A stretch of DNA of 64,000 nucleotides, taken from contig OY743179.1 of assembly GCA_963555705.1 (NCBI GenBank), positions 19,848,692-19,912,691 on the forward strand, in the 5' to 3' direction. The notes under the pieces were generated by a model. The model had not been told where the DNA came from, did not search any database, and saw nothing but the letters and a program-made list of their open reading frames with translations. The translations under genes were made by a program, and so were the position numbers. The first letter of the stretch is position 1. The number at the start of each line of letters is the position of its first letter. The stretch comes from Ligustrum vulgare (lineage: Eukaryota; Streptophyta; Magnoliopsida; Lamiales; Oleaceae). Positions 1 through 64,000 of the stretch are shown in pieces.

Positions 1-1364
1 ACAGAAACAATCCAAATTTCTGGTATGAAATGCTCAAATGAGTTTTAGAATAAAATTTATAATCTGAAACTACAAGAAATCATCCTTCATAATAGGACAG
101 TCCATGTCCATGAATGGACAGTTCAGTGGATATACTGCATAGTTCAGTCTCCTGATATTGATAATCCAAGGCAGACAATTAGGCCACTTCACGATCCTCC
201 AAAAAATCAAGACTCAATATTCGAATTCCACACTACATAATATTCCTACCTGCAAAAACAAGAGGAAGAGTCAATAAAAGAGGGGCCATGTAACAAGTTA
301 ATAGGGGTGGAAGTAGTTGCAGTAACAGCAGTAAACTCAAAAGGGGCAAAATTGATGGTATAAGAGTTTTCTAGCGCAATAGTAGTAGCAGCATTTAATA
401 ATTATAGGAAAAACACGAAATGGATATGCAAATACATGAATTTCATTAGTCCGTGATCATCAAATGCATGTATGATCGTGTGGGAGTGAGGGTTCCACCA
501 CCCTTGACGACCATACACGGTTGGGATTTGAACAATTGCACAGATTCTAAGTACCCAATACAAGTGACACCTCAGTTAATTTTCAGTAAATCCTCTGTTT
601 TTTTTTTTTTTTTAATCTTTATTCTCTATTTTTCCCTCATTGAAGCAAAACATGAGAAGTTTCTGATACTACTGCAAAAACAAACAAAAACCTAACTGAT
701 AAACCTGTTGCACTCACTACTATATAGTAAGCTGTCGTGAAGAAGTGTGGAATAATTTTTGGTACTTTCTAAGTTTCTACACTTTCTCACAATTTTATGT
801 CTAGTATAGCCTATCGACGCAAATAATTTGTAGATTGCATGAGAAAGCTAGCCTCAACAAAAAGACACAGGATGTAAATTAATCCCGAGTGGAATCATAG
901 GTCCTTCGAAAGATCCCTTTATGCAAAATTTTAAATGGTCCTTGAAGGGCTGGGGAAATGGGAACAAATTGTGAGTATTGATTACGCTTGCTAGTTGCTT
1001 TAGACAATCAGACTTTGAAAAACAAAAGGACAAAAATCATGTGCTTGAAAAATCTTGTAGTTGTGGGTCTCAAACATTATTATATTGATTGGACGTCAAT
1101 TATTATTATATTAATTGAGCTTTTTTATTAAAAAAATTTGGGCTATTTATTAGATTAGACTGCTAGACCTGATATACTTTTGGGATCCTATGCAGTTGCA
1201 TGAGCTGCATTAGGTCAGGACCGATCCTGATTCTGAAATATAATTAAAATGAAAATAAATGTAGAGATTCCATTATCCAAAAAATAAATGAAAAAGAAAA
1301 GACGAGTTTTTTCAGGAGAAGATGAGTCATATTGAAACGTCACCTTGTTCAGTCCTGAGGAGCA
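1..1364. other. Flank 3' of the OEP16-like gene, no gene seen
   Basis: AT-rich sequence downstream of the minus-strand stop codon at 1365-1367. It should contain the 3' UTR and polyadenylation region of that gene; minus-strand AATAAA-like words occur near 1120-1260. The reverse complement near 240-255 reads like TTTGCAG/GTAGG, which could be a splice acceptor of an unseen downstream exon, but no open frame follows it. No coding similarity was recognised. Confidence 0.4.
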
Positions 1365-4300
1365 TTAGACAGATCTAGAGTTATCAGCAAAATGGTACAA
1401 AGTACAAACAAGACCGGTGACACCAGCAACCTGTTTCCAGTTTCGGGTTCCAGCACCAAAAGCTGCCCCCGCAGCAACACCGGCAGTGAAAGTATTAACC
1501 TGCAGGAGAAAAACAAAATAAACTATCAACAGCAAGTTATTTATAAAGCCCCAGTAATCTACCTTAGGAACAAATATTCAGTGTCGTCATAACAATCGCA
1601 ATCCAATATTAATGGGTGGGGTGTACATACATTTTATCTATAAATGACCTTGTGATCATCTTACATTCTTCCTCACTATATTCAAAACTTAAGAGGATGT
1701 GGAAACCAAAAACAAGTTATGCTACTTAGCATTGCTTACATTTTAACCATGAAAAAATCTCTTAGCTTAGAAATAATATGATGAAGTTATCATGGTTAGA
1801 CATTACGAAATGTATTGAATATGAACTATGGGTACCAAGATTGATTTCTACATTACCTCTGAAACTTCAAGAAATGACATTTCTATCTAGTTGAAAGAAG
1901 AATGTATTAAACACTTGTAGAGGCGAATTCGTAGTTTACTGATTTAATGGTGATGTAGTGGCATTCATTGTCTTTACGAAGTAGATGAGCAGTCCAATGA
2001 CTGTTTTTCACATCTATTTACTGATTAGTTTCTTACCGAAAGTGAATGCATTTATAAATTTTGTTTTAGACATGCATGCACATAAATATATGTATGTGTA
2101 CACGTATATCTGAATATGTTGATGTGGAGGGATAAATATTGTTAATTCAAAATAAATCTGATTCATGTATCTCGTAATTTGATAACCAAAAAAGAACACA
2201 TTTTGTTTTATGATGAAATGGAAGTTCCAAACCTAATGACTGATGCGACAATATCTCAGCTTTGTAATGACTAATGACGTATATAAGCACCGTAGACATT
2301 ATTCAATAATAACAAAAAAGAAAATGTCAACTAATAGCTCTTTGCTACGCAAATTTGCCCTTTGACCATTTCATACGGTACAGAAAGTCAAGGTGGAGTT
2401 AAGAATATTGGATCCAGGGGTGAGCAAAAAGGCAAGTAAAGTTGTAATAATGCCATTCAGTTAGTTTTAATAGAATTCTAATGAACAAATACTTGAAAAA
2501 CAAAAGATATATACACTAACCCAATCTTTTTCCCCGCGATATCTTTGAATCCCACAATGAGTAAAAGAAAATATTGCGGCAAAAAATCCTAAAGATCAGA
2601 GAATGAATGAAATCAACATAGATTGATAAATTCGAGATCATGACTATAATTGTCAGTTTAGATATAAATTGATATTTTTTATAAAATGAGTCCGCACTTT
2701 GATACAGTAAATAAAATCATAAAAGACGTGAAATGGAAAAAAAAAAAAAAAGGCATGCATAGAAAGACGGGTCAAACTGTTTGAAAATAAAGTAACGTTT
2801 AGTGCTTGATAAATTGCATAATACAAAATTCAAGTAGAATGTTTCCTTTTGCATTATAATAAAATGGCCTTTTTATTAGTACATTTTGGACCTCACAATA
2901 ATTACAAATAAATTGCCAATATAATCTTAAAGACTGTAAAATTGTATGTCCGTGTGTGCAATGACCAGGTATAGTACACTGAACCCAATATCTCCGACTC
3001 TCAACCTCAAGCAAACCCAATAACCATAGAAAGCTTCACAACTTTGAAATTGAAGCCTAAATATCCAAAAAAAACTCTCAACGGCCTTGCACTACCTAGA
3101 AGAACTCCAATTCCTTAATTCGACATGCTTCTGCTTGTTAGATAACCTTTGAGGAATAAGAAGGAAATCACAAACCCTAAAATTGTAGGAGGGAAACATG
3201 AATTGATAAGGGATAGGAATATGTGCAAAAGCCTGACTGCTACAGGGGGGATGAGGGATGGGGAGCAGAAGCGCCAATATGTGAAACCTTTGCAAAGGCG
3301 ATCATCAAATCATTCTCAAATCCATTTTGTATTAGAATTTAAAGCTTAAGTTATATAGTCTTGCTCTTTCCTCTCTCTCCACGTGAACACAAATATATTG
3401 GCCTAGATGTCTTTCTTCCACTGCTACAACACATTGACACAACCCAAAAAGAAATCCAAATCTGATACCAGTGTGTGTCATCTCACAAGTCCAGACCCAT
3501 GCAAACTTGTTGAAGAAGAGGTTCACTTCCAAGTTTGATGGACAAACAGAAAGGTTCCAAGTTCTGAAATCTTCAGTAGCATCTCTTGTTGGTATAGAAA
3601 ATTGGTTTTGACCAATTTCATGTGATTATTTAAGTGGAGCTGTTAGTCGGTTAATGAGAAATTAATTTAAATTAAGCCGCTTAAATATGTGACAATCTTG
3701 GAAAATTATGTGGAAAATTATGAAATATTCTAGAGTTAATTTAAATTAGAATATGTGTCTTTTCATTTGAAAGATTGTGACTTTTGAAATTGTTGTTTTC
3801 CAATAGATGTGTCCCTTCAATTAGAGACAAATTATAAAAGTTGAATCTTTTAAAAGGGTTGTTCCAACAATTATTTATAAACCCATATGTTAAGATTTTT
3901 ATTCATCCTTCATTCATTTTTCATGATTGCATTATCTTATTAATGCATATTCACTTCAAAATATTTTGTGCATTTATTTTGAGTAGATTTTCATATGAAG
4001 AGAGTTCAAAACATAAGTACGTTCACTAGTCTACGTAATTTGGCGTGCTCCTATTGCGAGACGTTGTCATTGTATATTAGGAGACAAATACTGAAAAACC
4101 GTTAGCACCTGTGCGAGCATTATCGTTTAAAGACAAAGAGTCAAACTCTTTACCTCAATCGAATTCATATTCATGAATTTTTGGTTTCTACTTCATTTAT
4201 TTGATTTTGATAAGTCGAAATTCTTTCAAGTTTTATGCGCGTAAAAGGTATGTTAGAATATAATTATGCATGTTAATTTTTTCCACCAATCTTAAGGTGA

Positions 4301-7300
4301 TCATTTTGCATATTATATTCTACTGAAGTTAACATGCTTTATGATAATTAAAATCGGTACATGTTATTTATTTGATACAAAATCCAGACAATTGTTGAAT
4401 TCATAAATAATTTTGTGCATTTGGTTTTGTATTGAATCGATTCATGAGTTGTGTCCTTTCCACCAAGAAGGATTTGTTGATCACCTCTCGATAAGCAATG
4501 AGCTCAAACTGAATCATTGTCTGTTTAATTTGAGGCTTAAGTCCTTTCTCAAAAACGTCTCGCCCTTCTATCTTCAATAGCCACTAATTATGGAGCAAAC
4601 TTAGCTAACCAAGCCAATTCTACCTCATACTCTGCAACTGTTCGACTCCTTTGCTCCAATTTCGTAAACTCCCTTTCTTTCTGTAAGCGAAAGCTCTTGA
4701 AAACATTTCCCAAGTGAAAGGGTCAATGTCATTTTCATATTGGCGTTGAACCATCGGCCACCAATTGTACGCATCACCTTAGAGCATGTACGTAGCAAAT
4801 TTAACCTTCTCCTCATCAGATCATCCCATGACCCAAAAGGATATCTGAATCTCAGTCAATCATTTCTCTGCTTCAAGTGGGTTAGTAGTGCCAGGAAATG
4901 ATGGTGGAGACGACAACTTAATTTCTGAAACCTTCCCTTGCTCCCGTGTCTCATTTATTCTAGACTGGTTGGTTTATCCCAAAGTAATCAATGTTTGCAT
5001 GAAGGCCTCCATGGTCATCGGAGTTTCTGGAGGGGCAGCGTCATTGTCCATCCCTTGATTTGGTCGAGTAAGAAATGTCAGCAGTCCGTAGACTTGTTTA
5101 GTATAACCCTTAGACGGAATAAATGAAAAAGGGAAAGGAAGTTCTCACCGAAGAGGCGGGAAGCTACCGCTTCTAGAATGGAAGCTTAAAGCACCGGAAG
5201 GGAATCACTTTTCTTTCTCTATTCTCTAAAAGGAAGGACGGGATTCCATCGAATGGAAAGCCTGCAATGGGGCAAGCGTTAGAATTTGGCATGATAAATG
5301 GGTACCAATCCCACGATCATTTAGGGTGATTCCGGATTCGCCCTATTTGAGCAAACTAGATCCCGTAGGGAAGAAAGGGTAGACCCTTGGCCTTGGGGAC
5401 AAGAAAAAATGGCGCGAATGAGCAAGAGTCACCTTGTTGAAGCCCTCCATATAGGCTGGAAAGATTTTGTTTTGAGTCTGGTAAGTTCCCTTTTGAGCAT
5501 TGAAATGGGTAGTCTGGGTCATTTCTAGAATAGGAGAAAAACATGCTTAAAAGTAACATTACATATTAACATACAAAAATTTACAATGCTCGAAACATTA
5601 AATAACATTTAATGATTTGAACATAACTTAACTTACTAGATGATCAAGAAAGATACACTTGAGGTGTGACTCAATACCAGACTCTTTTCGAATAAGTTTT
5701 TAAAGTCTACATAATCGCTTTTAAAACTCTTGGCTCTGATACTATAAAATGTAACACCCCAAGTTTTAAAAATTCTAAAACCTAGACGTGTTAACGTTCT
5801 ATTAACTTTCAATGCGAAACATAAATTAGTGTGTGATTGTAATTGTTTAAAAATAGTTTTTTTTAAATGAATAGTTATTTTTAGGAGAATTGATAGTTGA
5901 GATTTGGTTGAAAAGCCAAATATTGTGGACTTGACTTTTAATGGATAGTTGAGATTGAATATTGTATAAAAAAAGAGAAATTTAAAGAGAACCAAACCGG
6001 GACTTATATTAATTTTGATTTAAGTGTTATATATACATTTATTTATTTTATTCTACAGAATTTTCGACAGTCTCCCTATAAATTGGACTTAACCAACATA
6101 TAGAGGGACACTACAAAATTTCACAATACCAAAATCATTCAACATCCAACCACAACGCCACCAATCAACAAATTTTTGAAGAGGAAATTAAATCCACACA
6201 ATCTATACTCTAAATGAAATCGCGGACTTGTCAAATACTAACGAAGCACGACTTATTTAGTCAAAACTAAATGAAATCAATCAATACCACGAATGGACGA
6301 ATAAATGAATATGTAATGAATAACTTAGATAAATTCCTAGTTCAATTTTGACCATAACGCTTTTCATTACTTCGTACAAGTATTAGATGATCAATGAGAT
6401 GTTCAACATTGCATTTATACCATATCATTGCATCAGTAATCATGCATGGTCGCCAAATTTGAAAAGTTTATCGTTTTAAATGAAAAATGAGGAAAAATGA
6501 AAGCGTCTTTCTACAGATATGTATCCCAAATTCTAATAAAGAAATAAGTGTATTTTCTATGCCATGAAATATGTGAGTGAGAAATAGGACATTTTAAAGA
6601 CCCAGTCTCTGTGCCCAAGTCATTAGAACATACGTATTGTCCACTTTGGGAGAGTCTAAGCTTATCTTACTCATAGCTTTTTGACACGTCCCCAGAATTC
6701 AAGATCAAGAACTCTACCTTTTGAAAGACTTAAGTTAAAACCTGATATCAATTGGACAAAGATAGACCTAGGCTCTCCCAAAATGTACAATACATATGTT
6801 CTAATGGCTTGGGCACAGAGGTGGGATTGTTACATTCATTAATTGTAACAACTAGCCCGTGAAGCACTGAATCGCTGCGGGACAAGCGTATCGATGTCCG
6901 ACACGTATCGGACACAGTACATCTCCGACACATCATTGACGCGTGCCGGAGGCCCTTGTGGTGTGTCGGACCAGAATGCTGATGAAGAACAAGAATTGAA
7001 ACAGCTGAGGGCTGAAATAAATGTCCAGAAAAATGTCACCTAACGAAGAGGAAGATGCTAAAGCTGCTGGGAGCTGGAAGAAATAGCTAGAAGAAGAAGA
7101 TTTCCCTACCTGATGAAGAGGAAGCAACTGAAACGACAAGAAAAGCTGAGTCGGCGGGGATGAAAGCTAAAATGGGAGACTTCTAATAAAAACGAGGAAG
7201 CTAAAAAGTCATAACCCTATTTTTTATTATAAATGTATTTGATTTGAATGGACTCTATTTCTCATTTAAATGTATTAGGCCACTATTACCATTTTAACCC

Positions 7301-10300
7301 AATGAAATATCACTTCAAAAGAAGTCAAGTCTTTCTTCATATTCCCAGTAAACATAAACTGGAACACAAAAATTAGAATTTCACTCCAAAAATTTCTTTC
7401 TTCATCTTTCTCAACGATTTGAAGAATCATTTGCAAGATCAAGAAGAAGTTATTTTCAAGTTATTACACTCCTATATTATCTTACTCTTTAGAATTTTTA
7501 TCTTTTGAAATATGAGTGGTAATTTATGGATGATGATCTATCTAAACCTTTTTGGAAATATGTTATAAAACTTGATAAATCTACTGAAAAGGGTGGCAAA
7601 ATTCTTTGGCAATGCAATTTTTGTAATGCAACTAAGACAAGTTCATACACAAGGGTGAGGGCACATTTGTTAAAATTACAAGGTCATATAATTGGGACTC
7701 GTGGACAAGTAACCATGAAAGATACATGTGAAATGAAAAAAATGGAAGATGGAGCTAAGTTGAGAATGCAAACTAAGGTGGGGAAAAGGGTACCAATGTC
7801 ATCCAATAATATGACTTCTAAGGATTGCTATGTATTGGAGGAAAGGAAAAGAAAAGAAAGAATAGTGCAATAGAAAAAGCTTTTCATATGGTAACACGAG
7901 ACCAATTGGATTGTGAAATTGCTAGAATGTTCTATTCAAGTGGTTTTCCATTTAATCTTGCAAGAATTCCTTATTACCTTAGTTCTTATACTCTTGCTTC
8001 CAATAGCTGAATTTCGAGGTATTTGCCTCCTAGTTATAACAAGTTGAGAAATACTCTTCTTCAAAAAGAGAGAAAAGATGTGGAAAGGTTATTAAATCTA
8101 ATTAAAGGCATGTGGGAGGAAAAAGGAGTGACAATTGTAAGTGATAGCTGGAGTGATCCACAAAGAAAACCACTAATTAATTTTATGGCGGTGACCGAGA
8201 GTGGGCCAATGTTTTTAAAAGCAATTGATTGCTCGGGTGAAATAAAAGATAAATATTTCAATGCTAACTTGATGAAGGAGGACCGATAATGCTCCAAATT
8301 GCAAAGGTGCCGAACAAATAATTGAATTAGAATATCCTCACATTTTTTTTGGACACTGTGTTGTACACACACTAAATCTTGCTTTGAAGAACATTTGTGC
8401 CGCAAAGAATGTTGAAAATAATTTGACTACATACAAGGAATGTAATTGGATTACTAATCTTCATGATGGCGTAATGATTGTAAATTTTTTTATCATGAAC
8501 CACACTACGAGACAAGCGATGTTTAATGAATTTGTACCATTGAAGTTGCTTTATTCAACGTGACCTTCAAGCTTTCGTTATTAGTGATGGATGATCATTT
8601 TATTGAGAAGATGACATGACAAAGGCAAGTTTTGTGAAATTGAAAGTGCTTGATGATCTTTGGTAGGACTCTATAAGTTATGTTCTTTCCTTCACTTCAC
8701 TCATTTATGACATGCTTAGATTTCGTGATACGGATAAAGCTCGACTTCACTTGGTTTATGATATGTGGATGCTATGATTGAGAAAGTGAGGAATAATTTA
8801 TAGGCATGAGAAAAAAGCTCAAGAAGAGGTATCGTCATTTTACAATGTTGCATCGAATACTTGTAGATCATTGGAACAAGAATAACACTCCACTTCATTG
8901 TTTGCCTCATTCTCTAAATCCAAGGTAATTTCTAAATTTTAATTAATTAATTTATTTATTATTTATTTGCATGATCATAATGTTCATAATTTTTAGTTAG
9001 TTATTGAATGAATTGTCATTTCTTTAATTTTTCTCTTATTTAGGTACTATAGCGAGGAATGACTTAGTGAGGATCCCATTTGACTTGCACCACATAGATA
9101 TGTTGAGGTTTCGAGAGAAAGAATAAAATGCTTCAAGTACCCGAAGAACACAATATTGTGAATATGGAGTGTGCTAAATTTTCAACTATGGAAGAGGACT
9201 TTGGTTAGTTGGAATCTATCCATGATCGTTACCACTTGGACCCGAAGACTTGTGGGTTATCTATGTGCTTGCACACCTACGCTTCAATGTTATGCCTTGA
9301 AATTATTGGAGCAACCATCTTCTTCATCTTGTTGTGAGCAAAGTTGGAGTACTCATTCGTTTTTGCATTCTCTTAAACAGAATAAACGGACTCCAAAACA
9401 TGCGGAAGATTTAGTTTTTGTCCATAGCAATCTTCATCTCTTGTCAAGGAGAAGTGCACAATGTTCAAAGGGAGAGACTAAAATGTGTGATATCGGTGAA
9501 GATGCATTTGATACATTTGAAGATGTTAGTGTGCTTGAAGTTGCTAATTTGTCTCTAGATGAATCAGAATTGGAGGCGATAGTATTTGCAAATGATGAAG
9601 ATTTTGTAGAGGTTCAAGATGAATGATGTACTTAATTTTGTTTTTACTTTTTGGAATTTGTGATAATACTTATTAAGAAACGTGTATTACCGTAAGAACT
9701 CGTGTCGAATGTTTTATGAAAAATCACGTGTCGACGTGTCCAATACGTATCGTGTCTGATACTCGTATCTGTGTCGATGCTTCTTAGTAACTAGTTATAT
9801 TTAATAAGACACAAAATATGACATATTACCGTAAGTCTCGCTATATGCGTCGAAGACATAATACCATTAAGCAATTGATCTCAATTGGTGTAAACTTGTG
9901 GATCCACTAAGAAAAAAGTTTACCAAGAGATCAAGTATACTATACATCGAAGGAAATGTGCTTAAAGCCTAATATGTAAGCATATTTGTAATGGTAACTT
10001 TGTACTACCCCTTGTTGGTCCCGAGGGACGGAGGAGGCTAGGTTAACCGAAAGCTGGTTATCAGTTCAAGAACGTAAGGTGCCCCTAACCTTGCTGACTA
10101 GAGATTCCAAAATATTGGTTCAATGGGATAACTAAATTATGAAGATTCAAAACCGTGTGTGAGTATTCTTGTCTTGATTTACACCAACAACTGAACAGTT
10201 CAAAACATCATGTTCACTGATTAAACAAGTAAATTCGATAGTATTTCACTAAGGCGGGTTCAAAGTCAGAAACTATATCTCCTGATGCATAGCTTTCCGC

Positions 10301-12628
10301 ATGTACTCTCTTTTGTGTCTGCATAGTCATTTGCATTAATTTTTCCTACATTTTTTGTTTCTACTTCATGCATTCGATTCGGTAAATCGAAATTCTGTCT
10401 AATTTTATATACGCAAGAAGTATGTTATTAGAATATAATTATGCACTTTAATTTTTCCAACACCTTTAGCCTCTCTTTGAACCCTCGACCTAGCGCTACA
10501 CCACAAAACAGAGAATATATAAACATAATAAAACTATGATTATCTAATGCATCATTAACTTTATTTCAGGAAACCAAAATCTTTGGTTCTCTCTATTTGT
10601 AGGTACCATTTCATTTTCCCATTTTGGAAAGAAAAGACTACCACCCTCTACGTTGTTCCGTTGTCAGTCATCAGTATTCCTATATCTATTACCATTTCCA
10701 TGTTCCATTCACTGCAAATATACTTCTTCCATGAGGAGTTCTCAAAGTTTGAACTATAAACTATTTTGTTATCTTCTCTCATCTAATTGTAACAACCATT
10801 TCGGAGTAAATCCTAGCAGTCATGGCACAGCGAATGGGTTATCATTGAAAATCAACACTGAACTTCTCTTTTCTTTTCTAGATTTTTCCCATACTACCTG
10901 GAATGCTCCAAGGCTTTGCCGCCAACGGCCATTTTGGGATGTATCTAGAAATAGGGAATAATGCAATTCCACCTATGTAAACTTGTATAAATATGAGGTT
11001 TGTACATGTAACGTATGAAAGAGGAGAATTAGGGACATAGTGAGTGAAACAGGGCTGGGTTGAGTCCCAGTGTAGTAAAGTGAGAGTGATTTGAGTGCTT
11101 AGGCCATCTCCAATGGTCTACCCCAAATTTGGGGTAATCTTTACCCCAAATTTGGGGTAGACTCAAATTCTATCTCCAACCATTTAACCCCAAATTTGGG
11201 GTTAAGTGAATAGTACCCAATTTTCTTCTAATTTTTTAATAATTATACCTTGATTATAAATTTGTTAATTAATAACTTTAATTTAAATTAATAACTAATG
11301 CGTAGAATGGACCAAATTAAAAATAGTAATTTTTCTCGGGAAAAAAAAAAACTCTAAGTTGAACAACAAAATACGCCTAGTGGCTACAAATTCCCTAAAT
11401 TTCAGTATTTTTAATTATCCAACCTAATTCGTGCCGATTTTGTAACAATATTAACAAAAATATTACTATTATTTAGAACAAAAAATTTTTTTTTTAAAAA
11501 AAATTAAATTAACAATTATAGAATTACGACAATAATTATTAAATAATAATTATAATATTTACAGTTAAGATAATTACTATAACAACAAATTATTAGACTA
11601 ATTAATAATGTTAAACATTTAAATTAAATAAGAAAATGGCAATTTGGTAATTAAATTTGGGGTTGCACTATTCATAACCCCAAATTTGGGGTGAGATTAG
11701 GGGTAGGGTTGGAGAAGATTTTACCCCAAATTTGGGATTTTATCCCAAATTTGGGGTAGGGTTAGAGATGCCCTTAATAAAACTAAGGCTGTGTTCTGCA
11801 GCTGGGACCCAGTTTATAAATTGGATTTTGTTGTTTTCGTGGTAAACTATGTGGTTTGGAAAAATGTTTTGGTTAAAAAGTGGTTTGGGTAATTATGTTG
11901 TTTATAAATTGATTTATAATGATTTTTGTGAGATAACAGTGTTGTGTATATGTCCTGTATCAAAACGAAAAGCATTTAGATACACAAGAAAGTTGTTGGA
12001 AAAGATCCTCTTTAGAGCTTAAGAATTCTTCAAAGTTCTCTAGCTTAAGCAGGAAATTGTCTAGTACAAAAGCACCCAAATTGGTCACAGAAACTCTTCG
12101 TTTTAAGATCAATCAAAACTTAAAATACTATCCATATGATGACTTACCCCAATGAAGCCCATATTGACCAACCGACTTAGCCTGTACTCAAGTAGAAAGC
12201 AGATTAATCTCATTAGGAAGGTAAAACAGGGACAAACTTGCACAGCGAGTCATTCAAATTTCAGAAGTTAAAATGAAATGGAATAAACGGAACTCACTAT
12301 GAAAGATGCACGAGTGATGCCTGTGAGACCTACGAGAATTTAAAACTTAATAGACAGCCCAAACGAACTTCAAAGTTAAACGCTCTCGATGAACGTATAA
12401 TCAAATGAACAAAGAAATTACCCAATTTGTTAGCATCAAAAGGACCTACACAAGAACTCCAAATTACGCCGGCCTGCATTGAAAGTCAATATCATTCTTT
12501 GCTTGTGAGAAGGAACATTAATTAATGCGTGTGAGGGAAGACAGAGCTGATCTTACAGTGCCCATGCGTATGATGGAATCAACTGCGATAGAAGAGCAAG
12601 GGGCCTCATCGAATAAGTCTCTTTCCAT
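1365..12628 (-). CDS. OEP16-4: OEP16-4-like outer envelope pore / PRAT (Tim17-22-23 family) protein, six exons
   Basis: Exons on the minus strand: 12628-12557, 12473-12422, 12329-12298, 12181-12148, 2588-2521 and 1499-1365. All five introns are GT-AG and the phases join exactly, giving 393 bases or 130 aa. The start at 12628 follows a leader with no nearer in-frame ATG and yields the family's N-terminus. Residues 10-24 (CSSIAVDSI region), 43-52 (LTGITRASFI), 53-63 (AKSVGQYG), 75-86 (CGIQRYRGEKDW) and the glycine/alanine-rich VNTFTAGVAAGAAFGAGTRN at 87-106 match the layout of plant OEP16-4. That family has about 130-140 aa and four predicted membrane helices. OEP16 proteins form amino-acid-selective or preprotein-related channels in plastid outer envelopes. 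Introns 1-3 are 83, 92 and 116 bp and intron 5 is about 1.0 kb, but intron 4 is about 9.6 kb and full of transposons. The frame is intact. Whether splicing still bridges intron 4 is inferred from the intact splice sites. Confidence 0.85.
3587..4288. repeat. Copia-type LTR (full copy) in intron 4
   Basis: A 702-bp block opening TGTTGGTATAG and closing TTTTCCACCA, an imperfect TGTTGG/CCAACA-type terminal pair as in many Ty1/copia LTRs. Its last 130 bp or so recur near 10333-10462. No clear target duplication was found (TCTCT against ATCTT). Class is inferred from termini and length only. Confidence 0.5.
4499..4945 (-). pseudogene. Ty3/gypsy gag remnant
   Basis: Translation of the minus strand from 4945 to 4499 gives the typical gypsy Gag core in order: SPPSFPGTTNPLEAEKW, DEEKVKFATYML, GDAYNWWP, then after a frameshift LEQRSRTVAEYEVELAWLAKF and RRARRFEKGLKPQIKQ. 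At least three in-frame stops and one frameshift make it non-functional. It lies inside a minus-strand element whose primer site (5732-5744) and LTR (5750-6834) sit upstream in the same orientation. Confidence 0.8.
5108..5440 (+). pseudogene. LINE-like reverse-transcriptase scrap in a mosaic block
   Basis: The frame near 5245-5340 reads NGASVRIWHDKWVP followed by RSFRVIPDSPYL. This is the pattern of the C-terminal part of plant L1-type LINE proteins (GRSIRIW..WLP). The flanking purine-rich, less AT-rich stretch at 5108-5240 looks unlike its surroundings and could be organellar DNA, but no organellar gene could be named. Only a short fragment is left. Confidence 0.4.
5732..5744 (-). other. Primer binding site of minus-strand gypsy element
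   Basis: The minus strand reads TAGTATCAGAGCC six bases after the LTR end, close to TGGTATCAGAGC, the complement of initiator tRNA-Met. One mismatch. Confidence 0.65.
5750..6834 (-). repeat. 5' LTR of a minus-strand Ty3/gypsy element
   Basis: On the minus strand this 1085-bp block starts TGTAACAATCCCA at 6834 and ends GGGGTGTTACA at 5750, a TG..CA pair. A tRNA-Met primer site and gag remains follow in the correct order and orientation. The matching 3' LTR was not found to the left, so the element is truncated or rearranged. Confidence 0.7.
6601..6827. repeat. 58-bp inverted repeat inside the gypsy LTR
   Basis: 6601-6660 and 6770-6827 are imperfect inverted copies (TGCCCAAG..CATTAGAACATA..TTTTGGGAGAG type) about 110 bp apart. 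The transcript of this LTR could fold into a long hairpin. Confidence 0.7.
6856..9786 (+). mobile_element. hAT DNA transposon, decayed
   Basis: The ends carry GAAGCA-type inverted termini followed by subterminal CGTATCGGACAC-like words: left copies near 6880-6920 and inverted right copies near 9735-9775. Immediately outside are ACAACTAG (6848-6855) and GTAACTAG (9787-9794), 6 of 8 identical, as expected for an old 8-bp hAT target duplication. The interior holds a broken hAT transposase. The element sits against the gypsy LTR within intron 4 of the OEP16-like gene. Confidence 0.7.
7526..9626 (+). pseudogene. hAT transposase (BED finger, DUF659, dimerisation domain)
   Basis: Pieces in order: a BED-type zinc finger at 7526-7720 (WQCNFCNATKTSSYTRVRAHLL); a DUF659-like core at 7860-8290 (GVTIVSDSWSDPQRKPLINF); the DNAPNCKGAEQII / HCVVHTLNLALK block at 8280-8420; and the C-terminal hAT dimerisation region near 9240-9480 (CTPTLQCYALKLL, SSSCCEQSWS, AEDLVFVHSNLHLLSRR). 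Stops and frameshifts separate the pieces (for example after SNS at 8008 and again after 8289), so no active enzyme is made. Plant hAT transposases of this group are usually about 650-750 aa. Confidence 0.85.
10022..10086 (+). pseudogene. Fragment of organellar large-subunit rRNA (NUPT/NUMT)
   Basis: About 65 bp containing GGGACGGAGGAGGCTAGGTT, then CGAAAGCTGGTTATC and GTTCAAGAACGTAAGGTG, which I recognise as a conserved stretch of plastid/mitochondrial 23S/26S rRNA with a few substitutions. It is isolated in intron 4 between the hAT element and an LTR fragment, so it is read as nuclear-transferred organellar DNA. Plastid or mitochondrial origin cannot be decided by eye. Confidence 0.6.
10198..10462. 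repeat. Second copy of the copia-type LTR (3' part)
   Basis: Matches the last part of 3587-4288 in the same orientation (GTTTCTACTTCAT, TAAATCGAAATTCT, TAGAATATAATTATGCA) and ends TTTTTCCAACA. The two copies may be the LTRs of one element whose interior was filled by later insertions. Confidence 0.55.
11102..11773. mobile_element. Harbinger/Tourist-type MITE made of CCCCAAATTTGGGG palindromes
   Basis: A 672-bp element with termini GGCCATCTCC and GGAGATGCCC-like, flanked by TTA on both sides (11099-11101 and 11774-11776), the 3-bp duplication of PIF/Harbinger elements. Both ends carry repeated copies of the palindrome ACCCCAAATTTGGGGT (near 11122, 11143, 11188, 11678, 11722 and 11744). The centre is AT-rich and non-coding. 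Confidence 0.8.
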
Positions 12629-13183
12629 TATCTATAATTTTTCAATCTAGATTCTTCTGCGAGGCGTTTTTGCCCTTCTCTCCAGTTTTCTGCAGTGGGA
12701 GCCATTCATTGAGCCTTTTTAACATGTTTTTTTCTAATTTATTTATGCTCCATTCTTTTATGCAATAATAATTTATAAACAACACAATTTTTCAAATTAT
12801 TTTTTAATTATATATTTTTTTTCTTCAATTTTTAACCATTGATCTATTTAAAAAATATATGATGGCTGCTTCAGTCGAACACTCCGTTATGGTTCGAAGT
12901 GTTCGGCGGCTGGGCAACCATTTTTTTTTTTTTTTTTTTTTGTATTTTTGAGGTAAGATGTGTGGTTAAAAATCGAAGAAATAAAATGTGTGCGATTAAA
13001 AAATAGTTTGAAAAATTGTGTTATTTATAAATTGATTTATAAGCATGTGTTCGTTAACCTACTTTTTTTATATTATAAAAATCAAATTATAAGAGCATCC
13101 ACGATGGAAATACCAAAACATATGTTAGTGGAACAAGTTAGGAAGGGGATGAATTATTGTGTACAATGAACATGTTAGACTAA
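12629..13183. promoter_or_regulatory. Upstream region and 5' UTR of the OEP16-like gene
   Basis: The sequence just above the start codon (12629-12720) is the probable minus-strand leader. Farther up lie a T-run (12921-12942), a short hairpin (CGAACACT..AGTGTTCG near 12879-12905) and a degenerate MITE of the GTTTATAAATTGATTTATAA family (12940-13060). No other gene seen. The promoter itself is inferred from position only. Confidence 0.35.
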
Positions 13184-13360
13184 GAGCTTGTTTGGTAATG
13201 TGAAAAGTTTTGATTTTTGTAGTTTTTTTTTTAATTTTTTTATGAATGTGTGGTTTAAAAATGTTTGAAAAGTCAAAAATAGTGGGCTTGATTAAGAATG
13301 AATGGTTGAGATTGAGTTTGAAAAATTGTGGTAAAAATTTTACCATTACCAAACAAGCTC
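13184..13360. mobile_element. 177-bp Tourist-like MITE
   Basis: Perfect 17-bp terminal inverted repeats, GAGCTTGTTTGGTAATG and its complement, flanked by TAA on both sides (13181-13183 and 13361-13363). Non-coding. Confidence 0.85.
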
Positions 13361-14269
13361 TAAATGTTAAAAAGATCTTTTATATTTCATGTTAACTTGT
13401 GTGTTAAATTTTTTCATTGCTTTAGAGCTGACATGGTATCCCTTTGTGTTAAAAAGGTGTCTGCTCTTTAAATATTGAGATTTTTTAAGTGATTCTAATT
13501 GGAAATGGTATCCCTTTGAGTTAACTAACGTTTGAATTTGGTTTCATGTAATTTCATGCTATATAACTTAAGTTATGGACAGTTTTGTAAAAGTTTGTCT
13601 GAAGGAACCCGAGAAACTGCTTGGGTTGTTTCGATGAGTAATTTAGTATATCGAAACATATCGTCGGGCTCTCAAATTCTATGTTCCCTAAAAATTTCAC
13701 CTTGATGCCAACACCATATTGCTAATGTTCTGAGCATAAATGAATGGGATTGGAACAAGTCTTTGATGTTTAAATCTTGATGCCAACACCATAGTGAAAG
13801 AAAAAAATAAGTTCCTGATAATATCATATTTTAAATTAAACTAATAAGCTGGCATTACTTCCAGTTTCATTAACAATGGGATTACTATAAAAAAAGGATA
13901 TTGGTAAGTGGTCACACATTTAGTAACTTATGATCAATATCTCAGATAACAATTATCTAATTAATAAAAGTAGCACATCATGTAATTAATAAAAGTTGAT
14001 CACTCTTTTTACAACAACCAAAAGTAGTGCATCATCTAATCTAATTCATAAAAGTTGATCACTGTTTTTACAACCACCAAAAGTAGCACATCGTCTAATT
14101 AACAAAAGTAGTGATTAACAGAGCGATGCAAAAAATCGAATCAGATCCTAAATAACTTCATCACCAAACTTGTTCCACAAATGATCCATGAGATCGAATC
14201 TAAGCATTGTGTTTGTTGCTTTACGACGAATTCTCTGAAGACGAGAAGAGATGGTTGCCATCCTCACTC
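13361..14269. other. Intergenic, with a short degenerate tandem repeat
   Basis: No coding signal. Between 13960 and 14105 there are two to three degenerate copies of a unit of about 60 bp built on AAAAGTTGATCACT..TTTTTACAAC..CCAAAAGTAG. Confidence 0.5.
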
Positions 14270-14825
14270 TTGGACAGGGGGACCCATGTAGGGGCCCGCC
14301 GAGCATCTGCCCCAATAAAAATTCGACTTTTTAAAAATAAATAAATAAATAAAAATCAGTTGATTCTTGAACATAGTCATTACCTGATTCCCTAAAATTA
14401 TATTGGATTATTTGAGATTTTAGGGCTAATATGTGTTTATAATTATTTATTTGTTTGTATCAGTTTTGGAAAAATATTTTAAGCGTAAATCCATATTTTC
14501 TTCTGATAAGCAAAGTAATGAAAATGAAGTAAGAAATGAAATGGTTGAAGAACTTGATGAAGAAACTGATGTTGAAATTGAAGATATGTCTCAACGTCGG
14601 GGATAATGTTGGGAATGTTAGGAGTGGTACTCTTGAATTTGATGTAGCAAATATTGAGAAGGACGTGTACTTAATATTGACAATGATGTAATTATAGAAC
14701 GTTATCAAAGTATAAAAATGCGTAGAGAACAATTGTAATAAAATTTCAAGTACTTTTTCATTTTTCGGTCTTTTTACTATATTAAAAAAAAAAAATCGGG
14801 GGCAGCGAACCCCCATACAGACCAT
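14270..14825 (+). mobile_element. Internally deleted hAT (ZMYM1/TTF-type) transposon
   Basis: 14463-14606 reads VLEKYFKRKSIFSSDKQSNE and an acidic tail, the usual N-terminal opening of TTF/ZMYM1-like hAT transposases. Shortly after, 14625-14740 reads FDVANIEKDV and DVIIERYQSIKMRREQL with frameshifts, the usual C-terminus. The catalytic middle is missing. GC-rich ends (CAGGGGGACCC near 14274 and the inverted GGGGGTTCGCTGCCCCC near 14795-14815) fit terminal repeats of this group. Confidence 0.55.
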
Positions 14826-14879
14826 CGATGAAAACACAAATCGTGCCCCAATACTATAAAAAGTTTGTATCCTCCAATA

Positions 14880-16134
14880 TTGCTGGATCTTGTATATATT
14901 CTGGATGAGAGATGGTCTCATCTGGCAAAGGTCTCCATTATTCAAGATCGGCACCACTCTCATCTTCAATAATCATGTTGTGTAGAATGATGCATGTTTT
15001 CATTATAATACAAAGATCATCCTTTTTCCACTATCGCGCATGTCCTTTCGTTATTCCCCACCTCATTCGCAACACTCCAAATGCACGTTCGACATCCTTT
15101 CAGATCCTTGTTTTCTAGAAAATAACCTCTCTTTTCCAGTAGTTGGATGTGCAATGGTTTGCATCAAAGTATCCCATTTTGAATATATGCCATCAGACAG
15201 ATAATATCCCAATGTATATTGATATCCATTCACCTCATAGTTGACTCGAGGCATATCATCATGGATCATATCGAGGCATATCATCATGGATCATACTATC
15301 AAATACTAGGGAATGATCCAAATCATTCACGTCATTGTGTGAACCTGGCATACCAAAAATTGCATGTCATATCCATAATTTTTTTGATGCAACTACTTCT
15401 AGTATAAGGGTAGGCTTATGATGACGACCCCTGTGTGTGCCATACCACGCAGTAGGACAATTTTTCCATTCCCAATGCATACAATCTATAGATCCAAGAA
15501 TACCTGGGAACCCTCTTTCATCTCCTTCTTGAAGCAAACATGCAATATCTTGTTCATTTGGTGAGCACATATATTGTTCCTCGTACAATGTAGTTATAGC
15601 CTTACAGAAAAGCTTCATACTAATGATGGCAGTGCTCTCTCCCATCGTTACATACTCATCACATTGATCTGTTGATGCTCCATAAGCAAGTATACGTATT
15701 GCAACAGTCATCTTGTGTATTGAAGAGCATCCAAAACGACCAGTACAATCTTTACGTTGGACAAAATATTGGTCTTCAGCTTCAATATCATTTAAAATGC
15801 GACGGAACAACTCTTTTCGCATTCGGTAGCGTCTGCGAAAATAATCATCTGGATAAGTACTATTATCATCGAAATAATCACTCCATATTTGTTGGTGACC
15901 TCTCTCTCAGTTATGTCCAAAATATCTTCGCTCATTTTGCTGTGACAGAATCGATTGCATAGGTGGAAACAAATTCAGAATCTTTTGAACTCGCTTCCAA
16001 CGACGTCGAGAAATTGTATGCTGATCTTCCTCAGATGAGCTTGATGATGTGGAACTACACTCAGTCATATTAATAGATTGTGCTGATGAAACCATAATTT
16101 TTCTGAAAAATGTATGAAGTTGGAGATGTATCAA
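14880..16134 (-). pseudogene. PIF/Harbinger transposase (HARBI1/ALP1-like), broken
   Basis: The main block (15822-15367) reads RRYRMRKELFRRILNDIE, CSSIHKMTVAIRILAYG, GESTAI and GSIDCMHWEWKNCPTAW, the family hallmark with its first catalytic Asp. Next comes FGMPGSHNDVNDLDHS (near 15360-15310), which contains the second Asp, then YEVNGYQYTLGYYLSDGIYSKW and GKERLFSRKQGSER (15240-15090). An N-terminal serine-rich piece lies at 16134-15907. A 25-bp tandem duplication at 15247-15297 and further frameshifts break the frame between the second Asp and the Glu block. It could have been a source for the Harbinger-type MITEs nearby, but the termini were not matched. Confidence 0.85.
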
Positions 16135-16439
16135 GAGAGAACGAAGTCATTTTTCACAACCAATTTATTATTAAAAAATCAATCTTGCAACAGCAATCTC
16201 GTCTTCCCAATTATATTGAAAATCCCTCGAGACCTGGGAATAACTTTTAGTGTTTCTAAGAAAAACTTATTTAAACAAGTAATAGAAATTATTTTTAAAA
16301 AGTTTATTCTACTATGTTGGGATTTTTTGGCCCCATTCAAACCTCGAGGGCAATGATAATGTACAGTGTCGAATTTTAAGCTTCGTAGGCCCCTCGACTC
16401 ATGATCGATGTATTGTCCAATCTCCACAATTGGCAGCCC

Positions 16440-17227
16440 ACGTGCTAAGAGGTTTACTGCCCACGTCGATGTTTTAATTGGGTCTCGACCCTGCTACTCG
16501 ACGTGTAGGCTTCGGAGACGACTCATTTAATTAGGGCTTCCCTAATTAAGTCCTAAACATATATCTACCCACACCTCCGCCCTTTGTCTCGACAGATCAC
16601 TCTCTCGACATTTCCTCTCCACTCTCTCGGTGCGGTGCCCTCTTCTCTTCGTGAGATACCGATTTTTTTTCTCTGTGAAAACCATTACCTTACCTCTCAC
16701 CCGTGGCTTGCTCGTTGCCCTCCTCTTCGTGGGTGTTGGCCCTTGCTTTCGTGCTCTAGTGCGGTGTAAACTGCGACCCGCCCTGCCTTACCTCGTTGGG
16801 CAGGCCGTGTTCGACCCTTGCTGGTTTCGGTTCCTTATTGTAGTTCCTCTGTGCACTCCCTTTGTTCGGTTCTGGCTGGTTTTGGTACTTGTTGTGGCCG
16901 TGTTTGTTGGGTCTCTTTGTGCAGTCCCTTGTTTGACCTTATTGTGGTCTCTTTGTGCAGTCCAGTTCGTGGTTGTGGGAGGTGTATTGGCAGTGGGTTT
17001 TGGCCGGTGTTGGGGTTGTCTTAGAGTGTTCTCTAGCCGTGTGTAGTGGTGTTACCATTGTGGGGATTGGACTGAATTTGAGCCCTCATTTTCACCATCT
17101 GCAGTCTGCTACTTTGGTGAAAAAGGGAGTTTTTACTTGCCTTGTTTTATTGCTTATGTATTGATTCAATTACGTTGTTATTCATATTGTTTTCTTTCGC
17201 TGTAGTATTGATTAATCTCGATTACTT
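16440..17227 (+). other. Promoter-like and GT-rich stretch, no coding call
   Basis: A CCACGTG (G-box) word occurs at 16439-16445 and AATTAGGG..CCCTAATT near 16530-16550, followed by a pyrimidine-rich leader-like stretch at 16560-16680. The GT-rich sequence at 16700-17060 is open in several frames but its translation is compositionally odd. It could be the promoter, leader and first intron of the gene fragment that follows; this is inference from order only. Confidence 0.25.
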
Positions 17228-17719
17228 TGTATTTTGCGAGGTTGGATTACACAACATACTAATCTTATGCAAATCACAAATTATGTACTTTAAACATAAA
17301 TCTAAAGAATCGGTAGTCAATCAAACCTGTTCAACTAAATCTGATAAGCTGAAGGAAGACAAACTACAAGGAGAGATGACACTAGAAAGTCACTAAATTC
17401 ATACTCTTAACAGTATATCAAGTGGCCTCCAACTTTATCGTGAAGATAATAAACGTAATTTATCTCAAAGTTTGAAGCTTCTGCCAACCTGGTAAGTTTT
17501 CCATGTTTCGTCCAAGTTCTGCATTTTGTCTTTTGGCTTCCAGTAGATTGCAATTGCAAGATATTAATTTTTGGTTCCCGAAAGGTAAAGAAAGATTTGA
17601 AAAATTGACAAGAGATTTCGGCTTGCAGGCCCGAGTTGAAAATGCAAGAAATTAGGAATGGCAGCCTGGATGGTTGTGGGTATTTAGGAATGACAGTCTG
17701 GAAGGATTCAGGTATTTAG
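17228..17719 (+). pseudogene. Fragment of an unrecognised plant gene with one clean exon junction
   Basis: One open frame runs KSKESVVNQTCSTKSDKL..EMTLESH, meets a TAA at about 17394, and continues in the same frame as SSGLQLYREDNKRNLSQSL, ending LLPT at 17491 on a good GTAAGT donor. After a 137-bp intron ending TTGCAG the next exon (17629) joins in phase: PELKMQEIRNGSLDGCGYLG, then MTVWKDSG. It ends at TAG 17717-17719 or at a possible donor CAG/GTATTT at 17710. The stop may be a C-to-T change in a Gln codon, or the exon may start at the acceptor AACAG before 17414. No start codon or upstream exons were found, and I do not recognise the family. Confidence 0.4.
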
Positions 17720-18199
17720 TTATTGGGCTGGGTAAATGGATGAAGTTGGATTATTTGTTTTTGGGCTGGGTTGTGGTAGTTAAATTTAGCTAGTAGTTAA
17801 CATGTTCATTGTAGCAATTATCATATGTTAATTTTAGGGCTATTCACATAATTACACTACTTTTAGGGATCAAATTGAAATTTACTTGAATTTTATAAAA
17901 ATTGAAAATTACTTACAATAAAATCATAAAAACTGAAAAATACTTCATAATCACGTGAAGTATCATAATCTGATACTTTTGATACTTCTCAAATATGTTA
18001 GTATCACAGTATGATACATATGATACTTTTCAATTTCTTTTAGTAATAATGAAGTATTTTTCAAAATTTTTTATTTGGGTAGTAAAAATCAATTTTATTA
18101 TCTAAAGTAAGTAATCTATACAATTATCCCTTAATTTTAACATGAGGATGTGGCATTAACATGTTAATTTATGATTTGGCTAGCTAACTTTAGCATCTC

Positions 18200-18700
18200 T
18201 TGCAAAACGGCTCGTCGGCTCGAGCCGCTCGGGCTCGGCTCGGCTCGGAAAAAGCTCGGGCTAAGCTCGGCTCGCGGCTTGAGCCGGGCTTTGGCTCGGC
18301 TCGGCTCGAGCAAAAAAAAAGCCCGTCGGCTCGAGCCGCTCGGGCTCGGCTCGGCTCGGAAAAAGCTCGGGCTAAGCTCGGCTCGCGGATTGAGCCGGGC
18401 TTTTTTTAAGAGACGGGCTTTGGCTCGGCTCGAGCAAAAAAAAAGCCCGCTAAAAAAGCTCGATGGGAGCTTGAGCAATGAATTTCGATCACGAGCTCGG
18501 TCCAACTTGCTATATATAAACATTTTCAAACAAATTTTATGATTTTTTGCTATAAAAATTTTAAAAAATTAAAAGCTCGGGACTTGGCTCGGCTCGGAAA
18601 AAGCTCGAGTCGAGCCTTATTTTTGGGGACGAGCTTTAGCTCGGCTCGGCTAGGGCCAAAAAAAGCTCAAGCCTTGATTTTCGGCTCGACTCGTTGACAT
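18200..18700. repeat. GGCTCG-rich repeat block
   Basis: Dense GGCTCG/CGAGCC words, with a unit of about 111 bp tandemly duplicated (starts near 18213 and 18324) and a decayed continuation to 18700 ending TTGACATCCC. Long open frames on both strands are a by-product of the repeat. Similar GAGC-rich blocks beginning or ending in TGACATCCC are common plant MITE-like repeats. Confidence 0.65.
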
Positions 18701-18724
18701 CCCTTGATCTCTATTATGGATGCT

Positions 18725-18967
18725 CTAATCTACACAATTTTTCAAACCACTTTTTAATCACACACATTTTTTCTCTCCAATTTTAAATCACTACTTTTTA
18801 CCTCAAAATCATAAATGAATCAGTTTATAATCCAAACAGTGTTACCAAACAGAGGCTAAATTGTAATCATTGCGTAAAAGAACCGTGTGTAAAATATGTG
18901 ATTGAAAAGTGGAGAGAAAAAATGTATAGTTAGAATGTGATTTGAGGAATTGTGTTATAAAAAGAAT
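18725..18967. repeat. Dispersed MITE family (TTTGGTTTATAAACTG type)
   Basis: An inverted pair of degenerate copies (18725-18865 and 18890-18967). Relatives lie near 11795-11935, 12940-13060, 28015-28095 and 49090-49246, sharing CCAAACAG, GTGGTTTGAAAAATTGTG and CATAAAT..AGTTTATAA words. Non-coding. Confidence 0.55.
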
Positions 18968-19126
18968 AATGTTATATATCTCAAGGTTGAGATAAATCTC
19001 AACCCAGTTGGCACTCTTCTATTGAAAATTGAAGATGTGGCTTGTGCATTTGAGTACCTCTCCATTCTCCAATGAATGTGTATCAATTGAGTTGAGATTG
19101 ATCTCAACCTTGAGATAAATAGCATT
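18968..19126. mobile_element. Small MITE, copy 1 (AATGYTAT..ATCTCAAGGTTGAGAT)
   Basis: A 159-bp element whose ends form inverted repeats of about 35 bp with few mismatches (CTCAAGGTTGAGATAAATCT and its mirror). A second copy lies at 50450-50604. It interrupts a member of the TTTGGTTTATAAACTG family. Confidence 0.8.
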
Positions 19127-20389
19127 ACAATGTTTAGAAACATGTTTGCCAAATAGAGGCAAAAATGTTGCCTATTTTTCAAGCAAATTTTTTCAAATTC
19201 GACCCGCCGTTAAACCCGGTCCAAGGTTTTGTTAACTCCACTCAAATCTTAAGTTAAAATACTATTAAATATATTAAAATATAAAGAAAAAACTAAAATA
19301 AATAAAAAATACAAACTCGGGCTGGGTTGATTGAATTTGACCAAATCGATTTTTAAGGGTCATCCCCCCTCCCCTGATTTTTCTCATGTTTTTGTCTCCT
19401 TTTCAATGCCTCTTCGTGTTGACTTAAATCTGCAATTTCATATATCATTTTAACAAGTATTTGAACAACATACTTGAGACAAATATCCAACAATCCCATA
19501 ATTGTTCAAATATTTTCATCAACTCATTTTATAAGAGTGTTATGCATAAAATAATGTATCTTTCGATATGAATCTTAACTTAGTGTAATCATAGCAAAGT
19601 ATTATCAAAATCTCAGGTAACCTTATTTTTGGACCTGTTATTCCATGTAACAATATCTTGGAAGAGGCACAAGTCATCTTCGAATTACTGACGGAAAAGG
19701 GAATGCTGTTTGTTCACTCTTTCTTGAGATGGTGTTCAACGTCACACACAACACTCAATTCTTTTGTTTCACTCACGTTTTAGCTTTAGCACTATTATGG
19801 TCTTGTGCTCATCTAATTTGTGAACTTTTTAAGAGAGAAAACTTCTGCTCTCTGTTGAAGCGGAACCACCTCGAAGTTTATATAGGTGAAGTTCTTCCAG
19901 TACTTTGTTAAATTTTCAGATACTTGTAATACTAAACTTCATTAAGAGTTTTAAACTCATCCATCCAACTGTAACAGACAATACTTCTAATCTAGAATGA
20001 GGTATGGTTTAGTGAAGTGTTGAAACCATCCATTTATCCAATGACTTTTTGTTATCCTTTAAACCCAAGGTATACTTTTTAATAGTGTTCTAAAAAATGT
20101 GTCAGGGAGTCAAGATTTTCAAGCTCAAATGAGAGTAGGCATTAAAAAGCATTTTTCAATTTCTACATACTAGTTTTTAACTTTACACATACTTTAACGT
20201 ATAAAAAAATTTAAAAAGTAAAAATAAAAATAAATAAGGCCTAACTGCACTTGCACACGCTTTTTAAATAAAAAAAAGTGTTTGGGATGCTTTTTTCGCA
20301 CTTTTCACCAAATCGATGTGTGAGAAGTGCATGTTGCGCCTAGAGCACGCCTAGGCGCACATTTTAGAACACTACTTTTTAGTACATTC
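19127..20389. other. Intergenic, no gene seen
   Basis: AT-rich sequence. A short open stretch near 19655-19740 (ILEEAQVIFELLTEKGM) looks slightly PPR-like but is too short to call. Confidence 0.3.
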
Positions 20390-20700
20390 AAGTAGAGATG
20401 ACAAAAAAAAAAACCTGACTCGAATATGGCGAAAAAACTAGCCACATGGGTCAGCGGGGGTGAGTTTGGCCACCCGACACGAACCCACCCCGAATAAATT
20501 AAATTAAAAAAAATAAATAAGGAAAAAATATTGAAAGAATAAAAAAAACCTAAAAAAATAAACGGGGTGGTAAACGGAGCGACAAGGTTGACTCGCCCTG
20601 AAATTCGCGGGGTGGGTTTGTTGAAGATAAACTCACGGAGTGGGTTATGGGTCGGGGAAACCCGACCTGAACCTGCCCTGTTACCATCATTACATTCAAG
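20390..20700. repeat. MITE-like repeat (GAGATGAC..CGGGTCGGG type)
   Basis: Opens AGTAGAGATGAC and closes in CGACCTGAACCTGCCCTGTTACCATCAT-like sequence. It is rich in CCCGACC/GGGTCGGG words on both arms with an A/T-rich centre. A related block lies at 26880-27110. Confidence 0.5.
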
Positions 20701-23099
20701 CAAGGTTCTTATTGGTGAATCTTTATAATGGAGTTTTAACCCATTCTACTCGATTATGTTTTATGATTTTTTACAAGACAAGATATTAATTCAAGTTTTT
20801 ACTCAGATTTTCACAAGTTTTTGAATCAATTTTAAATTCAATTTTACGTGTTATGTCCAGACTTCTTTTGTATTCACAATTATTTGACAATGCTTGTCAA
20901 ATTTTATCACAATATTTTGTAGTCTTTTTGTACACTTCATAGACTTTAAAATAATATTATTTTAAAGTTTATTTAAGTTTAATCGAACTACTCCACACTT
21001 TTAGAGTAGATTCAAATTAATCCTTTCACTCAACCAAAGAAAATAGAATATCAATTCTATGAAAAAATTTGTTCCTGTAATAGTTTAATTTTCTACTCAA
21101 CAAGTACAATAAATATTATATTTCAATCTTGTTTGAGTATTACTCCTATACTTTGGGATACATTTCAAACTTCTCAATTTCATTTAAGCGAACTATTCTC
21201 CTTGTGATTCACAATGTTTAACAATAATCCATATATTTACTTTTATGTTTTATGTTATTACTCTCTATTAGTAATAATGTTTTCTCATAAGATATCAATC
21301 ATCGATACCAATATCAATTAGATAGACTAATTCTATCATATCATCTTTCATACTTTCACAAAATAATAATCAAATTTGATTATACACAATAGTATAAAAT
21401 AATATGATAACATAATTTTCGAACAAAACTATCATTTCATAAAATATTTAAACATGTATTTTATGAATAGTAAACAAGTCTCTATGTAATTAAAAGCAAA
21501 TTGATAATAAATATTTCAAATAAGTGTTTTATTTATCTATGATAATTGGATTCGTGTATTTTAAGAGATATATGATCTATTTTGCATAATAAACATTTAT
21601 ATATTGCATAATATTTCATGCCACGTAATTATCTCATGTTCTAATTTCATTTAATATGTAATAATTTAGCGATTACGCCATAAATAAATCTAAACAAACA
21701 AAAATTACATAATTCAACACTTATATCATGCTATTCCAATGATAAAGAGTAACATAACAATCATTGTGCGATTTAAAATGTTTAAATAACTTGATAACCT
21801 ACTAAGGTTAAAATCTCACTCATTCATGAAATTTCACTTTCATTTGTGGGTAAGACACAAATTTAAAAACTTGAAAAACACATACTTCATGATTTTTACA
21901 CCATCAATGTTATTAAAACTAGTATTTTAATAACTAAAAACAATTTCAATGTTATGCACCCAACTTTTATTTAAAACATTGAAGGCATATGTTAAAATAA
22001 TATAGAACAATATAACTTACCATATATATACTACATGCACAAAAAATAGTATACTAATTATGATACATGACAACATCTCACCTTTTTGCCACTGCATTTC
22101 ATCCATTATTTGTATTCATCCCATAACTCATTAAAGTTCCACTTTAGAACTTGAATATACTACCCCACATTTGAGGTAGGACAAAAGTCATTATTCTTTT
22201 CAATAAAAATGATTTTCCAGACAACACATTTATTAAATGTATTTTAGTGATTGTACATAACCACTTCTTCACTTGAGAACACTGTTGTCAAATACATAAA
22301 GTAACTACATCTTTGATCGCAAAAAAAATAAAAATAAAGTGACAACATCACTTTATAACACTTTATAAGTTATACTTCTCTCTTTTTTTTTTTTTTTTAA
22401 GAAGTATAGTTAATTTTATTTAAGTGATCCTACTTAATCACTTGTTTGTACTTTAAAATCCTTTAAATTTGTCAAAGTTTCCACAATGATTTATGGTTCT
22501 TTCACTCATTGACGGACTTTGCTCCCCGAGGTGCGAGTAAATTTGTTTTACAAAACCAATCTCAATGTTAATCAATGATCCTTCTTGATCTTGTTTGAGT
22601 CTCACACCCATAGTCCTTAATTAGGGAAGTTTGCTAGGTAAGTAACGTTGTCTCACAAGCAATGAGCCAGTGTCCATATCATAGATGTGTGTAGAGGTTG
22701 GCTTCCCATAGTGAGATCGAGGTAATGAGCCACCTCGACCTGAAGAGATTGGTTCTGTTGCCTTGTTGCAGGAGAGGCCCTCGAGGAAGGGTTAAGGGTT
22801 GACTAGCATTGACCTTATTAAATCATAATTAATTTATTTTTCATTTTCACCTTTTCAGAAACAAAATTTAGATCGAGCTAATAATTAAGCCTTATTAAAT
22901 GAAAACAAATCTGTCACCAGAGTTTGCGTGAGTATTAAGTGGAAAATTTTGCTTTGATTATCTAAGATAACTAAAAAGATTTAGACCGTAATAACTGAAA
23001 GAAATTTGAATCAAATGTCTTTGAAAACTATAAAATAAAATATTATAACAATGAATTAGTATCAATTATTCACCCCTCTCTATAAACGAACAGCAAGAA
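20701..23099. other. AT-rich intergenic stretch
   Basis: No coding frame, RNA gene or intact transposon recognised. There is a T-run at 22384-22399. A less AT-rich patch at 22480-22800 might be an LTR leader fragment. Confidence 0.3.
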
Positions 23100-23170
23100 G
23101 CACCAGTGGTCTAGTGGTAGAATAGTACCCTGCCACGGTACAGACCCGGGTTCGATTCCCGGCTGGTGCA
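23100..23170 (+). tRNA. trnG-GCC: tRNA-Gly (GCC)
   Basis: A 71-nt gene with full cloverleaf: acceptor GCACCAG paired with CTGGTGC plus discriminator A; D arm TGGTCTAGTGGTAGAA; anticodon stem GTACC/GGTAC with loop CTGCCAC (anticodon GCC at 23132-23134); T arm ACCCGGGTTCGATTCCCGG. No intron. Internal A and B boxes are intact. Upstream are TATAAAC (23081-23087) and a CAA element (23094-23096), as in plant Pol III tRNA promoters. No T-run follows directly; the first is at about 23262. Confidence 0.97.
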
Positions 23171-23275
23171 ATGATGCTGTGAAGAGATTTGTGTTTGCAG
23201 TGATGATGGGGTCACCACAAATGTCCAGCTCTTGGACGAGAAAATTACACATCCGAGCTTCCTCTTTTTTTTTTT
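23171..23275 (+). ncRNA. Possible C/D snoRNA downstream of tRNA-Gly (dicistronic)
   Basis: The base after the tRNA begins ATGATGC, close to a C box (RUGAUGA). GTGATGATG about 30 bases on could be a C or C' box. A CCGA, an imperfect D box, stands near 23254, and the first Pol III-type T-run follows at 23262. Plants are known to make dicistronic tRNA-Gly/snoRNA transcripts from exactly this arrangement. No canonical CUGA D box or strong terminal stem was found, so the call is tentative. Confidence 0.35.
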
Positions 23276-23322
23276 TTTTTTCCTTTTTCTTACATTTCAT
23301 TTCTCAAAATTAGTCAAAATAG

Positions 23323-23553
23323 GGTGTGTTTGAATCGGAATGTGGAAAAGGAAAATAATTTTATTTTTCATGGAAACCATTTTCCCACCTCCATCGTAAG
23401 AAAATAAATTCCTTGATTTCATGGAAAATTTGCACTTTTTGACCTTGGATGGAAAATTATTTTCATGAAAATTTTGTTAATCAAACACTCAAAGGTGAAA
23501 ATTAGCTAGAAAATATTTTATTTTTCATATTTTCTCATGAAATCAAACACACC
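23323..23553. mobile_element. MITE with GGTGTGTTTGA termini
   Basis: About 230 bp with terminal inverted repeats GGTGTGTTTGA and TCAAACACACC and inner inverted TTTTCATGGAAA-like words. Target duplication not resolved. Confidence 0.6.
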
Positions 23554-23557
23554 ATAA

Positions 23558-23862
23558 TAATAGATTAATGAAAGGTACTAGATGTGTTGTGATGGCACAA
23601 TGTTAAATGTATAAACTACAGCTACTATTCAAGTTTGATTACTAGTAATTTTGGAGAAAGTATAGCGACGACTATGAAATGTCGAAATGTGTGAATAATA
23701 CGTTTTAATTATTTATAATAGATTCATGAGAGGTGCTAGATGTGTTGTGGTCGCATAATGTTAAATGTATAAACTATAGACACTATTCGAGTTTGATTAT
23801 TAGTAATTTTGGAGGAAGTATAGTGACGACTACAAAATGTGTGAATAATACGTTTTAATTTA
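23558..23862. repeat. Two tandem copies of a ~150-bp unit
   Basis: 23558-23714 and 23715-23862 share GGTRCTAGATGTGTTGTG, TGTTAAATGTATAAACTA, TTTTGGAGRAAGTATAG and GTGTGAATAATACGTTTTAA. Non-coding. Confidence 0.8.
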
Positions 23863-24299
23863 TATGATCATGAAGATTATTTTTATCATAGAAATTAGAA
23901 CCACAAGTCTACTTGTACAAACAAGATACAAAATGAAGTTTCCCTTCAAAATAATTGATATTACTTAATAAACCTAAGCCTTATTTTATAGGAATCATTT
24001 TAATCTTTTTGTTAAGTTTTAAAATCCTGCTTATTAATTTCAATTATATCCAAATTAATACTAATAATTTCGCAATTAAAAGTAATAAAAATTAAATTAG
24101 TCGATTCACCAACCTTGGTATCGGAGCAAGGTTTAGATAAGTTAATAGAAATGACATAAAAGTTACAAAAAAAAAAGAACCTAGATTTTATAATTTAAAA
24201 TTATAAATCCAAAGATTTACCAAATAATAGTCATTGATAATTAATAACAAAAACAAATGTAAAATTTTTACCCTTTATATTAGGAGGAAAAGAAGGACT

Positions 24300-26430
24300 T
24301 GGAGGACATGAAAAACTTAGTTAGACAATTTTATTTATTTATTTATTTATTTTATTTTATTTTATTTACATATAGATAAAACTTGAACAAAGTTTAGAAC
24401 AAGCTACCTTAGAAAACCAAATTAAATAAATAACATATAAAATAAGCAAAATAGGAAACATGTTACGAGTATTCAAAAAATCATTAGAAATCATAGTAGA
24501 ACAAATAAATATGATTAGAACAGTTAAAGAGAATGATAAAAGAAAAAATGATTTACATAAAAGATTAGACAATGTACAAGAAAATATAAATATACTGAAT
24601 CAAAATATAACAAAAATATATGAAGAAATAGAAAAAAAGAAAACCAAAAAGAATAATAATAAACAAAAAATTTAAAGCTATTAATAGATTAAGAATAAAC
24701 TTGATTATCAAAAAAATAAAAAAATTTATGAAAAATCCAAAAGAGCAAGGTGAAGAAGGTTATCACCATGTTTGGCAAATTTTGATTATATTAAAAATTT
24801 TGAATTCACACATTTTCCGATACAAGAATAGATGACTGACCTTGTCAACTTGACATACAAGGATATCAGCAAATTACTATATTACCCCTTGTAATATTTC
24901 CCTCCTAAATCTTTTGAGGACATTATGGTAATTTAGAGTTGAAAAGTGATGAAAATCTTGGTCAATTCTGAATTTCCCAGAGTAAGGAGTTCTGACATTT
25001 TACTGATGTATTATGGCAGAGATAATGTTATAACACAATTTCATTGATCCGGACAGATGGTATATTACTGAAGAAGATTGTATATAAAAATTTAAAAATC
25101 TTAAAATAGAAGAAATTAATATGAATGAGCAAAATGCTTTAGTACCATTAGGACAAATACCGTCGGGACAATCACCACAAATATCATAACCTAGAACTAA
25201 TCAAGTTAAGGATGAAACTATAAGTAAGATAAATCCAAAAAATACACATGATGTATATTTGAATCAGATACAAAACCAAAGTTTTAAGGCTAACAATTTT
25301 ACACCACAAAAAAAAATATTATAGGAAACCAAATAAAAATTATCATATATAATATACACCATAGAGAAGCATGGAAACACAAATTAATTCAGAAGGAATA
25401 TGGTTGGACTTATTATGTGTACAAGATATGAATTAGAGTTATGTGTAAAATCTATGGCTATGATGGTATACTTTAGAGAATTAATAGGAAACAATTTCAA
25501 TTAATGATAGAAAATACATTTATAGGAATTACTGCAAAATGGTGAAGAAATTTAACTTATGTAACAAAAATTAGAGGAAAATATCAAAATGAAATAGGAA
25601 AAATACTTAGAAGATATGAAGATGGATTAAAAAGAGAATATATACATTAGTAACATATAGATATACTGAGGTTAGTTCAAATCTAAGAAATATATATTTA
25701 TTAAAAAATTTAACAATATGTGATATATGTTATTTTAGACAATTCTCAGGTGAATTTAGAGAATATTGCGAAAAATCAGAATAAAATAAAGAAGAATATG
25801 GTATGAAAGTTATGAATCAAATATTTCTTAAATTACCAAGTCCATAGAATTTAGAACTATTTAAAGAATGAAAATTTTAAATATACCAAGAGGAATAATA
25901 ATTTAAGAGGGAGAATACAATTCATATAAATTTGAAAACAAAAAAATTTATGAAAGCAAGTAATATGTTAAAATTTTACAAAGCAAGTAGAAAATCATTA
26001 TATTGTGATAAATTGAATATAAATCAACCCAATGAGAATGTCAAGTATAAAGAAAACATAAGAAAATAAATTTTAAACAAAAAAAAAATTCGAAGATAAA
26101 TTTAAGAAAATTAATAGTATAGAAAATCATATAACAAAACATTTTTAAAAAATATAGGATACCATATAAAAGATACTCAAGACAAAAACAAAATAAAAAT
26201 ATACAAAAAAGAATCTTAAAAATGTAAATATTATTCACGTCGAGAAGAATGACATATATCCCCTAGAATGTCTCAAAAAAGATAAAAATAAAAATATGAT
26301 TTATGTTTCTTTAAAAGAAAAATAAAATTATCACATATTACCTATAGAACAAGGAATTAAATGGGAAGAAATATATGAACTAGAAGAACATAAATTATGA
26401 TATTGGCATGATGCGTAATAAAATCTTCTA
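24300..26430 (+). pseudogene. Endogenous caulimovirid (pararetrovirus) coat-protein region, decayed
   Basis: An A-rich, C-poor plus-strand region unlike its flanks. It starts with a 71-aa lysine/asparagine-rich coiled-coil-like frame at 24460-24675. Broken frames then follow whose order and spacing fit a plant pararetrovirus capsid protein: the block near 25410-25640, the LTICDICYF..FREY..LPSP-type block near 25700-25850, and a degenerate CxCxxCxxxGHxxxxC-type knuckle near 26215-26275 in which most Cys/His/Gly codons are lost. Many stops, mostly TAA/TAG, and frameshifts. No movement protein, protease or RT was seen beside it, so only part of a genome is present. Family assignment is by pattern and composition. 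Confidence 0.45.
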
Positions 26431-26879
26431 AACAAAAATTGAAAATATTTTGTTCTCAATTAAATTAATTGGAGGAGTTTAACAAGCAATAATGTTAAAC
26501 CGTTTATCGAAATTCCAACTAACAATTATTAAAATGTTGAGATTTATTGATATAAAAAATCCAACAGTATCAATCTAACTTTGGGTCTATCATTGTCTTT
26601 CTAAAGCTCAGATTTTACTTATTTTAAAATTTTCAATAAATATAATTATTAAAATTTAAAATTTACTTATCAGTAATATTTTCAACCAAAACGAATTGCC
26701 TTACACATTATTGGAGTTCATTCATTTGTAAAAGTCAAATTCGAAACATGTACAATTTTCATAAATATAAGACTGTGAAACTTGAACTCAAATATTTTAT
26801 AGACTAGGTCTTTAAAAAAACTCAGATAAAAAATCACTACATCTCTTGAGCTCTTGATATGATTAAACAATCATCATAG

Positions 26880-27110
26880 CGAATATATGATTAGAGATGA
26901 CAACTGAGTGAGTCCAAGGCAAGACATACCCGTGAAGTTGTGGGACGGGGCACCCCTCATAATTGATAATGCCTCGTTTATTTTGTTTTTTATTTTTATT
27001 AATAATTTATCTTGCTTCGAGGAAAGGGGAGAGGACCTTCTAGGGATGGAGGACATGCCCTTGAACCCAATTAATTCAGGGTGATCCTGCGGATCTCAAA
27101 TTCGTCCAGT
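26880..27110. repeat. Second GAGATGAC-type MITE-like repeat
   Basis: Opens TTAGAGATGACAACTGAGTG with GGGACGGGGCACCCC on one arm and inverted GGTGATCCTGCGG-like words on the other. Related to 20390-20700. Confidence 0.4.
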
Positions 27111-27312
27111 CAAATTGTCTTCCCTATACATGATACTTCTCAAATTCAAATCAAATATGAGATAGCCTCATAAACAAAACTCAATTTTTTTTTTCTTCTC
27201 ACGTGTTTTGTTAACAGGACTCGCATAATTATTCTCTCAAAAATTCAAATTGTTAAAATGAGATTATCTATATCTAATTAAAATTTTCATCTTAAATAAC
27301 ATGAGACGACTG

Positions 27313-28555
27313 CAACGTTTGCCCCTCTTATGAAAATTGTTCATAACTTTTCAGTTTTGACATTTACGTCCTCAAAATCACATTTCTTTGCAGAAGTCAT
27401 CCTTTTGTCCAACATTATTAAATTCCACAACTAAAAAAAAAATTTGTTGCACCCCATAATTGGGTAATTAGAACAAAAGGTCCCAATCGTTTTGTCTTCT
27501 TTGAATAAATTGTCCTTAACGTTTCAAACTTGGAATTTACATCCTTATTTCAATATTTTTTTGTAAGGTTGATCCTTCTATTGTGCAAAACATTCTCATT
27601 GTTTGCATTCATTGCTCAAATCATCAATATCATTTCAACTTTAGCATTTGTACCCTCGGAATGTCATCTCTTTGCCCAAAAAGTTCTTACAATCTATTTT
27701 ATTCATTGTAAAATGACTAGTTTACTCTCTTTTTAAATAATAACATACCATATTATTTTACATTTTATTTCATTAAATGTTTTTCTATTTGATTTTATTT
27801 TATCTCTACAAATTATTTTTTGGTAAAATCTCTTGATTATATATTTTATTTTTACATAAAAAATATTAAAATTTATGTATTTTATTTTATTCATTGGAAA
27901 AAAATATTAATTAGAAGATAACGAGTAAGAATTTTATTTTCTTTACAATGTAATCAAGAGACTTTCTAAACTCAGCTTTTTAAAACTGTAGCATTTATAA
28001 ATTTGTATATGTTATTGAGGTAAAACGAGTGGAGAATGTGCGTAGTTAAAAAGTGGTTTGAAAAATTGTATTTTTCGTAAATTGATTTATAAATTGTAAT
28101 GACTGCGTTAAAAGAATCTAAAAAATTAATTTGTAGAGATAATGAAATCGAAATAGAAAAACTTTAAATAAAAAAAATGTAAAAGAGTAGGGGTATACTT
28201 ATTTTAAAAGAGGGTAAAATAATCATTTTACAAAGTCGAAAGGATATGGATGATTTGAGGAATGGAGACAAACAGTGTGAATGTTGTATGCAAGGTAAGG
28301 ACTTGCTCTACAGGAAAATGTTGACATAAGGATGCAAATCCCAAGTTGAAGAAGTTAGGGACGATTTAAGCAAGCAAGACAAACGATGTGGACCTTTTGT
28401 GTTAATTACCCAATTTTAGGGTACAACAATTTTTTTAACGATGAAATTTAATAGTGTTGAATGTATGATGATTTTCCCAAAGAAATGTGATTTTGAGGAT
28501 ATAAATGTCAAAATTGAAATGTTATAAACAATTTTCGCAAGACATGAAAACGTTG
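27313..28555. mobile_element. Foldback element with ~480-bp inverted arms
   Basis: 27313-27825 and 28110-28555 are inverted copies over their whole length (for example CCTCAAAATCACATTTCTTT and ATTGGGTAATTA in both), beginning CAACGTTT at each end. The roughly 280-bp loop includes a member of the TTTGGTTTATAAACTG family. No transposase. Long arms without coding capacity fit a Mutator-like MITE or foldback element; a 9-bp target duplication was not found. Confidence 0.75.
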
Positions 28556-30524
28556 ATGATGTTTTGTGATATGAATTATTCTATTTGAATAATACATTTG
28601 ACAATGAGCTTGACAAAAGCTCTCGCATATCGAGAGTAGACTCACTGTTGTGATGTTTACCCTAATTAAGCATTTGTTTGACAAATTTATTGTAACGCCC
28701 CGAATTCCGTGAAACCTAGGATGCCACTTCATCCTTTAAAATCTGACTTTATTACGGAAAAATAAAGTAAATTCAAATCATCACATTTATTATTTGAAAC
28801 ATTAGCGAAAAACTTAATCAGTTTACAATATAGGACAATTTATAAAACTTGGGTCTCAATTATTTAAATGAAATTAAAGATAAATAATTTAACGAGTAAC
28901 ATTCATAAAATTGTCTAATAACATCATCATTTATTTAATTTTGCCACCCCTGCCTGTTCATTCGCCGCCATCTCCAAAATCTGCAAAAGCTATTAAAATA
29001 ATGGAATGAGTATTTCGAAAAATACTTAGTAGACTCATCGTCAATAATTAATTTACAGAATAATTGAACACGTAATTATGCAATCGTACAGTGACATCAT
29101 CATCATATTCTTGGACTATTTTAATAAAATCAATGGCTCTTTAAAAATCATAGGGTGCGGGTAGTCTCGTCTCGTGCACTTAAGGCACATAAGTTATGCA
29201 TAACATCATCATTTCTCATCTTATCTCATAAGAGATATTCTTGTCTCGTTTCATGCATCAAAGCATGTAAATCACGTAATTTCACATAAAACATGCAATT
29301 ATAATTTAAACTAATTAGTGAGGGCTAGTCTACCTAAAATCACGAGTTTGAAAGTTGAGCAAGAAAGTTCACGTTGTTCTTCTAAATGTCCAAGCGCCTC
29401 TTCTAGCCAATAATAAATAAACCTTAAAGTTGAATTTGAAATTCAAATGTTTTGAAACGAAAGAGTTTTAAAAGAAGAAATAAAAGCTTTAGAAATTAAT
29501 TTGGAAATCAAACAAAGTTGGGATTTGAAAAGAGTTGAGATCAAAACAAATTATTTTGAAAAACTATTGGATCGATTCATGTTCTTTTTTGAAGTCATGG
29601 GGACTAACTCATTTATTTCCAAAAGTGCAATGTTCGAATAAAAACACTTTAAAATCAAAAGATCGAAATAATACTTTTAAAACTAAGGAGGCTGACATAA
29701 AATATTTAAAACATGGGACTAAAGATAAATATTTTAAAACTAAAGGACTGAAATAACTTAATTTAAGAGTAGGGGCTGAAATAAGATATTTTAAACATTG
29801 TAAGGACTGAATTGAATGATTTTGAGACTTGGGGGACTAAAATGATCACTTTTCAAAACTTGGGGCTTAAGGGGTAATTTCCCAAAATCAAAATTCATAA
29901 AAATCAAAAATCCTCTCTCTCTCCCCCATTTACGGGCACAGAGGAGAGGAAGCTAGGGAGTGAGACGGCGATGGGGACAAGCCGCCAGTGCTTTCACCGG
30001 CGTTCGCAGGCGGTGGCGCCGCCTTCGAGGGGCGGCGATGGAGGCGGTGTAGGGCGGAAGAAGAAGGAGATTTGGGCGATTTTGGGTGCGATTTGGGATT
30101 GAATCCGAGGCTTGGGTTCAGATTTGGGGGCGGTGATTTTCAACTAAACTCCGGTCGAAGGTTGAGGTAAGTATTGGGTTTAGATTATTTTCTTGATTTT
30201 GTGGCTGTGTGGGTCGATTTGGTGGTTTTGTAGTAGGTGGTCTGTAGCGACCAAGAATTTTTACGCGATTAATAATTATTTTAAAATCGTGTCGCTACTA
30301 TTTCACCCATTTTTATTAAGTAACGCCGTGACGTATTCGTATAGCCAAGTCAAGAAATAATCGAGATCGTTCGATTTTAAATTAAATTCCGAATTTCTAA
30401 AAATATCTCCATTCTCTTGATTTAAAGTATATTAAGTCCAAGTACTTAATTCAATGTTATCCCAATATTTATTTATACAAAAATTATTTTTATTATTGAA
30501 ATTAAGAAAATATATGCAAGCATG

Positions 30525-30950
30525 AGAGGTTCCATTATATATAATAATTATGAGAATCTTAATTTAATAATATGGAAAAGTATATGAATGAATTATATAC
30601 TCCATTATATATAATCATGAAGAGCATAATAATTGTATAAATATGGAAAAGTATATGAATGATTGATAGACTCCATTATATATAATCATGAAGAGCATAT
30701 TATTTGTATAAATATGGAAAAGTATATGAATGATTGATAAGACTCCATTATATGTAATCATGAAGAGCATAATATTTGTATAAATATGGAAAAGTATATG
30801 AATGATTTATATACTCCATTATATATAATCATGAAGAGCATAATAATGGTATAAATATGGAAAAGTATATGAATGATTGATAGACTCCATTATATATAAT
30901 CATGAAGAGCATATTATTTGTATAAATATGGAAAAGTATATGAATGGTGC
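30525..30950 (+). repeat. 71-bp tandem repeats in the 5' LTR
   Basis: Five to six copies of a 71-72-bp unit with CTCCATTATATATAATCATG and AAATATGGAAAAGTATATGA; copies start at 30600, 30671, 30743, 30814 and 30885. The same block is at about 35473-35898 in the 3' LTR. Confidence 0.92.
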
Positions 30951-31173
30951 TTTACTTTAAGAAAATGATGTGTTAAAATTAATAGAATTGAATGATTATG
31001 TTTACAATATGCCAACTTTATACATCTATTTAAACCCATCTCTTTTACACACAACTCTACACATATACACTTATTTCCAATCTCTTGACAAAATCCACAA
31101 GTAAGAGAAATTCAAGGTGGTCAAGAAAGTTTTGGTCCATTTACTACTACACTTCATTTTAATCTTTTAAAAG

Positions 31174-31940
31174 GTAAGTATATCTTATGTTTTTATGAAA
31201 ATTAAGTATGTTGTTATGAAATGTAAATATACCTTATGTTATGTTTTTATGAAAAGTAAGTATGTTTTTATGACAAGTAAGTATACCTTATGTTTTTATG
31301 AAAAGTAAGTATGTTTTATGACAAGTAAGTATATCTTATGTTTTTATGAAAAGTAAGTATGTTTTTATGAAAGGTAAATACACCTTATGTTTTTATGAAA
31401 AGTAAGTATGTTTTTATGACAAGTAAGTATATCTTATGTTTTTATGAAAAGTAAGTATGTTTTTATGAAAGGTAAATACACCTTATGTTTTTATGAAAAG
31501 TAAGTATGTTTTTATGACAAGTAAGTATATCTTATGTTTTTATGAAAAGTAAGTATGTTTTTATGAAAGGTAAATACACCTTATGTTTTTATGAAAAGTA
31601 AGTATGTTTTTATGACAAGTAAGTATATCTTATGTTTTTATGAAAAGTAAGTATGTTTTTATGAAAGGTAAATACACCTTATGTTTTTATGAAAAGTAAG
31701 TATGTTTTTATGACAAGTAAGTATATCTTATGTTTTTATGAAAAGTAAGTATGTTTTTATGAAAGGTAAATACACCTTATGTTTTTATGAAAAGTAAGTA
31801 TGTTTTTATGACAAGTAAGTATATCTTATGTTTTTATGAAAAGTAAGTATGTTTTTATGAAAGGTAAATACACCTTATGTTTTTATGAAAAGTAAGTATG
31901 TTTTTATGACAAGTAAGTATATCTTATGTTTTTATGAAAA
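31174..31940 (+). repeat. 98-bp higher-order tandem array, 5' LTR copy
   Basis: Each 98-bp unit is two 49-bp halves, and each half holds two 5'-splice-site-like words: GTAAGTAT three times and GTAAATA once per unit. The marker CACCTTATG recurs at 31381, 31479, 31577, 31675, 31773 and 31871 (six). Degenerate units precede it. Confidence 0.95.
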
Positions 31941-32454
31941 TGTTTGGATCATTGCTATGAAATCAATCTCACAAGATTGTTATGGGTTCCATATGATATG
32001 TTTATGATTATGCTAAGGGGACCGGAGTTTAGTAGCGCTACACATAAGAATTCTTGCCATTTAAGTTCGGTAAAATTCTTGTGTCTCCCTATGTTTATGA
32101 GTATTTCGATCCTATCCTATGTTATGATGAAAATGATCCATATGCTTTCAAAAGAAAATTTATGCTTGGTATACTTACTGGGATTTTATAAATCTCACTC
32201 CACGATATTTACCATTTTCAGATAATTGAAGGTTCGAGGCGGTCAACATGGAAGTGGCAAAAGTGGTTAAGATTGATGATATAATTATGTTGAACTTTAT
32301 GTAAGAAAATTATGTTCTATTTTTATTCACAAATTAAATTATGGGATTCTAATTATTCTTTTGAATAATTTTACATTACTATTTAAGTCTCGATAATATG
32401 ATATGAGTCACTTTTAGTGGCACTCGAATGGTCGAGAATTCGGGTCGTCACAGT

Positions 32455-32465
32455 TGGTATCAGAG
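32455..32465 (+). other. Primer binding site (initiator tRNA-Met)
   Basis: TGGTATCAGAG begins three bases after the 5' LTR and is perfectly complementary to the 3' end of plant initiator tRNA-Met. It fixes the element's plus orientation. Confidence 0.92.
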
Positions 32466-32793
32466 ATATTATTATTTTCTCGTAAGGAGAACACACAAGA
32501 GTCACACTGGAAAGAAATACATGAAACACGCAAAAGCAAAAGAAAGCAACATGGGAAATTCCTCAAATTGAGAGATGTGTTTCCGGAGTAGCCGTATCCT
32601 ACCACCTCTGACCTTTTGAGGAAATAAAGAAACCTTCAATGAGGTGTGTTTCGAGAGTAAGAATACTCCGTAATCTACCACCTGGAACCTTTGAGGTACA
32701 CACAAGATTTAAACATTAAGGAAATCCTAGGAAATTAGAGGGGTGTCTCGAGAGTAAGAATACTCCGTACTCTACCCCCACCTATTCTAAGAT
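32466..32793. repeat. Leader with a three-copy imperfect repeat
   Basis: Three degenerate copies of GTGTKTYCGAGAGTAAGAATACTCCG-like sequence, each followed by a CTACCACCT word (near 32575, 32645 and 32738). No gag frame. Confidence 0.6.
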
Positions 32794-33447
32794 TCATAAA
32801 GTTAAGTTTACATTAATCGGACTCCATTTTCGCTTGATTCCCCTTCCTTGCGACCAATCTATCTTAACCCCTGCTGGATCTTGTATTGAGATATATGACT
32901 GCAGCTTATCCAGTAGTTCATCAATAGTAGGAGCAGAAATAAGGAGCCTTCTGGAAAATGGAGAGATGAATCCCTGTTCCACAGCATAATCAAGAAAGGT
33001 TAACAAACCATCAAAGAAATTGTTAACATTCAGAAGCCCAATAGGCTTAGTATGGAGATCTAGTTGAGCCCACGAGGTAATGTTAAAGATTTCTTCTAAG
33101 GTACCAAAACCTCCGGGCAGGGCTATAAAGGCATCAGAACCATATAGCATACAAGTTATGCGTTCATGGATGGATAAGGTTTGAACTTCATGCCCTCGTG
33201 TTTTGCCTGCAACATCTACCAAAGGGACAGGTATGACACCGATTACTTTTGATTTCTCTGCAAGAGCAGATTGGGAAACACAACCCATTAGACCACTGCT
33301 ACCACCCCCATACACAAGAGTGATACCTTTTTCCCCCAGTTTCTTTCCAAGATCTACGGCCGCTTCTAGATAACTGAAGCCTTTCCCCACTTTTGATCCA
33401 CAAAATACACAAATAGTTTTGATCTGTCGAAGTTTTGGTGCTTCCAT
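32794..33447 (-). CDS. LOG-type cytokinin riboside 5'-monophosphate phosphoribohydrolase, intronless, inside LTR element
   Basis: 217 aa, ATG at 33447, uninterrupted. LOG enzymes release free-base, active cytokinins from their riboside monophosphates in the cytosol. Motifs: VFCGS (14-18), VYGGGSSGLMG (45-55), VIGVIP (68-73), the Arg of HERITCM (Arg96) and the hallmark PGGFGTLEE (111-119), followed by TSWAQLDLHTKPIGLLNV. Length is normal for plant LOG (about 215 aa). The usual Lys after the motif Arg (RKA) is Ile here. Plant LOG genes normally have several introns; this one has none, which suggests capture through mRNA. It is antisense to its retrotransposon, 296 bp downstream of the cysteine-rich ORF on the same strand. 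A TTTAAATA box lies about 77 bp above the ATG. The frame is intact while nearly every other element in the window is broken. Confidence 0.93.
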   Translation of the reverse strand: MEAPKLRQIKTICVFCGSKVGKGFSYLEAAVDLGKKLGEKGITLVYGGGSSGLMGCVSQSALAEKSKVIGVIPVPLVDVAGKTRGHEVQTLSIHERITCMLYGSDAFIALPGGFGTLEEIFNITSWAQLDLHTKPIGLLNVNNFFDGLLTFLDYAVEQGFISPFSRRLLISAPTIDELLDKLQSYISIQDPAGVKIDWSQGRGIKRKWSPINVNLTL

Positions 33448-33522
33448 CTTTGATAGTATATAAGAGAAAACTTACGAAGAAGATGTGATTTTGGGATGCC
33501 TGAACTATGAAATATGTTTGGC

Positions 33523-33531
33523 TATTTAAAG
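33523..33531 (-). promoter_or_regulatory. TATA-like box above the LOG ORF
   Basis: The minus strand reads CCGGCTTTAAATAGCC, with TTTAAATA some 77 bp upstream of the ATG. The same word stands above the neighbouring ORF. Function is inferred. Confidence 0.4.
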
Positions 33532-33679
33532 CCGGAAAAATTTACTGTTTTTGATTGATTATGAAAAAGTAAAGATTTACTTTTGACAAAATCGGCCAAC
33601 TTTTGACTGTTTTACCAAAGATATCACCTTTCGGTGATTTATTTCCAGCTTTATCAAAACTCGAGAAAGGAAAATATAT

Positions 33680-33685
33680 TTTATT
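33680..33685 (-). terminator. Possible polyadenylation signal after the cysteine-rich ORF
   Basis: AATAAA on the minus strand about 60 bp past the stop of the 183-aa ORF and before the TATA-like box of the LOG ORF, so the two could be separate transcription units. Confidence 0.35.
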
Positions 33686-33743
33686 TCCAAAACGCGTGAA
33701 AGAAAACAGCAAAATATTTTAAATGTGTATCAAGAGATTTACC

Positions 33744-34295
33744 TTATATCATTGTTGAACTGCCAGAAGCCTCATTTTGTAAAACAGACTGGCAAACAGG
33801 ATCTTTTGCTATTATATTTTGGAGACTATAACGATTTTTGTCCTCGTTAAACTGAGCGTATAAGGAGAGAAGTTCACGTTGCACATAACCACTTGGGTGC
33901 GTCTCAAGAGTCAGTCGAATATCATCCAAAGACTCCTTACTCAGTCCACCCTTTATGAATTTGATTTTATCATCCCGATTAGTAGAAGAATATCCTACTG
34001 TTTTGCAACGAGTATCACAGTTCCAACGAGCACATTTGTAGCAACCATTCAGCCTTTTTGCTCTTCGTTTCTTTGCGAAGGTGCTTTTGCCTAAACCAGG
34101 CATGTGCTTTGGAAAGGTCATAGGTAATTCACCAGATAGTCGAACTTTTGCTTCGATTAACCAGCGAACATCTTCTGGAATATCATGAGCCATCAGCAAC
34201 CTCAATCTTTCGAGCCTTATTCTATAGATCTTTCTCAGATCATTCATAGGAAGATTGGAATAATACTTGCGAATGTTAGAAAGGATGATATCCAT
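33744..34295 (-). CDS. 183-aa basic cysteine-rich protein, viral nucleic-acid-binding-like, inside LTR element
   Basis: ATG at 34295, uninterrupted. The N-terminal third (1-60) is charged and helical-looking, with several Arg-rich stretches. A basic patch (KKRRAKR, 75-81) leads into a C-x2-C-x4-C-x3-C cluster (Cys85, 88, 93, 97), then an acidic/Lys-mixed stretch and a helical C-terminal half. A basic patch just before a compact Cys cluster, and the text around it, resemble the small cysteine-rich nucleic-acid-binding proteins at the 3' end of carlavirus and vitivirus genomes; the rest is longer than those. Some of those viral proteins suppress silencing or act in the nucleus. It could also be an unrelated plant zinc-binding protein. 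A TTTAAATA box lies 35-45 bp above the ATG. Transcribed antisense to the element and followed by the LOG ORF. Similarity is by eye and needs a profile search. Confidence 0.75.
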   Translation of the reverse strand: MDIILSNIRKYYSNLPMNDLRKIYRIRLERLRLLMAHDIPEDVRWLIEAKVRLSGELPMTFPKHMPGLGKSTFAKKRRAKRLNGCYKCARWNCDTRCKTVGYSSTNRDDKIKFIKGGLSKESLDDIRLTLETHPSGYVQRELLSLYAQFNEDKNRYSLQNIIAKDPVCQSVLQNEASGSSTMI

Positions 34296-34329
34296 TGTTT
34301 GATGATTCTAACCTCTTCCCAGCATGAAC

Positions 34330-34340
34330 TATTTAAAAGC
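34330..34340 (-). promoter_or_regulatory. TATA-like box above the cysteine-rich ORF
   Basis: The minus strand reads GCTTTTAAATAGTTC 35-45 bp before the ATG, matching the word above the LOG ORF. Confidence 0.4.
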
Positions 34341-35170
34341 GTAAAGGATATGAGTGAATCCGCGTGATGTTGTGTCCAGCAAGAAAGCGCAGGATTATTT
34401 TAATGAAAAGAGGAGACAAGAAGTAATGCACTGTTAAATTTTATCGATAAAGGAAGATTTGATGATAAGATTTGAGATATGAAATATTTTTCTTGGATTT
34501 TGGGTACTGATATTCTGATATAATAATCAAGGTATAGAAATAATACGGGAATACGTGAAAGAGAAATAAGGACCGTATTGAATCAGAATTCATACGTATA
34601 TACAAGTGAAAGAAATACTTTGCAGGAAATGTGGTGATATTTAAGTAAAGAATCTTAGTTTGGGAGATATTTGTTTACTAAATTTTGGGTTACAAATATT
34701 GGAAAGATAAGTTGATGATATTATGTTGATATGTTATTGGGTATATTACATAGAGAGATTATTCAGGGAATTGTTTTGATTATTTTGAGAATATTCGATG
34801 ATAAGAAGAAAGGAAAAATTATTATGATATGATATATCAGTAAAGATTTGTTGAAATTTTAGAGATATATACTAATATCTGAAGTCACATGATACGATGA
34901 TAAGTGACAAGTTACATGAATACTACAAGATATGATGAAATATCACATACGATTGGGAATTTTCATTTTGATTCAGAAGAATTTATGAGTAGACATATGT
35001 CTATTATTGATAGAAAAGTCCATGTCTTAAGAAAACAAATAGATGCATTTAGTAAAAGTCCAGTGGGTTAGATATTATAATGATGAGATTACTAAGAGAA
35101 AGAAGAGAAGAGATTCTGATTAAGTGTTCAGAAATCATAAGATCAAGTAAGTTTAATTTCGAGGACGAAA
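34341..35170 (+). pseudogene. AT-rich remainder with worn gypsy pol 3' tail
   Basis: 34341-34990 shows no gene. 34995-35150 on the plus strand reads DRKVHVLRKQIDAF and then broken frames, similar to the extreme C-terminus of Ty3/gypsy polyproteins (DRxVRxLRxKxI), where this is expected just before the polypurine tract. Confidence 0.45.
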
Positions 35171-35175
35171 TTATT

Positions 35176-35190
35176 TTAAGGGGGTAAGTT
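35176..35190 (+). other. Polypurine tract of the nested element
   Basis: AAGGGGGTAAG directly before the 3' LTR, preceded by TTTCGAGGACGAAATTATTT, a signature shared with the minus-strand relatives at 38672-38690 and 39020-39050. Confidence 0.8.
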
Positions 35191-37596
35191 TGTAGCGACC
35201 AAGAATTTTTACGCGATTAATAATTATTTTAAAATCGTGTCGCTACTATTTCACCCATTTTTATTAAGTAACGCCGTGACGTATTCGTATAGCCAAGTCA
35301 AGAAATAATCGAGATCGTTCGATTTTAAATTAAATTCCGAATTTCTAAAAATATCTCCATTCTCTTGATTTAAAGTATATTAAGTCCAAGTACTTAATTC
35401 AATGTTATCCCAATATTTATTTATACAAAAATTATTTTTATTATTGAAATTAAGAAAATATATGCAAGCATGAGAGGTTCCATTATATATAATAATTATG
35501 AGAATCTTAATTTAATAATATGGAAAAGTATATGAATGAATTATATACTCCATTATATATAATCATGAAGAGCATAATAATTGTATAAATATGGAAAAGT
35601 ATATGAATGATTGATAGACTCCATTATATATAATCATGAAGAGCATATTATTTGTATAAATATGGAAAAGTATATGAATGATTGATAAGACTCCATTATA
35701 TGTAATCATGAAGAGCATAATATTTGTATAAATATGGAAAAGTATATGAATGATTTATATACTCCATTATATATAATCATGAAGAGCATAATAATGGTAT
35801 AAATATGGAAAAGTATATGAATGATTGATAGACTCCATTATATATAATCATGAAGAGCATATTATTTGTATAAATATGGAAAAGTATATGAATGGTGCTT
35901 TACTTTAAGAAAATGATGTGTTAAAATTAATAGAATTGAATGATTATGTTTACAATATGCCAACTTTATACATCTATTTAAACCCATCTCTTTTACACAC
36001 AACTCTACACATATACACTTATTTCCAATCTCTTGACAAAATCCACAAGTAAGAGAAATTCAAGGTGGTCAAGAAAGTTTTGGTCCATTTACTACTACAC
36101 TTCATTTTAATCTTTTAAAAGGTAAGTATATCTTATGTTTTTATGAAAATTAAGTATGTTGTTATGAAATGTAAATATACCTTATGTTATGTTTTTATGA
36201 AAAGTAAGTATGTTTTTATGACAAGTAAGTATACCTTATGTTTTTATGAAAAGTAAGTATGTTTTATGACAAGTAAGTATATCTTATGTTTTTATGAAAA
36301 GTAAGTATGTTTTTATGAAAGGTAAATACACCTTATGTTTTTATGAAAAGTAAGTATGTTTTTATGACAAGTAAGTATATCTTATGTTTTTATGAAAAGT
36401 AAGTATGTTTTTATGAAAGGTAAATACACCTTATGTTTTTATGAAAAGTAAGTATGTTTTTATGACAAGTAAGTATATCTTATGTTTTTATGAAAAGTAA
36501 GTATGTTTTTATGAAAGGTAAATACACCTTATGTTTTTATGAAAAGTAAGTATGTTTTTATGACAAGTAAGTATATCTTATGTTTTTATGAAAAGTAAGT
36601 ATGTTTTTATGAAAGGTAAATACACCTTATGTTTTTATGAAAAGTAAGTATGTTTTTATGACAAGTAAGTATATCTTATGTTTTTATGAAAAGTAAGTAT
36701 GTTTTTATGAAAGGTAAATACACCTTATGTTTTTATGAAAAGTAAGTATGTTTTTATGACAAGTAAGTATATCTTATGTTTTTATGAAAAGTAAGTATGT
36801 TTTTATGAAAGGTAAATACACCTTATGTTTTTATGAAAAGTAAGTATGTTTTTATGACAAGTAAGTATATCTTATGTTTTTATGAAAAGTAAGTATGTTT
36901 TTATGAAAGGTAAATACACCTTATGTTTTTATGAAAAGTAAGTATGTTTTTATGACAAGTAAGTATATCTTATGTTTTTATGAAAAGTAAGTATGTTTTT
37001 ATGAAAGGTAAATACACCTTATGTTTTTATGAAAAGTAAGTATGTTTTTATGACAAGTAAGTATATCTTATGTTTTTATGAAAATGTTTGGATCATTGCT
37101 ATGAAATCAATCTCACAAGATTGTTATGGGTTCCATATGATATGTTTATGATTATGCTAAGGGGACCGGAGTTTAGTAGCGCTACACATAAGAATTCTTG
37201 CCATTTAAGTTCGGTAAAATTCTTGTGTCTCCCTATGTTTATGAGTATTTCGATCCTATCCTATGTTATGATGAAAATGATCCATATGCTTTCAAAAGAA
37301 AATTTATGCTTGGTATACTTACTGGGATTTTATAAATCTCACTCCACGATATTTACCATTTTCAGATAATTGAAGGTTCGAGGCGGTCAACATGGAAGTG
37401 GCAAAAGTGGTTAAGATTGATGATATAATTATGTTGAACTTTATGTAAGAAAATTATGTTCTATTTTTATTCACAAATTAAATTATGGGATTCTAATTAT
37501 TCTTTTGAATAATTTTACATTACTATTTAAGTCTCGATAATATGATATGAGTCACTTTTAGTGGCACTCGAATGGTCGAGAATTCGGGTCGTCACA
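35191..37596 (+). repeat. 3' LTR of the nested element
   Basis: 2406 bp. Apart from two extra 98-bp units, no difference from the 5' LTR was noticed, which indicates a recent insertion. Confidence 0.93.
36122..37084 (+). repeat. 98-bp higher-order tandem array, 3' LTR copy
   Basis: Same unit as in the 5' LTR but eight CACCTTATG markers (36329, 36427, 36525, 36623, 36721, 36819, 36917 and 37015). Confidence 0.95.
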
Positions 37597-38666
37597 TGGT
37601 CGAAGGTGGGGGATGTGTCGAGTGGTGTGTGTGGTTCTTTTGCTTTCAGTTTGTGAAATTGGAGTGGTGATTCAAGAGGCTCGGGTTTGGTGATGTCAGT
37701 ATTACAGTGATATTGGCCGTGGGTATGAATGTCGATTGGTTTGGCTGCGTGGTGATGTGTTCCGAATTGTGGTAGTGGGCAGGGGCGTTCGTGATGGGTA
37801 GAAGGCAGCGATCATGGAGGTGAGACTGGGTTCGAATGGAGTTGGGCAGCAGCGATGTGGTCTATGAGAAAGAAGATGGGAAGTCAATACCTTGCGATTA
37901 AAATCAGTGAGTGTCGTGAATTGTGATGAGGATGAAGGGGAGTATTTGTATTGATTTTTCTTTAGGTCAGAATCATAGAAAGATGGTGAGATTGGGTGAT
38001 GAACCTGTTGATAGGCTAATTGGCGTGTGAAAGCTGGAGGGAGTATAGTATGCTAATTTACTCAGCTAATTAGGGAAAGAAATAAACATGTCGATCGAAT
38101 TTTGGTTGTTAACTCTGTGTCGTGGGTTGAGGAAATGATGGATTTTTGGAACAGAGAATTTTGCTGTGAATGGAAAGAAGAAACGTGGGGTCTGTTATGT
38201 GAAGGATTTGGGAGAATTTAGCTGGTAAATTATATGCTGGTTATTAAATCAAACTTTGGTAAGTGATGGCAGATTTTGGCTTAGACCAGAATTGTGGGCA
38301 TTTGTAAAGGAGTTGAAGTTGATTGAGAGATTGAAGAGTGATCATGGGAAAGAAGGAAAAAAATGTACTGTATATGGAAATGGAAGTTGGAGAGGAAATT
38401 TTGGGATAAATTGAATGTGAATTGGTGATTTAAAACATTTTGGACTTAAATAATTAAAATTTTGATTAAAATACATAAATAAATAAATAATGAAAATAAG
38501 ATACTTTCATAAAAATTGAAATTGAACTACGATAAATTTAAATAATTTAAATTTTTAACTTAAATGGCTAGACGAAAATGTGTTTAAAATAAATAGGTAA
38601 AGTCGTAGCGATACGTTTTAAATAATATTTATTTAAATAAGTCATGGAAAATTCTTGGTCGCTACA

Positions 38667-39013
38667 ACCCTACCACCTTAAAATAATTTCGTCTTCAAAA
38701 TTTAAAATTTTCTTGATTTAAAATAATTGGATACTTGATCAAATTTTCTTCTTTCTTAAACCAAGTAGTTTCATCACTATCATGTCTACCTCATTGAACT
38801 TTAAATAATGAATGAAACTGGGACAAGTTTAAAGTCGAAATTTGGACTTAAAAGATTTAAACGAATTTAAATTCCTTTTCTTAAAATCTTAAAATAATTA
38901 ATATGACTAGACGAGAGCGCTGATTTTGAATAATAATCGTTGAGGTTGGAGAGTCGTAGCGACAAGTTTGGTAAAACAAGTCTTTTAAGTTTGAAAATTT
39001 CTCGATCGCTACA
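38667..39013 (-). repeat. Tandem internal tail plus a second truncated LTR start
   Basis: 38667-38880 is a pol-tail/polypurine segment, and 39013 down to about 38880 is the start of another LTR of the same family (TGTAGCGATCGAGAAATTTT, CGCTACGACT, CGTCTAGTCAT). A second internal tail (39014-39120) follows. The family's LTR/internal boundary is therefore duplicated here. Confidence 0.6.
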
Positions 39014-39789
39014 ACCTTCTCCACTTAAAATAATTTCGTCCTCGAAATTTTAAACTTTCTTGATCTAAATATATCTGGGTATTAAGCCAGACTTCTTTCT
39101 TCTTTCTTTTCTCAAATAGTTTCAGCACTACATTGTTTACCCCATTGGACTTTGACAAGAGAAACCTCTTTATTAATCTCTACTATTTCTTTAAGAAATC
39201 ATATCACACCATAATAATTAATCATTATGAAGTCTATCCTCATCTTCTAAAACCTCTTATAACGAATAACCCAAAATCAATTGTAACATTAGAAATCACA
39301 TGAATATTCTTCCGTGTAATATGCCTAATAACATGTTATCCACAAATCAGCATAATATCATCAGCTTATCGTATACAAGGATCTATTCATATAGTACATT
39401 TATGCACCATCTTGATTTCTAACATCTTCCCATATACGTCACCAAAACGTACCACAAAATTCAACTAATATTAATAAACAATTTGTTCCCAAGTAACTAA
39501 GATTCTGCTCCCGAATACCACAACATTTTCTGCAAGATATAACTTGGTATTTCCTATGTATACCTCAAATGATCATACAACTCCACATATACATTGATAC
39601 TTAATCGATTGCACACTTCACCAATCAGAATGTTTATAAATAACAATCTCCAGAATTATCAAAACTTTAACTCCAAATCGATACTCTGTTCAAGATTTCA
39701 CTCTTGTAGTATACATGGTTGCATAAGCCACAATGTGAATAAACAACCAATAAATCTCAACCATTTATACTTGAAAAATAATATTTCCT

Positions 39790-40060
39790 CATTGTTCATG
39801 GGTCAACCAAAATTCCCTTTTCAAAATCTCGAAGTGTCTCCAACAAAATCCTCAAATGTTCGTTATATTGTTTACTATCTCTAGGATAAACCAAAATATC
39901 GTCCATGAATACAATGAAAAAAAAATAACATGTCCAATTAATGTTGGAAAACTCGGTTCATCAAATCCATAAATACTGTCGGTTGGTACTTATTCTTTAT
40001 TGCCAACTTGTTAAGTAGTATAGTTACTCCCTATAGAGATACACTTGGCCAAATAAAAAC
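39790..40060 (-). pseudogene. Ty3/gypsy reverse transcriptase remnant
   Basis: The minus strand reads LNKLAIKNKYQP, DLMNRVFQH, FIVFMDDILVYPRDS (the catalytic xMDD at about 39899-39907) and EHLRILLETLRDFEKGILV. These are the correct RT blocks in order, with a deletion between the first two and frameshifts between the others. It belongs to the minus-strand element whose 3' LTR is 28691-38666; RNase H and integrase are missing. Confidence 0.8.
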
Positions 40061-40375
40061 TTTAAATCCTTTTATCCAAATCTCAATCATATGCTAAGCA
40101 AGAATGCAAAACTTAGCCCAAAAATAAGTTTCACTTATAAAATCGAGGGATCATTAAATATCAAACACCCAAAATTCAATTCTTTCTTCTTGCTACTATA
40201 AGCTTCATCTTCATATCTAATCCAAAAATTAAATCTCTGACGTATGTGTAACATAACCTAATTCAATCATGACAAATATACAGTAACCATTTTCGACTGA
40301 TGCAACATCTACGTACATAGTCTGATATCCCTTTGATAGGAGCATATACTAGATCTAAAGGAAAGTTGCTTCAAG

Positions 40376-43060
40376 GTGGAATGAGTAATTCAAAAACCAA
40401 AAGAAACTTTGAAGCACGGAATAAAGTTAGACAACACTTCGAAGAAAAATGAAGGGAAGATGGAGGTGAAGAAGAAAGGAAATAACTTGAAGAAGGGGGA
40501 AAAACCAAATTTTGCTCAGTTCCCAAACAATGGAGTCATCAAGGTGCAAAACAAGGTAGAAAAGTGCAAAGCAGGAAATTGCAAAGTGTGCAGGGCTTCA
40601 AGAGTCGGGCTTAAGACTTAAAACAGAGCGCTTGTTGGGAGGCAACCCAACCTTTCCTCCCTTTTATTTATTATGCTTTCATAATTTATTTATTTGCTGA
40701 ATTTTAGATAAATGTATTATAGGTAACCTGTTTGAGGGTTTCACATGTTTGCATGTTAAAACTCTATTGCTTGTTGCACTATTTTTGCATATTTAGGTAT
40801 GTTTTTAATTTTGCATATTTTTGTTAAACTAGGCTTTTAATTGTCATCCCTCACATTAAACACACTATTTTATATCATGAAGTTCATCTGTGGAAAATCA
40901 TTGCATACATCATGATGTGATTAGGGGGTTAAAAACGAGGTAGAAGCTCAAAAATAGGAAAAATTTCAAAGCTGCCGAACAACTAAGCGATCGCTTAGTA
41001 CAACTCTTGTGCGATTGCGAGAATGAGTCTTTAATTAAAATGTGCTACAGGTTTTGACCACGCGATCGCGTGGTTGAGCTGGGACCAGTTCCGGCAGTTT
41101 AAAGCCTTTTACTTGATTTTCTCAATCTCAAACATTAAAAACTCGTTTTCTCTCTCCATGTCACTCCAAACATGATTTTCATTTATTTGTGTATGCTATC
41201 AACACTTCTTTGCATCAAATTCATTGCTTCTTTCACTTCAAAATCAAGCAAACAGTATGAAATTCTTCACTTAAATCAATGTTTACTCAAAATTTTGAAA
41301 TTTTCTTTGAGTTCTGGGATTTTGAAATTGTGAATGGTGAAGAATGGGTTTAGGTTAGATGTTGTAGAATGTGATTTGTGATTTAATAGGTAAAATTTTT
41401 GGGTCAATAAATGTTCCAAATTGATGCACTTTCTTTGATTTTTGTAATGCACATTAAGTGTTTGATAAAATGCTACAATGAGATTTTTATTCAAATTTGA
41501 GATATTCTTCCGAGCATTTATCTTCATGACATGGTTATTATTGAGTATGTATATTTAGTTCATGAATTAGTACACTACATTGCATGAAAATCAACATTGC
41601 ATCAAGGCAGCCCCATTGCAGGCCACTGCAGGCCATTGCACCAGAAAATCAGTTCACGTCACCCACTTCTCCATAATTTTTTATGACCCTATTGAACTCC
41701 AAATGACCTGAATTTTTAATAAGTTGTAGACCATGCTGTGAACTTTAACATATCAAAAGATGGCTCCAAAAAATTTGTATTTTTCTAGGCGATGTCAAGG
41801 CTTGAATATGTGTGGTCTACCATTGTTGAAAATTCAAAATTTTGCTTTAACTTTAGTTTGGGGTTGTGGTACTGAACGTCTATTATTTCTTATTGATGTT
41901 TATGACTTATAATGCTAATTATCTCTTATTTGCAGGGAAAACACCAATCAAAACACGCCAACCCAATTTGAACAATACAAACAAAGGGTCGATTCATCCA
42001 ATGCAGTACAACAGGAAGCTTCAAAAAAATACATCCTCTACACTTGGGAAATTCTCGTTCTCTATTTTTTGTCTTGTTTTACATTGTTGAATCTTTTTGA
42101 CAAACATTGAGGACAGTGTTCATTTCAAGTTTGGGGTGAAAATTCATTGCATTCTTCATTCATTTTATATTCATTCGATTCTATAGGGACCAATTCGATT
42201 CTATAGGGACCCAAAAATAAATAAATAAATAAAAATAAAAATTTAAAAACGTTGTTGACATGTTTATTGCCAAAGATATAGTATGAATCAATTTGTGCTT
42301 ATGCTTGAAAATTGGACAACATGAAAGCATGAACTTATTTTGAACTAGTTATTTTTTGCTAGATTCATATTCATTGGGCACATAGCCAGTGTTGGATAAT
42401 TGCTTGTGTAAGGGATTTTGTTTAATACACGTGGGGCAAATTTTATGCAATTTGAACTTAGGAATGACTTGAAAATCACTGAACTTAGATCGTTAGACAT
42501 CCCATCCCTAAATTAGAACCAATCATGCTAAAAGGCAAGTTTGGAGGTAAAATGGTTGGAATTTGTATGTATTGACGTGTTGGAGGTCTGTAGTTCTTAA
42601 TTTTGCACTTTAGTCATTTCAGTTTGGTCAACTGGTATAAACCATTTCCAGCATAAAAACAGAAAAATGCTGAAGGTCTTATTTTGCTCTTCAAATGCCT
42701 TTTTGACTCGAGTAAGTAAGTCCGAGGGATCTTTCAAACTTGGTGCCCTAAAGCCAACTGACCTGGGAGTCATCGACCTAAAGCTCGCTACATGGTCAAT
42801 TAGAAAGCAATTACGGAGAGTGGACTTACACATAAGACATTATAACATCTTTAACTTTTCTATTTAAGCCTTTATGACTCGAGAAAGTACGTCTGAGGGG
42901 TTCTTTGAACATGGTACCCTAAAGCCAACTGGTTTGGGAGTTTCCGATCTTAAAGCTCGCTACAGGAGTCATATAGAAAGCAAGTATGAAAATTTCTGCA
43001 CAAAGATGGTAAAAGACAGGGACAATTAAAAGAAAAAATCGTCAATCAAAAGAAAAAAAA

Positions 43061-43094
<34 letters not shown>

Positions 43095-43629
43095 GCATGG
43101 TATAAGCTTGTTGATTGAGACTTTGATACAAAAGACATGGACTATGGAACTGCTTACAATTGATTGTTTGGGCAGATTTAACTAAGTCTGACCACCTGGT
43201 GTGGAAAAATGTAAATTATTAATGTTTAGAAATCACATGTATAGAAGGAACCTTGGGATTCGAGAGAAAAGTAGTAAGTTGTGATCATCCATGAGCGATG
43301 CAAGGAAAATCATTATATTCATTAGGGTGACCACATCAGATTCGAGCTTGGTTGTGCATAACAATCTATCCAGTGTTAGGTATATTCTTTTCATGAGTAA
43401 GAGTTTGATATTGGCTATTCACACACACACTTGAAAATTTGGTATGAGATAATTAGAAATTATTTTATTATATTGTTCATAACTCTTGCTCAAAACAAGA
43501 ATTGGTTTGGACTATTGAGGCATATGGTATACATGTTGACAAAACAAAAATAATTGCATTTTGTTATTTTAATTTGTTAGTTTAGTTTACATTGTTCAAG
43601 GACGAACAATAGTTTTAGTTTGGGATATT
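40376..43629 (+). mobile_element. Athila-like gypsy element A: 3' internal region
   Basis: Plus-strand non-coding tail with GTTGGGAGGCAACCCAAC (40634-40651), a cluster of GCGATCGC palindromes (40988-41065) and ACATTGAGGACAGTGTTC..AAGTTTGGGG (42104-42136), which are hallmarks of the stretch between pol/env and the 3' LTR of Athila-type elements. A 70-aa Lys-rich frame (40409-40621) may be a worn protein tail. The same sequence recurs inverted at 62573-64000. Confidence 0.6.
43062..43092. repeat. (AT)n microsatellite
   Basis: About 15 TA dinucleotides in a row. Confidence 0.95.
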
Positions 43630-45300
43630 TGATAAGTGTATTTTATACACTTATTTATATGTCTAAATTAGAATAATTTATTGTTGTTTTAGAATATATG
43701 CTATTTAATTTGTGTCTATTTATTATTTTGTAGAAAATATCTCAAAATGTGAAGAATGGAGCAAATAATGGGAAAAATGCACATTTGGATGCTAATTGGA
43801 GCTAAAATGAGCAATTGATAAGTTTGTGACGTCAACCGGAAAGATACAATGTGCCAACGTAAAGGAATAAGAAGTTGGAGGATCCAGTTGAAGGAATTGA
43901 GAGTTGAAACGAGCGAATTGAGAAGATTTCAAAGTATGTGGACTATATTGTTGCAATTGGAAGTTGAAGGACTGAAGAGCAAATTAAACATGAGGGAACA
44001 ACTTGCAAATATCCAATGATCGACTTGATTCACAAGAAAACAATTTGAGGATTTTTAGGAGTCAATTGGATGCAAGTAGAAGTCCAAAAAGGAATGAAAT
44101 ATGATAAGAATTTTATCATAAATTAATTCCAATCGCACAAGATTCTGAACAGATTTCTAGTTGGACATTTGACCTAATTTTGGGGTAGTAAACGTTCGAA
44201 TTGAGAAAATCCAATCTCAGGAATAATTATAGACCTTTACATTATATTTCCAAAGAACTTTGAATCACCTCAATCGAATAAGGGAAGAGAAAGATACAGT
44301 CGAAATACTGAATGCTATGCAGATACCAAAAAAGACTCGCGTGCGGATTTGATGAATTTTTTTCCTTCTTCAAATTGATCTCTTCACCAACTATAAATAC
44401 AACCTCTTTACACGAAAATCAAACATTTGCCTCTCTATAGAACAAGCCACAAAAGAGATTTCATCATCAATTTCTTGGAGAATCAAGCATTGCAGAGGGA
44501 CGTGAATTGAAGACAATTGAAGAATTAAAAACTTGGTGCAAGACTTCCATTCTTTACATTGTTTTTCAATAAACGTTTATTTTTATTGTTTTTGTTCTCT
44601 CATAATGATTTGTAACTAGTTATAATGTTGGGATGAACGATGTAGCCTAGTTAATTATTTTAATTTTGTATTCCTTGTTTTAATGCTTTAATGCATGTGT
44701 TGATTTATTATTGTGTTTAATGCGTGAATGAACTGACAACTCTTACATGATTTAATGTGTTATTTCCAGAATCCGAGAGGTGAGTTAATAACATAGATTT
44801 AGGTAATAAATCCAGTAATTGAAGGAGAGATAGAGATATACTCTTGTGATTAGTGCGATCGTGTGTAAACTCTTGTGTGTAATGCATCTAGATAAGGAAT
44901 ATTCAGACTCGCTGTAGAGATACAAGGTTGACTTATTTAGGTAGAATTGATTTAAACTCGATAGAGAAATCTCAATTTGAATTAGTGAATTCGATCGAAC
45001 ACATATTTAGAAAATAAAATCTGGAATTAGAATTGATTTAATTGACTAAGTGAACTCGTGAATCCCAACTACTTTCAACCATATTTAAAAACAAAACAAT
45101 TTAACAAGTCTTTTTAATTCATTAGTTCAATTTCTTGATTCTAGATTTTTATTCTTAAACTACTTTCATTTGTTCAAATAAAGTTAAGAACTGACATATT
45201 TCGGTACTTAGTAAATAGTCCTCGTGGGAACGATCACTCGACTCAAAAAGTCACTTTATTACTTGATTGCGATATCGTACACTTGCGATTTTACACAACA
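43630..45300 (+). repeat. 3' LTR of Athila-like element A
   Basis: Begins TGATAAGTGTATTTTATAC right after a GTTTGGGATAT polypurine-like tract and ends near TTACACAACA. About 1.67 kb. Homologous along much of its length to 61060-62572 in the opposite orientation. Confidence 0.65.
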
Positions 45301-46435
45301 GCTAGCTTGCAAAAGTAGTTAGCAGGTTAATTAGTTAAAAAGTTTGTTCGATAGCTCTAATCATCTATATGCAAAATTGATATATTGGTCGTGATGGGAA
45401 ACTCTTAAATTGCCCATCAAACACGCATCGATTTGGTATTGGAGATTGTCGAGCTTCCCTACGTGATGTACACATGAGCAGTTTGACATTGGAGGATGTC
45501 GAACTGCAGTGTGTCAGGTGGGAAAAAAGAGAGTTGTCTATCTTGGACAACATATCAGCTACTATATATACCTAGACTTACACATTGGTATTGATGTAGG
45601 CTGCACCTACGGTTTTCACAAAAACATATAGAACACGGATTGCAATTTGAAAGAGAAACAATCTTTTATTCGAAATCAACAAAAACCCTACAATTGGACA
45701 CAGATAACTTAAATAATAAATCCTATTTGGCCCTAAGCTCACTATGGGGTTGGGCCAAATTGAAATAATAAACTAAAGTTTTAAAAAACTAATAACGAAA
45801 GTCATCAAATGGTAGTTTTGACATAGTAAATGTCTTCAAACGCCCAAAATCCATTATACATCACAGCAAAGTGGTGAGTCACATCCAAATCGTCGAGACC
45901 TTTCTGAAAAGTGGTCATAATAGCGATTCTGACACCGTATGTAAATTCTATGGCCATTTGAAGTTGTCACCTCCGTCGGATCACGTTTTTCGCTCCCAAC
46001 TGCTAGGAACGCTTCTGCCTGGTTCTGTATCATGTTCTCGTGCTCTCCATCAACCATACACCTTGACTTACACTGTAGACACGTGAGCGAGACACTCACT
46101 CATGAGTCATGGATGTAAGACAGTACGTACACCAATGTGTACAATTAGCATTTTTCATGTAATAAACACACATTTTGATGTAATGAACCGTATGTGGAAT
46201 TTAGAATTCATTTTTCATCATACCTTCTTCTACTTTTTGCTCAACAGCTATATAAATTATCGAAATATAAATTTATAGAAAAATAATAATTAAATTTTGT
46301 ATCAAAATATATGATAATTAAGAAAAGTGACTCAAGATTTTTCTCCAAAAAGATTTGCGTATTTAAATTTTTTTAATTAAAAGTCGGTCAAAATCTATAA
46401 AATTTTGTAAAAGTTTAAGAAATTTTTATCATATA
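45301..46435. other. Intergenic; unclassified repeat-like segment
   Basis: No gene recognised. The minus strand at 46100-45590 is open in short frames and ends in a CCGTAGGTGCAGCCTAC hairpin, suggesting a worn LTR or leader, but no class could be assigned. Confidence 0.3.
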
Positions 46436-49049
46436 CTAGTGAATCACCCGTGCGATGCAGGGGAAGAAACGTCTTGATAAAGATAATTTAATGTGAAATT
46501 AGATGAATCACTTAGATAAAATAAATAAATTTCGTAAATAAGGGATATCATCATTTATTGGTTTCATATGATTACAAATTCTGGAATACTTCTTTGTACA
46601 AAAAATATTGTTTGTTGATTTTGTTGGTCTTCCATTCTTATCACAAATTAACATCTTTAATCTGAAATGATTTGTCACCCTAGAAATCGAAACATAAAGT
46701 TGTCCATGTGTAAACACCAGCCGTTTAAGAAGAAGTCCCACACGCGAAAATGATTGTCTCTGACTCTTATTGATAGTCATGACATAGGACACCAGCAATG
46801 AAAACTGTTTTCTTTGAAATCTAATAGGTGTTCTAGAATCAAAAGGACTCAACGATATCATTGAAATAAAGAACTTGTGTCCTGCATTGATGCTAAAAAG
46901 AATTTGACCTTCTAGAATATGGTCTCAAGTTTTGTAACTATCAACATTATTCCATTGCACAATCCTGTGTATGATTAATATTTCTCAGAAAGATCCGATG
47001 CAACAAACCACCACGTGGGGGCAATAAAGATATCTCTGTGTCCAAGTGGTATATCGACAATAGGAAAATCATATTAATTATCATCGGTCACCCACCAACC
47101 ATTAAGTATAAGTCTTATATTTGAAATGTTTCTCAAACCGGCCTAAATTTCCTTAACAATTTGTTGTATTTGTCTAGCATATTTTTCAAATAAAAAACTA
47201 TACAATCATGCAACATTGAATCACATGATTCACTCCTATCAATGGACATTAAAAGACATAAATTAAATTTCAGACTATAACAACAAAATTATCTGTAAAC
47301 AATATAAATATAAAAGCAATAAATACATAATACGTACCCCATGACCCTTTTTTTTGCTTTCAACCTCATTCACATTGTCAACAATATAAAGCGAGCAAAT
47401 TGTAGAGCTGAACCTCATCAGGCAACAGATTCCCAATCTTATGGCAATTTTGACCGTGTAATCTGAAGACGGGAGGCCCTCCATCATCATTTAGCCCATT
47501 ATCTAATCTCCCCAATAGAAGTGAACGAAAACATCATATTATATGTCTGAATGTTCTCAACGAAATTCTTAATCCTATCGTTCCTACCATATAACAAATA
47601 TTTTGAAATAAGATGATCTTCCATAAGAAGAATCTTCACTTTCTCTTGTATACAACAAAGTAAGGGTAAACAAATAAATCGCGAAATCGAATTAAACCGC
47701 AACAAATGGTTTAGTTTGGAAAAATTCCAAACCGCCTTAAACGATTTGGTTTAAGTTTCAATTGTCAAAACTGCAATTTCAAACAGCTAACTGGCCAAAT
47801 TTTAACAATTTTTTTTAAAAAATAAAAATAAAGGCAAACGTTCAATTAAAAAAAAAACGCAACACACTTTTTACTCTCAACAAATCAAAATTAAGGAGTC
47901 AAAGATTAATTTGTTCAAATTCACAATCATTTGAAAATAATTCTTGCTCCTACAATTCATAATCATCATCCAAGACAACACGTATAAGAAACTAATTCGA
48001 TAATCATAAAAAAAGGGAAAAAAATACTAAAATTGTGAGATTGACAAAGATGCATCAAATTCATGATATTATAGATTTTTGCAATATTTATACAACTTAA
48101 TTGTTTTATTATGAAAATTATAATATAACATTGATCATCTCAATTTTCAGTTAAGTAAATTGAGAGACAATTTACTTATTGTTGTAGAAATTTAAGAATC
48201 AAAAATATTAAATTAAAATATAACAATTAATATCATGTCATAGTTAATTATTTTTTAAAATTATACTTAATAATTAGGACAAAAAAAATCATTAATAACT
48301 ATATAATTTCAAAACAATATAAATAAATTTATTTATCGTTAATGTTAAAAAAATGTGATATGAGACTTTCTGAAATAAAAAATTAAATAATAATTAGATG
48401 TAATTGTAAAAAAAAATTATTTTGATAAATAATCTGATATAGAAAAGAAACTTATTATGTATATATAACAAAGAACTTAAAAGTATGACAATTTAAAACA
48501 AAATTTAATACAACTTGATTAAATATTCGATATAAATGTAAATGAAAACTCGACAATGGATTTGTATGACTGAACGAAATTATTCATCCATAAGATTGAG
48601 ATCAATAAAATATCACAATTATCGTAAAAAATTATCTACGTATTAAATGTAACTTTCTATAAAAATACTAATTAATTTAATTGAAAGCAATACAAATGAA
48701 CTCGAATTTTTAGATATACTAAATAACTAAAAAAATAAGATAATTTATAAAAAGTTTTATACGATAATATTTATTTAGTATTAGATGCATAATACAATTT
48801 CGATATAATTTTGAATTGAAAATTTTATATTGAATTTGTATGAGTGCACACAAATACTTATTTGTAAGATTCAAAATATTAAAAGATTAGAATAATTTTA
48901 TGAAACGAGAGGTTCAAACACAAATAACCAAATAAAAATAAGTGAAAAAAATTCTCCATAAAAATACTTAAGTGAAAGTAGTAGTGTGAGCACAATAAAA
49001 GTTGAGTTTTCTCGCCAAAATTCAGTTGCTTTTATATATATTATATAGA
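46436..49049 (-). mobile_element. Helitron with both ends recognisable
   Basis: On the minus strand the element starts TCTATATAATATATAT at 49049 and ends CTAG at 46436, preceded by a CCCTGCATCGCACGGGTG hairpin (46446-46463). The flanking bases are A (5') and T (3'), the A/T target of Helitrons, which leave no duplication. 2614 bp, with only C-terminal helicase remains inside, so non-autonomous. It also contains a GTTTGG-rich repeat (47660-47820). Confidence 0.85.
46508..47490 (-). pseudogene. Helitron Rep/helicase remnant
   Basis: 47490-47360 reads GGPPVFRLHGQNCHKIGNLL and then PDEVQLYNLL, the conserved block at the end of the Helitron-like N-terminal region. 46861-46508 reads TPIRFQRKQFSLLVSYVMTI, NKSQRQSFSRVGLLL and HGQLYVSISRVTN, the last PIF1-type helicase motifs. 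The Rep motifs and most helicase motifs between them are deleted. Confidence 0.85.
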
Positions 49050-49089
49050 TATAGACGTTTCTCTCTCACGCTGTAGTTTTTGGTGATTA

Positions 49090-49246
49090 TAAAATTCGTT
49101 TTGTAAACAAAATAAACTGATTTATAAACTACACAATTTTTCAAATCACACACATTTTCTTTTTTCAATTTTCAACCACTATTTTTTTTACCTCAAAATC
49201 ATAAATAAACCAGTTTATAAACCAAACAATATTATCAAACAAAGGC
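49090..49246. repeat. MITE of the TTTGGTTTATAAACTG family
   Basis: Contains CACAATTTTTCAAATCACAC, CCTCAAAATCATAAAT and CAAACAAAGGCG words shared with 18725-18865. It lies just outside the Helitron's 5' end. Confidence 0.55.
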
Positions 49247-50344
49247 GAATGACATATTTTTTTTATTAATGATTAATATTCACGTCATATAAAAATTAAT
49301 CTATTAATATTCAAATCTTTCAATTGAAGAAATAAAAGTCTACCTTTTTTTTTTTTTTTTAAGTCTATACAAATCCATAAAGTCAATAAAAAAATCCATT
49401 AAAAAAAATCATTTATAAAAATCTTTAAATTTCTTTCAAAATTTAGATTGAATAAACCCCCTTAAATTAGACATTCAAGCAACAATTCTCTTTCTCATGA
49501 ACCCTCTTTATGTTTGGCTAAAAGCTTAATCTCATTTGGTAAGAGTTTTGGTTTATAAATTAAGGAGTGTGTCCAACAGGAAATTTAGTGAAATTTTTTA
49601 GATTCATGAATTCTCATTTATTTTATGGATTTTAATAGGATTCTATAGAATCTTTCAGATTCTAACGGAATTCTATTACACAGATTTTAGTAGAATTTAT
49701 TGAATTTGTCATCAATAAAAAACTTAAGATAGAATTTTAGAATTCAATCAACTTTTACCACTTATCAGGTAATTTCTTTCTTTCTTTATTATTTTTTGTT
49801 GTGCAATTTGAACGTGAACTTGAGATAGAAGTAAAAAAATAAAAAAAAATAAAAAAAATTCTTACTTGATCATCAAAAAAATAAAAAAGAAGAAAGAATA
49901 TTCGAATTCTTAAAATATAAAATATATAACATTGTCTAGTTTTAATTAAAAATAAAAAATAAAAAAATCAAGCATTTCATTTAAAACAAGAAGTATTTAA
50001 TTATACATATCAATTAAAACAATCAATTGCATTTAAATAATTAAACTCAAATTTTAAATTATATAAAAACGTTTATAGATTGTCACAAACAAATTGAAGA
50101 AAAAAAATTATTAATCAAAAGTGGATGAATAAGGCATTATTTCTTCTTCCAGTACATACAATTGTCACATTCCAGAGTTGTGGGGATTATGACTATCAAA
50201 TTAATAAGGATTGCAGACTCAACACCTTCATTTGTAAAAATATAATAATAAAGATCATGTGGTGTTTTGTTTTGTTTATTATTATTATTTTCTATTTTTA
50301 TTTGGAAAAAAAGGAGGACTTGAAAATTCGATGGTCAAATAATT

Positions 50345-51090
50345 GGAAATCCAATGGGTCATAGTTGAATTTGTTGAGGAGTCTTGCCTTCATATTTATT
50401 ATTTAAAATCCATCAAAATCCTTATAACTCCATTCATATTAGAAAGAATAATGTTATGTATCTCAAGGTTGAGATAAATCTCAATCTAGTTGGCATTCTC
50501 CTATTGAGGTGGCTTGTGCATGTACACATGAGCACCTCTCCATTCTCCAATGAATGTGTGCTAATTGAGTTGAGATTGATTTCAACTTTGAGATAAATAG
50601 CATTGAATCCACTGAAATCAATAGATTTTTTAGGATATTGGAATCTTGTGTAATTAATATAAATCCCAATTAAGGATCTTGAATTTTGATAGATTTTATA
50701 AAATTTCAAATTGAGGATGTGTGGAATGTTATGGAATGCTAAAATTCTTCAAATTCCATATTGGGGACACCTATCTAAGAATGTAATGTTTTCGAGGTAA
50801 AATATGTGGTTAAAAAGTAATTTTAAGGGGGTACCCCCAACATGGAATTCGAAGGATTTTAGAATTCCATAACATTCTACATATCTTCAATTTGAAATTT
50901 TATATAATCTGTCAAAATTCAAGTCCTCAATATAGATTTCAATTAATTTTATCAGATTCCGGTGTCCTAAAAAATATATGGATTTCAATGAATTTCTAAT
51001 ATGAGTGGAATTTAATTGATTTTGATGGATTTGAAACTACAAACATGAAGAAAAAACTCTTCAACAAATATGACAATGACCCATCGGAAT
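50345..51090. mobile_element. Inner foldback element with short loop
   Basis: 50345-50770 (excluding the MITE at 50450-50604) and 51090-50822 are inverted copies separated by about 50 bp. Words include CAATGGGTCAT, ATCCATCAAAATC, TTTTTTAGGAYA and AAAATTTCAAATTGA. It lies inside the 49564-52434 element. Confidence 0.75.
50450..50604. mobile_element. Small MITE, copy 2
   Basis: 155 bp, same element as 18968-19126. The opposite arm of the surrounding foldback (TTAGAAATTCATTG near 50995) shows the empty site, which confirms insertion here. Confidence 0.85.
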
Positions 51091-51235
51091 CCCAATTCCA
51101 TGATGCCTAAATATATTATACCACAAATTTTACAAAATACACCACATTATATTACCATCACTAATAAAATATATATTTTTATAAATACACCACAATACAT
51201 ATACAAATATCAGGTCCGCCGTTGCCAGGCGTGAG

Positions 51236-51309
51236 CAACCTCCAATGAGAATGCGCCAAGTGTCTGAATCATTCTCATCAGACACTTGGCACATTCTCAT
51301 TGGAGGGTG
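51236..51309. repeat. 32-bp near-perfect hairpin
   Basis: Arms 51236-51267 and 51278-51309 pair with two mismatches around a 10-base loop (GCCAAGTGTCTGA / TCAGACACTTGGC core). Pairing continues weakly outward (GTTGC..GCAAC). Probably a tiny MITE or the tip of one. Confidence 0.9.
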
Positions 51310-52434
51310 GGCAACATAACGTTGCTCGCGTCTGACAATAGAGCAATTTCGATACAAATATATCCTTATATAATTATAAAATAATCATTTATAAAAAATT
51401 GTATACCACAACCCCAAATTGCTCATGAGTTCCCTTCTCCCTCAACCTACCCTTACCATTCACCCAAATTACTTCGACACCACCCAAAGACCATGTACTA
51501 ATCTTTAATCACCCAGAAAAAGTTTCTTGAACTCCATTCCTTCTGGATTTGAGGATAGTCTAACGATTAATTTTTACACTATAAAAATGAGAATAAATTT
51601 TAAAAATTAAATTAAATTTTTTGAAAGACTACAATTTTTTTTTTATTTGCATTTTAAAAATTAAAAAATATTTTAATTTTATTACAAATTGACTTCATAC
51701 TAGAATTGAGGTCTTGTTGTGGTATATGAGAACACTTTCTCTGGGAAGTTCCATTATCATTCTTGTAAAATGATAGGAGAAAATAAATGAATGTTTTAGA
51801 TCAACTTGACTTCCTTTTTCATGTGATTTCAAGAAAACAAGTTTAAATCGTCCACCTTTTAACAAGAGCCAAATATTTGGACAGTTTTCACCGCCATATA
51901 TCCAAACCCAGAAAATTATGTTTTAATTGAAAAGCAAAAATAATTAAGTTTCAATTGAAAAGCAAAAATAAAAAATAACAGGAACAATAAGAAGATTTAG
52001 AAAAATAAATATAAAGAAGAGAAGATGATTATTTTAAATGAAATACTTGAATTTTATTTTTTAAAAAACAAAAACTAGACAGTGTTTTATATTTTATTTT
52101 TTAACGACACAGTTCGAATATTTTCGTTTATTTTTTGATGATCAAGTAAGAAAGAATGTTAATTTTCTACTTTTATCTCAAGTTTACGTTCAACTTCCTT
52201 AACAAAAAAATAATAAATGAATTACCCGATAAGAGGTAAAAGTAGATGAAATTCTAAAATTCATTAAATTTCATAATGATGACACGTTTAACAAATTTCA
52301 TCAAAATTTACTGAAATCCATTAAAATCCCTAGAATAGAATTCCAATAGAATCTGAGAGATTCTATAAAATTCTATAAATCCATGAGAATTAATGAATCT
52401 AAAAAATTTCACTAAATCCCTTGAGGACATCTCC

Positions 52435-53841
52435 TAAAAATATGTGTTGTTAAAATTTTTTTTTTTAAAAATGTGTTATTTATAAACTTTATAAAATAGT
52501 TTACCAAACGAAATTATACTTACAAACGTTTTAGGTACAAAGTAGGGGCGTAAGCGATCAAGTTTCACCGATTTTTAACAAAATTTGAAACCAAACCGTT
52601 TAAATCGGTTTGAAAAAGACTCAAACCTAAATCAAACTATTTAAAACGGTTTGAGAAAACTAAAATCTAAACCAAACAGTTTGGTTCGATTTTAAATCAC
52701 TGATTTCACCATTTTTTTTTTCTTGTCTTTCTACTTTTATGCCACTAATTCATTGATTTTGATATATACTTATACTTTTTTGATAATAAATCTTAACAAT
52801 TTAAATATATCTACTATAAATTAAAATATCAAATTAAAGTCTGTTTGGTGTAAGAGAAATTATAAAAAAATTTGAATGTGTGGTTGAAAAGTTGTTGAAA
52901 ATGTATAAAGTGGTGTATCACATAAAAATATGTGACTGAAAATGAATTTGAAGAAAAATTCATTCAATCTCTCTAGGACCAACGAGGGCTTTAATCAAAG
53001 AGAAATCATGGTAAAATTTCAACATAGTCTTATTTTGTTCATTTTTCAAGCTATGATATTACAAATAAAAGTTACGACAATATTAAAATATAAGTGTATA
53101 GGGCAAAAGAATAACATGATTCTCAATAAGACCTACGCGATCATCATATTTAGAAGAAAATGAGGTTTATTGATTAGATAGAGAGTATAACCGACCACAA
53201 TAAAAAAATGTTTATTGATTAGATGAGAATATATAATCAATATAATAATTACATAATATTATCGTTGTTTGTTGTTACGAACTCAAACTATTCATCGAAT
53301 ATTTGGTTGGAAATTATTAGATTTATTTGAACTTTGAAGTATATCTAATTGGGTAATAAATGTAATAGAAATTAAGAAGAATACGCATATAACTATTGAA
53401 TTTGACATATTTGTTGAATTTTCGAAAATTTTCATTTTCAATTTTTTATTTTTATTTTTATATATTCTTTCACCTGTCTGATTTGATTTCAAATTGTAAT
53501 TAAAAATTTTAAGCCTAAATCAAAACATTCTTGATCGGTTTGGTCTGATTCAAAATCATTTCGTTGATGAGTTTACGTGACATCGATCTCACGATTTCTA
53601 AAAGTGCAGTTCCGATTCAATTTGGCGATTTTTGCTTACCGTAGTAAGAAGAAAAGTAAAACCACGTTTTACTATTCGTGGGAAAATTTTGAAAGAAGAT
53701 TTTTCATCGTTTCCTCAGTCCTTGGGACAAAAATTCATCAAAAGCAAACAAGCCCAGGTGACCGGCTAATATGGCCAGTTGAAAATTGAAATTGAAGTAG
53801 ATGAGGAGATAACGCGAGGTGGAGCGGCCAATTGGCGGCTT
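52435..53841. other. Region upstream of the methyltransferase gene
   Basis: 52540-52720 is a GTTTGGTTCGATTT-type repeat, as also seen inside the Helitron. The rest is AT-rich and without a gene. The promoter and 5' UTR of the next gene should lie within the last few hundred bases; no clear TATA box was fixed. Confidence 0.4.
53771..53782 (+). promoter_or_regulatory. Three-codon upstream ORF
   Basis: ATG GCC AGT TGA lies 60 bp before the main start and out of frame with it, with G at +4. If it is in the mRNA leader it could lower initiation at the main ORF. Confidence 0.4.
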
Positions 53842-56800
53842 ATGATAGTCACTATGGAAGTATATTTACTGAGGTTGTTAAATCCAAGTGCTCATGTTCA
53901 TCTACACCCAATTCCATCATTATTTTACGTTTCAAAGAAAACAAGGAGAAATTGCAAATTGAGTGCCAAATTCAACAACGAAGAAGATGACTTGTTGTTG
54001 CAAGCCGCCACTGAATGCGCTTCTTTTCGTTTCCAGGAGACCCTTCGTCCAGGTATGACCATTTATCTTTTTCTATGTACATGAATGCATTTGTAGCTGT
54101 TTTGTAGATGATATCATTGAGACAATTCGTCAAACATCTATCTGTCAATGATTATTGATGGGGTTCTCAGAGCTCGTTTAATCTACGTGCCTCTTTGGAT
54201 TTTGAAGTGTGAATGAATATACCCGAGAATTTTAAGAAATTAAAAAATTGAATGCTAAATTTAATAACGAAGAAGATGATTTGTTGTTCCAAGCTGATCT
54301 TCACTTTGTTTCCAATTAGATCCTTCGTCCAGGCATCATTTCCATTTCCATATATATATATGTATGCATGCATAACCGTTTTGTCGATGATGTCACTGAG
54401 ACATTTCTTCGAACATCTATCTGTCAATTTATTGATGGTTTCTCAGAGTTAGTTTATTATGTGGGCTTCTTTGCATGGTGGTTTGTGCATATATATTCAA
54501 GCATTTTTAAGAAATGAAATCCAGGTGTCCCTTTTTTTTTTTATCGTATCATCATGCAAAGATAAACAATGTTTGCTCATGATAGTTGTACATGCTGCAA
54601 CTTGCTATATAATGTCCAAACGTGAATTAATAAGTTGGATGTGCTCACAAAGACGTTAGAAAAATTGTAAATGGTCAAGATTTGTGTAGCATATTTACAA
54701 TACAGATGCGGTTAAGTTCTTTTGGAAACATCTACTATTCCTCAACTATGAATTGTTCCCAAGCTCAAACCATTTGAAATTCAATTGCTACTTTTTATCT
54801 TTATTGATTGATTGGATTAGAATTCTCTAGTTTAGACACTATAAATAGATTGAAACTCATATTCATGGAAGAACCGCAATGATTAAATTAAATCTTCAAA
54901 TCATTAAGCCCAAGTGCTTGTTTCTAATTCCCATAACACCATTTATATTTCTTAGGAAAAGAATAAAAAAGAACAGGACTTCTAAAGGATAATATTTTGG
55001 AAGAAGAAAGACTGACAGAATTTTTCTTTTTGAGTAACTTTTATCTGGCTAGCAATAATGGTAAACAAGCATATTTAGAAGTCTGGTTAAGGTTTTCTTG
55101 ATAGCACAGCGATCTTATAAAAAATTTATATATATCCTTGCATAATGACATATTCTTGTTCATTTCTGCAAAGAAGATCCTCTTTTTATTGATCCATATG
55201 TTGGCTGCCTTGTTCCTCCCGGTTTTCAAGTTAAAATGAATCAGCATCCACACAAGCACTGCCTTGCAACCAAGTTTATTGATGATAAGTTGCTGACTGC
55301 AATAAATAAAACTGATGGGCTAAGGCAGGTATTACACCAATGCACAGATTGCTAAAAATTAATTAGTTTTCATGAGTTTTGAATTCATATGGTTAGTTGT
55401 GTTCTTTTGTTACAGGTTGTTTTATTAACAGATGGCATGGACACTCGTCCATACAGGCTCAATTGGTCAGTTTCAACAATAATATTTGACTTATCTCCGG
55501 AAAGAATTTTTAGAAAATCAACTCAGAAACTCAAAGGTGCATGTTGTCTCACCATTTTTTTCCCTTTTTCTAGGGCGTGCATGCTCAGGAGTATCTGGAA
55601 ACGTATCTATAATTAACTATTGAAAGGAAGATATTAGAAATGCCTTTGTCTCATTACTGATATACAGACTATTATTATATCCACATCCATGATGCATTTG
55701 CTATTTGAAATTGTTTACTGCCAAACTATTTGGACTAACAGATCAGCAATTGACTTATGTATTACTAGTCAAAAAATATAGGAACACTTGTTACTGCGGT
55801 CTCTAAGTTCTCCACTTTGAATTTGGGAGTTTTGCACGAAATCTAGTGTCAATCTAGAGAAATATTTTTTGTCCTTCTCTAATCTCTAATACTCTAGGCT
55901 TCTTTTCTATGTATATTACATCAATTTATGAGTAATGTAACATATGCTAACCACTAGATATTGGGGCTAAGATTCCAAGAAGCTGCTTGTTCTATCATAT
56001 TCCATCAGAGACTTTCGATATTCAACAAATTTTACGCAGCAAAGGATTTAATGGTGCCAGACCAAGTCTATGGGCCTTCCAGGTAATTAGACCATAATGA
56101 AAACTTATATGAACTTTCTCTGAAGTTCGTTTTATTTACTTGCTCCTGTTGGAAAATATTAGTACAGTTACTTCTTCTAAGTTACATGGCAGAGCTTATA
56201 ATTGCTTATATGCTGGTCAAAACTCTTCACCCCCCCCCCCCCCAAACACATTCTAAAGGACCCACAACTCTTACCTACTTTTTAACCACATATTCCTCGA
56301 GACTCGGAACTTATAAGTACTTAAAAGACTAGTCAAGTAAGCACTATGATTTTGCTCATTTTTAAATGTTTCTCTTAGAAAGTCAAAACACGTGTACTTC
56401 GGTTTTATTTTCTAGGGACTGCCCATAACGACTTTGGCCAATTTTAAAGAGATTTTGGAGGTTGTCAGTAACTTAGCCATGAAGGGATGTCTTTTCTTTG
56501 GAGAACTGCCTGCTTGGTTGCCTGAAACTGAAGGCGGGGTCAAGGTTAGCTCTCATGTTTTTCGATGTGCATGTCACCTGTTATTTTTATCATCTTTTCA
56601 TTGGAAGAAATGCTGCTTCATTTTTTTTTTTTTAAAAGTTATGTTATTTTTATTACCTTTTCACTGATGAAACATTTGACTCTTTTTTCACTTAAAATAG
56701 TCTACCACAAGATGGATGGAGAAGCTTTTTATGACCCACGGTTTCAATGTGGTCGTAATTGCATATGGTGATATTGCTGGGAACCTTGGCGCAGAATCCT

Positions 56801-57707
56801 TGGCAGATGACAACAACAATATACTTTTTGTTGCTGAGCACCAGCGATATTCTGATGATCAGGTTAGGAGCTTCCTTTATGTTCAATGATATTCAATGCA
56901 TGGTACTCCTGTATCATTTGTCGAAGGGCTTACAATTGACAAGCCTACTAGTTCAAAATTACTCTTCTAAACAGGCAGTTTAAGAACTTTCAGCTGTATA
57001 GTTGGAGATTAACTTTCGGCTTGTACTTAGAAAGTAGTCTTGTCAGTTAATGACTTCAGTGTTAGGGCATGCCACATGTTGCCTCCACCTTGTCTAGTTT
57101 AGCCTCCATTTGGGAAGAATTTATAGTCAGTTTATAAATTCAATCAAATTCAAACATTAATTTCAACCACACTTTCATAACTACCACCATTATCATTCAC
57201 ACATTTCATTGGACACATTACAACTCCTCTTCATAAACCATTTATAATTTTGCTAGATGGAGGATTTATCATTTTTTCATCACGCTACTTCAGAATCTCG
57301 TCTAAAATTTTTTGTGGGATTTCCACCTTTTTAAATCCTCTTTTAGCTGTTGTAATTTCGTGTACTCACTATACATTGGAATTCGTAGTGCCTAGTTATA
57401 CCACACACTTAATCCATCCAACCTATATCGAGCTGGTTATCCGAATATTCCTACTATTTTGTATAAAAGGGGTACCTTAGGTATTCAATACATGTATCAT
57501 GTTGCCTCAATATTCTACATTATAGAGGATTTTATTACGTTGCTTTCGATAGTATGGATCAGGGCTTAATGCATAATAACGTTAAAATTTATGAGAAAAT
57601 TTCTGTTCTAACTGAGAGTTCCACATTCTGTACAGATGGAAATCTGGAGGAGAGAGTTTCAGAGGATAGAGGAAGAAGGAGATGAAGAAGGCTTTGAGGA
57701 GCTCTGA
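53842..57707 (+). CDS. Leucine carboxyl methyltransferase (LCM)-family SAM-dependent methyltransferase, seven exons
   Basis: Exons 53842-54052, 55177-55328, 55416-55536, 55958-56082, 56416-56544, 56701-56862 and 57636-57707. All introns are GT-AG and the phases join, giving 972 bases or 323 aa. ATG 53842 is the first in frame; ATG 53857 has a better context and would give 318 aa. The first ~45 residues are basic and poor in acids, possibly a transit peptide. Then come RPDPLFIDPYVG (69-80), the SAM-binding block VVLLTDGMDTRPYRLNW (122-138), FDLSPERIF (145-153), FFGELPAWLPETEGG (about 229-243), AYGDIAGNLGAESLA (exon 6) and an acidic C-terminus EEEGDEEGFEEL. This matches the PPM1/LCMT-like fold family and a plant-specific group annotated only as SAM-dependent methyltransferases; the substrate is unknown. 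The usual GAG of the family's SAM motif is TDG here. Intron 1 contains a decayed copy of exon 1. Confidence 0.88.
54239..54470 (+). pseudogene. Decayed tandem copy of exon 1 and its flank in intron 1
   Basis: Matches 53950-54180 with an offset of about 289 bp. Shared words are AACGAAGAAGATGA, CCTTCGTCCAGG and CATCTATCTGTCAAT. The copy has lost the middle of the coding part, and its donor reads CCAG/GC instead of GT. Confidence 0.85.
56230..56243 (+). repeat. Run of 14 C in intron 4 of the methyltransferase gene
   Basis: Uninterrupted poly-C; length may vary or be a sequencing artefact. Confidence 0.9.
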
Positions 57708-58655
57708 ATGCACAGTTTGTTGGAAATCATTGGTCTTTGGAGCTACAAACCAGCACAAGTCTTATCGTGCTATTGCTAGACTTTCAGTGTAGTGACATCA
57801 TTCAACATTCTAGGAATATCTTCAAGAATTTTCAAGAGACTATTTATATATATTTATAAAGTACACCTTATGCTTATGTATAATAGAGAGTACCATTAGT
57901 TTGAAACGTAAATTTTTTTTATACACTAACAATGCTATTCATTCGCTTTCCTCAAAAAATATTTAACTCGTGCTTGGTTAAGCTAGAAATTAGATTTTTA
58001 GTACATTTGATAACAAGTGATAAAATTTATATAGTTGAAAATTGTTGATAAAAATCGCAAGTGATTTAAAATGTGATTGAAAATGATTTTGAAAGAAAAA
58101 TAAAAAAATGGAGGCCAAACAAGAATAGATTGATTTCTCATCATCTTTTATTTTAACTAGTATTTTTTATATGTTATTGGCAAACCATTCAAATATGAAT
58201 TAAATTAAATAATTTAAAAGGTAGATTATTGAAATATGTAATTTATTAAACACAATAATTATAAAATAAAAATAAAGGTTGAGTTTGTCCAATTCAATAT
58301 CACTAAAAAGTTTTTTAAAAAATAATTCTTTTGAAATTTACTTTTAAGCATCGATTCTCTAAAATAAAATAAATATATATTTATGTTTATAGAGTGTCTT
58401 AGGAGATTAGACCAAATTGACATAATATTTTCTGGACTACAGTAAAGTTAAAAGAATATATCTCACCAAAATAAGTGAAATGTTGTAAAATTATCTAGAA
58501 ATTAGAGAGAGATAGGAGAATGAGAGAAGTTCTCATTAAATGTGTGTATCAATGAATGAAAATAAGTCCCTTATGATCAAAAGTTTACAGGGGTATAATA
58601 GTTATTCACTATATATATATATATAACAATTCTACTTGAATAACCCATTACATAA
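57708..58655 (+). other. 3' UTR of the methyltransferase gene and AT-rich spacer
   Basis: The probable 3' UTR runs to about 57900 (TATATATTTATAAAGTAC, TATGTATAATAGAG). Beyond it no gene, RNA or transposon was recognised. Confidence 0.4.
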
Positions 58656-60090
58656 TTGTCTGTCTCGTTAAAACCTTGCTAAGAAAATTCAGTTGGATAA
58701 AATTTGAGCGAAGGAAAAATAGTACAACTGTTCCTGTTGACCACAAAATCCGACTGGACCTTGGATCAACATGTCTCAGCTCCTCCCTCTTGAACACGTG
58801 GATCTCCTGCGCACTGTGACAAACAATCAGTTTGCAAAGAGGGCTGAGGTGGCTCCGATTTGCACTCCAATGCCAAAGTCAATACTCATTTTAGGCGAAT
58901 TTATATATATATTGGGTGCGGTTAGAAGTAAATGTGTAGAAGAGAAAAAAGGGAGTGAGAGAAATATATATATTTGGTTAAGAGTATGAAATTGCTAACC
59001 CCTTTCTTGGAGACAATCGCGTTCCATTTATAGAGGAACATGTTGTCTCGGATCATGACACGTGACATACTTTACACTTGTCTCCACCCTAGCTCTTGGA
59101 GGTGACAACCTTGCTTTTTGACCGTAATCATTGCTACATTTCGTAGGGGATGGGCGTCTGTCACATCTTGGTAAAGGCAGTGTCACATATCTGACTCCAT
59201 CTCTCTCCTGGTCTCTGCCGTAAAGCGCCTCGGCTGAGTATAAAGCACGTCCTCCGGGCGTAAATCAGTTCGGCTAGAAAGGTTCGCTTGACAAACCACT
59301 TCGGAATTGGACCCAAGGTGATATTTCGGACCTTGGCTATGGGTCAAGGTCCGTTGGGCCTTAGTATGGCCATCGCTAGTGGATCACTGTACCTCTCTTT
59401 GGGCTTGGATTCAACAGCTCCCCCTGAGGCCTGATGTTGGCCATCGTGAATAATTGAGTCTAATGTTTGAAAAGACATCAATGATAAGTAGAACAAATCA
59501 TGTACTGAATCTTGAAGTTCTAAATTGCTGAAGCTTCGAATTATGAAGTGATGCCTCGCTAAAACCTTGTTAGTAAAACTCAGTTGGATAAAATCTCAAC
59601 GAATGAAAAAGAGTACAGTCCCTGCCTTGTTAAAACCTCATTAAAAAAAACTTAGTAGGACAACACGTGGATGAAAGAAAAAGATTACAAAATGATTCTC
59701 CCCCTGAAGTGTGCAATCGAGTATTCATGGACTTCTTGAATAATGATATCATCTTTCGTCTGGAATATGTATATATGAAGATCTCTTTGTGTGTAGCCGA
59801 TATCATAACATTCTTCATAAGATGTCTATGATTTTTTTCATTTGTTGATATCATTCCAGCACAATTTAAAGAGAGAGTTTGTTGTTGAATTATAACTCGC
59901 AGACAACTGTGATAATGTCTCAAAAATCTTGCTAAGAAAACTCGGTGGGAAAAAACCTTAACGAAGGGGAAAAAAATACATTATTCTCATTGACACGCCT
60001 TAATTGTTGCCTCATTAAAAACATTGTTAGGAAAAACCCTGTGAGACAAAACCTTAGTTAAGGGAAAAAGAGTACAGCCCGTATTTGTTC
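58656..60090 (-). repeat. Copia-type 3' internal repeats, at least five copies
   Basis: A motif of about 65 bp (CTCGTTAAAACCTTGCTAAG, then GAAAAAGAGTACA) recurs near 58664, 59552, 59613, 59924 and 60013, spaced by unrelated sequence with CTCCCCCTGA words. On the minus strand (TGTACTCTTTTTCCC..GTTTTAACGAGG) this is the repeated stretch found upstream of the 3' LTR in many plant Ty1/copia elements. No pol frame found. Confidence 0.55.
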
Positions 60091-61059
60091 CCCTCATGGG
60101 AATATCACAAGTATATTTATGCAATCTCAAATCCTTTCATCAAACATATCATTTATGATATACTGAACATGTTATGCCAAGCAATTTTTTGCTAGTTGAC
60201 TGATTGCATTTTTTAAATCTAGAATTGATTCACTTCTGGTGAAACTATCAAAATTTAGAATTTACTTCTGATAAATAATTAAATATTCATTTTCAAATTC
60301 ACTTCTAATGAATAATTAAATATCCATTTTCGATAGATAATATAATTTTGCATATTGAAAATCAATTGCATGCTCAAATATTCAAATATAATTCATAATA
60401 ATAGTACACTCCAATTTCAATTTCAACATATTATATTATGAGGTCATTTGTATCATTCTTCATGTGATTTCATTTTATATATAAGAATCACATTTCATTC
60501 TATAGTGATATTACTCTGAGCATATTGAATCTTTCAATGATTATATATGTATGTTCTTGCATCTTATAAACTACAATTTCTAATTTACAGAAGTATAATC
60601 AATCATTGAAATAGATATCAATCTCGACATATAATTTATAATCATTTTGCTTGAAATCCCAACGTACCGCGATTAGCTGGTACATCAAAGAATACTCCCA
60701 AAGTACCGAGAGGAGAATCACACATTTTTTATCTCACTAATTAGTATATCAAAGAGCTCAAACTAGCAATTTAGATTGTAGTCCTATCCACCAAATGTCG
60801 TGCCAATTCTTTGAAAAATTTTGCCCGCAACAAATCGTATTTTACGACCATGTAATATTTTTCATTTGTAAAAATAACTACTGTCTTTATACATTTAAGT
60901 GTTTTGACTTCAGGTCCTATAGTAATAATCTCTATATTTGGATTTTTATATTTGGCCAAAGTATTATAATTCCATCAACATCATTTTTACAAGAGAGTTG
61001 TGTGTGTAGTCGACTTATTTATCAATTCCATTTTGTTCACAAATATCTTGCATCATCGT
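60091..61059. other. AT-rich, no gene seen
   Basis: Contains a near-duplicate of about 46 bp (60236-60340: CACTTCTRATRAATAATTAA). The minus strand at 61050-60660 keeps short open frames, probably retroelement remains, but no motif was recognised. Confidence 0.3.
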
Positions 61060-62572
61060 GAGATAGCTCCGCAAATGTACGGGTTGTGAGAAGTAATAAA
61101 ATGGACCTTAGAGTCCGGATTATCGTCCCATCAGAGACTGCTATTAAATATCGAAATATGCCAGTTCCTAACCTATTTGAACGGACGAATGAATTGTGAT
61201 TTTTAAAACTAAGACTAAAGACTTGAATTAAAGAAATATAATTTCGAAATTGCTTTTATTTTAAAAATCGATTGTAAAGCAGTTGAGAATCCTGATTTCA
61301 CCTAACGAATTATATTAACTCCAATTCCAGTTTTATTTTCTAAATATGCATTCAGTCGAACTCACTAATGTATATTGAAATTCTTCTCTCGAAGTTTAAA
61401 TCAATTCTACCTAAATAAGTCAACCATGTATCTCTACAGAGGGTCCAAATATTTTTTATCTAGATGGATAATACATAAAATTCACACACAACCCGCAGTA
61501 ATAACAAAAGTATATCTATATCTCTTGTTCAATTACCGGATTTATTACCACGTTCTAAATTATTAACCCACTTCTTGGATTATGGAAATAACTCAATATA
61601 TTATGAATTGGTGATCAACCAATTTAAGCATTAAGACCAATAATAAATCAATACATGCATCAAAACATTAAAACTATTAAACTTAGAATCAAAATAATAT
61701 GACTAGTCTACATCGTTCATCCCAACATAGAATTTAATTACACATCATGAATAAAGAACAAAAAACAACAATAATAAACGTTCATTGAAAATAATTTAAA
61801 GAAAGAAACGCTTGCATTAAGTTTTGATTATTCAATTATCTTCAATTCACGCCAATTTGCAATGCTTGATTCCCCAAGAATTTGATATTGAAATTTCAAT
61901 TGTGGCTCGTTCTTTAGAGAGGCAAATGTGTAGAATTCGTACCTCTCAAGTTGTATTTATAGGTATTGGAGAAAACTAGGTCAAAAGAGAAGAGAACCAG
62001 ATAAAAATCGCGAAAAAAGCCCAAGTAGCGGCCCAACGGAAAGGTAGGCAATCGCGTGGTATAAAACCATGCGATCGCGTGGTAGAAGCGAAAACTCTCG
62101 GGTGGAAAAATCATGGGGTGGCGCGATCGCTCAGTGCAATGCTAGCGATCACGTGGGTATGTACTGAAGTGCAATTTTCTACTTTTCTCGACTGTATAAG
62201 TTGGTCCCTGCCTTTTAATTGCACATTCAGTCCTCAACTTCCAATTGTTGCGATTTAGTCCTCAAACTTTGGAATCTTCTCAATTTACTTGTTTCAGCTT
62301 TCAACTCCTTCAATTAGATCCTCCAACTTCTGATTTGCTCTCTTTGGCTACATGCAAGCTTCCCGGTTGACGTCCCAAACTTTTTAATTGCTCAATTTAG
62401 CTCCACTTAGCATCCAATTGTGCCTTTTTCTCATTAATTGCTTCATTCTTCATCTTTTGGGATGCTTTCTATAAAATAACTAATAGACACAAATTAAATA
62501 GCATATATTCTAAAATTAAAATAATTTATTCTAATTTAGATATATAAATAAGTTTATAAAATACACTTAGCA
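61060..62572 (-). repeat. 3' LTR of Athila-like element B
   Basis: On the minus strand it starts TGCTAAGTGTATTTTATAAA at 62572 and matches 43630 onward in element A (AATTTGTGTCTATT, GAACTGRCATATTTCG). The 61060 end is approximate. It holds its own cluster of GCGATCGC-like palindromes (62050-62155). Confidence 0.6.
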
Positions 62573-64000
62573 AATCCTCCAAAACTAAAACTATTGTTTG
62601 TCCTCAAACAATGTAACTAAACTACAAATTAAAAATAACAAAAAGTAATTATTTTTGTTTTGTCAACATGTATACGAACTGCCTCAATAGTCCAAACCAG
62701 TTCACGCTTTGAGCAAGAGTTATGAACAACATAGTAAAATAATTTCTAGTTCTCTAATGCCAAATTTTCAAGTGCGTGTGTGAATAGCCAATATCAAACT
62801 CCTACTCGTGTAAAGGATATACCTAACACTGTGTCGCTTGTTGTGCACAATCAAGCCCGAATCTCATGTGGTCATCCTAATGAATATAATGATTTTCCTT
62901 GTATCGCTCATGGATGATCACAACTTACTGGTTTTCTCTCGAATTCCAAGGTTCATTCTATTCATGTATTTTCTAAACATCAAAAATTTGTATTTTACCA
63001 CACCAGGTGGTCAAAATTAGCTAAGTCTGGACAAACAATTAATGGTAAGCGGTTCCCTAATTCATACATTTTATATCAAAGTCTCAATAAAAAAGCTTAT
63101 ACCAAGTAAAAAAAAATTTGGACGACTTTTTCATTTTATATCCATGTCTTTTACCATCTTTGTGCAAAACTTTTCATCTTTGAAAGACCCTTCAGACTTA
63201 ATTACTCGAGTCATAAAGACTTAAATAGAAGATTTAAAGATGTTTCATTGTCTTATGTGTAAGTCCACTCTCCGTATTTGCTTTATAATTGACCCCTATA
63301 ACGAGCTTTAGGTCGATGACTCTCAAGTCAGATGACTTTAGAGCACCAGGTTTGAAAGACCCCTCAAACTTAATTACTCGAGTCAAAAAGGCTTTTGAAG
63401 AGTAGAATAAGACATTTAACATTTTTTTCTTTTTTATGTTGGCAATGGTTTATACCCGTTGATCAAGACTTCTTCAACCAATGACACATTTCAGGAACTA
63501 CAAACCCTTAAAAGTTCAAGCCTGCCTTCACCACTTCTTCAAGTTTAGATTCTAGATTTTAAAGGTTGGGATGTCTCTAGATTTAAGTTTAGGGATTAAT
63601 AGTCATTCCTACGTTAAAGGTGCATAATACTTTCCCCACACGTGTTAAATAAATCCATACACAAGTATTTATCCAATAATGGCTATGTGTGTAATGGTGA
63701 TGAAATCTAGCAAGTGATAACTAGTTCAAAAGAATTTCAAGTTTTCATGTTGTCCACAATCCAAGCTAAAGCAAGATTTGATTCATACTACATCCTAGGC
63801 AATAAACATGTTAACAAAGTTTTCAAATTTTTTTAACCCCAAAAGAAATTGAATGAAAAAACAGAATGGATAACATGAATGACATGAACATGGAAGTAAT
63901 GAGATTTTCCACCCCCAAAATAGAAAGAAACATTGCCCTCAATGTTTGTCAAAATGATTCAACAAAGTAAAACAAAACAAAGAGAGAGAATGAGAACTTC
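62573..64000 (-). mobile_element. Athila-like element B: 3' internal region, runs off the window
   Basis: The minus strand reproduces element A's tail: ACATTGAGGGCAATGTTTC and TTTTGGGGGTGG near 63940-63900, GACTCGAGTAATTAAGTTTG near 63385, and GTAAGTCCACTCTC-like sequence near 63260. The interior continues beyond position 64000. Confidence 0.65.

Follow-up and report, generated by a model that had tools for sequence, protein, structure and literature searches.

How did a retrotransposon that has lost its own gag and pol come to carry two intact genes on the opposite strand, one for a LOG-family protein and one resembling the nucleic-acid-binding proteins (NABPs) of flexiviruses, and what would such a pair do for it? 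The question is raised by a 64,000-nucleotide stretch of Ligustrum vulgare DNA (the window), in which positions 30243–37596 are occupied by a very young LTR element.

The element has everything by which an LTR retrotransposon is recognized: paired LTRs, a target-site duplication, a primer binding site and a polypurine tract (Table 1). The 2,210 aligned LTR columns contain no mismatch, the sole difference between the LTRs being a length change of 196 bp (4 x 49 bp) in a tandem array, and TGGTC flanks both ends; the original prediction of a young element with a perfect 5-bp duplication is borne out. The same is true of its Met-type primer site and polypurine tract, the former being TGGTATCAGAG at 32455, which we take to be of the tRNA-Met type, and the latter a G-rich tract before the 3' LTR. 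There is no gag-pol ORF in 32453–35190, because besides the two antisense ORFs no stop-free frame there exceeds 89 aa. The element is non-autonomous, and the loss of gag-pol with retention of two intact opposite-strand ORFs had been correctly foreseen.

Table 1. Features of the element and of the neighbouring relic, by position in the window
Feature	Positions	Strand	Basis
Target-site duplication TGGTC, left copy	30238..30242	.	LTR comparison
5' LTR (TGTAGCGACC...GTCGTCACA), with 71-bp and 49-bp tandem arrays	30243..32452	+	
Primer binding site TGGTATCAGAG	32455..32465	+	sequence
5' leader; imperfect repeats spaced 76-97 bp (families D3, D6)	32466..32790	+	
LOG-family ORF, 217 aa; PGGFGTLEE intact, C-terminal tail KRKWSPINVNLTL	32794..33447	-	
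TATA-like TTTAAATAG, 75 bp before LOG ATG	33522..33530	-	
NABP ORF, 183 aa; basic patch KKRRAKR, C-x2-C-x4-C-x3-C	33744..34295	-	
TATA-like TTTAAATAG, 34 bp before NABP ATG	34329..34337	-	
Probable Ty3-type backbone remnant: three blocks, in-frame FEDEIILRG tail at end	34620..35186	+	collinear with neighbouring relic
G-rich polypurine tract region AAGGGGGTAAG, just 5' of 3' LTR	35178..35188	+	
3' LTR	35191..37596	+	LTR alignment
Target-site duplication TGGTC, right copy	37597..37601	.	
Decayed related element, probably Ty3-type: LTR start, two tail/PPT copies, reverse-transcriptase fragment	38584..39960 (right end approximate)	-	

The class of the backbone was approached through the neighbouring relic, with which the LTR start and three blocks of the element (34620–34681, 34706–34765 and 35049–35186) are collinear (73–75%) over relic positions 38584–39535. 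The element itself lacks a reverse transcriptase; a fragment of one near the relic matches RVT_1 at 5.2e-4 and 20.2 bits, below the Pfam cut-off of 29.6. With this sub-cut-off score in the collinear relic, the backbone is probably of the Ty3 type.

The profile searches proposed at the outset place both ORFs above Pfam cut-offs. The LOG hallmarks noted in the 217-aa ORF were confirmed by a match to PF03641 (1.3e-33, 116.4 bits against a cut-off of 27) and by an intact PGGxGTxxE motif, and the ORF belongs to the LOG family. The 183-aa ORF matches Viral_NABP (PF05515) at 9.9e-9 and 35.9 bits (cut-off 23) and Carla_C4 (PF01623) at 2.2e-5 and 24.8 bits (cut-off 20.9), in keeping with the predicted likeness to carlavirus and vitivirus NABPs, and its cysteine cluster is exactly as claimed. 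Neither similarity is due to chance, since 7,226 proteins match the LOG ORF at E<=1e-5 and 343 match the NABP ORF at E<=0.01; the best 120 of each set were listed. A scan of IMG/VR with LOG gave one locus, L002, 47% identical over residues 8–141, on a contig taken for bacterial or phage.

In an alignment of 52 NABP sequences Cys 85, 88 and 93 are invariant and Cys 97 is conserved at 90% or more. Between two distant copies NABP is under purifying selection, with dN/dS of 0.19 over 171 codons, a value for NABP only and at a dS (1.30) near saturation. The AlphaFold model of NABP is of low confidence (pLDDT 67.3, pTM 0.32), and with this model none of 38 Foldseek matches reached E<=0.001, the best being 0.019. 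Thirteen of the matches ranked 1–15 in that search are named, presumably all proteins of flexiviruses, and 11 of the 13 are called NABP, NBP or silencing suppressor. A sequence search of the PDB gave chance-level matches only (best E 0.24). No NABP relative was found in PLSDB plasmids or INPHARED phages, nor in IMG/VR by three limited pattern scans, of which two each used a pair of short peptide patterns drawn from an NABP alignment and the third used a DNA pattern. A C-terminal extension of NABP beyond the stop was seen in P0032, P0093 and L001.

Among the best 120 of the 7,226 LOG matches, 107 have the PGGxGTxxE motif and 93 end in a strict L-x-L-x-L, compared with 0.45 expected from shuffles; a loose form of the tail is found in 99, so that 21 of the 120 lack even this. 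After thinning, L-x-L-x-L remains in 38 of 57 relatives. A basic patch accompanies the tail on most of the listed relatives. The window protein ends V-N-L-T-L (VxLxL), degenerate by one residue from the strict pattern; P0121 is 92% identical to it, among the matches listed. The host control is thin, consisting of two Arabidopsis sequences that we take to be AtLOG3, available to its end (ERIGYSSEE, without the tail), and AtLOG8, of whose 216 residues the first 206 were covered. The EAR motif recruits TOPLESS corepressors, and the LOG tail resembles it; a link with TOPLESS is suggested by the motif. LxLxL alone is not enough, according to the available part of one study (PMC7446885).

NABP relatives occur in several eudicot genomes and on many further contigs, and LOG relatives are likewise multi-copy in several eudicots. 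A GTDB scan gave a single match, contig L001. On it a Ty3-type integrase ORF (rve, 2.3e-16) stops at 1594, and about 200 bp further on, on the same strand, an NABP 65% identical to that of the window starts at 1787 or 1799. The L001 gene is thus in the env position, sense and after the integrase, in an element type that we label Athila by assumption; the window copies of NABP and LOG are antisense and have no integrase before them. No LOG ORF follows the NABP of L001, the one NABP contig read for this. There is no trace of an Athila-type donor in the window, because the L001 integrase matches nothing there. An integrated RNA-virus fragment was considered as the source of the pair and dropped, since the L001 NABP adjoins an integrase; no virus is known to us in which LOG and NABP are neighbours.

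Pairing of the two families is seen in two Orobanche gene models (P0014 and P0018), in which both domains are present; the LOG parts are partial, and the catalytic stretch of P0018 reads LPGGYDTLNE. Exact size coincidences between 59 NABP and 28 LOG contigs number 4, against 0.37 expected. In the NABP tree (73 of the 120 listed matches, the window and L001) window and Orobanche sequences fall in a clade of 9 with SH-aLRT 98, and one Orobanche NABP (P0120) lies in another part of the tree. The LOG tree, a quick search with midpoint rooting and SH-aLRT as its only support, has 122 rows. Of the 120 listed matches it includes 116, P0122, P0123, P0132 and P0166 being excluded for lengths outside 195–235 aa; the other rows are two sequences each from Arabidopsis and bacteria, the LOG portion of P0018, and the window. 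Here window and Orobanche share a clade of 7 (SH-aLRT 99), the Orobanche row being on a long branch and flagged by the program as unsurely placed. A branch with SH-aLRT 93, under thin host sampling, parts the Arabidopsis LOG3 and LOG8 sequences from the window, the Orobanche LOG and 113 of the 116 listed rows.

Because relatives are widespread, L001 has NABP in the env position, the two domains co-occur in Orobanche, and window and Orobanche sequences group together, the pair is probably an old accessory module. We consider it fairly likely that this is a recent non-autonomous Ty3-type element with an antisense NABP–LOG module drawn from an old accessory family of plant retrotransposons. The original prediction had instead supposed that a host mRNA, and possibly a viral or virus-like gene, was picked up by this very element; the full form of that reading is a fresh capture of a host LOG mRNA together with an RNA-virus gene. 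Both ORFs are indeed intronless and intact, and flexivirus NABP profiles do match, but each gene has multi-copy relatives in several plants, the two trees place the window with relatives in matching clades, and the two Orobanche models contain both. Moreover, the window NABP is 66% identical to a protein of Orobanche hederae and 82% to one of another contig, among the matches listed, whereas viral families match it only at the profile level. Together with the L001 arrangement, these results make a fresh double capture extremely improbable, and that claim is not supported.

It is considerably easier, if still on balance unlikely, to suppose that the module is a passenger, swept recently into a non-autonomous element without benefit to it and intact merely through the youth of the insertion. 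With identical LTRs, intactness of the ORFs is uninformative on selection since insertion, and the LOG tail of this copy is degenerate. However, apart from these ORFs no long coding frame is left in an element whose gag-pol is gone, and each has a TATA-like box upstream. Across the window the box TTTAAATAG occurs 7 times where 2.97 occurrences are expected, and two of the 7 are copies in the paired LTRs; its placement ahead of both ATGs hints at promoters. Constraint on NABP between distant copies and conservation of the LOG tail also speak against a passenger, though they hold for the families and not for this element. That the antisense module acts mainly as RNA, regulating the sense RNA of the element with the proteins secondary, has a precedent in the antisense aORF of maize Grande, for which the available text reports its own promoter and a proposed dsRNA role (PMC7264820). 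Here constraint at the codon level in NABP and at the residue level in the LOG tail points to proteins, and we regard an RNA function as very unlikely.

If the module is an old accessory one, the antisense pair of NABP followed by LOG, which lies between the leader and the pol remnant, would have passed from an env-position form to this backbone by template switching between co-packaged RNAs or by insertion. Gag-pol supplied in trans would move the element, and each gene may be driven by its own promoter. Both proteins would be nuclear. NABP, by analogy with viral NABPs, may bind nucleic acid and blunt silencing or reprogram transcription; LOG would release active cytokinin, recruit TOPLESS-type corepressors through its tail, or both. 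Cells kept dividing or permissive would then leave copies of the element in more descendant cells. A bolder proposal is that plant Ty3 elements carry an effector-like module, in which a flexivirus-type nuclear NABP and a LOG with a nuclear-type basic patch and a TOPLESS-recruiting EAR tail would couple cytokinin activation to corepressor hijack, the NABP gene having passed, in one direction or the other, between RNA viruses and retrotransposons. This we advance as speculation, with more doubt than belief.

For most extra ORFs of plant retrotransposons no function could be assigned. In this case members of two named families seem to move as a pair, one family being shared with RNA viruses and the other consisting of enzymes that activate a hormone and bear a conserved tail of the repression type. 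If the proposal is true, the element would be a genomic parasite that interferes with plant growth signalling and silencing in the manner of pathogen effectors, and retrotransposon copies would offer a way to study where viral NABPs came from.

Steinbauerova et al. reportedly described, in 2011, two Athila-like elements with similarity to LOGL4. In Citrus and poplar, Ty3/gypsy LTR elements contain a LOG-type YgdH domain, which agrees with Steinbauerova 2011 as cited there; the available portion of that account makes no mention of a C-terminal LxLxL tail or of an NABP as partner (PMC9289625). A LOG-family protein in plant Ty3 elements is thus common to both cases and already published, so that the suggestion of an undescribed combination is only partly true; in this locus LOG lies on the antisense strand of an element that lacks gag-pol, next to a flexivirus-type NABP. 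The NABP partner and the LOG tail were not found in the literature searched, and judged from the sequences two things look new: the association of NABP with LOG, and a LOG C-terminus that combines L-x-L-x-L with a basic patch.

The window NABP shares with those of carlaviruses and vitiviruses the basic patch, cysteine cluster and profile matches; unlike them it is borne by a plant genome, at 183 aa, in an LTR element rather than after the coat protein of a surrounding viral genome. With AtLOG3 and AtLOG8 the window LOG shares the fold family and PGGxGTxxE, whereas AtLOG3 has no tail and both lie outside the window group in the LOG tree. The aORF-3R genes of maize Grande (gene23), RIRE2, Retand and PvRetro13, as far as the available text describes them, are also antisense between backbone and LTR, with a likely promoter of their own and a suspected nuclear role; they are without clear database similarity, whereas this element has two genes, both of named families (PMC7264820). 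In orchids, Ty3 elements that carry an RNA demethylase likewise keep an additional regulatory enzyme, one of a type that flexiviruses have too; the enzyme differs, and its activity was shown in vitro, in the portion available, whereas that of LOG is predicted from sequence (PMC9289625). The EAR-motif effectors HaRxL21 (PMC7446885) and Jsi1 (PMC8126959), from the available parts of these reports, share the LxLxL that would contact TOPLESS and the theme of hormone or defence reprogramming; here the tail is attached to an enzyme body encoded in a retrotransposon, and its TOPLESS contact is predicted from the motif.

Window positions 30243-37596 are a complete LTR element carrying two ORFs, one for a flexivirus-type nucleic-acid-binding protein (NABP) and one for a member of the cytokinin-activating LOG family. 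TGGTC flanks it at both ends, TGGTATCAGAG, a Met-type primer site, begins two bases past the end of the 5' LTR, and a G-rich tract lies just ahead of the 3' LTR. The LTRs show 0 mismatches over 2,210 aligned columns, which places the 95% upper bound on their divergence at about 0.14% and, at a substitution rate of 1.3e-8 changes per site per year, bounds the age of the element at about 50,000 years. The 3' LTR is the longer by 196 bp. Each LTR holds two distinct long tandem arrays (71 bp; 49/98 bp), and the difference in length lies in the 49-bp array, which has four more units in the 3' copy; apart from this the LTRs are identical. Beyond the NABP and LOG ORFs, the internal 2.7 kb has no stop-free frame longer than 89 aa.

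Coordinates of the LTRs and ORFs of the element in the window
Feature	Position	Strand	Length
5' LTR	30243-32452		
LOG ORF	32794-33447	minus	217 aa
NABP ORF	33744-34295	minus	183 aa
3' LTR	35191-37596		

The window NABP scores above the Pfam cut-offs for Viral_NABP and Carla_C4. In a 52-sequence alignment Cys 85, 88 and 93 are invariant and Cys 97 is present in at least 90%, with a basic patch upstream. Its predicted model is of low confidence (pLDDT 67, pTM 0.32) and gave no viral structure match at E<=0.001 (best E 0.019); ranks 1-15 held 13 named structure matches, all 13 from flexiviruses, and 11 of them are named as a nucleic-acid-binding protein or silencing suppressor. Proteins matching the NABP at E<=0.01 number 343, and the best 120 include Orobanche, Striga, Populus, Xanthoceras and Acer proteins; the largest cluster represented has 566 members. 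The window NABP falls in a clade of nine (SH-aLRT 98) with four Orobanchaceae and four further proteins, and another Orobanche NABP (P0120) is placed elsewhere in the tree. Viral proteins of this type can be silencing suppressors, and that of chrysanthemum virus B is reported to be a transcription factor that induces hyperplasia (PMC12172455).

The second ORF belongs to the LOG family by PF03641 (1.3e-33) and has an intact PGGFGTLEE; the closest solved structure is that of Arabidopsis At2g37210, LOG3 (4.7e-58). Among the best 120 of 7,226 LOG matches, 38 are Reevesia pubescens loci; their names bear 16 different chromosome-style prefixes, a spread expected of a mobile family. A quick, midpoint-rooted tree of 122 rows, with thin host sampling, puts the window LOG in a clade of seven (SH-aLRT 99) with the LOG part of an Orobanche minor protein, a Diospyros protein and four further proteins; the Orobanche row sits on a long branch and was flagged as unsurely placed. 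Another branch (93) separates Arabidopsis LOG3 and LOG8, two bacterial LOGs and three Xanthoceras matches (P0212, P0237, P0238) from the other 113 listed rows, the Orobanche LOG and the window LOG. The original prediction of an LTR element with a LOG and a virus-like protein is borne out, and both family assignments were correct.

The two genes also appear together elsewhere. In Orobanche, two gene models (P0014, P0018) join the two domains in NABP-LOG order, as in the window; such models may misjoin genes, yet genes so joined would still be neighbours. Among contigs of 1.5-100 kb (59 NABP and 28 LOG entries), compared by size alone, four exact sizes were common to both sets against 0.37 expected (P of at least four coincidences 0.0005, jittered null). 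The sole NABP-bearing contig examined as DNA, L001 (3,330 bp), is assigned to a bacterial MAG (Candidatus Nomurabacteria isolate clean1184) yet is a plant-like retrotransposon, probably there by contamination. Its integrase ORF (rve 2.3e-16) ends at 1594, the NABP follows in the same orientation with its start at 1787 or 1799, and a G-rich tract lies about 250 bp beyond the NABP stop; in this gene order the NABP occupies the env position of a Ty3-type element, which its integrase end suggests to be of Athila type. No LOG ORF is present in the 3,330 bp. The L001 NABP is 65% identical to that of the window, with dN 0.25, dS 1.30 (near saturation) and a ratio of 0.19 over 171 codons. Past its stop the frame stays open for 22 codons (L001:2348-2416) and matches the C-terminal extensions of the relatives P0032 and P0093 (..FKP.LDVK..EDVSHNHNY..), P0093 ending in LSLSL; this stretch may be left over from an NABP that was once longer, or it may be a conserved element past the stop.

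A capture of a host LOG mRNA and possibly a viral gene by this element itself, as first proposed, is made unlikely by the 343 NABP and 7,226 LOG matches and by the env position of the NABP in L001. More probably, a young non-autonomous element carries an accessory module that is old among retrotransposons. The module is antisense, between the leader and a pol remnant. A decayed element on the minus strand at 38584-39535 is collinear with the LTR start and with three blocks within 34620-35186, and deeper in it a fragment gave a weak RVT_1 match (5.2e-4, under the Pfam cut-off); the young element therefore belongs to the same LTR family as this adjoining relic, which is probably of Ty3 type. The relic (38584-39960) shares the LTR start, has the tail/PPT block twice, about 350 bp apart, and includes the RT fragment. 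The L001 integrase, used as query, matched nothing in the window. Elsewhere, broken ORFs resemble by eye a BED-finger hAT-type (7523-9626, plus) and a PIF/Harbinger-type transposase (15066-16146, minus).

Most of the best 120 of 7,226 LOG relatives end in L-x-L-x-L (93 strict, 99 in looser form; mean of 0.45 strict ends in shuffles of the last 30 residues), in contrast to AtLOG3, which ends in ERIGYSSEE. All 99 loose-form tails have a basic pair at most 12 residues upstream, and after near copies were thinned the strict tail remained in 38 of 57. In 40 thinned motif-bearing tails, entropy is 0.17, 0.17 and 0 at positions -5, -3 and -1, versus 1.95 and 1.78 at -4 and -2. The 21 without the loose motif include truncated or rearranged proteins, and some apparently complete ones end in KKRKLDH, KKRRLA or similar; the window tail, INVNLTL, is one residue short of the strict form. 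P0014 lacks the LOG catalytic stretch, that of P0018 (Orobanche minor) is altered to LPGGYDTLNE, and both keep the LxLxL end, as if in P0018 the tail had outlived the enzyme. The EAR motif has two consensus forms, of which LxLxL is one (PMC9956375); HaRxL21 is reported to bind TOPLESS through a C-terminal LxLxL, which alone is insufficient (PMC7446885).

A flexivirus-type NABP partnered with a LOG should surprise the specialist, as should the conserved basic-plus-LxLxL tail of retrotransposon-type LOGs; beyond these two, we can only infer a mechanism. No NABP in plant retrotransposons, NABP-LOG pair or EAR-tailed LOG was found in open-licence titles and abstract starts, which leaves absence unproven. 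By word search, "carlavirus", "nucleic acid-binding" and "cytokinin" have 0 occurrences in a paper on Retand elements (PMC11963269), as has "EAR" in one on LOG evolution (PMC11593424). LOG-type domains are already known from Citrus and poplar Ty3 elements (PMC9289625). In the window, TTTAAATAG lies 34 bp upstream of the NABP ATG and 75 bp upstream of the LOG ATG (7 occurrences versus 2.97 expected), a hint that each gene may have a separate promoter. Maize Grande, in which an antisense ORF has a promoter of its own, sets the precedent (PMC7264820).
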